Positions 1 to 41,518 of a stretch of DNA of 41,518 nucleotides are shown piece by piece. Below the pieces are notes generated by a model. It ran no database searches. It saw nothing but the letters and a program-made list of their open reading frames with translations, and had not been told where the DNA came from. Position 1 is the stretch's first letter. Each line of letters opens with the position of its first letter. This DNA is from a virus: positions 1 through 41,518 of IMG/VR virus record IMGVR_UViG_3300046535_000845. One strand, 5' to 3'. The position numbers were made by a program, and so were the translations under genes.

Positions 1-10
1 GACTGAACGC

Positions 11-526
11 ATGCAGATCGCTCGTAATCGCTCTTATACGGAGCGCAATGAAGTCCTATCGTTGCTCTCTCACATATGGACGGCGCATCTAATGCCATCC
101 GGAAAGCCTAATACGCGTCATAGTGACGGCAATTGGGCATGGGCGCTTTGTATCCACACGCCAGACAATGAGCAATTAGCCTGGAAAATGTCGCATCAAG
201 ACGCCGATACGTTCTTTCCGCATCTGGAACGCCTAACTGTCACTCACTGGGATAATCACAAGGCAGTTGATAGGGTAGAACGCTTACATGCCCTAGTTAC
301 CAGCTCACCAGCTCGTCTTATCGCTGAAAAGGCGCTAGGACGGCCATTACCGCCTCAGGCATGCGTACATCACGTCAATGGGGACCATTTCGACAATAGG
401 CCATCTAATCTAGTGATCTGTGAGGACGCTGCATATCATCGTTTCTTACATCAAAGGATGCGCGAACTCAAAGAATCGCGCGAAATAGCAGAGTTTTTAC
501 ATGAAAACCCAAACGAACTCGCATAA
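11..526 (+). CDS. HNH endonuclease with phage-type N-terminal domain
   Basis: A 171-residue protein. The C-terminal part (about residues 100-150) has the HNH pattern with a paired His (VHHVNGDHFDNRPSNL) followed by a C-terminal His (YHRFLHQRM), so it is probably a metal-dependent DNA nuclease of the free-standing phage HNH type. The N-terminal half (about residues 25-95) resembles a small phage domain otherwise seen alone, ending in a WDxH...RxxRL segment. This looks like a fusion. The reading frame is open to the left window edge, so the true start could lie upstream; ATG 11 is the first start visible. It overlaps the next gene by 26 bases. Confidence 0.75.
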   Translation: MQIARNRSYTERNEVLSLLSHIWTAHLMPSGKPNTRHSDGNWAWALCIHTPDNEQLAWKMSHQDADTFFPHLERLTVTHWDNHKAVDRVERLHALVTSSPARLIAEKALGRPLPPQACVHHVNGDHFDNRPSNLVICEDAAYHRFLHQRMRELKESREIAEFLHENPNELA

Positions 527-659
527 GACATACGCTCAACAGTTCGCCAGTAAGGGCGGTAAAGCTCGAGCCGCTAAACTCTCGAAGAATCAACAAGTTG
601 AGATAGCCAAGCTAGCCGCGGCCGCTCGCTGGGCAGGACATACTAAAAAGACTACTTGA
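501..659 (+). CDS. Small basic KGGKARA-type protein
   Basis: A 52-residue Lys/Ala-rich protein beginning inside the 3' end of the HNH gene. Residues 16-45 follow the pattern SKGGKARAAKLS...IAKLAAAARW, a motif I recognise from many small phage and bacterial proteins that are assumed to bind nucleic acid; no enzymatic function is known to me. It is too short for most gene callers, but the overlap and the conserved motif support it. Its TGA lies within the -35 hexamer of the promoter that follows. Confidence 0.6.
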   Translation: MKTQTNSHKTYAQQFASKGGKARAAKLSKNQQVEIAKLAAAARWAGHTKKTT

Positions 660-684
660 CATGCTTGCCTGCATGGACTAGAGT
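656..684 (+). promoter_or_regulatory. Sigma70-like promoter of the early small-gene operon
   Basis: Perfect -35 TTGACA (656-661), 17-base spacer, -10 TAGAGT (679-684, 4/6 matches). It lies just upstream of the first hairpin leader and the 743 gene, so it probably drives the whole 743-2788 cluster. Confidence 0.6.
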
Positions 685-709
685 TAGACCAGTAAGCAAT
701 ACCGCTTAC

Positions 710-740
710 CCTCTGCACTGCCGAAAGGCGAAGTGAGGAC
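710..740 (+). promoter_or_regulatory. SD-sequestering leader hairpin, copy A
   Basis: First of five copies of a 31-34 base element placed 2-3 bases before a start codon. It folds as CCTC / TGC bulge / ACT / GCC stem / GAAA loop / GGC stem / GA / AGT / GAGG. The final GAGG is the SD of the 743 gene and pairs with the CCTC at the 5' end. See the finding on the hairpin family. Confidence 0.75.
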
Positions 741-742
741 AC

Positions 743-973
743 ATGGTAATCACAGCGACGTCCGGCCCGTTCACTCTCACGTTTCACTCGTCTGGACATT
801 CCTATCCGCTCACGTCTGAAGAAGCGCAACGGTTGATTGATAGTTATCCTGCTCATACCGCAACACGCAACCGCGTCGTTCTAGTTGGTCACAACAGCTC
901 ACACGCATACGACCGCACAACAATCCGCCCTGCCACTCTAGGCGGGGGACCAGCTTTTATCATTTCCCGTTAA
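743..973 (+). CDS. Small hypothetical protein under hairpin A
   Basis: A 76-residue protein that I do not recognise. The ATG lies 3 bases after the conserved GTGAGGAC ribosome-binding element of hairpin A. It is Ser/Thr-rich in the first half with no cysteine pairs, signal peptide or membrane segment. It is the first gene after the TTGACA promoter and is followed after 1 base by hairpin B, so it is part of an array of early genes with matching leaders. Confidence 0.65.
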   Translation: MVITATSGPFTLTFHSSGHSYPLTSEEAQRLIDSYPAHTATRNRVVLVGHNSSHAYDRTTIRPATLGGGPAFIISR

Positions 974-974
974 T

Positions 975-1007
975 CCTCTGCACTGCTCGTAAGAGCGAAG
1001 TGAGGAC
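975..1007 (+). promoter_or_regulatory. SD-sequestering leader hairpin, copy B
   Basis: Same element as copy A, but the apical stem is GCTC/GAGC closed by a GTAA loop. Both strands of the stem have changed together compared with copies A and C. CCTC (975-978) can pair with the SD GAGG. Confidence 0.75.
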
Positions 1008-1010
1008 ACA

Positions 1011-1229
1011 ATGAAATACACCGATTACGTTAGAACGCTTCGTCAGAGCATCATTGCCGCAACTAAGCACGCTAAATCAAACGGCACGGACGCGATGAGC
1101 GAATCTAATCTCCAGCAGATTACACACTTCCCGCTCGGTGCCGCTAACGCTTATATGGCCAACCAAGCCTTTCGGGAAGCACTCCAGTTCACCATTGACA
1201 ACGATTTGCTTGCAATCCGTATCTATTAA
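1011..1229 (+). CDS. Small hypothetical protein under hairpin B
   Basis: A 72-residue soluble, probably helical protein. The start is fixed by hairpin B (GAGGACACA then ATG). I do not recognise the family; the N-terminus has KYTDYVRTLRQSI and there are no cysteines. The stop (TAA) is immediately followed by hairpin C. Confidence 0.65.
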   Translation: MKYTDYVRTLRQSIIAATKHAKSNGTDAMSESNLQQITHFPLGAANAYMANQAFREALQFTIDNDLLAIRIY

Positions 1230-1230
1230 C

Positions 1231-1261
1231 CCTCTGCACTGCCGAAAGGCGAAGTGAGGAC
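1231..1261 (+). promoter_or_regulatory. SD-sequestering leader hairpin, copy C
   Basis: Identical in its core to copy A: GCC-GAAA-GGC apical stem, CCTC pairing with GAGG. It lies 3 bases before ATG 1265. Confidence 0.75.
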
Positions 1262-1264
1262 CAC

Positions 1265-1477
1265 ATGAAATTATCAACGCTCAAAAAACAAGCGCAAGGT
1301 GCGACGACATGGCGCGGCCATCGGATCGTCTGGGGGCAGGCATACGGCCGCGCAAACGGTCCCCAGTCACTAAACGGACAGTGTCGAAAATGTGGCGCGT
1401 ATGTCTTTCTAGTTGAGCACCCGAACAGTATCGGCGTCTCAGGCTTGGCCGTCGCGGTAAATTGCGATAACCGTTAA
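1265..1477 (+). CDS. Small phage protein with one CxxC motif
   Basis: A 70-residue protein under hairpin C. The pattern TTWRGHRIVWG...CRKCGAYV...GVSGLAVAVNC matches a small protein type I recognise from phages and plasmids, with a single CxxC plus a C-terminal Cys that could form a zinc site. Function unknown. The TAA runs directly into hairpin D. Confidence 0.65.
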   Translation: MKLSTLKKQAQGATTWRGHRIVWGQAYGRANGPQSLNGQCRKCGAYVFLVEHPNSIGVSGLAVAVNCDNR

Positions 1478-1478
1478 C

Positions 1479-1512
1479 CCTCTGCACTGGCCGAATAGGC
1501 TGAAGTGAGGAC
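1479..1512 (+). promoter_or_regulatory. SD-sequestering leader hairpin, copy D
   Basis: Apical stem GGCC/GGCT (one G-U pair) around a GAATA loop. The outer CCTC...GAGG pairing and the TGC and GA internal loops are kept. It lies 3 bases before ATG 1516. Confidence 0.72.
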
Positions 1513-1515
1513 ATC

Positions 1516-1830
1516 ATGAAGTGTGAATGCTGCGGACAAACGATCAAGGTCGCCAAGGTTCTAACCATCGTAACCGATACCCTCTCGCTCTCCACGGCTG
1601 ACGCGTACGCCTACTTCAAAAAGACGGCTCCAGTCGAAGATGCAAAGTTTTTGCTTCGGTCGCCACTGCTCACTGACGCCATGCGAGGCGAACTCGAATC
1701 ACTAATCGCAAGGCCACCGGCACGCGCTGAGTTCTACCGTCGATACATCAACATACAGGATGCTTGGCGCCAGCGTTCGAACGAAGCAGAGCGAATCGAC
1801 AACCTGTCAGCAGTGAATGAGGCAGCCTAA
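1516..1830 (+). CDS. Small protein with N-terminal CxCCG zinc-binding motif
   Basis: A 104-residue protein starting MKCECCGQTIKVAKV, a half zinc knuckle, followed by a helical, charged body rich in Arg and Glu. The start follows hairpin D. The partner cysteines for a full zinc ribbon are absent. Its 3' end carries a GAGG that serves as the SD of the next gene, which has no hairpin of its own, so the two are probably translated together. Confidence 0.6.
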   Translation: MKCECCGQTIKVAKVLTIVTDTLSLSTADAYAYFKKTAPVEDAKFLLRSPLLTDAMRGELESLIARPPARAEFYRRYINIQDAWRQRSNEAERIDNLSAVNEAA

Positions 1831-1831
1831 C

Positions 1832-2029
1832 ATGGAAACCACAACACCTACCTCATATCGTTTTACGTTTCGCTTCGTCGGCTGCCTCGCTGGCGCTATC
1901 GGCTTGCACTATCCGATTGAGGCGACCAGAACGGCCGAAACACAAGAACAAGCCGAATTGATGCTGTACGACAAATACGACCATATCCAGCGTCTGTATC
2001 TGTTGCACGCGGAACCCGTCAACCGTTAA
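1832..2029 (+). CDS. Small hypothetical protein coupled to 1516 gene
   Basis: A 65-residue protein. I chose ATG 1832, 1 base after the TAA of the previous gene and 9 bases after GAGG at 1819-1822; an in-frame ATG at 1817 has no SD. It is the only gene of the 743-2469 array without its own hairpin. Family not recognised; no cysteine pairs. Confidence 0.6.
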   Translation: METTTPTSYRFTFRFVGCLAGAIGLHYPIEATRTAETQEQAELMLYDKYDHIQRLYLLHAEPVNR

Positions 2030-2030
2030 C

Positions 2031-2064
2031 CCTCTGCACTGCCCGATACGGGCGAAGTGAGGAC
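2031..2064 (+). promoter_or_regulatory. SD-sequestering leader hairpin, copy E
   Basis: Apical stem GCCC/GGGC around GATAC, again changed on both strands relative to copy A. CCTC...GAGG outer pairing kept. It lies 3 bases before ATG 2068. Confidence 0.75.
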
Positions 2065-2067
2065 AGC

Positions 2068-2469
2068 ATGAGTAACGACAAACGCTATAACGGTTGGACG
2101 AACTACGAGACGTGGAACCTTGCCTTGTGGCTAGGCAATGACTCAGGCTCGTACGATTACTGGCAAGAACAAACCCAGGAAGCCTATAAGAACGCTGACA
2201 GTTCTCGCTCGTTCACCAAGCGAGAACAAGCCGCGTTAGACCTTGCGGACATACTTGAAGCTGAGATCGAGGAACAAGCGCCAGAAGTAACAGGGTTCTA
2301 CGCGGACATCCTATCTGCCGCCATGTCAGAAGTGAACTACCACGAGATCGCCGAGCATTGGCTAGACGATGCCGATCTGATAGACGAGTGCGAGTTATGC
2401 GGAGAACCAGCCGGTGAGGGTAATGCACTCTGCCCTGCCTGCCAAACAGAAGCAGAGACAAATGCCTAA
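2068..2469 (+). CDS. NGWTNYETWN-type phage/plasmid protein (DUF7249-like)
   Basis: A 133-residue acidic protein. The N-terminal block (residues 7-24) NGWTNYETWNLALWLGND is the hallmark of a widespread protein of unknown function found in phages and conjugative plasmids. The C-terminal 30 residues add a CxxC...CxxC zinc ribbon (CELCGEP...CPACQTE), so this version carries an extra metal site. It is expressed under hairpin E and overlaps the RHH gene by 8 bases. Confidence 0.8.
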   Translation: MSNDKRYNGWTNYETWNLALWLGNDSGSYDYWQEQTQEAYKNADSSRSFTKREQAALDLADILEAEIEEQAPEVTGFYADILSAAMSEVNYHEIAEHWLDDADLIDECELCGEPAGEGNALCPACQTEAETNA

Positions 2470-2605
2470 GCAGTTGACCAGTTATACCCTCCGACAGATC
2501 GATTCGGATCTGTGGCGTCAAGTGAAAGGAAAGGCTGCCCTCGAAGGGCAGTCTATCCGAGCATTAATTGAATCCCTTTTGCGTGCATGGTTGAAACAGA
2601 GGTAA
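2462..2605 (+). CDS. Ribbon-helix-helix (Arc/CopG-like) DNA-binding protein
   Basis: A 47-residue protein with the RHH layout: a short beta strand (TSYTLRQID), helix A (DLWRQVKGKAALEG), then helix B (SIRALIESLLRAWLKQ). Such proteins bind operators as dimers. ATG 2462 is preferred over the upstream in-frame ATG 2414, because the extra residues would lie inside the previous coding region and do not fit the fold. Free-standing, with no toxin gene next to it, so a phage transcription regulator is more likely than an antitoxin. Confidence 0.75.
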   Translation: MPKQLTSYTLRQIDSDLWRQVKGKAALEGQSIRALIESLLRAWLKQR

Positions 2606-2608
2606 ACA
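2589..2608 (+). repeat. 20-bp direct repeat, left copy
   Basis: GGTTGAAACAGAGGTAAACA, covering the last codons and stop of the RHH gene and the AGAGG SD of the 2612 gene. An identical copy lies at 2783-2802. Confidence 0.9.
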
Positions 2609-2611
2609 CAC

Positions 2612-2788
2612 ATGAAGAAAACGTATCGAGTCGAACGCACAGAACTACATACGCGCGTCTTTTTCGTAGAAGCGGACAACGAAGACGACGCGCTAGACAT
2701 CTACTTCGATGAAGAGGAAGACGATAACGAGTCTTTCCACGGCGGGACGCCAGACGTACGAATCGTAGAACGTGAGCCAGTCGGTTGA
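2612..2788 (+). CDS. Small acidic protein, DpnD/PcfM-like
   Basis: A 58-residue, strongly acidic protein; the middle carries EADNEDDALDIYFDEEEDD. The layout (short beta strand, VEADNEDDAL helix, C-terminal strand) resembles the small DpnD/PcfM family, but this is a pattern match only. SD AGAGG 9 bases before the ATG. The gene sits exactly between two identical 20-bp repeats, so recombination between them would remove it cleanly. Confidence 0.65.
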   Translation: MKKTYRVERTELHTRVFFVEADNEDDALDIYFDEEEDDNESFHGGTPDVRIVEREPVG

Positions 2789-2802
2789 AACAGAGGTAAA
2801 CA
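2783..2802 (+). repeat. 20-bp direct repeat, right copy
   Basis: Identical to 2589-2608. Here it runs over the stop of the 58-residue gene and leaves an SD-like AGAGG with no plus-strand gene after it, since the convergent minus-strand operon ends at 2805. It looks like the scar of a lost or duplicated cassette. Confidence 0.9.
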
Positions 2803-2804
2803 GA

Positions 2805-3377
2805 CTAACCGCCGATCTTGCCTCGGATGTAGGCCGCCAGTCTGTTAAGGACTGGCGGTTCTGCCCCTGGGACATTGACGGATGGTCCCATTCCGAGAAA
2901 GCCGATGTCCTTGCGGTTGGGGTCTGCCATTTGGGCCAAGTCTAATCCGCCTTGGACGCCACCGAGCGTACTGAGGGTTTGCGCGTAAGGAGCCACGGAC
3001 TGTAATAATCCAGACGCGGGCTTGGCAATACTTTGGGCCATTTTGCCCAGAAAATATCCGCCTTTACCGGCCTGCCACCCCGCGATCGGAGATGCGACGA
3101 TCTCAGGGAAGTTGCCCGTGTAGGCACCGTGTAATAATCCACCCACCGTCGTGGCGCCTCGAGCGACCGCACCAAAGGCTTTCGGAACCGCTGGACTTGC
3201 GGCAAATGAGGCTAAGCCGCTCGCCGCCGCAGGCACACCAGCGCCAGCCGCCGCGAATCCGACCCCAGAAGAATCTGATTGTGGACCGTACTTTTCCTTA
3301 ATAATCGCGGTGATTTCGTCGTCCGTGGCCCCAGCCGCATGGAGCTTATCGATTGTGGCGTCGATCTCATCGCTCAT
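2805..3377 (-). CDS. Putative internal virion protein, Gly/Ala-rich
   Basis: A 190-residue protein, last gene of the minus-strand structural operon. Residues 1-32 form a short helical head; residues 38-130 are rich in Gly, Ala and Ser with hydrophobic stretches that could enter a membrane. In podoviruses such genes after the tail nozzle usually encode ejected internal proteins; that role is inferred from position and composition only. Starts by an ATGA overlap with the 432-residue gene. Confidence 0.6.
   Translation of the reverse strand: MSDEIDATIDKLHAAGATDDEITAIIKEKYGPQSDSSGVGFAAAGAGVPAAASGLASFAASPAVPKAFGAVARGATTVGGLLHGAYTGNFPEIVASPIAGWQAGKGGYFLGKMAQSIAKPASGLLQSVAPYAQTLSTLGGVQGGLDLAQMADPNRKDIGFLGMGPSVNVPGAEPPVLNRLAAYIRGKIGG
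2834..2858. other. Perfect 9-bp inverted repeat at the convergent gene junction
   Basis: CCGCCAGTC, 7-base loop, GACTGGCGG. It lies inside the last codons of the 2805-3377 gene, where plus and minus operons meet. It could act as a bidirectional terminator, but no T-tract follows on either strand, so a Rho-independent function is not demonstrated. Confidence 0.5.
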
Positions 3378-4672
3378 AATCCGGCCGCTTTCCGAATCCG
3401 CGCCCGTCTGGCCTCTGGTGTTTCCGTGGGCGCATTCTCTGGCCCGGTCGGTGTGGTCACATTCGGATTCGTGGCCCAGCCCTGATCCGAGAGGTAATGC
3501 CGCGAGAAGTTACTGAAGCCTTTAATTTTCGCTGCTAATGCTTCGGGCGTGAGTTTTTCGCTGAGCGCACCTTGAATCATGCGTGCCATCTCGGCCGAAC
3601 GCATCCCATGAACGCCAGGAGCTGCGGCCGCGTAGGATGAAATCTCCCCAGCTAATTCGGCAAACTCAGGGGGCGGGTTGCCGAGAAAATCCTTCAGGTT
3701 GTTGTAACGTCCGAGGACGGGACCAATCTTGCCAGAGACGGCGGGATCTGATAATTGTCGCGCGATGTCGTCAGCCGTCTCGATCATGCCAGCCGCACTG
3801 GTGAGTCGGCTCACAACGGCACTCGGTTCTGGTGTGACGAAGGGACCATTCGCGGCCTGCCGGGCCTTCACTTCGGCCGTGGTGAGGTATTCGGTAATAC
3901 TCCGTCCCGTCTTCGGATCTTTCGATTTCACCTCATGGATCTGGTTCGGATTGTCCTGGGGAGGATGTTCAGGTGGCACGTACGGAGTGACCTGATCGGT
4001 GACGTCTTGCCCTTGGTACTTCAGTCTCCCAGCCTGCCGAATGGCCACGATGGGCTTGCCGCCCAACATATAGTTCGCGTCTGTCGAAGTGGGTTCTTTC
4101 GGTCCCTCTAGGATCTTCGCCGCTGCTTCGGCCGCGCCTGGGCCAGACTTCGCAATACCTGGGAGTGCTCGCAGGAACCCTCGCATTGGCGCTGGTGTGT
4201 CTGGCGCGTTGGCGTAACTCTCGAGTGCGGCCTGTTGCGTGGCCGCCTGTTGCTGAGCATCCGTTCCCAGATTCAAGCCAGGATTCGCGAGACGTGCATT
4301 GAATGGTTGGCCTGAGCCAGTCTCAGCGGCTGTCGGAGGCGTGTAAATCTGATCGCCAGCGCCGCCCTGATCGGCCATCTGCGTCGTCTGGGGTGAGACA
4401 GCCGTATTGATGGGGATCTTCGGCAGAATGGTGCTCGCCTCTGCCACTTTGTTCTTCTGGGCCGTCTCCGCGAGCGCGGCATAGCGTTCCGCAAGTGTGG
4501 CTTTATCCTGTTCAGACCGTCGCTGGTTCTCAGCCTGTAACAGTTGCATCTTCTGATCTTCGATGCCCTGGCTGTGCGTCTGCTGCTGCTGGAGGAGCTT
4601 ATCCAACATCATCTGGCGCAAGGCTTGTGCCCCGCCTTCTGCTCCGAATCCGGCTTGAAGATCGAAAGCCAT
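3374..4672 (-). CDS. Putative internal virion/ejection protein
   Basis: A 432-residue protein. Residues 15-80 are a Gln/Lys/Glu-rich coiled coil (LLQQQQTHSQGIEDQKMQLL), the middle is Pro/Gly-rich and disordered, and the C-terminal third is helical with a GVHGMRSAEMARMIQGAL segment that I have seen in podoviral internal proteins. It directly abuts the upstream 362-residue gene (TAA then ATG) and probably functions with its neighbours in DNA ejection. No lytic transglycosylase motif is visible. Confidence 0.6.
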   Translation of the reverse strand: MAFDLQAGFGAEGGAQALRQMMLDKLLQQQQTHSQGIEDQKMQLLQAENQRRSEQDKATLAERYAALAETAQKNKVAEASTILPKIPINTAVSPQTTQMADQGGAGDQIYTPPTAAETGSGQPFNARLANPGLNLGTDAQQQAATQQAALESYANAPDTPAPMRGFLRALPGIAKSGPGAAEAAAKILEGPKEPTSTDANYMLGGKPIVAIRQAGRLKYQGQDVTDQVTPYVPPEHPPQDNPNQIHEVKSKDPKTGRSITEYLTTAEVKARQAANGPFVTPEPSAVVSRLTSAAGMIETADDIARQLSDPAVSGKIGPVLGRYNNLKDFLGNPPPEFAELAGEISSYAAAAPGVHGMRSAEMARMIQGALSEKLTPEALAAKIKGFSNFSRHYLSDQGWATNPNVTTPTGPENAPTETPEARRARIRKAAGL

Positions 4673-5761
4673 TTAACTTCCGTAGGCGTCGATGCCTGTA
4701 TCTGTCGGGCCACTCGCCGTTGGTCCTTTATTGCCATACTTCTTGAGCAGATCCGCGAAGGACGGTGCGAGGCCCAACAGCGAGCCGGCCGTTCCCAGTC
4801 CCTGCGTGAGTCCGGTGCCAGGCAAGCCAGTCAGACTCGGTGGCGCTGGTGGTGCCGTGTAATCAGGCAACGCGGGCGCGGGCGCAAACGTATCGCCCTT
4901 CTGCTGGCCCTGCAAGGCTTGCTGCGACATCAACGAGCCGAGCTGCTTGGTACTGTCCGAAAACATGGACGGTCGCAACCCTCCGGAGATGGTCGGCACG
5001 GGAATGTTCGAACTGACCCCACTGACCGTCGCATCCTTCGCATTGGCCAGGATGTCGCCACGGACGGCCGTCCCGCCACGAATGCGAGGCGCCTCGAGTG
5101 CGAAGTTACGCTGGGCCAGGTCAGTGGCCGCATTGCTGTTCGCCAGATTCCCGCGCTGGAGGGCAAAGGCGTTCTGGCCTTGGTTGGCGTTGACGAGGGT
5201 GTTGTACAGGCTGATGGCGTTCCGGTCCTGCCCCTGATTGGCTCCTGCGGTCGCCAAGGCGCCCTGTGCACGACCTCCAGCGATGCCAGAGATGACCGGG
5301 GCCACCTGTGAGGCCAGTCCGAGCCAGCCGCCGAGTGATGTGGGGAGACTGAGGCCAGCCGTAGACCCTCCTGCTGTTGCGGCTGTCGATGCCGCTGTAC
5401 CACCACCAGCCGCGCCACCAGCCCCAGCGAGCGCCGGCAATGCCGCCACGCCACCCAATCCACCGGCCGCGCCGAGGATGGCATAGCTTTCTGGGAGGCT
5501 GAAGAACCCGCCGTTATCGGCAATCTGCCCGGTCTTCTCGTCAAAATGCTGATTATCCACGCCTGTGGCGGGCGTACCAGCCGCGTTCCCTCGTCCGACC
5601 ACATAGGCTTTGGCGGCTGGACTGAGCAGATCGCCTTGATACTTCGCCATCAGCGTGGGATCGGTCCGCGAGGCGGCAAGGAGCTGATTCGGGTCTTGGG
5701 CGTTCTTCCACGAGGCCCAGTCTTGGAGTTCCTTCAGGACGGCCGGATCAATGTTTGCCAT
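4673..5761 (-). CDS. Putative internal virion protein, Gly/Ala-rich
   Basis: A 362-residue protein. Residues 90-165 form a long Gly/Ala/Ser-rich hydrophobic region (AGAGGAAGGGTAASTAATAG), followed by a helical Gln/Asn/Ala-rich segment and a Pro-rich C-terminal part. This composition fits membrane-inserting ejection proteins of short-tailed phages. TAATG overlap with the upstream gene. Confidence 0.6.
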   Translation of the reverse strand: MANIDPAVLKELQDWASWKNAQDPNQLLAASRTDPTLMAKYQGDLLSPAAKAYVVGRGNAAGTPATGVDNQHFDEKTGQIADNGGFFSLPESYAILGAAGGLGGVAALPALAGAGGAAGGGTAASTAATAGGSTAGLSLPTSLGGWLGLASQVAPVISGIAGGRAQGALATAGANQGQDRNAISLYNTLVNANQGQNAFALQRGNLANSNAATDLAQRNFALEAPRIRGGTAVRGDILANAKDATVSGVSSNIPVPTISGGLRPSMFSDSTKQLGSLMSQQALQGQQKGDTFAPAPALPDYTAPPAPPSLTGLPGTGLTQGLGTAGSLLGLAPSFADLLKKYGNKGPTASGPTDTGIDAYGS

Positions 5762-7026
5762 TAGCCAGCCGCCAATGCTGTGTTCTGATTCAGACTGGCC
5801 AAGAACTCCGCCAGACTCGTGCCGATGCCTTCACGCTGGACGGCTGCACTCAAGCCAGCAATCTGGGCCTGGAGCAGTTGAGCGGACTGCGTATCGCCAT
5901 TGGCCAGCGCCAGTTGGAGGTCGCTTTGGAGCTGTTGAGCCTTCTGCGTGTACGCTTGGGACACCAAACCGGCCCGGAGCGAGGACAGCCCACCCGCGTT
6001 CCGTTCGGCGCTCTGCTGGATGGCTTGGCCAAGGGCGCCAGACTGGAGACTGCCCCCGCCTTGGGCATACATGCGCTCTGCGAGGGCCGTTCGTTCGGCA
6101 TCTTGGGCACGCTGGGCCTCGTCTCGAGCCGCCGAGAGCGGAGCCGCGATGTTGGGGTCTGACTCATTGACCGGCGTCCCGGCGTCCTTCAGATGCTGCA
6201 TGAGAATGGCGCGAACCTGATCCCGCTGGGCTTGATCGGCAGTCCCTCGCGCGGTCAGTTGCTTCAGATAGTCGCTGAACGCCGTGTCGGCCGCTGGCGC
6301 TGGCGTGGTGCCACCGGTCGTCCCCAGCGTGCCAGCCGTTTCCGGAGGTACTTGGCCTTTCAGTTCCTGAGCAATCCTGCCGCCTGGGCCAAACCAGTAC
6401 GCGATATTCTGCGGCGTCATGCCACCCGTTTGAGCGATCTTCTGGGCAAAATAGGCGGCGTCCGTGGGGCCCGTCCCTGGTCCCGTGGGTTGCACGCCTT
6501 GGGACTGATAGAACTGCGTCAAGGCTTGATTGATGTCCGTCCCAGGCGCGGGTGTGGCGCTGCCGCCACCAGATCCAGCTTGTCCACCCACCGCCGCACT
6601 CAGCCAGTCCGGCAGACCGCCTTGGAACTGCTGGGTATAGGACTGGTCGGCGTTCTGGGTGTAGTAGTTGCCATTGTTCGCGTACACCGGCACATTGTCA
6701 GGGGCCGTCGCGACTTGCTGATACGGCGTCTGCGTCACGCCGTTCTGCGTCGTCCGTGCGACGGGCTGTGTGGATGCCGTTGGCGCAGCCGTGCTGTCAT
6801 AAGTCGACAGTGTCGGCGCGTAGCTTTCTGGCGCACTGGTGGAAGTGGAGAGACCGACCTGCGTGGGCGCGGACGTGAACTGCGCGGGCGCGGAGGTATC
6901 GGCTGGCCCGGCGGCTGGCAGGGGGTCCGTCGGATCGGGGGTGGCGCCTTGCGCTTGCGCGAGGAGCTTCGCCCGGAGTTGCGTGGCGGCATCCGTGCCG
7001 TCTGGTGCGTAGGCGGCTGCGGCCAT
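5761..7026 (-). CDS. Putative internal virion protein, Gln/Ala-rich
   Basis: A 421-residue protein. The N-terminal 240 residues are low complexity, rich in Pro, Thr, Gln and Ala; the last 180 are helical and Ala/Gln-rich (QRDQVRAILMQHLKDAG onward), resembling an elongated helical bundle. Positioned between the tail proteins and the other ejection-type proteins. A TAATG overlap couples it to the 7026 gene upstream. No enzymatic motif seen. Confidence 0.58.
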   Translation of the reverse strand: MAAAAYAPDGTDAATQLRAKLLAQAQGATPDPTDPLPAAGPADTSAPAQFTSAPTQVGLSTSTSAPESYAPTLSTYDSTAAPTASTQPVARTTQNGVTQTPYQQVATAPDNVPVYANNGNYYTQNADQSYTQQFQGGLPDWLSAAVGGQAGSGGGSATPAPGTDINQALTQFYQSQGVQPTGPGTGPTDAAYFAQKIAQTGGMTPQNIAYWFGPGGRIAQELKGQVPPETAGTLGTTGGTTPAPAADTAFSDYLKQLTARGTADQAQRDQVRAILMQHLKDAGTPVNESDPNIAAPLSAARDEAQRAQDAERTALAERMYAQGGGSLQSGALGQAIQQSAERNAGGLSSLRAGLVSQAYTQKAQQLQSDLQLALANGDTQSAQLLQAQIAGLSAAVQREGIGTSLAEFLASLNQNTALAAG

Positions 7027-7601
7027 TAGCTCGTCCCCACGTCAATCATCATTTGTCCTTGGACCCAGACCGATCCGAGTGTGAGTGCCGCGAAATTGCT
7101 CCGTGAGAACGCGAGCTGATTATTGACCCCGTTGGAATAGACCACGCCAACGCCCCATGCGCCATTGTCGAAGAGCTGGCAGGTGTTCAGTTGCTCACGC
7201 TTCGAGGACCAGCCATCCGGCAAGAGCATGTACACGGTATCACTCCCCGCGCCGCCCATGGTGCCACGGATGAAGAAATCGAGCACCATACGCGTCCCGA
7301 TCAGTGCATAGGCGAGGAGAGGGGACCGGCCAAAGCTATTGTCGTTGGGGACCACCCAGGTCGTGCCAGCATCCGAGAGAAAATTCGCGGGATGGTAGGC
7401 AATGGGAATCGTCGTGCCCATCGGTACCGTGCGGCCCCGCTCACTAATGGGTCCACTGGCCGTAATCGTGCCATGCGTCCCATCGGGGCGATGCTCGATG
7501 TTCCAGCCCGTGACAATGGCCGCTTCCAAGAGTTCAAACTCATCAGCGGACGCTGGCGTTTCGCGCCGCACGCGATTCAGGAAATGGGGGGCAATGTTCA
7601 T
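7026..7601 (-). CDS. Putative small tail/virion protein
   Basis: A 191-residue beta-rich protein. The start is placed at ATG 7601 because it overlaps the nozzle-like gene by ATGA; the 18 extra residues of the longer frame are shadow sequence. It contains strands such as VLDFFIRGTMGGAG and WGVGVVYSNGVNNQLAF and no recognised motif. Its place next to the nozzle suggests a tail component. Confidence 0.6.
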   Translation of the reverse strand: MNIAPHFLNRVRRETPASADEFELLEAAIVTGWNIEHRPDGTHGTITASGPISERGRTVPMGTTIPIAYHPANFLSDAGTTWVVPNDNSFGRSPLLAYALIGTRMVLDFFIRGTMGGAGSDTVYMLLPDGWSSKREQLNTCQLFDNGAWGVGVVYSNGVNNQLAFSRSNFAALTLGSVWVQGQMMIDVGTS

Positions 7602-9553
7602 TCCACCCCCGGCTCCTGCGCGATGACCGGCGTCACCAATTGCTCGAGCGACCAACTGGCATTGACGGGACCGCCATCCCCCAAGCTAAATTGGACGGTG
7701 GTCATATCTCCGGCAAAATCTGAATCTTGCAAGATGACCCGCACATGACTTTCCGTGCCCGTGGGGCTGAGACTCTCAAAGGCCGTTTTCGACTGCTTCC
7801 CATAATCAGCGATCACCGTAGCCGCGATGCTGACGGCTGGGGCGGCTTCGGCCATGAGCCAGGACTGCCCGACTTGGCAGAAGTGCCCGGGGCCCGCAAT
7901 TTGATAGGCTTTCGAGGTCACGTACGCGAGAAAGTTGCTATCCGGATCCGTCGTGCCCGTATCCCATTTCGAGAGCACCGTGAGATTCTGACTCTCATCG
8001 CTCCCGGTATAGGGCTTCAAATTCAGCGTGGACGTGCCACCACTGGCGGCATCGGAGAACATCACTGAACAGCAGGAATGCACCAGCCGCTGACCGTTAT
8101 CGCGTGACCAGCCACCGCTGACGACATCGTATTTCACGAGCCGTCGCGTCGGCGGAAAGATGAAGGGTTCCACCGCGACCCAGAACCAGACCTGGCGCTT
8201 ATCCGCGTGATAGACCGTGTGGGCGGGGACTGGGACCCCGATCACTTGCTGCAAGACGATCTGATTCAGAAGCAAATCTTCGACGCCGCGCCCCAGGTAT
8301 TCCATGCCGTTCGCACCGTAGCGGTAGGGGCCGCGATGACTCATCCAATACACGGCGGGATTGCCGTTGGCGTCTTCGCCAATGGCGATCGATTTGTGCG
8401 CGATGCAGCCCACCGTCCCACTGAGCTTGATCACCTTGAAGGGTTGCGTCGTTTGTCCGGTCGGGGTGAGCAGGTAGGTATTTCTGAACTTGAACGCGAG
8501 ATAGGATCCGTTGATCGGTCCACCGATGCCGGTCGCATCCCCAGTCCCGCGCTCATCGAGGTCGACGAAGTAATTCGTCGTGGCATCCACGCGCTCTTCG
8601 TCACCGACATCGAGGCTACCAATGACAGCACTAAATTCCACCCGCGATCGGGGCAGTCCTTGCATCGCTCCGAAGCCGATAAGACGGTTCTGATCAGCGG
8701 CGAGAAATCGGTAGTTGCGTTGCAGTTGATACGTGCCCGCAAGGGCCGACAAGGGATTCGCGTTATACGTCGCAATCAGCGCGGAATCAACATAGACCGT
8801 TGTGGCGATGATCACGGTGGCGATTCGGTAGAACGTCACGCCGTCGACCGAGGCTTCTAGCTCCCAATGGGTGGCCGTTTCGCCGTCCGGCACACCGATC
8901 AGCGTCACTTGCGCGCCGCCGCCCGAACCGCTGGGCGTGAAGCCAACGGAGGGACTGGCTTCGCCGCGCCGGATCGTCAGCCCAGCCTGTTGCACGATGA
9001 GCCGTGTCCGGTAGTACCTGAGTGTCGCGGGATAGGCGCCTGCCCCGATGTCTGTCGGAATGGGCGCATTACTCGGCGCGGCGATGCCCGTGCGGCGAAT
9101 CACGGTCCCATCCCAGACATGCAGACGGTCGAGCGCGACCACCGTCTGATAGGCCAACATGAATTGGCCGTTAATCGATTGGCCGCAGATGTCATCGATC
9201 CCAGAAAACAAGGGCGCCGGCGAATCAGGCGCGCTGATGACGTTGAAATTCTTGCTGAACGTCGGAAACACGCCTTGCACGGCCCACAATTCCGCCGTCG
9301 TTTCATCGGCGCCTGGCATATGACGCATGAGCACGGCGATATATTCAAACCCCGTCATCAAGCCCGACCCAACGGGAGGGGGGACTGAGATGCCACCATT
9401 CCGTCGTCGTCCGAGCCGCGTGCGCCACCATTCGATATTCACGGCATCCACGCACTGGTTGTCGGCAATCGCCCACGGCGGATCGAGGCCGTTGCGTCCC
9501 CCACGCAGGTCGCTGATGACGAGATAGGAGGGACCATTCGCCTTACGAGCCAT
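7598..9553 (-). CDS. Tail nozzle / beta-propeller-like tail protein
   Basis: A 651-residue, strongly beta-stranded protein beginning MARKANGPSYLVISDLRGG. Repeated blade-like strands (for example QFMLAYQTVVALDRLHVWDG, NRLIGFGAMQGLPRSRVEFS, WFWVAVEPFIFPP) give the look of the beta-propeller nozzle proteins of short-tailed phages (T7 gp12 or P22 gp10 role). The assignment rests on size, fold impression and its position after the adaptor. It starts 11 bases inside the preceding 126-residue gene. Confidence 0.6.
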   Translation of the reverse strand: MARKANGPSYLVISDLRGGRNGLDPPWAIADNQCVDAVNIEWWRTRLGRRRNGGISVPPPVGSGLMTGFEYIAVLMRHMPGADETTAELWAVQGVFPTFSKNFNVISAPDSPAPLFSGIDDICGQSINGQFMLAYQTVVALDRLHVWDGTVIRRTGIAAPSNAPIPTDIGAGAYPATLRYYRTRLIVQQAGLTIRRGEASPSVGFTPSGSGGGAQVTLIGVPDGETATHWELEASVDGVTFYRIATVIIATTVYVDSALIATYNANPLSALAGTYQLQRNYRFLAADQNRLIGFGAMQGLPRSRVEFSAVIGSLDVGDEERVDATTNYFVDLDERGTGDATGIGGPINGSYLAFKFRNTYLLTPTGQTTQPFKVIKLSGTVGCIAHKSIAIGEDANGNPAVYWMSHRGPYRYGANGMEYLGRGVEDLLLNQIVLQQVIGVPVPAHTVYHADKRQVWFWVAVEPFIFPPTRRLVKYDVVSGGWSRDNGQRLVHSCCSVMFSDAASGGTSTLNLKPYTGSDESQNLTVLSKWDTGTTDPDSNFLAYVTSKAYQIAGPGHFCQVGQSWLMAEAAPAVSIAATVIADYGKQSKTAFESLSPTGTESHVRVILQDSDFAGDMTTVQFSLGDGGPVNASWSLEQLVTPVIAQEPGVE

Positions 9554-9923
9554 GCGCGCTCAAGGCATCCACAGCCGCCTGCTGCGCCTCGTCATATGTC
9601 TGCGTCACACTCGGCGTGTCAGGGGCAGGCACACTAGGGATCACGGGAATCGCGGCGCCACCAGCCATCTTGAGGTCGGAGGACGGCGGCAGGGGGAGCG
9701 CGGAACGAGCAGCCTGCACAGAGGCGACCAAGGCTGGATCGAGCGAGAGGCGATCCCATGTGGCCTGGATGGCTGGCGTGACTTTCACATAACACCGCCC
9801 GTCATCGGGAGGCAACGCGGTGTGGACGAACATATGCGAGGCGCAGACGGTGCCATCCGCATTGAAGCTGATGTATGGCTCAAATTCTCGTGTGTCGTGT
9901 TTATCTTTCACGACTAGAACCAC
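9543..9923 (-). CDS. Small hypothetical structural-operon protein
   Basis: A 126-residue protein with a beta-rich N-terminal half (YISFNADGTVCASHMFVHT) and a Pro/Ala/Gln-rich C-terminal tail. The start is a GTG at 9923, overlapping the adaptor gene; an in-frame GTG at 9911 is an alternative. It lies between adaptor and nozzle genes. Function not recognised. Confidence 0.55.
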   Translation of the reverse strand: MVLVVKDKHDTREFEPYISFNADGTVCASHMFVHTALPPDDGRCYVKVTPAIQATWDRLSLDPALVASVQAARSALPLPPSSDLKMAGGAAIPVIPSVPAPDTPSVTQTYDEAQQAAVDALSAHGS

Positions 9924-10879
9924 CGATCCGCAGGGAACTGCGCGCCGAGCTGGGACCAGCCACGCACAATCGGCCGCAATGAGACAATGCGGTCCCCGTC
10001 GTTGAGGATGAAGGATTTCAGATCGCGGATACCCTTCTGGTATTCGCCCATCATGGCGCCATAGCGTGGATCATTGAGAAAGAGGCATTCTTTCGTCATC
10101 GCGCCCGTACTGATCACTTGGTGGAAATCCGTCGGCAAGAGCGATTCATCGGTATCGAAAAACAACTGCCCGATGGACCGCGTAAAGTCGATATATTCCA
10201 CCACATCCAGTGTCGGGATGGGATGCCATTCGACGGCGAGATACCGTGAGAACAGCCGTCCCCGTTCAATCCGTGTGAGTTCATTTCCGCCCGCTGACGC
10301 ATCATAGAGACTGACGTTCCCGAGAGCCACAACGTCGAGAAAGCATTTCGTCACGTTGATGTGATCGGTGCGCAGGAATTGAATGCGGGACTTGCCCGAT
10401 AGGACGACGGAGCCACCGAAGCTATAGCCCCCATCGGTGAGTGTCTGAATCTGCACCGTCTGTGTTATATCGGATGAGAGATCGCTGGACACCCAGAGGC
10501 CGGTCGGTTCGCTGGGTTGCTGCTGCACGGCTTGCTGACCAGTCACCGCATAGCGCAATGGATACCCGCCCGTAAAGGCTTGCGACGGATCCACCAGTCG
10601 TAACTCCGAGAGGGGCACTTGAGCGAGCTTGTGGTTATTGACCCGATCCGTGATGGCGTTGATGCGGACCACCATCGGAGGGAGGCCCGTCCGCACGACA
10701 TTCGCGGGGACGGTGAACGCCATTACGTCGTCTCGGAGACGGGCCGCTCCTGGGGCCGACAGGATCTCGCGATGCGTATCGTTAATCCATCCGGTCAGCC
10801 GCGTCGTAATCGCGGGCGGCGGGACGGGGTTGAGATGGAAAAATCGATACAAGTCCGCGAGATGATCGGACAGGTTCAC
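9914..10879 (-). CDS. Head-to-tail adaptor-like protein
   Basis: A 321-residue protein starting with GTG 10879. The N-terminal 60 residues form helices with TRLTGWINDTHREIL, matching the start of phage adaptor proteins (SU10-adaptor or T7 gp11 type, ending in a long helical segment plus beta domain). It follows capsid genes and precedes the nozzle-like gene, as expected for the ring between portal and tail. GGAG lies in the 3' end of the previous gene as SD. Confidence 0.55.
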   Translation of the reverse strand: MNLSDHLADLYRFFHLNPVPPPAITTRLTGWINDTHREILSAPGAARLRDDVMAFTVPANVVRTGLPPMVVRINAITDRVNNHKLAQVPLSELRLVDPSQAFTGGYPLRYAVTGQQAVQQQPSEPTGLWVSSDLSSDITQTVQIQTLTDGGYSFGGSVVLSGKSRIQFLRTDHINVTKCFLDVVALGNVSLYDASAGGNELTRIERGRLFSRYLAVEWHPIPTLDVVEYIDFTRSIGQLFFDTDESLLPTDFHQVISTGAMTKECLFLNDPRYGAMMGEYQKGIRDLKSFILNDGDRIVSLRPIVRGWSQLGAQFPADRWF

Positions 10880-10882
10880 GCG

Positions 10883-11470
10883 CTATTCTCCGATGGAGAT
10901 CGGCAGGTGCTGGGGGTCCGTCTCGGGCAACCTCACCCGGCGTTTCTCTTCGGCCATCGTCATCACGCCATCGGCTTTCTCGCCCAGGATCTGACGGAGG
11001 AGCATCCGGAAGGACGGGAAGCGATTGCGCCGATCATGGGTGAACAGCCCGGTATGTTTGCCCTCTTCATCGCGCGGCCCCATGAAGTCCATGCGGTAGA
11101 GTTCGTTGGTCGTGGAACTCCGATACCCCACGACACAGACGGCCTGCCGGTCGCCGTCGTTCATCTCGATGAAATAGTCGCCAGGTTCCACGAGATTCAG
11201 GAGATCCACTTCTTCCCGCGTCAAGCCGCCGATGTTCGCTTCGTCCACCTTGTGGGGGATGTACATCGGACACTTCAGCGGGGCCATCGGGTAGTCTTTT
11301 TCTCCCCGATAGTTCATGGGACTGGTCAACGGCGCGAACTGGTTACTGCGGCGTTTGGTCTGCTTGAGCTGTTCCCGCTGGACGCTATTGTTCGCGAGCG
11401 CAATGTTCGCGAGCTTGTCCATCACCGACGCCATCGTCGGTTCGGTCGTCTCGTCGGTCTGCTTCGCCAT
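10883..11470 (-). CDS. Hypothetical capsid-proximal protein
   Basis: A 195-residue protein. ATG 11470 has an AAAGG SD 5 bases upstream; a longer in-frame reading to 11791 runs through the decoration-type gene and is rejected. N-terminal 60 residues are Lys/Gln-rich and helical (NSVQREQLKQTKRRSNQF); the rest is charged with alternating strands, including DYFIEMNDGDRQAVCVVGYR. It lies between the capsid/decoration genes and the adaptor. No family recognised. Confidence 0.6.
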   Translation of the reverse strand: MAKQTDETTEPTMASVMDKLANIALANNSVQREQLKQTKRRSNQFAPLTSPMNYRGEKDYPMAPLKCPMYIPHKVDEANIGGLTREEVDLLNLVEPGDYFIEMNDGDRQAVCVVGYRSSTTNELYRMDFMGPRDEEGKHTGLFTHDRRNRFPSFRMLLRQILGEKADGVMTMAEEKRRVRLPETDPQHLPISIGE

Positions 11471-11517
11471 GCGTGCCTTTCTTGAAAGACGGGCGGTGGC
11501 TGTCCCGCCCATACGAA

Positions 11518-12261
11518 CTACGGGCGGATCTTTAGGAACACGAAGTTGTTTTTCGTGCTGACGCCGACCTGCATCATCTCTCCAAGATACGAGGCGGTGG
11601 CCTGCGCGGCCGTCGTCCAGACATCGACGGATCCGGCGGTCGTGCCACCGTTGATGACGGGTGCCGTCACGGCGGGCGTGCCGTTGATGAGCACCGAGCA
11701 CGGTCCCCACGTCTGCAACCAGCCGAACTGACTGGCCTTGATCACGTACGCCGCCACGCCGACGACCGGACCCGTTTTCGCCGTGGGGCACTGAATGACG
11801 CCCATGTAGAGATTCGACGCGAGGCCCACACGTGACGCGGTCGTGAGGGCCGCGCCCTGAATCCCATCCTCTGCCAAGAGGTTGATGACGAGCGCGGTGC
11901 CGCCGGTCGCCGCCAGATGATCGCGGATGGTATACGTGTAGCCGTTCCCCGGTGTGGTATCGACCTGCATGTACCCTTCCGCATACTGATTCGCCACCAC
12001 CGTGGTCGTGATCGCGGTGATGGTGATGGCCGTCGCACCCAGGGCCGCTGCCGCTGGGGTCTGAGCGAGGTTGCCCGCGATCGGGGCCGCGCCCTGAATG
12101 ACGTTGCCGGCGACGAGGTCGCCCGCCGCCGCTGCCCCGGCATAGACGAACGCCCGTCCATCCTGGGTCCAGCCCCGCTGGCCCAGCGGATGCTGTTGCG
12201 TGACACTCGACGTGAACATCAACTGCCCGAGTTGCACATCCTGATTTGAGAGATTTGGCAT
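11518..12261 (-). CDS. Putative capsid decoration protein
   Basis: A 247-residue Ala/Gly/Thr-rich beta protein directly after the major capsid gene, with a strong AAGGAG SD. Motifs such as GWTQDGRAFVYAGAAAAGDL and a long series of short hydrophobic strands are typical of proteins that coat or decorate phage heads. The role is inferred from position and composition. Confidence 0.55.
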   Translation of the reverse strand: MPNLSNQDVQLGQLMFTSSVTQQHPLGQRGWTQDGRAFVYAGAAAAGDLVAGNVIQGAAPIAGNLAQTPAAAALGATAITITAITTTVVANQYAEGYMQVDTTPGNGYTYTIRDHLAATGGTALVINLLAEDGIQGAALTTASRVGLASNLYMGVIQCPTAKTGPVVGVAAYVIKASQFGWLQTWGPCSVLINGTPAVTAPVINGGTTAGSVDVWTTAAQATASYLGEMMQVGVSTKNNFVFLKIRP

Positions 12262-12275
12262 GTTGTGGTTTCTCC

Positions 12276-13265
12276 TTACGACTCGGTGTTGAACACCACG
12301 CCGAGACGGCGGGAGTTATCCGTGATGAGGTTGCAGATGGTCAGCACCTTGAACACATCGAAGAAGCCATCGGTCGGACGGATGGCGGCTTCGCCCTTCA
12401 TGTACTGCATGTACACGATCCGCAGATTGCGGTTGTTCAGGATGTAGATGGACGACGCCGTGCAGGCCGGGTCGTACACGAACGGGATGTCCTTGAACAT
12501 GATGTTCTGGCCCTTGTAGGCGCGGAGTCCCTTGTCATTCGTGCTCGTGCGGTCGATGCGCTCAAGTGCCTGGATGGTGCCTTCGTACCCTTCGAAGTTG
12601 GTCTGCGTCCCGATGGCGAACGTGGGATTCTGCGAGCCGACGCCGTTGCTGCACGAGTTGTACACGTTCGTCATGGAGGCGACGAGATTGTCAAACTTCA
12701 CGGAGTTCTTCGTGCCATCCTTCGTCTGCGAGCGCCAGAACGAATAGGTCGCCCGGTTGATCAGGCCCACGCTGCCCGTCGTCGGATCCGAGGGACACAA
12801 CAGTTTCAGACCACCCACGGACTTGGACGAGAAGGACGTGCCATCTCCGAACATCGCGAGGTTGATGGAGTCCTCGACCGAGTTTTTCATGTTCTCGATT
12901 TTGCGCGACTCGAGGTCGAACTTCTTCGCGCCGCCCGACGTGATGCCCCGCTCGAAATCCGTCATGGGGACATCGCAGCCGATGAACTTCCACGAATACT
13001 CGCAGTTATCGAAGGTGTCCGGGCGGGAGACGGTTAGCGTCTCCAGTTCCGACATCCACTTGACGTTGGGGTTCTGCGCCCATTCGATGTTGGAGCGAAT
13101 CACGGTGCCGTGCTGTTCCTCCCACGACCCGTTACTCCGGAGTTCTTCCAGAATCGCGTGGCGCGGGAAGATGTTATCGACGGGATCCTGGGGCGTGTAG
13201 GCTTCCCACGCCGCTGCGACGTTCTGCCCAGAGGTCTGAGCGGTGCCTGGTGCGGTAAGAGGCAT
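12276..13265 (-). CDS. Major capsid protein (HK97-type)
   Basis: A 329-residue protein in the usual place after the scaffold gene. Features shared with phage major capsid proteins include the segment around residues 120-190 (ENMKNSVEDSINLAMFGDG, GGLKLL, INRATYSFWRSQ) and a C-terminal beta region ending NLITDNSRRLGVVFNTES. SD AAAGGA. Expected to assemble the head shell around the scaffold protein encoded immediately upstream. Confidence 0.8.
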   Translation of the reverse strand: MPLTAPGTAQTSGQNVAAAWEAYTPQDPVDNIFPRHAILEELRSNGSWEEQHGTVIRSNIEWAQNPNVKWMSELETLTVSRPDTFDNCEYSWKFIGCDVPMTDFERGITSGGAKKFDLESRKIENMKNSVEDSINLAMFGDGTSFSSKSVGGLKLLCPSDPTTGSVGLINRATYSFWRSQTKDGTKNSVKFDNLVASMTNVYNSCSNGVGSQNPTFAIGTQTNFEGYEGTIQALERIDRTSTNDKGLRAYKGQNIMFKDIPFVYDPACTASSIYILNNRNLRIVYMQYMKGEAAIRPTDGFFDVFKVLTICNLITDNSRRLGVVFNTES

Positions 13266-13274
13266 GTGTGTCCT

Positions 13275-14279
13275 TTATCCGGCGTCGTTCGCTTCCATCC
13301 ACTGACGGAGTTCTTCTCGGGTGCGAGGTTTGGCCGGGGTCGCCGTCGTGCCACGGCCATTGGCCGTATTGCCGGCGGCTTTGCGTTGAAATTCAGAAAT
13401 GGCCCGCTGATCCGCTTGACCAGCCTGCCGTGGAGCGACTTTGTTTTTTTTCACTTCGATGGCGGCTTTGTGAACCGACCACTCCGGATGTTCAGTCCAG
13501 ACCTGGAGGACGTCGTTGAAGAGTGGATCCTGATCATCTGTGATGTCGAGAATCCCTTTGACTTCTTCTAGTCCAGCCTCAGCGATCTTCGCAGCTTCCT
13601 GATGATTGGCCTCTGCGACGGCATTGAGTTGCTGCTGACGGTCCTTGGCCTGCGTCTGCTCATAGGCCGTCTTCAGCGGTTGGACTTCCTTGCCAATCGC
13701 CTCTTGCACGGCGGCGGCAACGACGGCCCTGACCCGTTCCTCCGAGAACGTCTTCCCGATGACCCGGCCATCCTGCCCCATCACTTCGACGTCCGCCTCT
13801 AAGGAGGTCTGCGCGGGTGTGGGTTGCCCGATTCCTAATCGCGCATTGAGCTGCGCGCGAAGCGGAGGTGGCAGTTCTTCGATCCGAGCCAGGGTGTAGC
13901 CCAACGGGTCGGTCGCGGCCCGCTGCACTTCCTGGGCGATCTGATCGAATTGCTGCTTGGGCACCGATTCGGCCCAGCCGTACTTTTGGCGGTATTCGGT
14001 GACGGCTTTGGTCCGAGCGTTCTCGAGGGCTTTCGTGTGGACGTCGAGCGGGATGGGTCCGGTGGGGACGGCGGCTGGTGTCACTCCCGGCTGCGCTGTG
14101 GCGGCAGGGGCCGGTGGCGCGGGAGTCTGGCTGGCTTCGACGCGCTCAAACGCTTCGCGCATCGACTTCGGCCGGTCACTCATTGCAGGGGTCGCACTCG
14201 TCTCCGGTGTGGTCGGAGTGCCCGTCGATACGGGTGCGGCGTCTGTGGTCGGTGACTGTTCCAGTGTGGATGTATCCAT
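13275..14279 (-). CDS. Capsid scaffolding protein
   Basis: A 334-residue acidic/Ala-Gln-rich protein. Residues 1-90 are disordered and Pro/Thr/Ala-rich; residues 95-330 are helical and charged (QQFDQIAQEVQRAATDPLG, EAAKIAEAGLEEVKGIL), with a basic C-terminus (RTREELRQWMEAND) as is usual for scaffolds that bind capsid protein. It lies between portal-linked genes and the capsid gene. It is the first gene after the structured leader at 14355-14533. Confidence 0.75.
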   Translation of the reverse strand: MDTSTLEQSPTTDAAPVSTGTPTTPETSATPAMSDRPKSMREAFERVEASQTPAPPAPAATAQPGVTPAAVPTGPIPLDVHTKALENARTKAVTEYRQKYGWAESVPKQQFDQIAQEVQRAATDPLGYTLARIEELPPPLRAQLNARLGIGQPTPAQTSLEADVEVMGQDGRVIGKTFSEERVRAVVAAAVQEAIGKEVQPLKTAYEQTQAKDRQQQLNAVAEANHQEAAKIAEAGLEEVKGILDITDDQDPLFNDVLQVWTEHPEWSVHKAAIEVKKNKVAPRQAGQADQRAISEFQRKAAGNTANGRGTTATPAKPRTREELRQWMEANDAG

Positions 14280-14354
14280 ACCGTCCTATGCCGCGTGTGG
14301 TGCGGCGTCCCAAGGTGCCCCGCATGTGGCGCGTGGGCGTTTCCAAGAGGGCCG

Positions 14355-14407
14355 AGACAAAAACAAAAAGCCCGTGGCGGCTGCTATGGGCAGCACATCA
14401 CGGGCTT
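14355..14407 (-). terminator. Intrinsic terminator before the scaffold gene
   Basis: On the minus strand, a perfect 9-bp stem AAGCCCGTG/CACGGGCTT encloses a second stem (GCTGC/GCAGC) and is followed by TTTTTGTTTTTG. It stands about 76 bases before the scaffold ATG, so it must be read through or anti-terminated for capsid expression unless another promoter follows it. Confidence 0.75.
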
Positions 14408-14533
14408 CGGGGTTCCGTCTCGGTTGTCGCCTCGCGGGTTCCGAAAGACCCTTCGTCAGCGAGGGAGCTACCCTCGCCCAAGCGAGTACGTCAAATCAAA
14501 CAGTTAGCGCATTTGAGTGCCTACTGTAACACG
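14355..14533 (-). ncRNA. Minus-strand structured leader module 1
   Basis: Fills most of the gap between 14280 and 14542. Read on the minus strand it has an extended -10 (TGTTACAGT, 14531-14523), then a 7-bp hairpin GCGAGGG/CCCTCGC with loop TAGCT, further pairing, CCGAAGCC, and the terminator above. Module 2 at 29150-29299 has the same order and shared motifs; module 3 at 35907-36007 is related. It could be an attenuator leader, a short stable RNA or an anti-termination (put-like) site. Confidence 0.55.
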
Positions 14534-14542
14534 TCTAGAACT

Positions 14543-14818
14543 CTACTGGACTGTTCCCGGCGAATAATCGCGGTTTGCGCCGATGAACTCCCGACAGCCA
14601 CACGCCACAGCAAACACGGCGTCTGTCTCCGCGTTCTTGCCGCTGAGATCAGTCCCACAGCGGCCACAGTGGAGGCCCAGTTGGTAATGCTCTGCAACAT
14701 CCGCGAACTGTCTGAACCACTCGACCATGCGGGCCTTGAGTTCGACGCGCTCCAATTTGCGTCCATCCAGCGGCACGACGCCGCTTGGGGTCCAGAGAGC
14801 CTTGCCGTTACCGTCCAT
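14543..14818 (-). CDS. Small zinc-ribbon protein
   Basis: A 91-residue protein. ATG 14818 overlaps the end of the upstream zinc-ribbon gene by 11 bases; the longer frame to 15001 is shadow. It contains CGRCGTDLSG...VACGCREF, a CxxC...CxC zinc site, after a helix (LKARMVEWFRQFADVAE). Small zinc proteins between portal and scaffold are common in phages of this kind; function unknown. Confidence 0.65.
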   Translation of the reverse strand: MDGNGKALWTPSGVVPLDGRKLERVELKARMVEWFRQFADVAEHYQLGLHCGRCGTDLSGKNAETDAVFAVACGCREFIGANRDYSPGTVQ

Positions 14819-15269
14819 GAAAATCCTTCCAGTTGTCGTCCCCGAGGTTCCCGTAGGTCGTCCGGACGTGGAGCGGTTCCAGTTCTGGCTCGTTCTTGGC
14901 CGGTTCACGGGCGGTGCGCTCGAGCATAATCCGAGCATTCTCCAGCGTCTCCGGACTGATAGAGGCCCAATTGGTTGTGTGTTTTGAGCGGTCGCCGCCA
15001 TCCAAGCCGATATGCCTGACCCGTTCGGTATAGCCGTTGTCCTTCATCCAGCGTTTGCGTTCCTGCTTGGACGTGAAGCGTCGAGGTTCACGTAACCCGT
15101 TGATTTGGGTGTGCTCCATCTCATCGCCCACGACAGCCGGAGCGGTCAGCCAGGCCCGTTCGGTTGGGTTGCCGCAGTCTGGACAGGACACAGCATCCAC
15201 ATGCACGGGTTCCATCACGTCGATCGCAATAAAGCCGCAATGCGTGCAGAGCCGGTCGTACAGAGGCAT
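14808..15269 (-). CDS. FmdB-type zinc-ribbon protein
   Basis: A 153-residue protein. Residues 1-38 form an FmdB-like ribbon (MPLYDRLCTHCG ... SCPDCGNPTERAW) with two CxxC pairs, used in regulatory and phage proteins for binding nucleic acid or protein. The rest is a charged tail with a KQERKRWMKDNGYTERVRH segment. TAATG coupling to the 59-residue gene upstream. Confidence 0.7.
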   Translation of the reverse strand: MPLYDRLCTHCGFIAIDVMEPVHVDAVSCPDCGNPTERAWLTAPAVVGDEMEHTQINGLREPRRFTSKQERKRWMKDNGYTERVRHIGLDGGDRSKHTTNWASISPETLENARIMLERTAREPAKNEPELEPLHVRTTYGNLGDDNWKDFHGR

Positions 15270-15448
15270 TACTTGATGCCCATCTTCTTCATGGCTAAAC
15301 CCTTCAGCCGATGCTTGATTTCCATCGCCGCGCCCTTTGGCGTTTCCTGATTCCCCTTCATGGCCCCAATGGAGTTCATGACCTTGAACGGGATGGCTGA
15401 ATTGGCGCCGTATTCATCCTTCAGTTTGTTTTCAAGAAAAGCAGGCAT
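15269..15448 (-). CDS. Small basic protein between portal and zinc-ribbon gene
   Basis: A 59-residue Lys/Met-rich basic protein (MPAFLENKLKDEYGANSAIP... ending KHRLKGLAMKKMGIK). It is bounded by TAATG overlaps on both sides, so it is firmly part of the operon. Small basic proteins of this kind follow portal genes in many phages; no function known to me. Confidence 0.65.
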   Translation of the reverse strand: MPAFLENKLKDEYGANSAIPFKVMNSIGAMKGNQETPKGAAMEIKHRLKGLAMKKMGIK

Positions 15449-17610
15449 TATTGCAACCTCGTTCCTGGCACGGTCATAGCCGGTGGCGCTGGCGCGAGCG
15501 GAGGCCGTCCATCCTGCGCGCCCGTATTCTGCGACGTATGTTCGCTGAGGAGATCGGCCCGTGGCGCAGCCCCACCGTGCGGTTGGGACTTCGCGGCTTC
15601 GCGCATCATTTCCGCCGTGAGTTGCGGCGAGGGTGGCGCGGCCGTGAGGTCGATGCCCCGATCCTTCATGACGATCTGGACTTCGGGAATCCCGAGATCA
15701 GCCGCTTTGAGCGCCAGTGAGATGTTCATCGGCGGCGGTGGTGGGGGTTGTGGCGGCGGTGGCACTTTGATGTGACTGGAGGGGTCGTACCCGAAGTGGA
15801 GAGCGCCTGTCCGCGCGTTCTGCTCCTGATCGAGAAAGGGCGACTTGGCCATGAAATTCGTCCACTTCAGCCAGTTGTCGCGCTGCGTGTTTTCATCAAT
15901 GGTCGTCATCGTGTCCGGATGGGCATCGTAGGCGTACCGTCCGGAGAGCAGTTGCCGATCGAACAGTTGCAACGTCTGCGCGCCCGACTGGCCAACGATC
16001 TTCACGTACCCGGGTGAGCCGTACCGCATGATGAGGCTGTCAAACTTCCGGACGCCGGCCACGATCCGTTGCAGGAGGATGTTGCGCTCGCCCTTGAGAC
16101 GGACGCTCATATTCTGCTGGACGATGGCGGTTTCGGTGGCCGAGCGATAGCCGGTGCCCACATTGCCTGACGTGTTCGGGGAACTGGTGCCCAGCGTTTC
16201 ATCCATAGCCCGACGCAGGATGTTATGGCCGACTTGGTCGGATTGCGCGCTCTCCAGATGCGGAATCGGCGCCAGAATCTGCTCACGAAACTGCAACCAC
16301 ATATCATCGGGAATGGCGACACCCTGCCCGGTATCCATGTTCTTGAGTTTGTCGATCGCCTCCATGAGTGAGGCGGGATACGTGAAGCGCGGGATATTCG
16401 CATCCCGCTTTTTGATCTCTTGCTGGAGATACGTGTTCTCCTGCCGGACCAACGGATCGGTAAACGCGGCATCCGCCGCAATCCAGGCCGTGTCCGTCGC
16501 GACTCGGAGCGTGAACGGATGAATGGGATTCCCAATCATGCTGTCAGGCGTCAGTTTGCCGTCTGGCCCAATGGTCTGATAGGGACAGAGTTCGTAGACC
16601 GCAGCCTTATTGCGCTGACCTTCGATCAGCACGAGCCGGTAGAAAATGTCGTAATTGGCTTCATTCGGATCGAAGAGAGACGCATGGAGGAACAGTTCAA
16701 CGCCGCGAATGACATCGGACCCAGCGTCTGCGGGATCTTTCTCCCCTGGCAGAATGTACAGGTCATCCCGCTTACTGAACGCCTTGAAATCATCCGGCAG
16801 ATTGTAGAGCTTCCGCATCTGCGGGGTGTTGGGTTCCTCAAACTCATGCCCGAGGAACGGCGCCCGGTCCCAATCGGTCGAATGGTAGTCGTGTGGGATC
16901 AGCCCAGCCTTTGGGGAGATGCGGTACCAGCGGGTGCGCTCATTGATGACCACCGGGATCTGTGGAGACGGTCCGCCCGCGCCAGACAATCCCAAGATCG
17001 CTCCTGGGACTGCCTGGCTCGCGTCGGTTTGTGGGGGTATGGGTTTGATGTCTGATTCGTAACAAATCTTCGTGAAGGCCGTGCCTGATACCTGAAACAG
17101 ATCGAACAGAATCTCGAGCAGGGTCAGGTCCGCGTTCGCTTCATCTGGGCCGAGTTTCTTGTTCAGCACTTCGCGTTTGATGGCCACGATATGCTGGGCC
17201 AACGCTTCCTGACCCATCGGCTGGTTCGTCTTCGGATCCATGAACGGCTGGCCCGTCTGCGGATCGACCAGATGCAACATCGGCTCGAGCGGTTCCAGTT
17301 TGATGTCTGGGAACTGCGCGTACAGTTCAGCAATCTTCAGATGGGTATTGCGGAAATGGACGTTGCTGTTGACGTCTGCGCCTGTCCCATCGGTCGGCGG
17401 ATTGTAGCCGCGCATCAACTGGGTCCACTTGTCGGATTCGCGCTTGCGTCTGGTCCGCGCGAGTTCGACACGAGTCCACCACTTCTTCAGATCCTCGTCC
17501 GAGAGTTCCAATGCTTGTGGAGGCGGCGGAGGCGGTGGCGGCAGGGGAGCGGCCGGCGGCAAGGGACCGGGAGGGGCAGGCATCTGCGGAGGGGCGCCAG
17601 GCGGAAACAT
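15448..17610 (-). CDS. Portal protein
   Basis: A 720-residue protein. Residues 1-33 are a Pro-rich tail; then a helical region with WWTRVELARTRRKRESDKW leads into the portal core; the C-terminal 100 residues are again Pro-rich. The size and position between terminase pieces and scaffold fit the portal ring through which DNA is packaged. TGATG overlap with the terminase nuclease-like gene. Confidence 0.75.
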   Translation of the reverse strand: MFPPGAPPQMPAPPGPLPPAAPLPPPPPPPPQALELSDEDLKKWWTRVELARTRRKRESDKWTQLMRGYNPPTDGTGADVNSNVHFRNTHLKIAELYAQFPDIKLEPLEPMLHLVDPQTGQPFMDPKTNQPMGQEALAQHIVAIKREVLNKKLGPDEANADLTLLEILFDLFQVSGTAFTKICYESDIKPIPPQTDASQAVPGAILGLSGAGGPSPQIPVVINERTRWYRISPKAGLIPHDYHSTDWDRAPFLGHEFEEPNTPQMRKLYNLPDDFKAFSKRDDLYILPGEKDPADAGSDVIRGVELFLHASLFDPNEANYDIFYRLVLIEGQRNKAAVYELCPYQTIGPDGKLTPDSMIGNPIHPFTLRVATDTAWIAADAAFTDPLVRQENTYLQQEIKKRDANIPRFTYPASLMEAIDKLKNMDTGQGVAIPDDMWLQFREQILAPIPHLESAQSDQVGHNILRRAMDETLGTSSPNTSGNVGTGYRSATETAIVQQNMSVRLKGERNILLQRIVAGVRKFDSLIMRYGSPGYVKIVGQSGAQTLQLFDRQLLSGRYAYDAHPDTMTTIDENTQRDNWLKWTNFMAKSPFLDQEQNARTGALHFGYDPSSHIKVPPPPQPPPPPPMNISLALKAADLGIPEVQIVMKDRGIDLTAAPPSPQLTAEMMREAAKSQPHGGAAPRADLLSEHTSQNTGAQDGRPPLAPAPPAMTVPGTRLQ

Positions 17611-18290
17611 CAGCGGGCCTCTCCGAATTGTCGATTCCCTGCAAATCTCGCGCGAATCTGTCGCATCACGTCCGCTGGACTCCCAGCCGGAATCTTGATG
17701 GTCGGCGTGACGGTGCGCGGGGTCGGTCGACTCATGGCCCCATACCGGAAGGCCGTCAAGGCTGGAGCGGGGTTCTGGATGTCGTCGGTGTCTTTCTGAT
17801 CCTGCAAGCCGGCCCGAATGGCATCCGTGAGGTGCGTACAGGTCGGATCAATCGTCAGCCACGGGCGCTGCCGGTCATCCAGCGTTAAGAGCGATTGGCA
17901 CCGTTTCCAGCCGTTTAGGGCGTCATCATCGGCGGCAATCGCGGCGATGCCGTACCGGAGCAGGCGGTCCCCGACCGTCTCGCCACGTAGGCCAGGCTTC
18001 CGTTGGCGATAATTGGTCACAATGGCAGGCGTGGCCACAGTATACGCTACCGAGGCCAGCCCGAGCTTCCGATACTGGCCCTGATCGTCTTTCCCGAGGC
18101 CGATCTGCTGGTCATGCGTCTTGATGGCGGAGGCCAGATCCTGTTCGTCCAATTGTTCGAAGGACAGTTCTCGCAGGATGTGTAGATGGCCGGTCGGCTG
18201 AATGAGCCACCACAGGACCGTGCCACCGGGGGCATGAAAGCCCCACGCGATCGATCGGAAGACACGACGGTCCTCAGCCAAGCCGTTCAC
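17610..18290 (-). CDS. Large terminase C-terminal nuclease-like domain (separate gene)
   Basis: A 226-residue protein starting with GTG 18290 exactly at the first strand of an RNase H-like terminase nuclease. Aligned by eye with family members of the form SIDWGYSAPG ... VADPA ... GWQR ... PWLTVDPTC ... DALRYGAMSR, it reads SIAWGFHAPG, VATPA, GWKR, PWLTIDPTC and TAFRYGAMSR. Overall homology is clear, but the three acidic residues that bind metal appear as Ala15, Thr and Thr. It may therefore be a non-catalytic DNA-binding or portal-docking domain. It is separated from its ATPase partner by two genes. Confidence 0.75.
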   Translation of the reverse strand: MNGLAEDRRVFRSIAWGFHAPGGTVLWWLIQPTGHLHILRELSFEQLDEQDLASAIKTHDQQIGLGKDDQGQYRKLGLASVAYTVATPAIVTNYRQRKPGLRGETVGDRLLRYGIAAIAADDDALNGWKRCQSLLTLDDRQRPWLTIDPTCTHLTDAIRAGLQDQKDTDDIQNPAPALTAFRYGAMSRPTPRTVTPTIKIPAGSPADVMRQIRARFAGNRQFGEAR

Positions 18291-18495
18291 CGAGAATCAC
18301 AGCCCCACACGAGGCGCATTTACACATAAACTGACCACCATCGGTGTAGAGTGACCATTCATGTTTGAGGCACTTCGGAAACGGTGGCGATGTCTTGCCG
18401 ACGCGGGTTGTCGGAACCTCTGTCGGGAGGATCACGTTCGGACCATCTGGCCGTTTAGTTTCCGGGCAAATCGCGGCAATCGTGGAGATGTTCAT
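18274..18495 (-). CDS. Small zinc-finger protein inserted in the terminase locus
   Basis: A 73-residue protein with one zinc-site candidate in the last third (CLKHEWSLYTDGGQFMCKC, then CGAVI). The N-terminal half is Pro/Thr-rich. It starts by TGATG on the stop of the zincin gene and overlaps the nuclease-like gene by 17 bases, so all four genes of this region seem to be translated in a coupled manner. Confidence 0.6.
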   Translation of the reverse strand: MNISTIAAICPETKRPDGPNVILPTEVPTTRVGKTSPPFPKCLKHEWSLYTDGGQFMCKCASCGAVILGERLG

Positions 18496-18815
18496 CAGAT
18501 TTTGATCGATTCGCCCATGATCTCGTGTCCAAGCCCAAGCGCATGGCCGAGTTCATGCCGCACGGCTTCTCCAACGATTTCCTCAGCGGAGACTTTCCCA
18601 CGATGGACGGCCCCCATGATCGCTTGCAGATACAGAGTCACTGTACGAGGACAACAATTGCAGATCGGTCTGCCTCTATAATCGGCTAACACCTGGGTTC
18701 CGAGCGGGGAGCGTTCAGCGATCACAATCGTGACATCCTCCAGCCGATCCATGAATTCACTAGGGATCTGATCCAGCGCCTGTTCCGCGAGGATGGCCAG
18801 TTCGTCTTCGCTCAC
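18495..18815 (-). CDS. Zincin-type metalloprotease (PF06262-like) inside split terminase
   Basis: A 106-residue protein starting with GTG 18815 (GTGA overlap with the ATPase gene). The motif HELGHALGLGH (His87, Glu88, His91, Gly94, His97) is the HExxHxxGxxH zinc site, and the N-terminal part (EQALDQIPSEFMDRLEDVTIVI ... LYL) matches the small zincin family I know as Zincin_1. All zinc ligands and the catalytic Glu are present, so it could cleave peptides. Substrate unknown; a role in head maturation or in processing host or phage proteins is only a guess. Confidence 0.78.
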   Translation of the reverse strand: MSEDELAILAEQALDQIPSEFMDRLEDVTIVIAERSPLGTQVLADYRGRPICNCCPRTVTLYLQAIMGAVHRGKVSAEEIVGEAVRHELGHALGLGHEIMGESIKI

Positions 18816-19702
18816 AGACTCACCACATGCTGGGTTGGATTAAACGCTTGGAAGAACTGACCGGGGAAGACATCCCGGCGCCCATAGCGGTACATTTCCC
18901 GCTTCTCGACATCCATCATGGCCAGGTTCTGGACGTACGCTTTGCTCACGTACGGGTTGTCCTCAAGGTGGCTGTAGATGAAGTGGTATTGACTGGGATC
19001 GTACTGGGGGAACTTGGCCCGATCGACAGACTTTTTGACGAAGATGGAATCCACGAAGGCCGAGGACGGCCCGTTGGGGTTCTCGCTTGCACCGATGATC
19101 CCTCTAAAATCAGCGCGATCAGTTCGTCCCGCAGACGCGCTGATCTCTTTGTATTGGATGTCATCGAACTGCTCCAACTGCTCAAAGATGACGAGATCCG
19201 CTTCTGCGCCAATATACTGGTTCCAGTCATCGCGTTCGGCGCAGTGCCCGTATTCGATTTCCGAGTCCGTCTCCGGAAACGTGTGTTTCATACTAGAAAA
19301 CTTGCCGCCAATCAGCTTCGCTTCGCGGTGGGCGAACCGCAGATGGTTGCGGATGAGAGGCCGGAGTTCCCGACGCAGGAAGAGTACGGTGAAGTTTGGG
19401 AGCAACCGACAGTACCGCTGGGCCAGTCTGCGCCAGGCGATGGACTTGGATCCTCCCCTAGCCCCTCCAAAACAAATAGCTGTGAAATCACGCGAGGCGA
19501 CGGCTTCTTCCAGTTCGACTTGACGAGGATTTGGAAGGTAAAAGAGGTTCCCATCGACATCGTCCATTCTCCATTTCAGTTGCCGGTCGCGGCACATGTC
19601 AGTCGGACAGACCCATGCCGTTTTGTAGCCGAAGGCTTCCCGAATGAACTGGCTGTGACACCAGCAACAGCGGAATTCCGGAACCCACGATGGCTCAGAC
19701 AC
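18812..19702 (-). CDS. Large terminase N-terminal ATPase domain (separate gene)
   Basis: A 296-residue protein starting with GTG 19702. Walker A is GGARGGSKS (residues 79-87). The Walker B strand ADLVIFEQ (168-175) has Glu174-Gln175 where an Asp-Glu pair is usual. The coupling motif is GASENPNG (205-211). A cysteine cluster near the N-terminus (C12, C13, C15, C32, C37) may bind zinc. The protein ends at DVFPGQFFQAFNPTQHVVSL, the usual linker before the nuclease domain, which is encoded 520 bases further on. It drives DNA translocation into the head. Confidence 0.85.
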   Translation of the reverse strand: MSEPSWVPEFRCCWCHSQFIREAFGYKTAWVCPTDMCRDRQLKWRMDDVDGNLFYLPNPRQVELEEAVASRDFTAICFGGARGGSKSIAWRRLAQRYCRLLPNFTVLFLRRELRPLIRNHLRFAHREAKLIGGKFSSMKHTFPETDSEIEYGHCAERDDWNQYIGAEADLVIFEQLEQFDDIQYKEISASAGRTDRADFRGIIGASENPNGPSSAFVDSIFVKKSVDRAKFPQYDPSQYHFIYSHLEDNPYVSKAYVQNLAMMDVEKREMYRYGRRDVFPGQFFQAFNPTQHVVSL

Positions 19703-20036
19703 GGACTTCCTGCGTGATGCTGAACGTCCCGAGGCCCATCAGCGTCTCCGAGCCGATGTCGGTGCGCCAGATGTCAATGGCGTCGTCTCCGACCCCCAAG
19801 GTGAGCGTGTTCGGCGGCGTGGTCGTCCACGAATATTTGCCAGATGGTCCCGTGACGACGGAGCCACTGATCGTGACGCTCGTGCCGCCGGCATTCTTAA
19901 TGGTCACGGTGATCGTCCAGCCGCTAATGTCCACGGCCGTCGCATCATGCTCACTCACTTGATGCGTCCCCGTGAAGGTGCGCGTTTCTCCGAGCGCGCA
20001 GCCGAGCGCGATTTGAGCGACGGTGTTATGGGCCAT
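19695..20036 (-). CDS. Beta-sandwich virion protein (BppU-like)
   Basis: A 113-residue beta protein with DISGWTITVTIKNAGG and TVTI/GKYSW strands, resembling the N-terminal domain of receptor-binding baseplate proteins (BppU). It ends in the start of the terminase gene. A fibre-attachment role is inferred. Confidence 0.55.
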   Translation of the reverse strand: MAHNTVAQIALGCALGETRTFTGTHQVSEHDATAVDISGWTITVTIKNAGGTSVTISGSVVTGPSGKYSWTTTPPNTLTLGVGDDAIDIWRTDIGSETLMGLGTFSITQEVRV

Positions 20037-20040
20037 GCAA

Positions 20041-21390
20041 TTATCCAGCCGTGTAGGAGGTGAACGTCATCGTTTCCATATTCCACGTCGTTACGGTACC
20101 CGTCTCGATATTCCACGTCACGACGATATGGGGCGCCTCGTAGGAGGAGAAGGTTAGCACGGTCCCATTCCACGAGCGTAGCGTCAGCGGTTCGGCATTC
20201 CAACTGAGAAACGGCGTCCGGGGCGGATCGATGATCGGAATCGGCGGGATGAAGATGCCAGTGAGGCCACCCCGGTCGATCTCGAGCTGCGACCGGCGCG
20301 CGTAATAGGCGCGACGATCCGGCTGATCCAGCGGGAAGATGTACGTCTGATAGCTCGTGGCCCCTTCGCCCCTGAACGCCTGAATCGGGACCGCCGCGAG
20401 CCGTGGCACGTACCAGTAGGCGCGTGCGGGCTGATTCGGCTCAAACACGTACGTCTGCGCGACAGGCGGCGGGGCAAACAGCCCAGTGAGGGGCTGGTCG
20501 TTCCGGAGCTGGAGTCGCCGGACCAGCCAGGACACGGTTTCCACACCCTTCGGCACAAAGACCAGTTGGTCTTGTCGGGGTGGTCCTTCGGTCCGGACAG
20601 GCGGTCCCGCGTAGAGGGTCGGCTTGTCGAGATACCAGAACCGGCGACTCGGTTGATCGAGCGGAAAGACGTACGTCTGTTTCGGGATCAGCGAGACGTC
20701 ATCGAAGCGATTCGTGATGATGATCGGGCGGCGAGCCACCTCCCATCGGCGTGGATCCGGCTGATCCAGGACGGCCTTGATCGGATCGAGCGTATTGCGT
20801 GTCGTGCCATGAATCGAGCGGACGATCAGGCGAGGTTTCGGCCGTTCGCGATACGCCAGCGGGTAGTCCGACTCTGAGCGAAACACCATGACGTCGAGTG
20901 GCGCAGGGGGAGGACCAGTGATCGGTGTCCACGGTCCCACGACTTGTGGCCAACCCCACGCGCGATGATGCGCCTGTGTGAACGGCACGAAGGCATTCGG
21001 CACGGGCGGCGGTGGCGGGTTCAGGTCATTCCAATTGACGACGGGACTCTGATACCGGCTCGGTTCCGTATAGAACGTTTTCCGATCGGGCTGGCTGATC
21101 GGATAGATGAATGGCTGTTTCGCAGAGACACTGGGCAACTGGCCAGCGACCGCACGGGGTTTGGTAACGACTCGGTAGCTGGGGCGCCAACTGGGCTGGG
21201 CGGTCGCAAAGAGATAACTGTTCGCGGGCGGGACGACGGTCGCCCCGAGAATCGGCGTCCACGTCGAGGGTGGTTGTTGTCGTGGCTGCACGCGCACGGG
21301 CTGATCGACGGGAAAGAGGTACGTCGGCGGCTTTTCGCGCTGTTCCTGCGGCCGACGCACCAGCGGGATGTGATAGGTACGGCGACTCAT
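20041..21390 (-). CDS. Virion protein with ten ~36-residue repeats
   Basis: A 449-residue protein; ATG 21390 is chosen for its ATGA overlap. It is built of about ten repeats of roughly 36 residues with core pattern aromatic-x-FP-x-x-QP-x-R-x-(W/F/Y)Y, for example TYLFPVDQP (23), PFIYPISQPDR (93), TYVFPLDQPSRRFWY (239), TYVFEPNQPARAYWY (313) and TYIFPLDQPDRRAYY (349). Very rich in Pro, Arg, Tyr and Trp. The last 60 residues switch to strands with repeated SWN/TWN. I know no such family. Its position among appendage genes suggests a fibre or head-surface protein. Confidence 0.65.
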   Translation of the reverse strand: MSRRTYHIPLVRRPQEQREKPPTYLFPVDQPVRVQPRQQPPSTWTPILGATVVPPANSYLFATAQPSWRPSYRVVTKPRAVAGQLPSVSAKQPFIYPISQPDRKTFYTEPSRYQSPVVNWNDLNPPPPPVPNAFVPFTQAHHRAWGWPQVVGPWTPITGPPPAPLDVMVFRSESDYPLAYRERPKPRLIVRSIHGTTRNTLDPIKAVLDQPDPRRWEVARRPIIITNRFDDVSLIPKQTYVFPLDQPSRRFWYLDKPTLYAGPPVRTEGPPRQDQLVFVPKGVETVSWLVRRLQLRNDQPLTGLFAPPPVAQTYVFEPNQPARAYWYVPRLAAVPIQAFRGEGATSYQTYIFPLDQPDRRAYYARRSQLEIDRGGLTGIFIPPIPIIDPPRTPFLSWNAEPLTLRSWNGTVLTFSSYEAPHIVVTWNIETGTVTTWNMETMTFTSYTAG

Positions 21391-22172
21391 GTCCGGATGA
21401 TGTCCGTGTCCAGGGTGATCCAATCACCCGTGTTCTGTCGCAGCGTCGGCGTGGTCGTGAGGTACGGCGTCGTCAGCAACCCTGCGCCGCGTTGAGGGGA
21501 ATCCAGGCCACGCCGGTAGCCTTGCGGAACGACATCCCCTTTCGGATACTGCCATTCAAGCGCGTCCACGACAGCAGCGGAGACGTCGCCTCCCTGCCAA
21601 TTATCAACAGTCTTGCCGGCCGCGCTGACGGAGAGGCCGATGCCCGGGAATCCCGTCGTGACGTGGTTGTCCGTGACCGACGTCGTGCCACTCGTCGTCC
21701 AGGTAATCGGGGCGCCATTCTTATAGAACTTGATGGTCGTGCCGACGACTTCCAGTTTGAGCGTGTCACCGGCCGTGAAGGTGGTGCCGTTGGCGGTATC
21801 CAGCGAGACTAACGTGTTGATCGAGGTGTTGATGTATTGGAGCTTCGTATTGCTCGTGCCATTCGACCAGAACCAGTACGCGAGATTGCCACTCGTCTGT
21901 TCGTACCAACTCGCCACCACCGTGGCGCGCACGAAGAGATATACGAAATCGTTCGTGGCGCCGCTAAAGCCCACGACGACTTGGGAATACTGATCATTGC
22001 CAACCGTATTGTTATAGGCGCAGACGCAATCGGCCGTCGTGGCGACCCCGGAACGACAGGCGCCCGATCCGTTCTGTGAGAGCCAGTTGTTGACATTGTC
22101 GGAGCGGCCCTGCACCCAAGGCGAGGTTAATTGCGCCGAGGCGCCGGTAAATGCGTCGGTATACGTCGCCAT
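21387..22172 (-). CDS. LamG/concanavalin-like virion protein
   Basis: A 261-residue protein. Residues 5-200 have the strand pattern of a laminin-G/concanavalin-like sugar-binding fold (DNVNNWLSQNGSG, FVYLFVRA, TLKLEVVGTTIKFYKNG, TTGFPGIGLSV, DNWQGGDV). The C-terminal tail has ALEWQYPKGDVVPQGYR, a motif also found in the next gene. Probably a receptor- or polysaccharide-binding appendage. Confidence 0.65.
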   Translation of the reverse strand: MATYTDAFTGASAQLTSPWVQGRSDNVNNWLSQNGSGACRSGVATTADCVCAYNNTVGNDQYSQVVVGFSGATNDFVYLFVRATVVASWYEQTSGNLAYWFWSNGTSNTKLQYINTSINTLVSLDTANGTTFTAGDTLKLEVVGTTIKFYKNGAPITWTTSGTTSVTDNHVTTGFPGIGLSVSAAGKTVDNWQGGDVSAAVVDALEWQYPKGDVVPQGYRRGLDSPQRGAGLLTTPYLTTTPTLRQNTGDWITLDTDIIRT

Positions 22173-22181
22173 GAACAGCCC

Positions 22182-22925
22182 TCAGTACGACACGATCGTG
22201 GAACGCCAGCCCTGCGGAATCGGATCCCCGATCGGAGACTTCCATTCCAGTGCCACGGCGATCACGCCGCTCCCGGCGACTTTGAAGGATGCGCCGACGA
22301 TCGAGAAATCGATTTGTGACGTCCCTGTCCAACTCATCGTCTTCGGGCCGCCCCCCGTCAAGGCATAGGCCATCCCAGGATTCTCCCCGCCGGGATCGGA
22401 TGGATTCCGCACCCACGGACTGACGGCACCAGGCGTGGCTGGATTGCCCACCATGATATTCACGAAGAGATCGTCGCTGCTGGAGCAGGGAATGACCATG
22501 GATCCAGCGGTGGCTTGGCCGCTACTGATCGCGAAGGTGCCGGCCGCCGCCGTGCCATTGGCCTGGGTGCTGCCATCGAATGCCGCCGTCCCGCTGGGTG
22601 GCGCAAATTCCATCGCCTGGATGGACCGGACGTCCGCACTGCCGCCATTCACAAAATGGAGATCGGCCGTATCGCCGCCCACCACGAGCCGATAAAACAA
22701 CATCACGCTCCCACGATTGATCTTGACACTCGGTGAGGCAGACGGCTCTGCGTAGAGCGTAGAGTTGCCGTCGATCACCGAATACCCTGGCGTGGGAGCG
22801 ACGTTGTTGACCGTATCTCGAAAATGGACACCAGCAGCCACCACATTACCGACCGTGGGTGTCGCGCCCAGCGTCACATCGAAGGCGAAATCTGCAAAGC
22901 CGCTCTGCACGAGGGTCCACGCCAT
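22182..22925 (-). CDS. Appendage beta protein with LEWxxPxGDxxPQGxR tail
   Basis: A 247-residue protein; ATG 22925 follows the TAA of the big IPT/TIG gene by 1 base. Beta-rich with Gly/Ser/Ala-rich linkers (for example QANGTAAAGTFAISSGQ). The C-terminus ALEWKSPIGDPIPQGWRS matches the C-terminal motif of the 261-residue neighbour, which suggests a common attachment or assembly signal. Function otherwise unknown. Confidence 0.6.
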   Translation of the reverse strand: MAWTLVQSGFADFAFDVTLGATPTVGNVVAAGVHFRDTVNNVAPTPGYSVIDGNSTLYAEPSASPSVKINRGSVMLFYRLVVGGDTADLHFVNGGSADVRSIQAMEFAPPSGTAAFDGSTQANGTAAAGTFAISSGQATAGSMVIPCSSSDDLFVNIMVGNPATPGAVSPWVRNPSDPGGENPGMAYALTGGGPKTMSWTGTSQIDFSIVGASFKVAGSGVIAVALEWKSPIGDPIPQGWRSTIVSY

Positions 22926-22926
22926 G

Positions 22927-25900
22927 TTATTGCTCGAAGGCGCCCTGATCGAACGCCGTGCCCTGCGGCCGGGTCGTGCCCACAATGTCGCAATTGCCGG
23001 TGCCACTGAGACACGTCGTCGGCACGACGACCCCCGTATTCAACGCGGGACTGCCCGCCTGGAGATGAAAATCCGTGGGCGCGTTGACGAAGAGCGGATT
23101 CGCGGCAAAGACATTCGGCGTGGTTGACCCAGAGCTCGATCCGTTATTGACGAAGGTGACGCCGCCCGCGCCGACTTGATAGGCGATGTTGTTCCGCACC
23201 ACCGTGCCGGACGCGCCAGCCTCGACGTGGATGCCGTCGATTTGCGGTCCCATATTGTAGACGGTGTTGTTGTAGACGAGCGTGTTGACTCCGGTATAGA
23301 CGTAGATACCGGCCCCAAAGATATTCGGCCCGAAGGGGGCGCTGATGTTGTAGACGATGTTGTTATAGACCTGATTGCCCGTGCCGAGGCTGCTCGCCAC
23401 CATGACGCCAATCATGCGGAACGGATCCAACGCCGTCCCCGCGTCACCGGGCAGCGTGATGTCATGAATGATGTTGTTCCTGACGATGTTGCGCGAGGCG
23501 TAATCCGCCATGCCGTCCTGCGCGTATTGATTGTAGATTTGAATGGCAAAACCGCGCTCATTGTGGAGATTGCAATTCTCGATGATGTTGTCGCTGGCGT
23601 TGATGTAGAACGAATACGCCAGGTCGCCGGCATCGCCGCCGCCGTGCATGTCGAGATTGATGAACTCGTTAAACCCGATGGCGCCAAATGTCGAGGCCGT
23701 CACGATGATGCCAATCGGCCCCCCGCCCGTGCTCTGATTCGGAATGCCGTCGCTCCCGGTGATGATCTCCGCATTCTGGATCCGGATATGGCCGGGGAAT
23801 CCGCTCCCGACAAACGTCTCGATCTTGACGCCCCATTGATTGCCAGAGGCGTTGCGCGAATCCATGTTCAGCCCGTCGAGTTCGATATAGTTCTCGTTGG
23901 CTTGGAAATCCACCACGTCAGAGGAGAACGTGCCTGGGCGGAGCCAGACCACCTCGCCAGGATAGTTGGCGATCCGGATCTTCGCGTTCCACGAGGTGCC
24001 AGAGGGAGACGCATTCAGCGCCTCGTTGTAGTAGACGGGGCTGGCCGTCGTGCCCCCACGCAGGAGCACTTGGCTATTCGGCACGGCACACGTCAAGGCG
24101 CCCTGCGCGCCCGTCAGCGTCTGCTTCGGGGTATTGATATTCTGTGCCAGCGTGCAGGTATTTGAATCGTTGCCGGATGGTGACACATAGAACGTCAATA
24201 CCGCGCCCGTCACGGTAAAGGTGATGCTGTTGCTCTGGACGCCTCCGACAGTCACGCGCACGGGTCCAGTCGTCGCCGCAACCGGGACGGTCGTCGTAAT
24301 GGATGTCGCGGACCACGCGGTGGCGGTGGCCGTCGTCGCATTGAATTGCACCGTGCTCGCGCCTTGGGTCGCGCCGAAATTGGTCCCAGTCAGAATCACT
24401 TGGGTGCCGGTCGGCCCAGAGGTCGTACTGAGGCTCGTCAACGTCGGATTCCCCACAGAAAACGCAATCCCATTCGATTGGACACTATTTACGGTGACGG
24501 TGACATTGCCGGACGTCGCGCCCGCTGGCACCGTCGTCGTGATGGACGTCAAGCTCCAGGCTGTGACGGTGGCCGTCGTCGTCCCAAACTTCACGATGGA
24601 CGCATTCTGACGAGATCCCCAACTGCTGCCGGTCAACGTGACGGTCGTGCCCACGGGGCCTTGCGTCGTGCTGAGACTCGTCAACGTCGGACTGCCCTGC
24701 AAAGGGTGCGGATATTGATAGGAGCTATAGCCAGGCTTCGCGGTACTGGTGCTGGTAAAGAAATCCCGACCGGCGTGGACGCGAGCCGCCGTCGCGCCGC
24801 CAGGCCCAATCGAGTCGAAGATACTCCAGACTAGATCGGCGCCATTGATCTTGTTATTCCAGAAGTAGGCCGGATCGCTCGTTTGTGAGGCGGTGGGATA
24901 GGGCGGCGGAAACCCATTGAACGGGGTGGGATCCGTGGAGCGGCCGATCTGGTCAATGCAGGGCCACCCCGTGGCGTCCTGATTCCCGTCAAATGGTGAG
25001 GCCCCATTGCAGAGGCCGAAAGAATTCGGCCCATCATCGACATAGGCACGTTGATAGGTCAGCGTGCCCGTATTCCCCCCAAACGTGCCAGTCCAGGTGT
25101 TGTTATAGATGACGCCCGTGCCGCCATTGATGATGGCGACTGAACTGACCGTCAGCGCCGATTGCGTGAAGATGTTGTCGTAAATTTCCCACTTCCGACA
25201 GCCACGGAAATATCCGCGCGGCGTGTGGGCTTCTGGGTAGGATTCGTGGACCGTATTGTCGCGGAAGACGTATTCCCCAGACTCTTGGCAGTCCACCGTG
25301 TTGCCAAAGCTGAGGAAGGTAAACGTGTTGTCTTCGGCATAGACCGCATTCGGCCCACCGAGGCCTAGTGGCTCCGACCACAACGTCGCCCCGTTCTGCT
25401 CCACGAGATCGCCGGATGCCCATCGCTCGATCAGCACCCGTTGGTCGGTGAAGGTGTTGTTATCAATCAATCCATTCAGGGGAGCCGTGCCCCCATTGAG
25501 GCCCGACACGTTGGTATTATTCGCCCAGACCGCTGTGCCATAGACGGCGTAGTTGAGTTGATTGCACGTAAAGTTGTTGTGATGAATGCGCCAGCCAGGG
25601 CCGTTCGTGCGAATGTTCGCGCAGATAAACGTGAACCCAGAAATATCGGCCCCCGCAAACTTCCCGGTCACAATGGTGGACGTGCCGCCTGGCCCAGTAC
25701 CCAGATTGGCCGTGGCGTCAATAATCGTTTGACCCACGCCCGCCCCTTGCAATTTGAGGCTTCGGGTCGCGCCAGTCGTATCCAGTTGCTGGCCTTGAGT
25801 CCAGACGCAAGTCCCTGCTGGCACGGTGACGATCGTCGCTCCGTTATTGATCGCCGTCGTTTCAGCCGCGACGAGTTCCGCCCACGAACAACCCGTCGCA

Positions 25901-27021
25901 GGAACGGAATTCACCCCCGTGACGGTAAACGTGATCCCATTCGAGGCATTCCCCCCCACGATGACTTGCACCACGCCCGTCGTCGCATTGGCCGGAACCG
26001 TCACCGTAATGGACGTGGCTGACCAACTTGAGGCTGTCGCGGCCGTCCCGAAGAACGTCACCAACGACGTCCCTTGTGTGGTCCCAAAGTTGGTGCCCGT
26101 GAGCACCACGGTCGATCCGACCGGCCCGCTGGTGATGCTGAGACTGGTCAACACTGGAGCAGGGGCCGTCACCGTAAACGTGATCGCATTGGACGGAAAG
26201 CCCCCGACCGTCACGATGACGTTTCCTGACGTGGCACCAGCTGGGACGGTGACAGTGACTGATGATGCGGCCCAACTCGAGGCCGTCGCTGCCGTGCCGT
26301 TAAAGGTGACGGTACTCGCGCCCTGTGTAGCGCCAAAGGTTGTCCCAGTCAACACCACGGTGGTGCCAACGTTCCCACTCGTCACACTCAGACTTTGCAG
26401 TTGGGGTGTCACGCTGAAGGTGAGGCCATTCGACGTCCCACCAAGCGTCGTGAGGCGAATGAGGCCGGTCGTCGCCGCTGCGGGGATGGTGATGGCGACT
26501 GAGATATTCGCCCAACTCGTCACGGCGGCAGTCACGCCGTTCACCGCGACCGTTGATGTCCCTTGGGTATTACCGAAATTCGTGCCGGTGAGCACAACAC
26601 CCGTCCCGATGGGGCCGTTCGTGAGACTGAGCCCGGTGAGCGTCGGCACGGGCAATTGCACCGTAAAGGTGATCGCGTTGCTGGTATTGCCGGCGACTTG
26701 CACCGTGACCGGACCCGTCGTCGCCCCAACGGGGACTGTCGTCGTGATGGAGGTATTCGACCAGGCGGTGGGCGTGGCGACCGTCCCGTTGAACCGTACG
26801 ACGCTCGTGCCCTGGACAGTGCTAAACGTCGTGCCGGTGATAATGACCGTGGTGCCCACCGGCCCGACTGTGACCGATAAATTCTGGATGAGCGGCGGCG
26901 TCAATCCGCCGATGACCACAGGATTACCAGGCGGCTGTGGCGCTTGCGCGAGCACCACGAGGGTGCTGAGCACCAGCCAGAGGGCGGCGACGACTTTACA
27001 CGAGCGGGACCGTAAATTCAT
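22927..27021 (-). CDS. Giant IPT/TIG and beta-helix protein with signal peptide
   Basis: A 1364-residue protein. ATG 27021 gives a classic Sec signal peptide (MNLRSRSCKVVAALWLVLST...VLAQA, residues 1-26). Then come four IPT/TIG beta-sandwich domains (about 44-122, 126-205, 207-285, 289-368), a parallel beta-helix (about 372-775), two more IPT/TIG domains (778-855, 859-938) and a second beta-helix (940-1364). The beta-helices look like those of polysaccharide lyases and tailspikes. A signal peptide is unusual for a virion protein, so it may be secreted or displayed on the host, or recently taken from a bacterial surface-protein gene. Confidence 0.75.
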   Translation of the reverse strand: MNLRSRSCKVVAALWLVLSTLVVLAQAPQPPGNPVVIGGLTPPLIQNLSVTVGPVGTTVIITGTTFSTVQGTSVVRFNGTVATPTAWSNTSITTTVPVGATTGPVTVQVAGNTSNAITFTVQLPVPTLTGLSLTNGPIGTGVVLTGTNFGNTQGTSTVAVNGVTAAVTSWANISVAITIPAAATTGLIRLTTLGGTSNGLTFSVTPQLQSLSVTSGNVGTTVVLTGTTFGATQGASTVTFNGTAATASSWAASSVTVTVPAGATSGNVIVTVGGFPSNAITFTVTAPAPVLTSLSITSGPVGSTVVLTGTNFGTTQGTSLVTFFGTAATASSWSATSITVTVPANATTGVVQVIVGGNASNGITFTVTGVNSVPATGCSWAELVAAETTAINNGATIVTVPAGTCVWTQGQQLDTTGATRSLKLQGAGVGQTIIDATANLGTGPGGTSTIVTGKFAGADISGFTFICANIRTNGPGWRIHHNNFTCNQLNYAVYGTAVWANNTNVSGLNGGTAPLNGLIDNNTFTDQRVLIERWASGDLVEQNGATLWSEPLGLGGPNAVYAEDNTFTFLSFGNTVDCQESGEYVFRDNTVHESYPEAHTPRGYFRGCRKWEIYDNIFTQSALTVSSVAIINGGTGVIYNNTWTGTFGGNTGTLTYQRAYVDDGPNSFGLCNGASPFDGNQDATGWPCIDQIGRSTDPTPFNGFPPPYPTASQTSDPAYFWNNKINGADLVWSIFDSIGPGGATAARVHAGRDFFTSTSTAKPGYSSYQYPHPLQGSPTLTSLSTTQGPVGTTVTLTGSSWGSRQNASIVKFGTTTATVTAWSLTSITTTVPAGATSGNVTVTVNSVQSNGIAFSVGNPTLTSLSTTSGPTGTQVILTGTNFGATQGASTVQFNATTATATAWSATSITTTVPVAATTGPVRVTVGGVQSNSITFTVTGAVLTFYVSPSGNDSNTCTLAQNINTPKQTLTGAQGALTCAVPNSQVLLRGGTTASPVYYNEALNASPSGTSWNAKIRIANYPGEVVWLRPGTFSSDVVDFQANENYIELDGLNMDSRNASGNQWGVKIETFVGSGFPGHIRIQNAEIITGSDGIPNQSTGGGPIGIIVTASTFGAIGFNEFINLDMHGGGDAGDLAYSFYINASDNIIENCNLHNERGFAIQIYNQYAQDGMADYASRNIVRNNIIHDITLPGDAGTALDPFRMIGVMVASSLGTGNQVYNNIVYNISAPFGPNIFGAGIYVYTGVNTLVYNNTVYNMGPQIDGIHVEAGASGTVVRNNIAYQVGAGGVTFVNNGSSSGSTTPNVFAANPLFVNAPTDFHLQAGSPALNTGVVVPTTCLSGTGNCDIVGTTRPQGTAFDQGAFEQ

Positions 27022-27313
27022 TAGACATCCCTGACACGGTGATCCCGGTCGGTAACGTGGTGGCGACCATGAGGTGATAATTCCCCGCCGCGAGCGCATT
27101 GAACACAGATGCCAGATGGACGGTGATGGTCCCATTCGTCGGAGCGGGCGTTCCCACGTTCTGCGAGGCGACCACCGGATCGCTCGTCCCCCCGGCAAAG
27201 ATCACCACTTGATAATTCGAGGCCGTGGGCGAGGCCGCAAAGGAGACATCGCCCTTGATGGCCACGGGCGGCTTCGGATGGCGTTTATTAGACAAGCGGG
27301 ACCGTGAAGGCAT
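26996..27313 (-). CDS. Small beta-sandwich protein, paralogue 1
   Basis: About 105 residues with an Ig-like/fibronectin-like pattern (IKGDVSFAAS...NYQVVIFAGG...NYHLMVATTLPTG...SNEFTVPLV). It is clearly paralogous to the next protein upstream; both end in FTVPLV. ATG 27313 is chosen to match the paralogue length, though an in-frame ATG 27322 or a TTG nearer the upstream stop is possible. Overlaps the signal-peptide start of the giant gene. Confidence 0.55.
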   Translation of the reverse strand: MPSRSRLSNKRHPKPPVAIKGDVSFAASPTASNYQVVIFAGGTSDPVVASQNVGTPAPTNGTITVHLASVFNALAAGNYHLMVATTLPTGITVSGMSNEFTVPLV

Positions 27314-27611
27314 TGGACACATTCGACTGCGTGGTGCCTGCAGGCGTCGTCACGGCCACGATCGCGTCATAGTTCCCAGGCGGGAGCGCATTGAGCATGA
27401 CCTGAATGTTGACCGTGATGACCCCCAATTCGTTCGGGTTTGGGACGAGAAGATTCTGGGTCGCGAGCACCGGAGAGAGCGTCCCCGCCGCGAAGACCCG
27501 GACCTGATAGTTCGTCGCCGCCGCGTGGTCGGACGACGCTTTGAAGATCAGATCCCCTTTCGATTGGACCGTCGTCGGGATGTTGAAGACGATGTAGCTG
27601 TCAACGATCAT
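27288..27611 (-). CDS. Small beta-sandwich protein, paralogue 2
   Basis: A 107-residue protein with the same strand order as its neighbour (SKGDLIFKASSD, NYQVRVFAAG, GNYDAIVAVTTPAG, NAFTVPLV). The pair probably arose by tandem duplication. Likely a small appendage or adhesion module; no catalytic motif. Confidence 0.62.
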   Translation of the reverse strand: MIVDSYIVFNIPTTVQSKGDLIFKASSDHAAATNYQVRVFAAGTLSPVLATQNLLVPNPNELGVITVNIQVMLNALPPGNYDAIVAVTTPAGTTQSNVSNAFTVPLV

Positions 27612-27945
27612 CCACGGTGCTCACGACAATACCGGACGGCAGCACCTTCCAGCGCGGATCCTTGTCGTATTCGTCACGTTTGCGGTTCACCTCGTCCTCG
27701 AATGGGATACAGGAGTACGTCTTATTGGTGAACTGGCCCGTGACCTGCTTCTGGCGAGCCTCGCACGCCGGTTGGCCGCAGAGAAATCCGTTACACTTCA
27801 GACACCACCCACGGCGCGTACCAGATCCCGGTCGATATTCCCAGGTCGCCTGACAGTGACAGCACTGCCGCGTTTCGCCCTGAATCTTCTGACCGTCCTT
27901 CGTGGCGGTTTCAAAGTAGCCGTTCGGGCGATAGCCGGTGATCAC
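27601..27945 (-). CDS. Zinc-finger phage protein
   Basis: A 114-residue protein starting with GTG 27945 (GTGA overlap). Residues 26-62 contain a treble-clef-like cluster CCHCQATWEYRPG...WCLKCNGFLCGQPAC, with several CxxC pairs. I recognise this arrangement from phages of soil and plant bacteria; role unknown. It is placed among virion genes, so it may be a structural or assembly factor. Confidence 0.65.
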   Translation of the reverse strand: MITGYRPNGYFETATKDGQKIQGETRQCCHCQATWEYRPGSGTRRGWCLKCNGFLCGQPACEARQKQVTGQFTNKTYSCIPFEDEVNRKRDEYDKDPRWKVLPSGIVVSTVDDR

Positions 27946-28190
27946 GACACCGCAACGATGATGCCGGGATCGAAGGTGATCGCTTCTTCCGGGTCGCCGT
28001 TCTCGGTTGGCCAGCGATTCAGATGGACGCCGGGATCATCGCCGTTCATCATGCGATGCCGCAGCGTCGGACAATCGTACCCGCAGTATTCCGCTTGGCC
28101 CGTGGAGAGATTCAGACTGCCACACGCTGTCCCCGTGTAATGCAGTGTAGCCAGAATCTTATCGAGCCTGTCGTGATTCGCTAAGGCCAC
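27942..28190 (-). CDS. Hypothetical 82-residue protein
   Basis: Starts with GTG 28190. It contains the cysteines in GTACGSLNL and YCGYDCPTLRHRMM and has an acidic C-terminal half. It overlaps the HNH gene by 32 bases. No family recognised. Confidence 0.5.
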   Translation of the reverse strand: MALANHDRLDKILATLHYTGTACGSLNLSTGQAEYCGYDCPTLRHRMMNGDDPGVHLNRWPTENGDPEEAITFDPGIIVAVS

Positions 28191-28641
28191 GTTTATTTCT
28201 CTCTCTCGCCAATCTGTTCAATTCACGTTTAGCGAGTCGCCGTTGGTCGTCAGTCTTACGCGGACCAAATCTCGTAATGCGGGCCGAATTACAGGTGCGA
28301 CAGGCGATGGCTAGACAATCACGGCGATTAAAGGGTCGCAAATGTTCAAGTGTGAGATCGCGTCCCTTCAGATTCTTTTTTCCACACCAGCAACAAACAC
28401 GCCCAGCTCTTTCCAGCACGGCATCGACATCAGCGATCGTGATGCGCTCAGGATACCGCTGATTCGCGGCGATAACCTTCCGAAGAATGAGAAATCGTTC
28501 ATGGTTATCAACAATCCACTTACGGGCGTTCGCGATTTCAACCGTTCGATGCGTTTCGTACCACTTTCGGCGTTCTGCTTTCAGATGTTCTTTATTCGCG
28601 GCTCGCCACTTCTTCATGTAGTCGGGGTCTTTGTATTTCAT
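28159..28641 (-). CDS. HNH homing-type endonuclease
   Basis: A 160-residue, highly basic protein. The HNH domain is at about residues 82-120: CCWCGKKN, LTLEHLRPFNRRD, and CRTCNSARI, giving two CxxC zinc pairs around the active His. The Arg/Lys-rich N-terminus (MKKWRAANKEHLKAERRKWY) probably contacts DNA. The gene is poorer in GC than its neighbours and interrupts a row of small structural genes, which is typical of a free-standing mobile endonuclease. Confidence 0.8.
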   Translation of the reverse strand: MKYKDPDYMKKWRAANKEHLKAERRKWYETHRTVEIANARKWIVDNHERFLILRKVIAANQRYPERITIADVDAVLERAGRVCCWCGKKNLKGRDLTLEHLRPFNRRDCLAIACRTCNSARITRFGPRKTDDQRRLAKRELNRLARERNKRGLSESRQAR

Positions 28642-28673
28642 CCCCCAACTATATCACTCCTCGATATTATCCG

Positions 28674-29135
28674 TCATTCTTCAAAGTACATTGCCGCACC
28701 ATTAACTGACGTCCCCTGTGCAAACACGTATTCGAGAAACAGGGAGGCACTGAACGTCAGCGACACCTGGAATTCCCCGCCGGGAATGGCGACCCAACGA
28801 TAGCCGCCGCGCTGATGGAAACCCCACCGACCCTGTTCACCAGAGACGGGCGTGGAGGCGGCAGTCCCGGCCACCCAACCGGTCGTGACGGAGGCGCTGG
28901 CCTTCGGATCGTTGGCGAACGGCGTCGTACTCGTGTACGTGCCGACCGACGTGCCGCGCTTCATGCGGACGCCGTACGTCTCATCCGCCGAGTTGGCCTG
29001 TGGACCGAGGGACCATTCGTAGCATTTGGCCGCCGCCATCGTCGCGGAAGCCGGATTCCCAAGCTGAATGATGCCGGCCGTGGCGGCGGTGATCGAGGCC
29101 GCTCCGGCGTTGCCTGCGACAGCGTAACGTGCCAT
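28674..29135 (-). CDS. Small virion protein behind structured leader 2
   Basis: A 153-residue Ala/Gly/Thr-rich protein starting MARYAVAGNAGAASITAAT. Similar MARYA-type proteins occur in phage structural operons, often as appendage or coat proteins. A good SD (AGGAG) lies between the ATG and the terminator hairpin of module 2, only about 15 bases upstream, so expression should depend on readthrough of that terminator. Confidence 0.6.
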   Translation of the reverse strand: MARYAVAGNAGAASITAATAGIIQLGNPASATMAAAKCYEWSLGPQANSADETYGVRMKRGTSVGTYTSTTPFANDPKASASVTTGWVAGTAASTPVSGEQGRWGFHQRGGYRWVAIPGGEFQVSLTFSASLFLEYVFAQGTSVNGAAMYFEE

Positions 29136-29149
29136 GTAGAAGCTCCTGA

Positions 29150-29199
29150 CAGCAAAAAAGCCGTGAGCAACAACCAGAATTGGTCATCAGTCACGGCTT
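29150..29199 (-). terminator. Intrinsic terminator of structured leader 2
   Basis: Minus strand: 9-bp stem AAGCCGTGA/TCACGGCTT with an inner ACCA/TGGT stem, followed by TTTTTTGCT. It lies about 15 bases before the ATG of the 29135 gene. Confidence 0.8.
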
Positions 29200-29299
29200 C
29201 GGATCCGTTGTGGTTGTGACTCGCCGGGTCCACGGGCCGTTGTCAGCCGGGGAGCGACCCCAGCTCAAGCGATAGCGTTGTGCGCGCTAGTGTAACACG
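29150..29299 (-). ncRNA. Minus-strand structured leader module 2
   Basis: Covers the gap 29136-29302. Extended -10 TGTTACACT (29297-29289), then CGCTTGAGC, a hairpin GGGG/CCCC with loop TCGCT followed by GGCTGAC, CGAAGCC and the terminator. It shares the order and short sequence blocks of module 1 (CGTGTTACA, GCTTG, GGGTNGCTCCC, GCTGAC, CCGAAGCC). Conservation of motifs and stems rather than overall sequence suggests a functional RNA. Confidence 0.6.
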
Positions 29300-29302
29300 G
29301 CC

Positions 29303-29611
29303 TTAGAGATACGAAATGGTTAAGTCGGCGCCGGTCCCCGTGGTACTCGTGACGGCGAGCGACGTGACGTACTTGAGATCGAAAAACAGCGTTTGAATCT
29401 GGGCCGTGGTGTCGATCAGCGCCATCGTGGACCCATCGATCGTCACCGTGAGAATGTTCGAGGCCGTGCCCTTGGTGTTAACGGAAATGCAGTGCAAGAC
29501 GCCTTCGCCGGTTTTGATCGCCGTCGTGCCGGTTCCCGCCGCGATGTGGAGTCCCGTGAACACTTCATAACAGATTTGGCGTGCGGGAGGGGTGGGTGAC
29601 ACAGGAGCCAT
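29303..29611 (-). CDS. Small beta-rich virion-like protein
   Basis: A 102-residue protein with strands GEGVLHCISVNTKG, ILTVTIDGSTMALID and SLAVTSTTGTGADLTISYL, typical of small head- or tail-associated beta proteins. SD AAGAGG sits in the end of the methyltransferase gene. The stop is followed closely by the promoter motif of module 2. Confidence 0.6.
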   Translation of the reverse strand: MAPVSPTPPARQICYEVFTGLHIAAGTGTTAIKTGEGVLHCISVNTKGTASNILTVTIDGSTMALIDTTAQIQTLFFDLKYVTSLAVTSTTGTGADLTISYL

Positions 29612-29614
29612 GCG

Positions 29615-30172
29615 TTACCTCTTGAGAAATGTGGCTTGGATGTCGTGGATGACGTCTTTGTAGTGAGAGGCCGCGAAGGCTTGGTACTCCGGATGGCGCA
29701 CGGCCGTATCATCGCGGAAGACCGCTTGCCAACTCACATCGAAGTCGCAGGAATAGCCGCCTGGATTATGCGCGATGTCCGCATGGGGCGCGCAGAGCGA
29801 CCGCCATCGCTGATTCAGGTACAGAAACCAATGTTCGGAGATCGGAGGCCACTGATGCGTCAGATCGCCGTACGCGCGATTGGACGCCCAGTGTGGGGAG
29901 ACGACCTGGCACATCCCGCCGGGAATCAGCACACGATGTAACTCGTTGACAAAATGAATCCGCTGTTGTGCGGTGAGATGTTCGATCAGATGGCTGCAAT
30001 GCGCTTCGGAGACGGTGCCCGTCTGCCACGGCCACGGATTGATCCCGAGATGCAGGACATGCGTCACGGCGCCGTTGAATGAGAACTGATCGACCGCTTC
30101 AAAGCCGTCTTTCGGCCACGGTCCCGATCCCAGATCGAGTTTGACAGTTCTCAGCGTCGGTTCAATCACCAT
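29615..30172 (-). CDS. SAM-dependent methyltransferase
   Basis: A 185-residue class I methyltransferase-like protein. Motif I is LDLGSGPWPKDGFEAVDQ (residues 13-30), binding S-adenosylmethionine, and a later HLIEHLTAQQRIHFVNEL...LIPGG matches the Methyltransf_11-type motif region. Coupled to the glycosyltransferase upstream (overlap of 7 bases), so it may modify a sugar or surface molecule. The substrate is not shown. Confidence 0.72.
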   Translation of the reverse strand: MVIEPTLRTVKLDLGSGPWPKDGFEAVDQFSFNGAVTHVLHLGINPWPWQTGTVSEAHCSHLIEHLTAQQRIHFVNELHRVLIPGGMCQVVSPHWASNRAYGDLTHQWPPISEHWFLYLNQRWRSLCAPHADIAHNPGGYSCDFDVSWQAVFRDDTAVRHPEYQAFAASHYKDVIHDIQATFLKR

Positions 30173-30900
30173 ACGTGGTCTTCCCCGTCCGCGCTCTCGG
30201 ATCCGTCCTCGTAGTGTCCAGTCTTCACGTTACAGTCGATCGCACAGCGATACCCGAGCACCCGTGCATTGCGCCAGAAGAACATATCCGGTGACATGAT
30301 GCCCTGAAGTGAGGTGTCGCTGAGAAATAGGGAGGCCGGAAGGAGTGGATCTCGGAAAATGTTCGTGCGCCAGAGCGTAAATCCCATCGGCACGCCACAA
30401 CATTCGACCAACGCGCCTGGCACGGGCAATTGTGGCCGCAGATTGAAGGACGGAGCTTCTGGATCACCCATGATCATGGCGTAGCCGTGTTCACCCTTGG
30501 TGAAATAGAGGCCCCCGACCGCTGCGAACTCCGGATGTCCCTCTAAATCGGCCAGTAACCGCATCACCCCATCGGCGGGCGGCATATTGTCGGCTTCCAT
30601 CGTGAGGATGTATTCATACTCCCCATATTCGGAGTGGCCAAGAATTTGGCTGATGGCCGTGGAATAGGCCACCGCGACTTCTTGCCCAAGGGCGAGCACG
30701 CGCACCATCCGCTGATTCTGGGGAAAGAGGAGATTCCACTGCGTCAAGGCGACTTTCGGCCAGATCGGCTTGATCGCTGGCATCACCAAAGCGATGCGTT
30801 GCGCCTTATGCGCGCCCGTGGCCCGCAGCCGTTCGCGCGTGCCGTCGAGGTCGCTATTGTGGTAGCCCGCCCCATCGAGCACGACTAATTGTGGGATCAC
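30166..30900 (-). CDS. GT-A type glycosyltransferase
   Basis: A 244-residue protein from GTG 30900; longer readings toward 31677 are shadow of the plus-strand genes. The core has the GT-A metal/nucleotide motif ILTMEADNMPP (an ExD-type DxD), the donor region VAVAYSTAISQIL, and an acceptor-side GALVECCGVPMGFTLWR, ending with a KTGHYE. It may add sugars to phage DNA, virion or host polysaccharide. First gene of the minus-strand operon. The start is uncertain; an in-frame ATG lies 39 codons downstream. Confidence 0.68.
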   Translation of the reverse strand: MIPQLVVLDGAGYHNSDLDGTRERLRATGAHKAQRIALVMPAIKPIWPKVALTQWNLLFPQNQRMVRVLALGQEVAVAYSTAISQILGHSEYGEYEYILTMEADNMPPADGVMRLLADLEGHPEFAAVGGLYFTKGEHGYAMIMGDPEAPSFNLRPQLPVPGALVECCGVPMGFTLWRTNIFRDPLLPASLFLSDTSLQGIMSPDMFFWRNARVLGYRCAIDCNVKTGHYEDGSESADGEDHVW

Positions 30901-30972
30901 CGCCGGTATTCTACACGAACGGGTATATGATACGGCCACTTTTCCTTGTCGCCCTGCTTCCCGAGAGGTTCC
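30901..30972. promoter_or_regulatory. Divergent promoter region
   Basis: 72-bp gap between divergent operons. Candidate -10 boxes are TAGAAT on the minus strand (30913-30908) and TATGAT on the plus strand (30926-30931, 5/6 matches). No convincing -35 box on either side, so an activator or weak promoters are possible. Confidence 0.4.
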
Positions 30973-31446
30973 GTGAGTGACATCCATCCGGTCGTGGCCT
31001 CCTGGCACACTCCGACGACGATGGTCCTGGGCGGCGCGGTGAGTCCACCGACGACGAGTAATCTGCAACAGCAGTTGCGCGATCTGGATGACAAACACGA
31101 CACGGCCCATGATCGACTCCGGAAGGACGTGGATGCCTTGGCGATTGAATTGAGCAGTGCGCGGGAACTCGCCGTCGCCGTGCGGAATGATTTGAATGTA
31201 GCGATTGCGCGCCAGACGAATATTTCCGCAATTGGCTTCAGCACCAACCAAGTGATTGCGGTCGTCGTGACCGCGCTCGCATTGGCAGGCGGCTTTTACA
31301 AACTCGCCCAGAATCAAGCCGAGACGACGGCGGCGATTCAACGGTTGCAGACCGACAGCACGCGATCCATCGAGCGGCAGGAGTTGCAGCGACAGCAGAT
31401 CGAATCGTTGCAGAACGCCGTGCTGTTGCAGAAGGGGACGAAATGA
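30973..31446 (+). CDS. Coiled-coil protein with one membrane segment
   Basis: A 157-residue protein starting with GTG 30973, with GAGAGG 5 bases upstream. Residues 30-75 are a coiled coil (QQQLRDLDDKHDTAHDRLRK); a single hydrophobic helix (VIAVVVTALALAGGFYKLA, about 93-111) follows, then another Gln-rich coiled coil (RQELQRQQIESLQN). The layout resembles phage lysis accessory or spanin-like proteins. No lipobox is visible. Confidence 0.65.
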   Translation: MSDIHPVVASWHTPTTMVLGGAVSPPTTSNLQQQLRDLDDKHDTAHDRLRKDVDALAIELSSARELAVAVRNDLNVAIARQTNISAIGFSTNQVIAVVVTALALAGGFYKLAQNQAETTAAIQRLQTDSTRSIERQELQRQQIESLQNAVLLQKGTK

Positions 31447-31655
31447 GTGAACGTCCATCCATGTGGAGCCTCGTCCAACGGGCGAATTTTCTGATCTCCG
31501 CGAAATGCGCCAGTGCCTCCTGCCCGGAAACGAATTTGAAGGGCCGGAAACCCATGATCGAATTGAACGAACGCGGGACGGAAGCGTTTTGTAACAGCTG
31601 CGGCTATTCGTGGGATCCCCATCTGCCGCGCCCGGTCGCGATTCAAGGAGTGTGA
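31443..31655 (+). CDS. Small zinc-ribbon protein
   Basis: A 70-residue protein with ATGA coupling. It has two cysteine groups, AKCASASC and FCNSCGYSWDP, forming a zinc ribbon. Function unknown; it lies between the coiled-coil membrane protein and the GH-like protein. Confidence 0.6.
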   Translation: MSERPSMWSLVQRANFLISAKCASASCPETNLKGRKPMIELNERGTEAFCNSCGYSWDPHLPRPVAIQGV

Positions 31656-31656
31656 G

Positions 31657-32883
31657 ATGGCGTATGTCGTGTGGCATGTACAGGGACCAGATGGGAAACC
31701 CATCGGCGGCGCGGTCGTCAGCGGAAAGTCTGGCGCGATGGGCGACTGGTCATCCGTCACCAATGCGTGCGGAGATTGCAAAACGACGCTGGGACCGGCG
31801 ACGTACGACATGACGTTTCAAGCCTATGGGTTTGAGATTCGCACGTATCCGGCGACGATTGCCGACAGCGGCGAAATCATCACGGGCCTCGAGCGCGGGC
31901 CGGCGACCCTCCCTTTTCCGCCACCGACGCGAGCTGAAGCACTCGCCATTCGCGTCGGCTTCCAGGGCGAGACAGTCATCACGAATGAATTCGGCACCTT
32001 TCCGGCCTTCGGGCCTGAGACGACGTCGCTCTCAGACAACGATTTGCATTCCTACTGTGCGCAACTGGCGGCACGCGGCTGGACGCATGGCGAGATCGCG
32101 ATCAGTTGGGAATACGATGAGCCGAAATTCCTGATGCCCGTGCCCGGACGCGATCTGACGGGCGATCTGCCTGAACTCGCACGGCGCATCGTCATCATGC
32201 TCCAGCACTTCAAAGCCGTCTTGGTGTTTCTCGCGGGCGATGGCATAAGCGCGAAGCCGAATCCGGATGGGAGTTATCCGTATAACGATCCAACAGGACA
32301 CACCTATGGCTATGAGTGGCTGGGACAAGCCTTCCCGCACATCGGCACATATCTCGCTGAGGGAAATCCCTATGGTGACCTCACCAAATACTGCGTCTTT
32401 GTTCCCGGTTACGACGGGGTTTTCTACGGCTGGGGAATCCCTGGAGAAGTGCCAGATCAGCAGCCTGATCGCGTGGTCCATTTCGGCCAACTATTCCGCC
32501 AGGTCTTACCGGACGGGTACCTCGCAATCGAGCATTCAACTGGTCGTATCCCCGTGGGGGAAGGGGGGAGTGACTGGGCACCGAACGGACGGATGATGGT
32601 CTATGACGCCGTGCTGTCGGAATTTGAATGGCCGACGACCGGCGATCAGGTGTGGCAAGTCGTGGGACGTCTCACGTCGCCGTATAATCGCCCGCCCGAT
32701 CAACCCGCAGACGATGATCCGAATCCTCCGTTCTATCTGGGGCACGACAATCCGCGCGGGCCGATTTTCTATTGCGCCTACGAATACGCGACGTATCAAT
32801 GGACGCGCGGACAGGTGACGGCCGAGCAAGTGCAAAACTCCCGTGATTACTTCTCGGTCATGGGCTGTCAACACGTGTGTTAG
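31657..32883 (+). CDS. Glycoside-hydrolase-like TIM-barrel protein
   Basis: A 408-residue protein. Residues 1-80 look like a carboxypeptidase-regulatory-type beta sandwich (PDGKPIGGAVVSGKSGAMG ... YDMTFQAYGFE). The rest has the order of a TIM barrel, including RVGFQGETVITNEFGTFPAF, AIVSW-type strands, PGYDGVFYGW, and two candidate catalytic acid strands, LAIEHSTGRIPVG and DAVLSEFEWP. I recall similar proteins, usually annotated hypothetical, in uncultured phages. Position beside holin-like genes allows an endolysin or depolymerase role, but the substrate is unknown. SD AAGGAG. Confidence 0.6.
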   Translation: MAYVVWHVQGPDGKPIGGAVVSGKSGAMGDWSSVTNACGDCKTTLGPATYDMTFQAYGFEIRTYPATIADSGEIITGLERGPATLPFPPPTRAEALAIRVGFQGETVITNEFGTFPAFGPETTSLSDNDLHSYCAQLAARGWTHGEIAISWEYDEPKFLMPVPGRDLTGDLPELARRIVIMLQHFKAVLVFLAGDGISAKPNPDGSYPYNDPTGHTYGYEWLGQAFPHIGTYLAEGNPYGDLTKYCVFVPGYDGVFYGWGIPGEVPDQQPDRVVHFGQLFRQVLPDGYLAIEHSTGRIPVGEGGSDWAPNGRMMVYDAVLSEFEWPTTGDQVWQVVGRLTSPYNRPPDQPADDDPNPPFYLGHDNPRGPIFYCAYEYATYQWTRGQVTAEQVQNSRDYFSVMGCQHVC

Positions 32884-32891
32884 GAGGCAGC

Positions 32892-33026
32892 ATGGCCAGT
32901 CTGAGTGAAATTCTGCAAATCATTACGCTCGTGCGCGACATCATCGCGGCATTGAGCGCGATGGGCCTCAAGGTCAACGGCGAGGTCCACATTGACCAGA
33001 TTTTGGCGTTGATCCCGAAAGCCTGA
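32892..33026 (+). CDS. Small hydrophobic/amphipathic protein
   Basis: A 44-residue protein (MASLSEILQIITLVRDIIAA...) with strong SD TAGGAGG. A single amphipathic helix and a short tail. It lies between the GH-like and holin-like genes. Too short to classify; the strong SD and tight spacing support it. Confidence 0.6.
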   Translation: MASLSEILQIITLVRDIIAALSAMGLKVNGEVHIDQILALIPKA

Positions 33027-33027
33027 G

Positions 33028-33291
33028 ATGCAAGCCTTTGCGACGTTCATCCGCACGGAACCCGTGCGTGCGATGGCCATCCTGAACGCGATCATCGTGG
33101 TGGCCGTGGCATTCGGCGCCAAGCTGACGCTGCCGCAAATCTCCGCCATTGGCGCCCTCGCAGCAGCGATCTTTGGCGTGGGGAGTCAAATCACCCGGTC
33201 GGCGGTCCAGCCGATTGCGAAGATGGAACCCGCGCAAGCCGTGCAAGTGTTGGAGCAAGCGAAGATCGAGGAGACGAAGCCGCCCGCATGA
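33028..33291 (+). CDS. Holin-like membrane protein
   Basis: An 86-residue protein with two membrane helices (AILNAIIVVAVAFGA and ISAIGALAAAIFGVGSQI) and a charged C-terminal tail ending EETKPPA. This matches small phage holins that form pores for endolysin release. It sits directly after the GH-like gene and 1 base after the stop of the previous gene, and overlaps the next gene by ATGA. Confidence 0.6.
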   Translation: MQAFATFIRTEPVRAMAILNAIIVVAVAFGAKLTLPQISAIGALAAAIFGVGSQITRSAVQPIAKMEPAQAVQVLEQAKIEETKPPA

Positions 33292-33392
33292 CGCGCGACG
33301 AGCATGAGGACCGGTGGATTATCGGCGGCGTGATTGTCGCTACGTTGCTGGGCGCTCTGATCGGCTACATCATTGGGGCCATCCAGTGGTAA
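33288..33392 (+). CDS. Tiny single-pass membrane protein
   Basis: A 34-residue protein: charged head MTRDEHEDRW, then a membrane helix IIGGVIVATLLGALIGYIIG. ATGA-coupled to the holin-like gene, so a lysis-related or holin-modulating role is plausible, as with other two-component holins. Nothing more can be said. Confidence 0.55.
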   Translation: MTRDEHEDRWIIGGVIVATLLGALIGYIIGAIQW

Positions 33393-33398
33393 GAGTTT

Positions 33399-33482
33399 GG
33401 TCCTGCGCCGTCCCGTGCAGGCTGGTGCTGGGAACGAGCGTGCCCCGCGCTCGATGGGCCAGGATGCACACGGCGTAGGACC
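33399..33482 (+). other. 84-nt almost fully base-paired element
   Basis: Lies in the 139-bp gap after the lysis genes. A 13-bp outer stem (33399-33411 with 33470-33482, one G-U pair) encloses GTGCA/TGCAC, CTGG/CCAG and a 6-bp CGAGCG/CGCTCG hairpin. No T-tract follows, so it is not a classical terminator; it may be an RNase III site, an ncRNA or a DNA cruciform. Confidence 0.6.
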
Positions 33483-33495
33483 AATGCGATTTCAC

Positions 33496-33524
33496 TTGAC
33501 TTACCCATACGTATAGGTAATACT
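33496..33524 (+). promoter_or_regulatory. Promoter with a 20-bp palindromic operator
   Basis: -35 TTGACT (33496-33501), -10 AATACT (33519-33524, 17-base spacer). A near-perfect palindrome, TTACCCATACGTATAGGTAA (33501-33520, 18 of 20 positions symmetrical), lies across the spacer, exactly where a repressor would block polymerase. It precedes the 33532 operon. Confidence 0.6.
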
Positions 33525-33531
33525 GCATCAC

Positions 33532-33663
33532 ATGAAACGCATTGTGGTGCAGGAACTGAAGTGCCGCCGTTGTTCGCATCGGTGGACACCCCGCCAGTCG
33601 GTCATCCGGATCTGCCCCAAATGTAAATCTCCTAAATGGCAGGAGCCGAGGGAGGCCGCATGA
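33532..33663 (+). CDS. Small zinc-ribbon protein
   Basis: A 43-residue protein: LKCRRCSHRWTPR...IRICPKCKSPKW, two CxxC pairs with a Trp in the usual place of a nucleic-acid-binding zinc ribbon. First gene after the operator-bearing promoter, ATGA-coupled to the next gene. It may itself be a regulator. Confidence 0.65.
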   Translation: MKRIVVQELKCRRCSHRWTPRQSVIRICPKCKSPKWQEPREAA

Positions 33664-33896
33664 CTGAGTTGCTGTATCACCTAATGTGGATCCCGCTGGT
33701 GACGTTGGTCTTCTGCGGCCTGATCATCTTCTGGGCGTGTCTCGGCGTGGCGTGGGAAACCTTACAGGAAACCCGTCAACGACTGGCCACTCATCGCGAG
33801 GTGGATCGCATTCTGGCCGAGGACGCACAGCACTCGAAAGACGAAGCGCGGCGGCTGCATCTGATCATGGAAGCCAGTTCGCGGAGGGTTCACTAA
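33660..33896 (+). CDS. Single-pass membrane protein with coiled-coil tail
   Basis: A 78-residue protein. The N-terminal helix MTELLYHLMWIPLVTLVFCG...IIFWACLGVAW spans the membrane; the C-terminal half is a charged coiled coil (ETLQETRQRLATHREVDRIL). Start taken at ATG 33660 (ATGA overlap). Function unknown. Confidence 0.6.
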   Translation: MTELLYHLMWIPLVTLVFCGLIIFWACLGVAWETLQETRQRLATHREVDRILAEDAQHSKDEARRLHLIMEASSRRVH

Positions 33897-34198
33897 TGGT
33901 CATGCATTATCTGCCGGTGTTCACCCGGACGGATGGGGTGCGACAAGAAGCGGCCTGCGGGAGCTACATCTTCCCGCTCCAGCACAGTCCGGAGCCGACC
34001 TGTCCACTCTGCCGCAAGTGGCTGGGCGTCGATGAGGAACTGATGGACTCGCCCGTCGTCTCGCCGGCATTTCTGCCGCCTGATTTCTGGGAAGGTGACA
34101 TCGGGCCGTGCGCCACAAAGGGCTGCATCGGACTGGCGCGCAACGAGGAACAATTCTGCCTGAGTTGCCTCTTCAAGAAGGCCCAAGGGTCCGTATGA
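33896..34198 (+). CDS. Small protein with several cysteine pairs
   Basis: A 100-residue protein. ATG 33896 overlaps the previous TAA (TAATG) with GGAGGG upstream. It has CPLCRKW, CATKGC and CLSC, giving three cysteine pairs, so zinc binding is likely. No known family. Confidence 0.55.
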   Translation: MVMHYLPVFTRTDGVRQEAACGSYIFPLQHSPEPTCPLCRKWLGVDEELMDSPVVSPAFLPPDFWEGDIGPCATKGCIGLARNEEQFCLSCLFKKAQGSV

Positions 34199-34500
34199 AA
34201 ACATTTTGGATGTCATTTTGCGATGAAGATAAGCCAGCCGGTGAACAGTTCCTTGGCGTCTGCGTGATCGACGTTACGCAAGAAGAGGCCGATGACCAGT
34301 TCTTAGAGGTCGCGCTTCGCTTTCCACAGCACCTTGACGGAGCGGAATGGGTCGCTGCCGCTGCGCGAAAGGCGTACCGTCTGAATTGCAATCCTGGCGG
34401 TCAGGTGATGAACATCGAAATACCAGAAGACAAGGCGCGTGGTATTCCGAGAAATAAGTTGCTGTCGAAGGACCAGTTGGCTGGCTTGGGATTGATATGA
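34195..34500 (+). CDS. Hypothetical protein of mixed fold
   Basis: A 101-residue protein starting MKTFWMSFCDEDKPAGEQFLG with a VCVIDVTQEEADDQFLEVALR strand-helix unit; the start is fixed by an ATGA overlap. Strand-helix pattern, no cysteine pairs. Slightly less GC-rich than its neighbours. Not recognised. Confidence 0.55.
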   Translation: MKTFWMSFCDEDKPAGEQFLGVCVIDVTQEEADDQFLEVALRFPQHLDGAEWVAAAARKAYRLNCNPGGQVMNIEIPEDKARGIPRNKLLSKDQLAGLGLI

Positions 34501-34730
34501 CGGCCCGCGCGACGATTCGCCGCATCTGGGAACGCCCGAATGGCGAATGGCTCGTGATTGTCGAACCCGTGGGAAAGCTCGATCGGATCGTGCTGCGGAC
34601 ATACGATGCGTGGCTCGCCAGTCTGGCCGAACGGTACATGCAGTACACCGGGCGTCCCGCCGTCACGATCACGTACGACGAGATGACGAAGACGCTGCAC
34701 GCGATTGCGGTTCCGGTCAACGGAGGATAG
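34497..34730 (+). CDS. Hypothetical beta-rich protein
   Basis: A 77-residue protein (MTARATIRRIWERPNGEWLVIVEP) with strands LVIVEPVGKLDRIVLRTY and AVTITYDEMTKTLHAIAV. ATGA-coupled to the gene before and followed by GGAGGA, the SD of the next gene. No family recognised. Confidence 0.55.
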   Translation: MTARATIRRIWERPNGEWLVIVEPVGKLDRIVLRTYDAWLASLAERYMQYTGRPAVTITYDEMTKTLHAIAVPVNGG

Positions 34731-34732
34731 CA

Positions 34733-34891
34733 ATGATGGAACTACTAGGTGCGATCACCCTGCTCGCGCTGGTCGCGTGGATGTGGCATCGACGGCCGTT
34801 CGTGAATGATCTAGGCACACTCTCCCAGGAATGGGTGTATGCCCGGTGGTTGCGGGATCACGGGAATGTCTCGCGGGGATGGTGGAAATGA
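34733..34891 (+). CDS. Small membrane protein
   Basis: A 52-residue protein with an N-terminal hydrophobic helix (ELLGAITLLALVAWMWH) and a basic/aromatic tail (YARWLRDHGNVSRGWWK). SD GGAGGA. Probably anchored in the inner membrane; role unknown. Confidence 0.55.
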   Translation: MMELLGAITLLALVAWMWHRRPFVNDLGTLSQEWVYARWLRDHGNVSRGWWK

Positions 34892-35091
34892 GCGCGACCG
34901 CTGCCACGCTCACTGAACGTCTGATGATGAGAGAACTGCGCGCTGATTTGAATCTTATCAAAGGATTACAAGACACCTTCCTTCTGCCATCTGGGAAGGC
35001 ATGGACGGACATGAATCCGACCGAACTTGATTTCTTTCGCCGTTGCGATCAGCGGGTGGATATTCTTCACGAAATACTGGGTGATTTCTAA
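34888..35091 (+). CDS. Small helical protein
   Basis: A 67-residue acidic, alpha-helical protein (MSATAATLTERLMMRELRAD ... FFRRCDQRVDILHEILGDF). The start uses the ATGA overlap. Not recognised. Confidence 0.55.
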   Translation: MSATAATLTERLMMRELRADLNLIKGLQDTFLLPSGKAWTDMNPTELDFFRRCDQRVDILHEILGDF

Positions 35092-35423
35092 TGCCCGATC
35101 GCGCACTCGCCCAACTCTCGATTCCGTTCGCCGGCCGCACGCCGCGCTCGCGACATGCCAGCTACACAGGCGCGCAATCCGTCGTCCATACGTGGACAGC
35201 CAGGCAATCGGCGTATCTGCAAGTGCTCGAGAACGCGCCTGGCTTGAACGATTACGAAGCGGCGGCGATTCTCCACTTCCCGGTGAGTTCCATCAACAGC
35301 GTACGGAATGCCCTCAACAAGCATGTGCAGCGGATTGTGTCGTGTGGGTTTGATGAGCATCGCTTCGTAGATTCTTCTGGCAAGCCACGGGTGACACGTC
35401 GGACGCGCTGGAGACTCGCATGA
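35091..35423 (+). CDS. Winged-helix DNA-binding protein
   Basis: A 110-residue protein. Residues 45-85 (GLNDYEAAAILHFPVSSINS, then VRNALNKH) match the phage winged-helix pattern in which a GLTDYE-like turn and a recognition helix SSINSVRNAL are followed by a wing; the C-terminal DSSGKPRVTRRTRWRL resembles the basic wing. It probably regulates transcription or replication. TAATG start. Its 3' end is part of a direct repeat. Confidence 0.65.
   Translation: MPDRALAQLSIPFAGRTPRSRHASYTGAQSVVHTWTARQSAYLQVLENAPGLNDYEAAAILHFPVSSINSVRNALNKHVQRIVSCGFDEHRFVDSSGKPRVTRRTRWRLA
35392..35420 (+). repeat. Direct repeat, left copy (29 bp)
   Basis: TGACACGTCGGA...CTCGCA covering the end of the winged-helix gene and the start of the 35420 gene. 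A near-identical copy (one base shorter, about 3 differences) is at 35618-35645. Confidence 0.85.
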
Positions 35424-35620
35424 CAGACCAACCGCATTGGTATGTGGTCAGCATTCGCTACTGGCCCGATGGGGAGATGGAGGGCGAAGGATTCGTGAGA
35501 TTAAAGGAATTGCAAGCATGGTCGGCGGCAGATGCGGTGACACAAGTCCAACTGGAGATTCGCGGGGAGACGGCTGTCGTCATGAACATCGCGCCCATGT
35601 ACGTATACGCGAGCCGATGA
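35420..35620 (+). CDS. Hypothetical protein bracketed by direct repeats
   Basis: A 66-residue protein beginning MTDQPHWYVVSIRYWPDGEM. Mostly beta strands with a central helix (AADAVTQVQLEIRGETA). ATGA-coupled to the winged-helix gene. The left repeat ends at its start codon and the right repeat begins in its stop codon. Family not recognised. Confidence 0.55.
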   Translation: MTDQPHWYVVSIRYWPDGEMEGEGFVRLKELQAWSAADAVTQVQLEIRGETAVVMNIAPMYVYASR

Positions 35621-35645
35621 CACGTCGGAGCGCTGGACGCTCGCA
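35618..35645 (+). repeat. Direct repeat, right copy (28 bp)
   Basis: TGACACGTCGGAGCGCTGGA...CTCGCA; its first three bases are the stop codon of the 35420 gene. It copies the 3' end of the upstream winged-helix gene outside any open frame. Confidence 0.85.
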
Positions 35646-35659
35646 ATAAGGAGTCAGAC

Positions 35660-35857
35660 ATGAGAACGATAATATTGGCGGCGAGTCTCGCGTCGATGCT
35701 GGCCGCAGGGATAGCTGCGATGGGCGGCGCGTTCTGCTTCCACACGGGCGAGAAGGTTGACGGACTGAACAAGATTTGCTTCTACAGTTGCCCGAGTGGT
35801 GAGGCCGCGATCACGATCAAGAGCACGGCGATCTGTCCTGTGAGTATCAATCGGTAG
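35660..35857 (+). CDS. Small secreted protein with conserved cysteines
   Basis: A 65-residue protein with a signal peptide (MRTIILAASLASMLAAGIAA) and a mature part FHTGEKVDGLNKICFYSC...ITIKSTAICPVSI. The pattern FxTGE-xxG-NKxCxY-...CP-xxI is one I recognise from small exported proteins of proteobacteria and their phages; function unknown. SD AAGGAG. Probably acts in the envelope or periplasm. Confidence 0.68.
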   Translation: MRTIILAASLASMLAAGIAAMGGAFCFHTGEKVDGLNKICFYSCPSGEAAITIKSTAICPVSINR

Positions 35858-35870
35858 CAAATGTAGAAAT

Positions 35871-35899
35871 TTGACAAACGAATCTAAGAGGTTTTAAAT
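35871..35899 (+). promoter_or_regulatory. Sigma70-like promoter before the 36-kb interval
   Basis: -35 TTGACA (35871-35876, perfect), 17-base spacer, -10 TTAAAT (35894-35899, 4/6). Start expected near 35906. It would transcribe the structured interval and the 36358 gene cluster. Confidence 0.6.
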
Positions 35900-35906
35900 G
35901 TCTCGT

Positions 35907-36007
35907 GAAAGAAGAAAGGGCCGACCCGGTGAAGGTCAGCCCTTAGTCGCCGAAGCTGTTCCAGGCAGCGTGGGCAACCCGGATCTAATCCGGCCCTCAT
36001 TCTACCA
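35907..36007 (-). ncRNA. Minus-strand structured module 3
   Basis: Minus strand: extended -10 TGGTAGAAT (36007-35999, 5/6 in the hexamer), a perfect CCGGAT/ATCCGG hairpin with a 3-base loop, GGGTTGCCC then GCTGCC, GCTTCGG, and a terminator stem AAGGGC/GCCCTT plus GACC/GGTC followed by TTTCTTCTTTC. The order matches modules 1 and 2; sequence identity is lower. A plus-strand promoter runs through the same DNA, so sense and antisense transcripts may occur. Confidence 0.5.
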
Positions 36008-36039
36008 AACCTTCTCGACTTTTCAATCTCCACCTAACG

Positions 36040-36357
36040 CGCAGCCGTACGCGGATGTCTGTGCTAGCTCAACCCTGGCAGGGGTAACCAGCCGGGGGGT
36101 TGAGGACAAGCCGGCTACTGGGCTCCAAAGCCGGAAACGTGGATGCGCAACGTCTAGAGCGTGGAGAGGGGTTGCAGATACCGCAGCCGATAGTCTGGAC
36201 GAGTCCGCACGGGTAGATCGATGCGGATGCCGAAGTGACGGGGTAGGGCTCAGGGATGAGTTCGCTGTCGTTTCTTCAAGGCGTGGCATGTCTAGGGGAG
36301 TGCTTCGCCTTCGTTTCAGGGGATCGGGTCTAGGGATGGTCTTTCCTGAGCACGACA
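36040..36357 (+). ncRNA. Multi-hairpin structured RNA candidate
   Basis: Main part of the 500-bp stretch 35858-36357, which has no convincing gene. Perfect or near-perfect stems: CTCAACCC/GGGTTGAG (36068-36104), CCGGCT/AGCCGG (36111-36134), CGTCTAGA/TCTGGACG (36151-36201, one G-U) enclosing GGTTGC/GCAGCC (36170-36188), CCGCA/TGCGG (36205-36226) and AAGGCG/CGCCTT (36278-36311). GTCTAGRG recurs at 36152, 36290 and 36328. Not tRNA, tmRNA, RNase P RNA or a group I intron that I can recognise. Confidence 0.5.
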
Positions 36358-36630
36358 ATGCATTACATGCGTGACGGAAAAATCGTGACGTGTTGCCGAT
36401 GTAAACGTCCGGTAGACGAGCCACCGAAGTGGGTCCGGTTCACCAACGGCACGATTCACCTCGCGTTCTGGTGTTGCAAGAAACAGGTCGGAGGACCGAT
36501 TCCTCGACGAGAAGCGAGTCGATTCAAAATTGAGGACTATTGGACCGCACTTAGACGTATCACACTGGAATACGACACGCAATGGCCGCGCTTCAGTTTT
36601 GACGATAACGAGCCCGATAACGTCGCATGA
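36358..36630 (+). CDS. Small zinc-finger protein
   Basis: A 90-residue protein with CCRCKRP and WCCKKQ cysteine groups. ATG 36358 is used; a second in-frame ATG at 36367 is possible. SD is weak, so translation may depend on the upstream RNA. The C-terminal part is acidic. Not recognised. Confidence 0.55.
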   Translation: MHYMRDGKIVTCCRCKRPVDEPPKWVRFTNGTIHLAFWCCKKQVGGPIPRREASRFKIEDYWTALRRITLEYDTQWPRFSFDDNEPDNVA

Positions 36631-36839
36631 AAGACTGTCCGCATCATCCGCACTGCGGATCGCAGTACACCCGGTGGTCCTGTCACCAGCGGACAGAACT
36701 GGAACAAGCCGTGAAAGACGGAGACATCGACCGAGGCGTGGCGACGAGGCTGTTGCAGAAACAGGGACTGCCGATGACCCCTGAGAGCAAGGTGTACAAA
36801 GGTCAGCCTCGGCCGACGTTGTGGAAAGATTTCCTATGA
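36627..36839 (+). CDS. Small Cys/His-rich protein
   Basis: A 70-residue protein starting MKDCPHHPHCGSQYTRWSCHQ, a Cys/His cluster that may bind zinc, followed by a helix (ELEQAVKDGDIDRGVATRLL). ATGA overlaps at both ends. Function unknown. Confidence 0.55.
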   Translation: MKDCPHHPHCGSQYTRWSCHQRTELEQAVKDGDIDRGVATRLLQKQGLPMTPESKVYKGQPRPTLWKDFL

Positions 36840-37114
36840 GGACATGGTTCCAGGCGCCGGTCGTGATGCGCTGCGGACGGTGCGGGAATCTGATCGAGAA
36901 AGGCGTGCCATACGAGGAAATACAGACCGTCAGACCGTTGAAACACCCGAAACGACGCTGTAAAGACTGTGCGGAGACGGATGAGCCTGAGGGGATTTTA
37001 CCAGTCGTCCGTCCGGTCGTTCCGTCTGCACCGCTAGGCTGGAGTCGATTCGGAGACACGAAATTTGATTACAAACTCGCCCAGTGTCGTGACCCAGGGG
37101 AAGACGACGAATGA
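36836..37114 (+). CDS. Small zinc-ribbon protein
   Basis: A 92-residue protein with CGRCGNLIEKGVPYEE...RRCKDCAETDE, a CxxC...CxxC ribbon in the first 50 residues, then a Pro-rich tail. This pattern recalls small phage treble-clef proteins. ATGA-coupled both sides. Confidence 0.6.
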   Translation: MRTWFQAPVVMRCGRCGNLIEKGVPYEEIQTVRPLKHPKRRCKDCAETDEPEGILPVVRPVVPSAPLGWSRFGDTKFDYKLAQCRDPGEDDE

Positions 37115-37215
37115 GACTCGATCGGAGCATTCGGTTTCCGCATCTCTGCCCCGGTCAGTCGAAATGCGCGATTTGTCGGTGGGCCCGGACCGATCCGGAG
37201 AAGAGGATTCGATGA
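37111..37215 (+). CDS. Very small Cys-containing protein
   Basis: A 34-residue basic protein (MRLDRSIRFPHLCPGQSKCAI...) with CPGQSKCAIC. It is held between ATGA overlaps on both sides, which is the main support. It might be only a coupling frame for the HNH gene. Confidence 0.4.
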   Translation: MRLDRSIRFPHLCPGQSKCAICRWARTDPEKRIR

Positions 37216-37586
37216 CGCCGTGTCCGAAGGGGAAGACCCGCAAGCAACTGAAGGCCGCGAAGGATCGTCGGGCCTCGATTGTCCAGAAACTGGTGCGTGC
37301 GGCGTGTTGTGCGAGGGATTTATTCTGCCGTGTCGGAACGGATTCGTTGCTCTACGATCACACGCCGGTGTTCACGGAATGCAGCCCTGTTCAGGAATGG
37401 GCGCATATGCACAGTCACCGACGCTCGCAGACGCGCGGACAAGCCGCTGAAAAGCGCCACACCACAATGGGCTCGCTGATGCTCTGCCGACACCATCACG
37501 CCGAATACGACGCCCATCAGCTGAAGATCACGGCTCTGACGCGAGCCGGGGCGGATGGGCCGCTGAAATTCACGAGGGCGCGATGA
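37212..37586 (+). CDS. HNH-type nuclease
   Basis: A 124-residue protein; ATG 37212 overlaps the preceding TGA. The core EWAHMHSHRRSQTRGQ...RHTTMGSLMLCRHHHAEYD is an HNH variant in which the paired His (HMHSH) and the final HHH lie on the usual finger. Related small proteins accompany phage recombination or replication genes. Likely a nicking or structure-specific nuclease. Confidence 0.7.
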   Translation: MTPCPKGKTRKQLKAAKDRRASIVQKLVRAACCARDLFCRVGTDSLLYDHTPVFTECSPVQEWAHMHSHRRSQTRGQAAEKRHTTMGSLMLCRHHHAEYDAHQLKITALTRAGADGPLKFTRAR

Positions 37587-37762
37587 CCGACGAACCCTGG
37601 CTCCCACCCCGTGCACAAGACGGCCAGTACTGGCTGTGCTTATCAGAGATCGAAGTCTTGAGCCTCGTGGAAGGCATTGTCCTGGCCCGCACGCAGCAAC
37701 AGGCGCGGCACGTCACGATCTACCTGCGGGCTGAGTTGAGCGACGAGAAGGTGAAATCGTGA
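37583..37762 (+). CDS. Small hypothetical protein
   Basis: A 59-residue protein (MTDEPWLPPRAQDGQYWLCL...) with a helical C-terminal half. Coupled by ATGA to the HNH gene and by GTGA to the nuclease-like gene after it. Not recognised. Confidence 0.55.
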   Translation: MTDEPWLPPRAQDGQYWLCLSEIEVLSLVEGIVLARTQQQARHVTIYLRAELSDEKVKS

Positions 37763-38103
37763 ACGCCAACAACGCCTACAAGAAGCGCGAGGAACTGATG
37801 TCATTGAATCGTCGGAATCCGCGTCGAGACGCCAATGAACCGGCCATCGTGTCGGCCCTGGAGGCCGTCGGGACGCGCGTCTGGCGCGTATCAGGGAAGG
37901 GGCTTCCCGATCTCCTCTGCCTCCGGAGAGGACGTTGGATACCCCTAGGCGTCAAGGTGCCGGGCGGGCAGTTGACGGACATCGAGAAAGCCGGGGTACC
38001 GTGGCCGCTCGTGGAATCGACGGCGGAAGCTCTCGAAGCGGTCGGAGTGACATCCACCAGAATGCCCAAGAAGCCGCTGAGAGGCCAGCAGGAGGCTTCC
38101 TGA
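37759..38103 (+). CDS. PD-(D/E)xK (VRR-NUC-like) nuclease, altered active site
   Basis: A 114-residue protein from GTG 37759 (GTGA overlap; in-frame ATG 37798 is also possible). It has RRDANEPAIVSALEAVGTRV, then GKGLPDLLCLRRG and LGVKVPGGQLT, and a helix-rich end. Family members usually read G-x-PDLLV ... LEVK; here the Glu of the ExK step is Gly (IPLGVKV), which may abolish cutting. It may bind DNA junctions instead, or the acid may be supplied elsewhere. Confidence 0.68.
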   Translation: MNANNAYKKREELMSLNRRNPRRDANEPAIVSALEAVGTRVWRVSGKGLPDLLCLRRGRWIPLGVKVPGGQLTDIEKAGVPWPLVESTAEALEAVGVTSTRMPKKPLRGQQEAS

Positions 38104-38199
38104 GCGACGAACGTGAAGGCGACCATACCTGGGTGGCATGGGGGCTGTGGAAATCTTCTCTGGGAGCCTTCTATGCGGTTTGTACTGAATTGAGGACAT

Positions 38200-38316
38200 A
38201 TGACGCCCTGTGTGATGTGCCAGCAGACCGGCAAGATGGTCACGCGGGGGCCGGATGAGCAGTCCTGGTGGTGTCTCCCGTGTCTGCGGGCCTGGTTCAA
38301 GGATTTCCTGTCATGA
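38200..38316 (+). CDS. Small zinc-ribbon protein
   Basis: A 38-residue protein (MTPCVMCQQTGKMVTRGP ... WWCLPCLRAWF) with two CxxC pairs, probably one zinc ribbon. SD GAGG in TTGAGGACATATG. The 96 bases between 38104 and 38199 hold no credible gene. ATGA overlap with the next gene. Confidence 0.6.
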   Translation: MTPCVMCQQTGKMVTRGPDEQSWWCLPCLRAWFKDFLS

Positions 38317-38516
38317 GAGAGCGAACTGACGACGAGCAAGACGCTGCCGCTGAGGCCTTCTACCAGGACCAAGAAGATCCCTACTGTTATCGCTGCGACA
38401 ACAAGGGACTGATTCTGACGTGCATTGACGATATGTGTCGAGGCTGCGGCGAGTGCATGCATGGCGATGGCTGGGCGGTCTGTCCAGACTGCAAAGGAGC
38501 ATCCGGTGACTTCTGA
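38313..38516 (+). CDS. DnaJ-type Cys-rich zinc-finger protein
   Basis: A 67-residue protein. Residues 30-62 contain CYRCDNKGLILTC...CRGCGECMHG...CPDCKG, similar to the DnaJ-like zinc-finger motif with CxxCxxxG spacing. The N-terminal 25 residues are acidic and helical. Probably protein or nucleic-acid binding. Confidence 0.62.
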   Translation: MRERTDDEQDAAAEAFYQDQEDPYCYRCDNKGLILTCIDDMCRGCGECMHGDGWAVCPDCKGASGDF

Positions 38517-38910
38517 CCCAGCCGACGCCCGCACCCGACGACTCCGAGCGCTACGCGAGCATTGGCTCGCAGAACGAGATGCGCTTCACGCTGCTGCGGT
38601 GAAAGAAAGTGACTTGATGGTTCAAATGGCTTGGAATGGTCAGGCGTTAGCGCGTCAAGATTGCGCGGACGAACTGGAAGCCGTGCTGGACACCGAGGGG
38701 GACCGACCGGCCCAATTGCCCTGTGGGTGCTACATCGCGCAGTGTCCGACGCATCGCAGCCAGGTCGAGGGGGACGCCAGACCTGCGCCCCAATTGTGCC
38801 GTTGTGGACACTACGAAACCGACCACATCTACGGTCGCGGTAAACGATGCGTGCAATATCTCTGCGGGTGTCTCTATTTTACGCTCCCTGATCCTCCGGT
38901 GCAACCATGA
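38506..38910 (+). CDS. Helical protein with Cys-rich C-terminus
   Basis: A 134-residue protein starting with GTG 38506 behind AAGGAG. Residues 8-65 are a charged helix (RRLRALREHWLAERDALHAA); the second half carries PCGCYIAQCPTHRS and LCRCGHYETDH...YLCGC, giving two metal-site candidates. It overlaps the previous gene by 11 bases. Confidence 0.58.
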   Translation: MTSDPADARTRRLRALREHWLAERDALHAAAVKESDLMVQMAWNGQALARQDCADELEAVLDTEGDRPAQLPCGCYIAQCPTHRSQVEGDARPAPQLCRCGHYETDHIYGRGKRCVQYLCGCLYFTLPDPPVQP

Positions 38911-39092
38911 GCGTTCCGAAAAAATTAATGACGAAACCACTACCACTCCTTCTGAATCCATGCAAGCCGAAGAACCATGCATTTGTCGTTACTGTCGTGG
39001 CCCATCCAGACCGTGTCCTGGCCACCGTTGTTGGCATGTGCAGTAAATGCGGGCGAGTCACGCACAGTCGAATAGCCTTAATAGACACGTAA
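38907..39092 (+). CDS. Small basic protein with CxxC
   Basis: A 61-residue protein with a basic N-terminus (MSVPKKLMTKPLPLLLNPCK) and a GMCSKCGRVTHS half-ribbon. ATGA-coupled. Not recognised. Confidence 0.5.
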   Translation: MSVPKKLMTKPLPLLLNPCKPKNHAFVVTVVAHPDRVLATVVGMCSKCGRVTHSRIALIDT

Positions 39093-39117
39093 ACTCGACA
39101 GCCAGGAGAGGTGACTT

Positions 39118-39282
39118 ATGCTACACGCCCTCATCCGCGCCGGTCACTGGAGTGAGTTCCCCGCAGAGCTGCGCCCGGCATGGCGCATCTGGCGCACGGT
39201 CGTGGTCGTCTGCACCATCGGGGGGATCGCCCTCACCGATAGCGGCACCTTCTGGGATTTCTTCTACGCCTTTTTCAGTTAG
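39118..39282 (+). CDS. Small membrane protein
   Basis: A 54-residue protein. The C-terminal half is hydrophobic (TVVVVCTIGGIALTDSGTFW, then DFFYAFFS). SD AGGAGAGG. Its stop overlaps the end of a minus-strand gene by 4 bases, a convergent arrangement. Role unknown. Confidence 0.55.
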   Translation: MLHALIRAGHWSEFPAELRPAWRIWRTVVVVCTIGGIALTDSGTFWDFFYAFFS

Positions 39283-39557
39283 GGCGTCGGCGGCGTCTTC
39301 GCGCTGATGTCGGCTGTCGCGGCCGTGACTCCAGACGTGGCGGCGTCCAGTTCGGCCTGGGTAATGAGCTGGGGCTGTGGCGCCGGCAGTTTCGCCACGG
39401 CATCGGTCAGGTCGGCAACGGCTTTCGTGAGATCGGCAGCAGTGGACATGATTTCCTCTCGGAAGGTGGCCAGGATGCGTTCCAGATGGTCAATGCGGCG
39501 CTCGAGGCTGCGGACGGTGGCCTTCCGCGCGCCAGGCAACAGCGGGCGTTTATTCAC
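39279..39557 (-). CDS. Coiled-coil protein on the opposite strand
   Basis: A 92-residue protein: basic coiled coil KATVRSLERRIDHLERILAT, then a second helix (STAADLTKAVADLTDAVAKL) and a Thr/Ala-rich tail. Two starts are possible: GTG 39557, which keeps the first coil, or ATG 39449, which has the better SD (AGAGGA). One of only two minus-strand genes in the plus-strand accessory block. Confidence 0.55.
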   Translation of the reverse strand: MNKRPLLPGARKATVRSLERRIDHLERILATFREEIMSTAADLTKAVADLTDAVAKLPAPQPQLITQAELDAATSGVTAATADISAKTPPTP

Positions 39558-39574
39558 GGCGGGGAGATTCTAAC

Positions 39575-39820
39575 ATGAGCGATACCAAACTCCGAGAAGC
39601 CCTCGCACGCCTGCAACGCTGGTATCACGAAGACGAAGTGTGGACGAAAGAAGTCGATGGGCCGTGGGTGCTCTGGGACGATGTCGAAACCCTGCTCAAT
39701 ACCACTATGGAGCCGCCCATTCGGATGTGCTCAGTATGGGGCTGCACTCTGCGGTACGACGAGCAAGGGCATATGGCCGACTGTCCCACGCTGAAATTTC
39801 TCAAGGAGCTTCAGAAATGA
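39575..39820 (+). CDS. Hypothetical protein with Cys pair
   Basis: An 81-residue protein (MSDTKLREALARLQRWYHEDEV...) with one WGCTLRYDEQGHMADC segment that could bind metal. It starts 17 bases from a divergent minus-strand gene. The 3' end holds AAGGAG, the SD for the PEP-CTERM-like gene. Not recognised. Confidence 0.55.
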   Translation: MSDTKLREALARLQRWYHEDEVWTKEVDGPWVLWDDVETLLNTTMEPPIRMCSVWGCTLRYDEQGHMADCPTLKFLKELQK

Positions 39821-40638
39821 AAGCCATAATTCTCCTGCTCGCGTGTCTTGTCTCGGCGCCAGCTCACGCCAATCCCATTGCCTTGGCCTCTGCGACCCTC
39901 GACTGGAGTCACTGGGCCTTTACCGTCAGCAGTGGGGTGGTGGTATCCGATGTGGTCTTTGCGATGCCGCCCTATATCAGCGCGCAGGCCACGCCGTCCG
40001 TGACGACGGCTGCCGGGATGAGTCTCGCGACGGCCTCCGTGGTCGATGGGATGTTCTCGACCCGCGCACAAGCCCAGGCGACTGATATATCCGTGAATCT
40101 GGCGCAGGCCAGCACGCTGTCGATGATCGACTTCTGGTTGTATGGGTCCGGCGTGGGGACCGTCACGGTCAGCGTCCCCTATGCGATGCAGGCGGTCTGC
40201 ACGACGCAGGGCATCCGCGATACCGCCTCGTCATCGGCCGGCGTCTGGCTTGAGGATGGGCCTGGTGTGCGCGCGAACGGCTTTCAATCCGCGAATCTGG
40301 GATGCGGATCGGGTGCTGAGCTGAGCGGCGTATTGACGGTCAGTCGGGATGTCGATACGGCATATGGGCCGTTGCTTGATTTCATGGCGGGGACGCAGAC
40401 GATGGCGTTCGCGACGGTGCCTGATCTCGCGCCGACATGCGCGCTGATGGCGCTCGGCTTACTCGGCATTGGCCTGCTGACGCTCACAATGAATCAACAG
40501 CATGCACGGACGCGCGCCGAGACATTTACGACGTTAGCGGAGGCGAGGCACCGGGACATCGCGTTAGAACGGCTGCGGGGGCGCGGGACCGAAGAGTACA
40601 TAGAGGATCGCCAACGCGACGGTGCAGAGTTTCAGTAA
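39817..40638 (+). CDS. Secreted protein with PEP-CTERM-like C-terminus
   Basis: A 273-residue protein. Signal peptide MKAIILLLACLVSAPAHA (residues 1-18), a beta-rich Ser/Thr/Ala domain (20-205), then VPDLAPTCALMALGLLGIGL, a VPxxA(P/S)-plus-membrane-helix layout close to PEP-CTERM exosortase signals. A 45-residue charged tail follows the helix, longer than the usual short Arg-rich end, so sorting by a host exosortase is uncertain. Starts by ATGA. A phage gene of this kind hints at a host with such surface proteins. Confidence 0.65.
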   Translation: MKAIILLLACLVSAPAHANPIALASATLDWSHWAFTVSSGVVVSDVVFAMPPYISAQATPSVTTAAGMSLATASVVDGMFSTRAQAQATDISVNLAQASTLSMIDFWLYGSGVGTVTVSVPYAMQAVCTTQGIRDTASSSAGVWLEDGPGVRANGFQSANLGCGSGAELSGVLTVSRDVDTAYGPLLDFMAGTQTMAFATVPDLAPTCALMALGLLGIGLLTLTMNQQHARTRAETFTTLAEARHRDIALERLRGRGTEEYIEDRQRDGAEFQ

Positions 40639-40749
40639 CTGCAAGAACGGCACGGCCACGCCGAGAAACGCCAGGAACGCGGGAAAGATCAACCAGAAGA
40701 GCCAGAAACAGACGACGGCGTACACGACGCGCCAGATCATAGCTTTCAT
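40564..40749 (-). CDS. Small two-helix membrane protein
   Basis: A 61-residue hydrophobic protein; ATG 40749 (the longer frame is shadow). Two membrane helices, WRVVYAVVCFWLFWLIFPAF and LLKLCTVALAILYVLFG, with a Pro-rich end. I recognise this layout from small proteobacterial and phage membrane proteins. It overlaps the end of the PEP-CTERM-like gene by 75 bases in antisense. No good SD. Confidence 0.55.
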   Translation of the reverse strand: MKAMIWRVVYAVVCFWLFWLIFPAFLAFLGVAVPFLQLLKLCTVALAILYVLFGPAPPQPF

Positions 40750-40769
40750 GGTCGCAGAGGGTAGCATAC

Positions 40770-41054
40770 ATGGCGATTGACGGGCTGACGATTCACAACA
40801 ATACGGACGAATTCCGCCTCGTCTTAATTTGCGCCCCGACTGGTCGCGTCTTGATGAAAGCCTTCGTCCATCCGCAGACCCATCAGCCGCAGTACATCCG
40901 AGATGAGCCAGCCGACTATTCGAGTCCTGCGTGTCGGTCTGGTTTGTATATCTGGAGCAGTCCAACACCTCAAACCGATTTCCCTGATGACATCGTGTTC
41001 GAACATGCTGAGGGCGTCGTGGTGCACAAACATATGAGGACGCTTACATCATGA
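40770..41054 (+). CDS. Hypothetical beta protein
   Basis: A 94-residue protein starting MAIDGLTIHNNTDEFRLVLIC. Mainly beta strands; no cysteine pairs suitable for a ribbon. It is divergent to the small membrane protein gene and ATGA-coupled to the next gene. Not recognised. Confidence 0.55.
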   Translation: MAIDGLTIHNNTDEFRLVLICAPTGRVLMKAFVHPQTHQPQYIRDEPADYSSPACRSGLYIWSSPTPQTDFPDDIVFEHAEGVVVHKHMRTLTS

Positions 41055-41311
41055 AAATTGTTGAAACCGCTCGACAGCGTGTCGTGCGCGCGACGATGGG
41101 CGCTCATGCCATCACCATCACCATCGTCGTGGAAGAAGGCACGCTCTCAGACGTCAGCCCCCAGATCGCGGATGCCTTGAAGGAAAAAATCAGCGACCTC
41201 GTGGGCCGCATGCGCGTCGGTATTCGTGGCGACATCCACTGGTACCCCGAGGGCCGCTTAGATGATGACATCCAGAACACCGTGCGCGCCATTCTCGGAA
41301 TCCCGCGATGA
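41051..41311 (+). CDS. Hypothetical protein
   Basis: An 86-residue protein with a beta-alpha layout (AITITIVVEEGTLSDV, then helix QIADALKEKISDLVGRM). ATGA overlaps at both ends. Function unknown. Confidence 0.55.
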   Translation: MKIVETARQRVVRATMGAHAITITIVVEEGTLSDVSPQIADALKEKISDLVGRMRVGIRGDIHWYPEGRLDDDIQNTVRAILGIPR

Positions 41312-41421
41312 TTTCGATCCCGACGTGGTTCTATTGCCTATTGATCGCGGCCGTCGCGTTAAACGCCGTGAGAAATCTCACCGAGCTATACGACAAACAC
41401 AAAGTCAAGAAGAAAAATTAA
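41308..41421 (+). CDS. Tiny membrane protein with basic tail
   Basis: A 37-residue protein: membrane helix WFYCLLIAAVALNAV and a Lys-rich tail (YDKHKVKKKN). ATGA-coupled. Last gene of the window. Confidence 0.5.
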   Translation: MISIPTWFYCLLIAAVALNAVRNLTELYDKHKVKKKN

Positions 41422-41422
41422 C

Positions 41423-41452
41423 TTGACTTTGATTAATAGAACTTTCTACAGT
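41423..41452 (+). promoter_or_regulatory. Candidate promoter near the right edge
   Basis: -35 TTGACT (41423-41428), 18-base spacer, -10 TACAGT (41447-41452). The -10 equals that of module 1. It would transcribe DNA beyond the window edge. Confidence 0.45.
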
Positions 41453-41504
41453 GACCGGTGTTCGATGAAAGTTTGATGACTCAAAATACACAGTTGGTGG
41501 AATC

Positions 41505-41518
41505 AAGAACTAGTTCTT
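41505..41518. repeat. Perfect 14-bp palindrome at the window end
   Basis: AAGAACTAGTTCTT, reading the same on both strands and ending exactly at the last base. It may mark a genome terminus, an operator or an assembly break. Between 41453 and 41504 I see nothing else. Confidence 0.5.

Follow-up and report, generated by a model that had tools for sequence, protein, structure and literature searches.

A 31–34 nt element stands directly before five ATG start codons within a single operon of small phage genes, and comparison of its copies with one another and with a homolog in a related phage supports an RNA hairpin that is conserved as a structure and is predicted to carry the Shine–Dalgarno (SD) sequence in its 3′ arm. 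With moderate confidence we favor the interpretation that this element is a cis-acting translational gate that sequesters the SD, that upstream translation opens the internal copies, and that a factor, if one is involved, acts on the copy at the operon head. The direct basis of this interpretation is the sequence, the fold prediction, the homolog, a rule of one element per entry site and the geometry of the upstream stop codons; from these we infer sequestration in vivo, opening by a terminating ribosome and the action of any factor.

The window, by which we mean the whole stretch of 41,518 bases analyzed, is an IMG/VR viral record, and the operon lies on its plus strand within the first 2.9 kb. 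The features of the operon are as follows.

656–684, plus strand: predicted promoter TTGACA-17-TAGAGT (agrees with the consensus at 10 of 12 positions; by chance the region should contain about one such sequence)
692–709, plus strand: leader hairpin GTAAGC-AATACC-GCTTAC, directly 5′ of element 1
710–740, plus strand: element 1, apical stem GCC/GGC, loop GAAA; operon head, before ATG 743
743–973, plus strand: gene A, 76 aa, no family
975–1007, plus strand: element 2, apical stem GCTC/GAGC, loop GTAA; upstream TAA (971–973) ends 1 nt 5′
1011–1229, plus strand: gene B, 72 aa, no family
1231–1261, plus strand: element 3, same sequence as element 1; upstream TAA (1227–1229) ends 1 nt 5′
1265–1477, plus strand: gene C, 70 aa, CxxC motif, no family
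1479–1512, plus strand: element 4, apical stem GGCC/GGCT including a G-U pair, loop GAATA; upstream TAA (1475–1477) ends 1 nt 5′
1516–1830, plus strand: gene D, 104 aa, Cys-rich N-terminus, no family
1832–2029, plus strand: gene E, 65 aa; start abuts the gene D stop (TAAcATG); no element
2031–2064, plus strand: element 5, apical stem GCCC(G)/(C)GGGC; upstream TAA (2027–2029) ends 1 nt 5′
2068–2469, plus strand: gene F, DUF7249 (PF23907, E 1.8e-10; phrog_871)
2462–2605, plus strand: gene G, ribbon-helix-helix (RHH), Arc-like; overlaps the gene F stop (ATGCCTAA); no element
2612–2788, plus strand: gene H, 58 aa; plain SD, predicted open (unpaired 0.73); no element
2832–2862, unstranded: strong hairpin between the operon and the structural genes that run toward it (convergent sets)

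The assignment of gene G comes from a match to phrog_6506 (E 3.2e-4) when the protein was scanned from a longer GTG start; its match to PF01402 (E 0.006) is below the family cut-off. The hairpin at 2832–2862 is likely a terminator. An 18-nt sequence, TTGAAACAGAGGTAAACA, occurs twice near the end of the operon, at 2591–2608 in the ribosome-binding region of the 2612 gene and at 2785–2802 with no gene after it, and may be what is left of a gene that was duplicated or lost, which would fit a shuffling, within this operon, of units made up of a ribosome-binding site and a gene. Elsewhere in the window, a minus-strand open reading frame of 1423 aa (22927–27198) in which six IPT/TIG stretches were matched (PF01833) possibly encodes a surface or tail adhesin.

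A search of the window for the exact arms CCTCTGCACTG and GAAGTGAGGAC returned five matches against 0.00 expected from 100 shuffles, all on the plus strand and all 2–3 nt before an ATG (743, 1011, 1265, 1516 and 2068), just as a sequence-only reading of this DNA had reported. The full pattern is CCTCTGCACT-N(10-13)-GAAGTGAGGAC, with the layout CCTC-TGC-ACTG...GA-AGT-GAGG-AC, and the gap from the end of the element to the ATG is 2 nt for element 1 and 3 nt for elements 2–5. That reading had spoken of five covarying hairpins; since elements 1 and 3 are identical, there are four distinct variants. An identity of 21 nt precedes elements 4 and 5. With two mismatches allowed per arm no further copies above chance were found in the window, nor did either arm alone recur above chance elsewhere in it. 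The sequence GAATTGAGGACATATG at 38187–38202 resembles the right arm of the element and lies before another small Cys-rich gene; it has neither a left arm nor a hairpin.

The positions of the copies follow a simple rule. From the promoter to the RHH gene, the element is present at all five independent entry sites, and the two starts without it, at 1832 and 2462, abut or overlap the preceding stop codon and for this reason are probably translationally coupled; the predicted fold upstream of gene E is unremarkable (z +0.98). The claim that only the 1832 gene lacks the element had to be corrected, as genes G (RHH, at 2462) and H (at 2612) lack it too.

In thermodynamic predictions all five copies fold alone, at −11.9, −14.1, −11.9, −12.2 and −15.5 kcal/mol for elements 1 to 5, and their folds beat most shuffles (z −1.6 to −2.8). 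The plan of the hairpin is a CCUC/GAGG helix, a 3-nt bulge, an ACU/AGU helix, a GA bulge and then a free-form apical stem, and in every copy the GAGG SD is predicted to sit in the 3′ arm paired with CCUC. An alternative middle section in the minimum-energy fold (GC/GU plus a 2×2 loop) leaves this SD clamp unchanged. When longer sequence context is included, the probability that GAGG is unpaired is 0.00–0.06 for elements 2–5 and 0.31 for element 1, for which a competing fold is predicted; the leader hairpin and element 1 taken together (690–745) fold with a z of −3.90. Pairing of the SD with the 16S rRNA tail, at approximately −5.9 kcal/mol, is weaker than the hairpin.

Two lines of evidence from the variable part of the element suggest that it has been kept as RNA. 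First, the apical stem contains two pairs with double compensatory changes (each in one copy) and one G-U pair, and it is 3, 4, 4 or 5 pairs long among the window variants. When the variable inserts were shuffled, the probability of closing a stem of the observed length was 0.002–0.018 for each, with a product of 3.6e-11 over five distinct inserts (four from the window and one from the related phage), and control structures slid along the alignment paired 31–40% of cells vs 96% for the real structure. Second, the G-U pairs of element 4 and of the homolog suit the mRNA strand; on the complement they would give A-C mismatches. The lower helix (CCTC/GAGG and ACT/AGT) is invariant across the window copies and, because it shows no covariation, the pairing of the SD clamp rests on complementarity and energy. 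Of the structural claims made earlier, then, covarying stems can be upheld for the apex and not for the lower helix, which never varies; selection of the RNA as structure stands, given folds in all copies and a homolog with a different apical stem; and so does the pairing of GAGG with CCTC, GAGG being predicted mostly paired.

A search with the major capsid protein of the window (12276–13265, phrog_9953) yielded two relatives at 66–68% identity, and an alignment of the three sequences then found more. One relative, IMGVR_UViG_3300027882_000013 (hereafter G003; capsid protein 66% identical), carries a single homologous element, CCGTTAACCTCGACACTGAGCGCCGCAAGCGCTTGAAAGTGAGGCCCGCAATG, directly after a promoter-like TTGACA-17-TATATT that occupies the same place as the predicted promoter of the window. 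The apical stem has been rebuilt to AGCGC/GCGCT plus a G-U pair, the bulge is GAC vs TGC in the window, and the 3′ bulge is longer by one A. CCTC, CACTG and AAGTGAGG are retained, and no copy in either phage departs from CACU/AGUG. The G003 hairpin is modestly better than its shuffles (z −1.02). A covariance model built from the window copies placed the G003 site first in that part of the contig (9.8 bits, E 0.21) with filters off and missed it with default filters and, because this score is weak, homology of the element rests on sequence and position rather than on the model.

Both phages have an HNH gene upstream and an RHH gene downstream, the latter with the same overlapping start and stop (NTGCCTAA), and on these sequence comparisons the two operons are plausibly homologous. 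The small proteins encoded just upstream of the promoter gave no alignment between window and G003, and we therefore claim no synteny there; in searches with the G003 operon genes only G003 itself matched. The placement rule extends to G003: the element is found at its one independent entry site, that of the first gene. Each later gene as far as the RHH gene overlaps the stop before it and is without an element; one of these later genes appears frame-shifted in the contig. Between the −35 and −10 of the G003 operon promoter there is also a perfect palindrome, CTACAGCGCTGTAG (1061–1074 in the reverse complement of 22801–28026), which is likely an operator for a repressor, perhaps the RHH protein that this operon encodes.

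The geometry of the stop codons suggests how the internal copies could be opened. At elements 2–5 the upstream UAA ends exactly 1 nt before CCTC and lies 35–38 nt from the next ATG, and when the RNA was modelled as blocked through 9 nt past the stop the accessibility of GAGG at these four elements rose to 0.56–0.76. A ribosome terminating there would cover one arm of the hairpin, as coupling by RNA unfolding requires; this does not apply to element 1 or to the G003 copy. Coupling alone cannot be the whole function, because these two copies stand at operon heads with no preceding cistron. The sequence CCGTTAA is also conserved ahead of the G003 hairpin, with no recognized gene ending in it, and from this it may be that the upstream stop in the window comes from the element.

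Under the gate interpretation, the closed hairpin would hold the GAGG ribosome-binding site and keep initiation low, a ribosome terminating at the upstream UAA would cover CCUC and free the SD at the four internal copies, and translation of each gene would thereby license the next. Since no ribosome arrives from upstream at the head copies of the window and G003, the gate there would have to be set by a trans-acting factor or be a fixed valve with a low rate. The points against the gate are the absence of covariation in the lower helix, the head copies, which an upstream ribosome could not open, the competing fold of element 1 and the weak hairpin and model scores in G003.

A possible, though not probable, alternative is that the element is a trans-acting operator in which a phage or host RNA-binding protein reads the lower helix and bulges (CACUG...GAAGUG) and switches the five cistrons jointly, either as a repressor or as an activator like Mu Com. 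The two readings are compatible. What favors an operator is the identity of CACU/AGUG throughout both phages, although compensatory changes would preserve the fold, together with the single G003 copy at an operon head, the presence of the element on all uncoupled entry sites and the small Cys-rich proteins encoded in both operons. However, no binding protein was identified, none of the small proteins tested matched the Com family, and identity within the window may equally reflect recent copying. A Com site as such was rejected, as the GAG(N)2CC loop motif of Com is absent from the loops of the element. We regard equally tentatively the broader proposal of a phage translational regulon, in which one trans-acting RNA-binding factor would act on every entry site of the early operon and the array would be conserved in structure between phages.

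The remaining explanations fit worse than the gate. An mRNA processing or stability hairpin, for instance a site cut by RNase III or a protective stem at the 5′ side giving each cistron its own 5′ end, would account for a stem whose bulges are fixed and which occurs between consecutive genes once per translation unit, but seems improbable. Its 10–12 pairs are broken by two bulges, which is short for RNase III; cleavage would usually destroy the entry site, whose SD is within the stem; and stability alone leaves the fixed spacing of 2–3 nt to the ATG unexplained. Quite doubtful is a DNA-level repeat (an operator, a recombination site or a gene-cassette boundary) lying over start sites by coincidence. 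The 21-nt identity before elements 4 and 5, the unrelated genes between copies, which suggest that element and gene move together, and the ribosome-binding stretch duplicated at 2591 and 2785 speak for it. Yet the spacing between the arms varies from 10 to 17 nt and one arm carries a 3-nt insertion, which is easier to reconcile with an RNA hairpin than with a DNA site bound by a dimer; the G-U pairs are strand-specific, the distance to the ATG is fixed, and six of six copies have the same orientation. Integron attC sites are 57–141 bp long with a GTTRRRY core at the right end; the element has no such core (its right end is GTGAGGAC) and totals 31–37 nt. The core of CsrA/RsmA sites, A(N)GGA, usually lies in a hairpin loop; in the element GG is part of the stem, and the G003 homolog no longer has GGA (GAGGCC). 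An N4-type hairpin promoter was set aside because no virion RNA polymerase was seen and the element abuts the ATG, and a REP element was considered and rejected. Least probable of all is an RNA thermosensor, one of the functions first suggested for a hairpin that sequesters the SD, as the predicted opening of GAGG does not rise above 0.10 between 25 and 50 °C and no Rfam thermometer matched.

The covariance-model search of phage metagenomes proposed with the sequence-only reading was carried out in part; by pattern it turned up the G003 homolog before an ATG and no other phage copy in IMG/VR. Across all IMG/VR contigs the exact pattern gave one chance match, inside an integrase gene, and a relaxed pattern gave ten loci, the one in G003 being the only one that is followed by an ATG and forms a fitting hairpin. 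Searched with patterns of this sensitivity, the 2.9 million IMG/VR contigs yield the element in two phages only. Nine matches to the pattern plus ATG in GTDB genomes include none with both a hairpin and a convincing gene start, and blastn of the element against INPHARED phages and PLSDB plasmids returned chance pieces only. No such leader was found at 80 DUF7249 loci, and the other capsid relatives showed neither the element, by regular expression or covariance model, nor a repeated SD hairpin. Searches with the small open reading frames of the window and its 720-aa structural open reading frame found no relatives in IMG/VR, and no Rfam covariance model matched the window up to E 1. Two other repeats were noted along the way: contig L029 (5390–5800) has a short leader repeat, AACAAGCG...AGAAGGGATAATATGAAAAA, before three consecutive small genes with no evident hairpin, and contig L061 has four copies of GGAACTTT...TAGTATAATAAGTAA (1887, 2101, 3179 and 5786) that are probably a repeated phage promoter.

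The closest known phenomenon is the SAS/ESAS system of cluster K mycobacteriophages. The SAS, described in 2011, is a 13-bp SD-bearing repeat (GGGATAGGAGCCC) before the starts of many unrelated small genes; it sometimes contains the upstream stop codon and has no assigned function, and the ESAS inverted repeats upstream of it reportedly change in ways that give no support for mRNA pairing (PMC3203893). Like the SAS, our element repeats directly 5′ of the starts of unrelated genes in one orientation (five of five on the plus strand, 2–3 nt before the ATG). Unlike it, the sequence CCTCTGCACTG...GAAGTGAGGAC does not match the 13-bp consensus and, in contrast to the SAS, which has no hairpin, and to the ESAS, the arms pair in all copies, the SD forms the 3′ arm and the apical changes are compensatory.

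Phage Mu com/mom has a translation inhibition structure whose activator is a small zinc-finger protein (PMC6483171), and its initiation signals lie in an inhibitory RNA structure within a phage operon, as is predicted for the element; its single site, the GUG start in the stem and GAG(N)2CC in the neighboring loop have no counterpart here. Coupling by RNA unfolding is known from MS2 coat–lysis, f1 VII–IX and E. coli rpmI–rplT (PMC12548453), and the element likewise has a predicted SD-hiding structure downstream of a stop codon placed as that model requires; those cases each have a structure unique to one pair of genes, whereas the conserved module described here recurs at several junctions and at the operon head. 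In T4, RegA/RegB act as one control system on the initiation regions of many phage genes, RegA sites being A+U-rich and unstructured and RegB cutting GGAG with inhibition by structure (PMC3014915), whereas GAGG of the element lies within a stem. In the general sense of an SD predicted to be paired in a local hairpin, the element is an SD-sequestering hairpin.

Structures that hide the SD are well known singly in phages; the use of one conserved module five times in a row is unusual. Phage operons of tiny genes without assigned function are common, and how the dose and order of their products are controlled is poorly understood. If the gate interpretation is true, placing a reusable SD-sequestering module at each entry site would be a natural way to chain translation or to switch it jointly. 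The element is also a hairpin equivalent of the start-associated repeats of mycobacteriophages, which have long gone unexplained.
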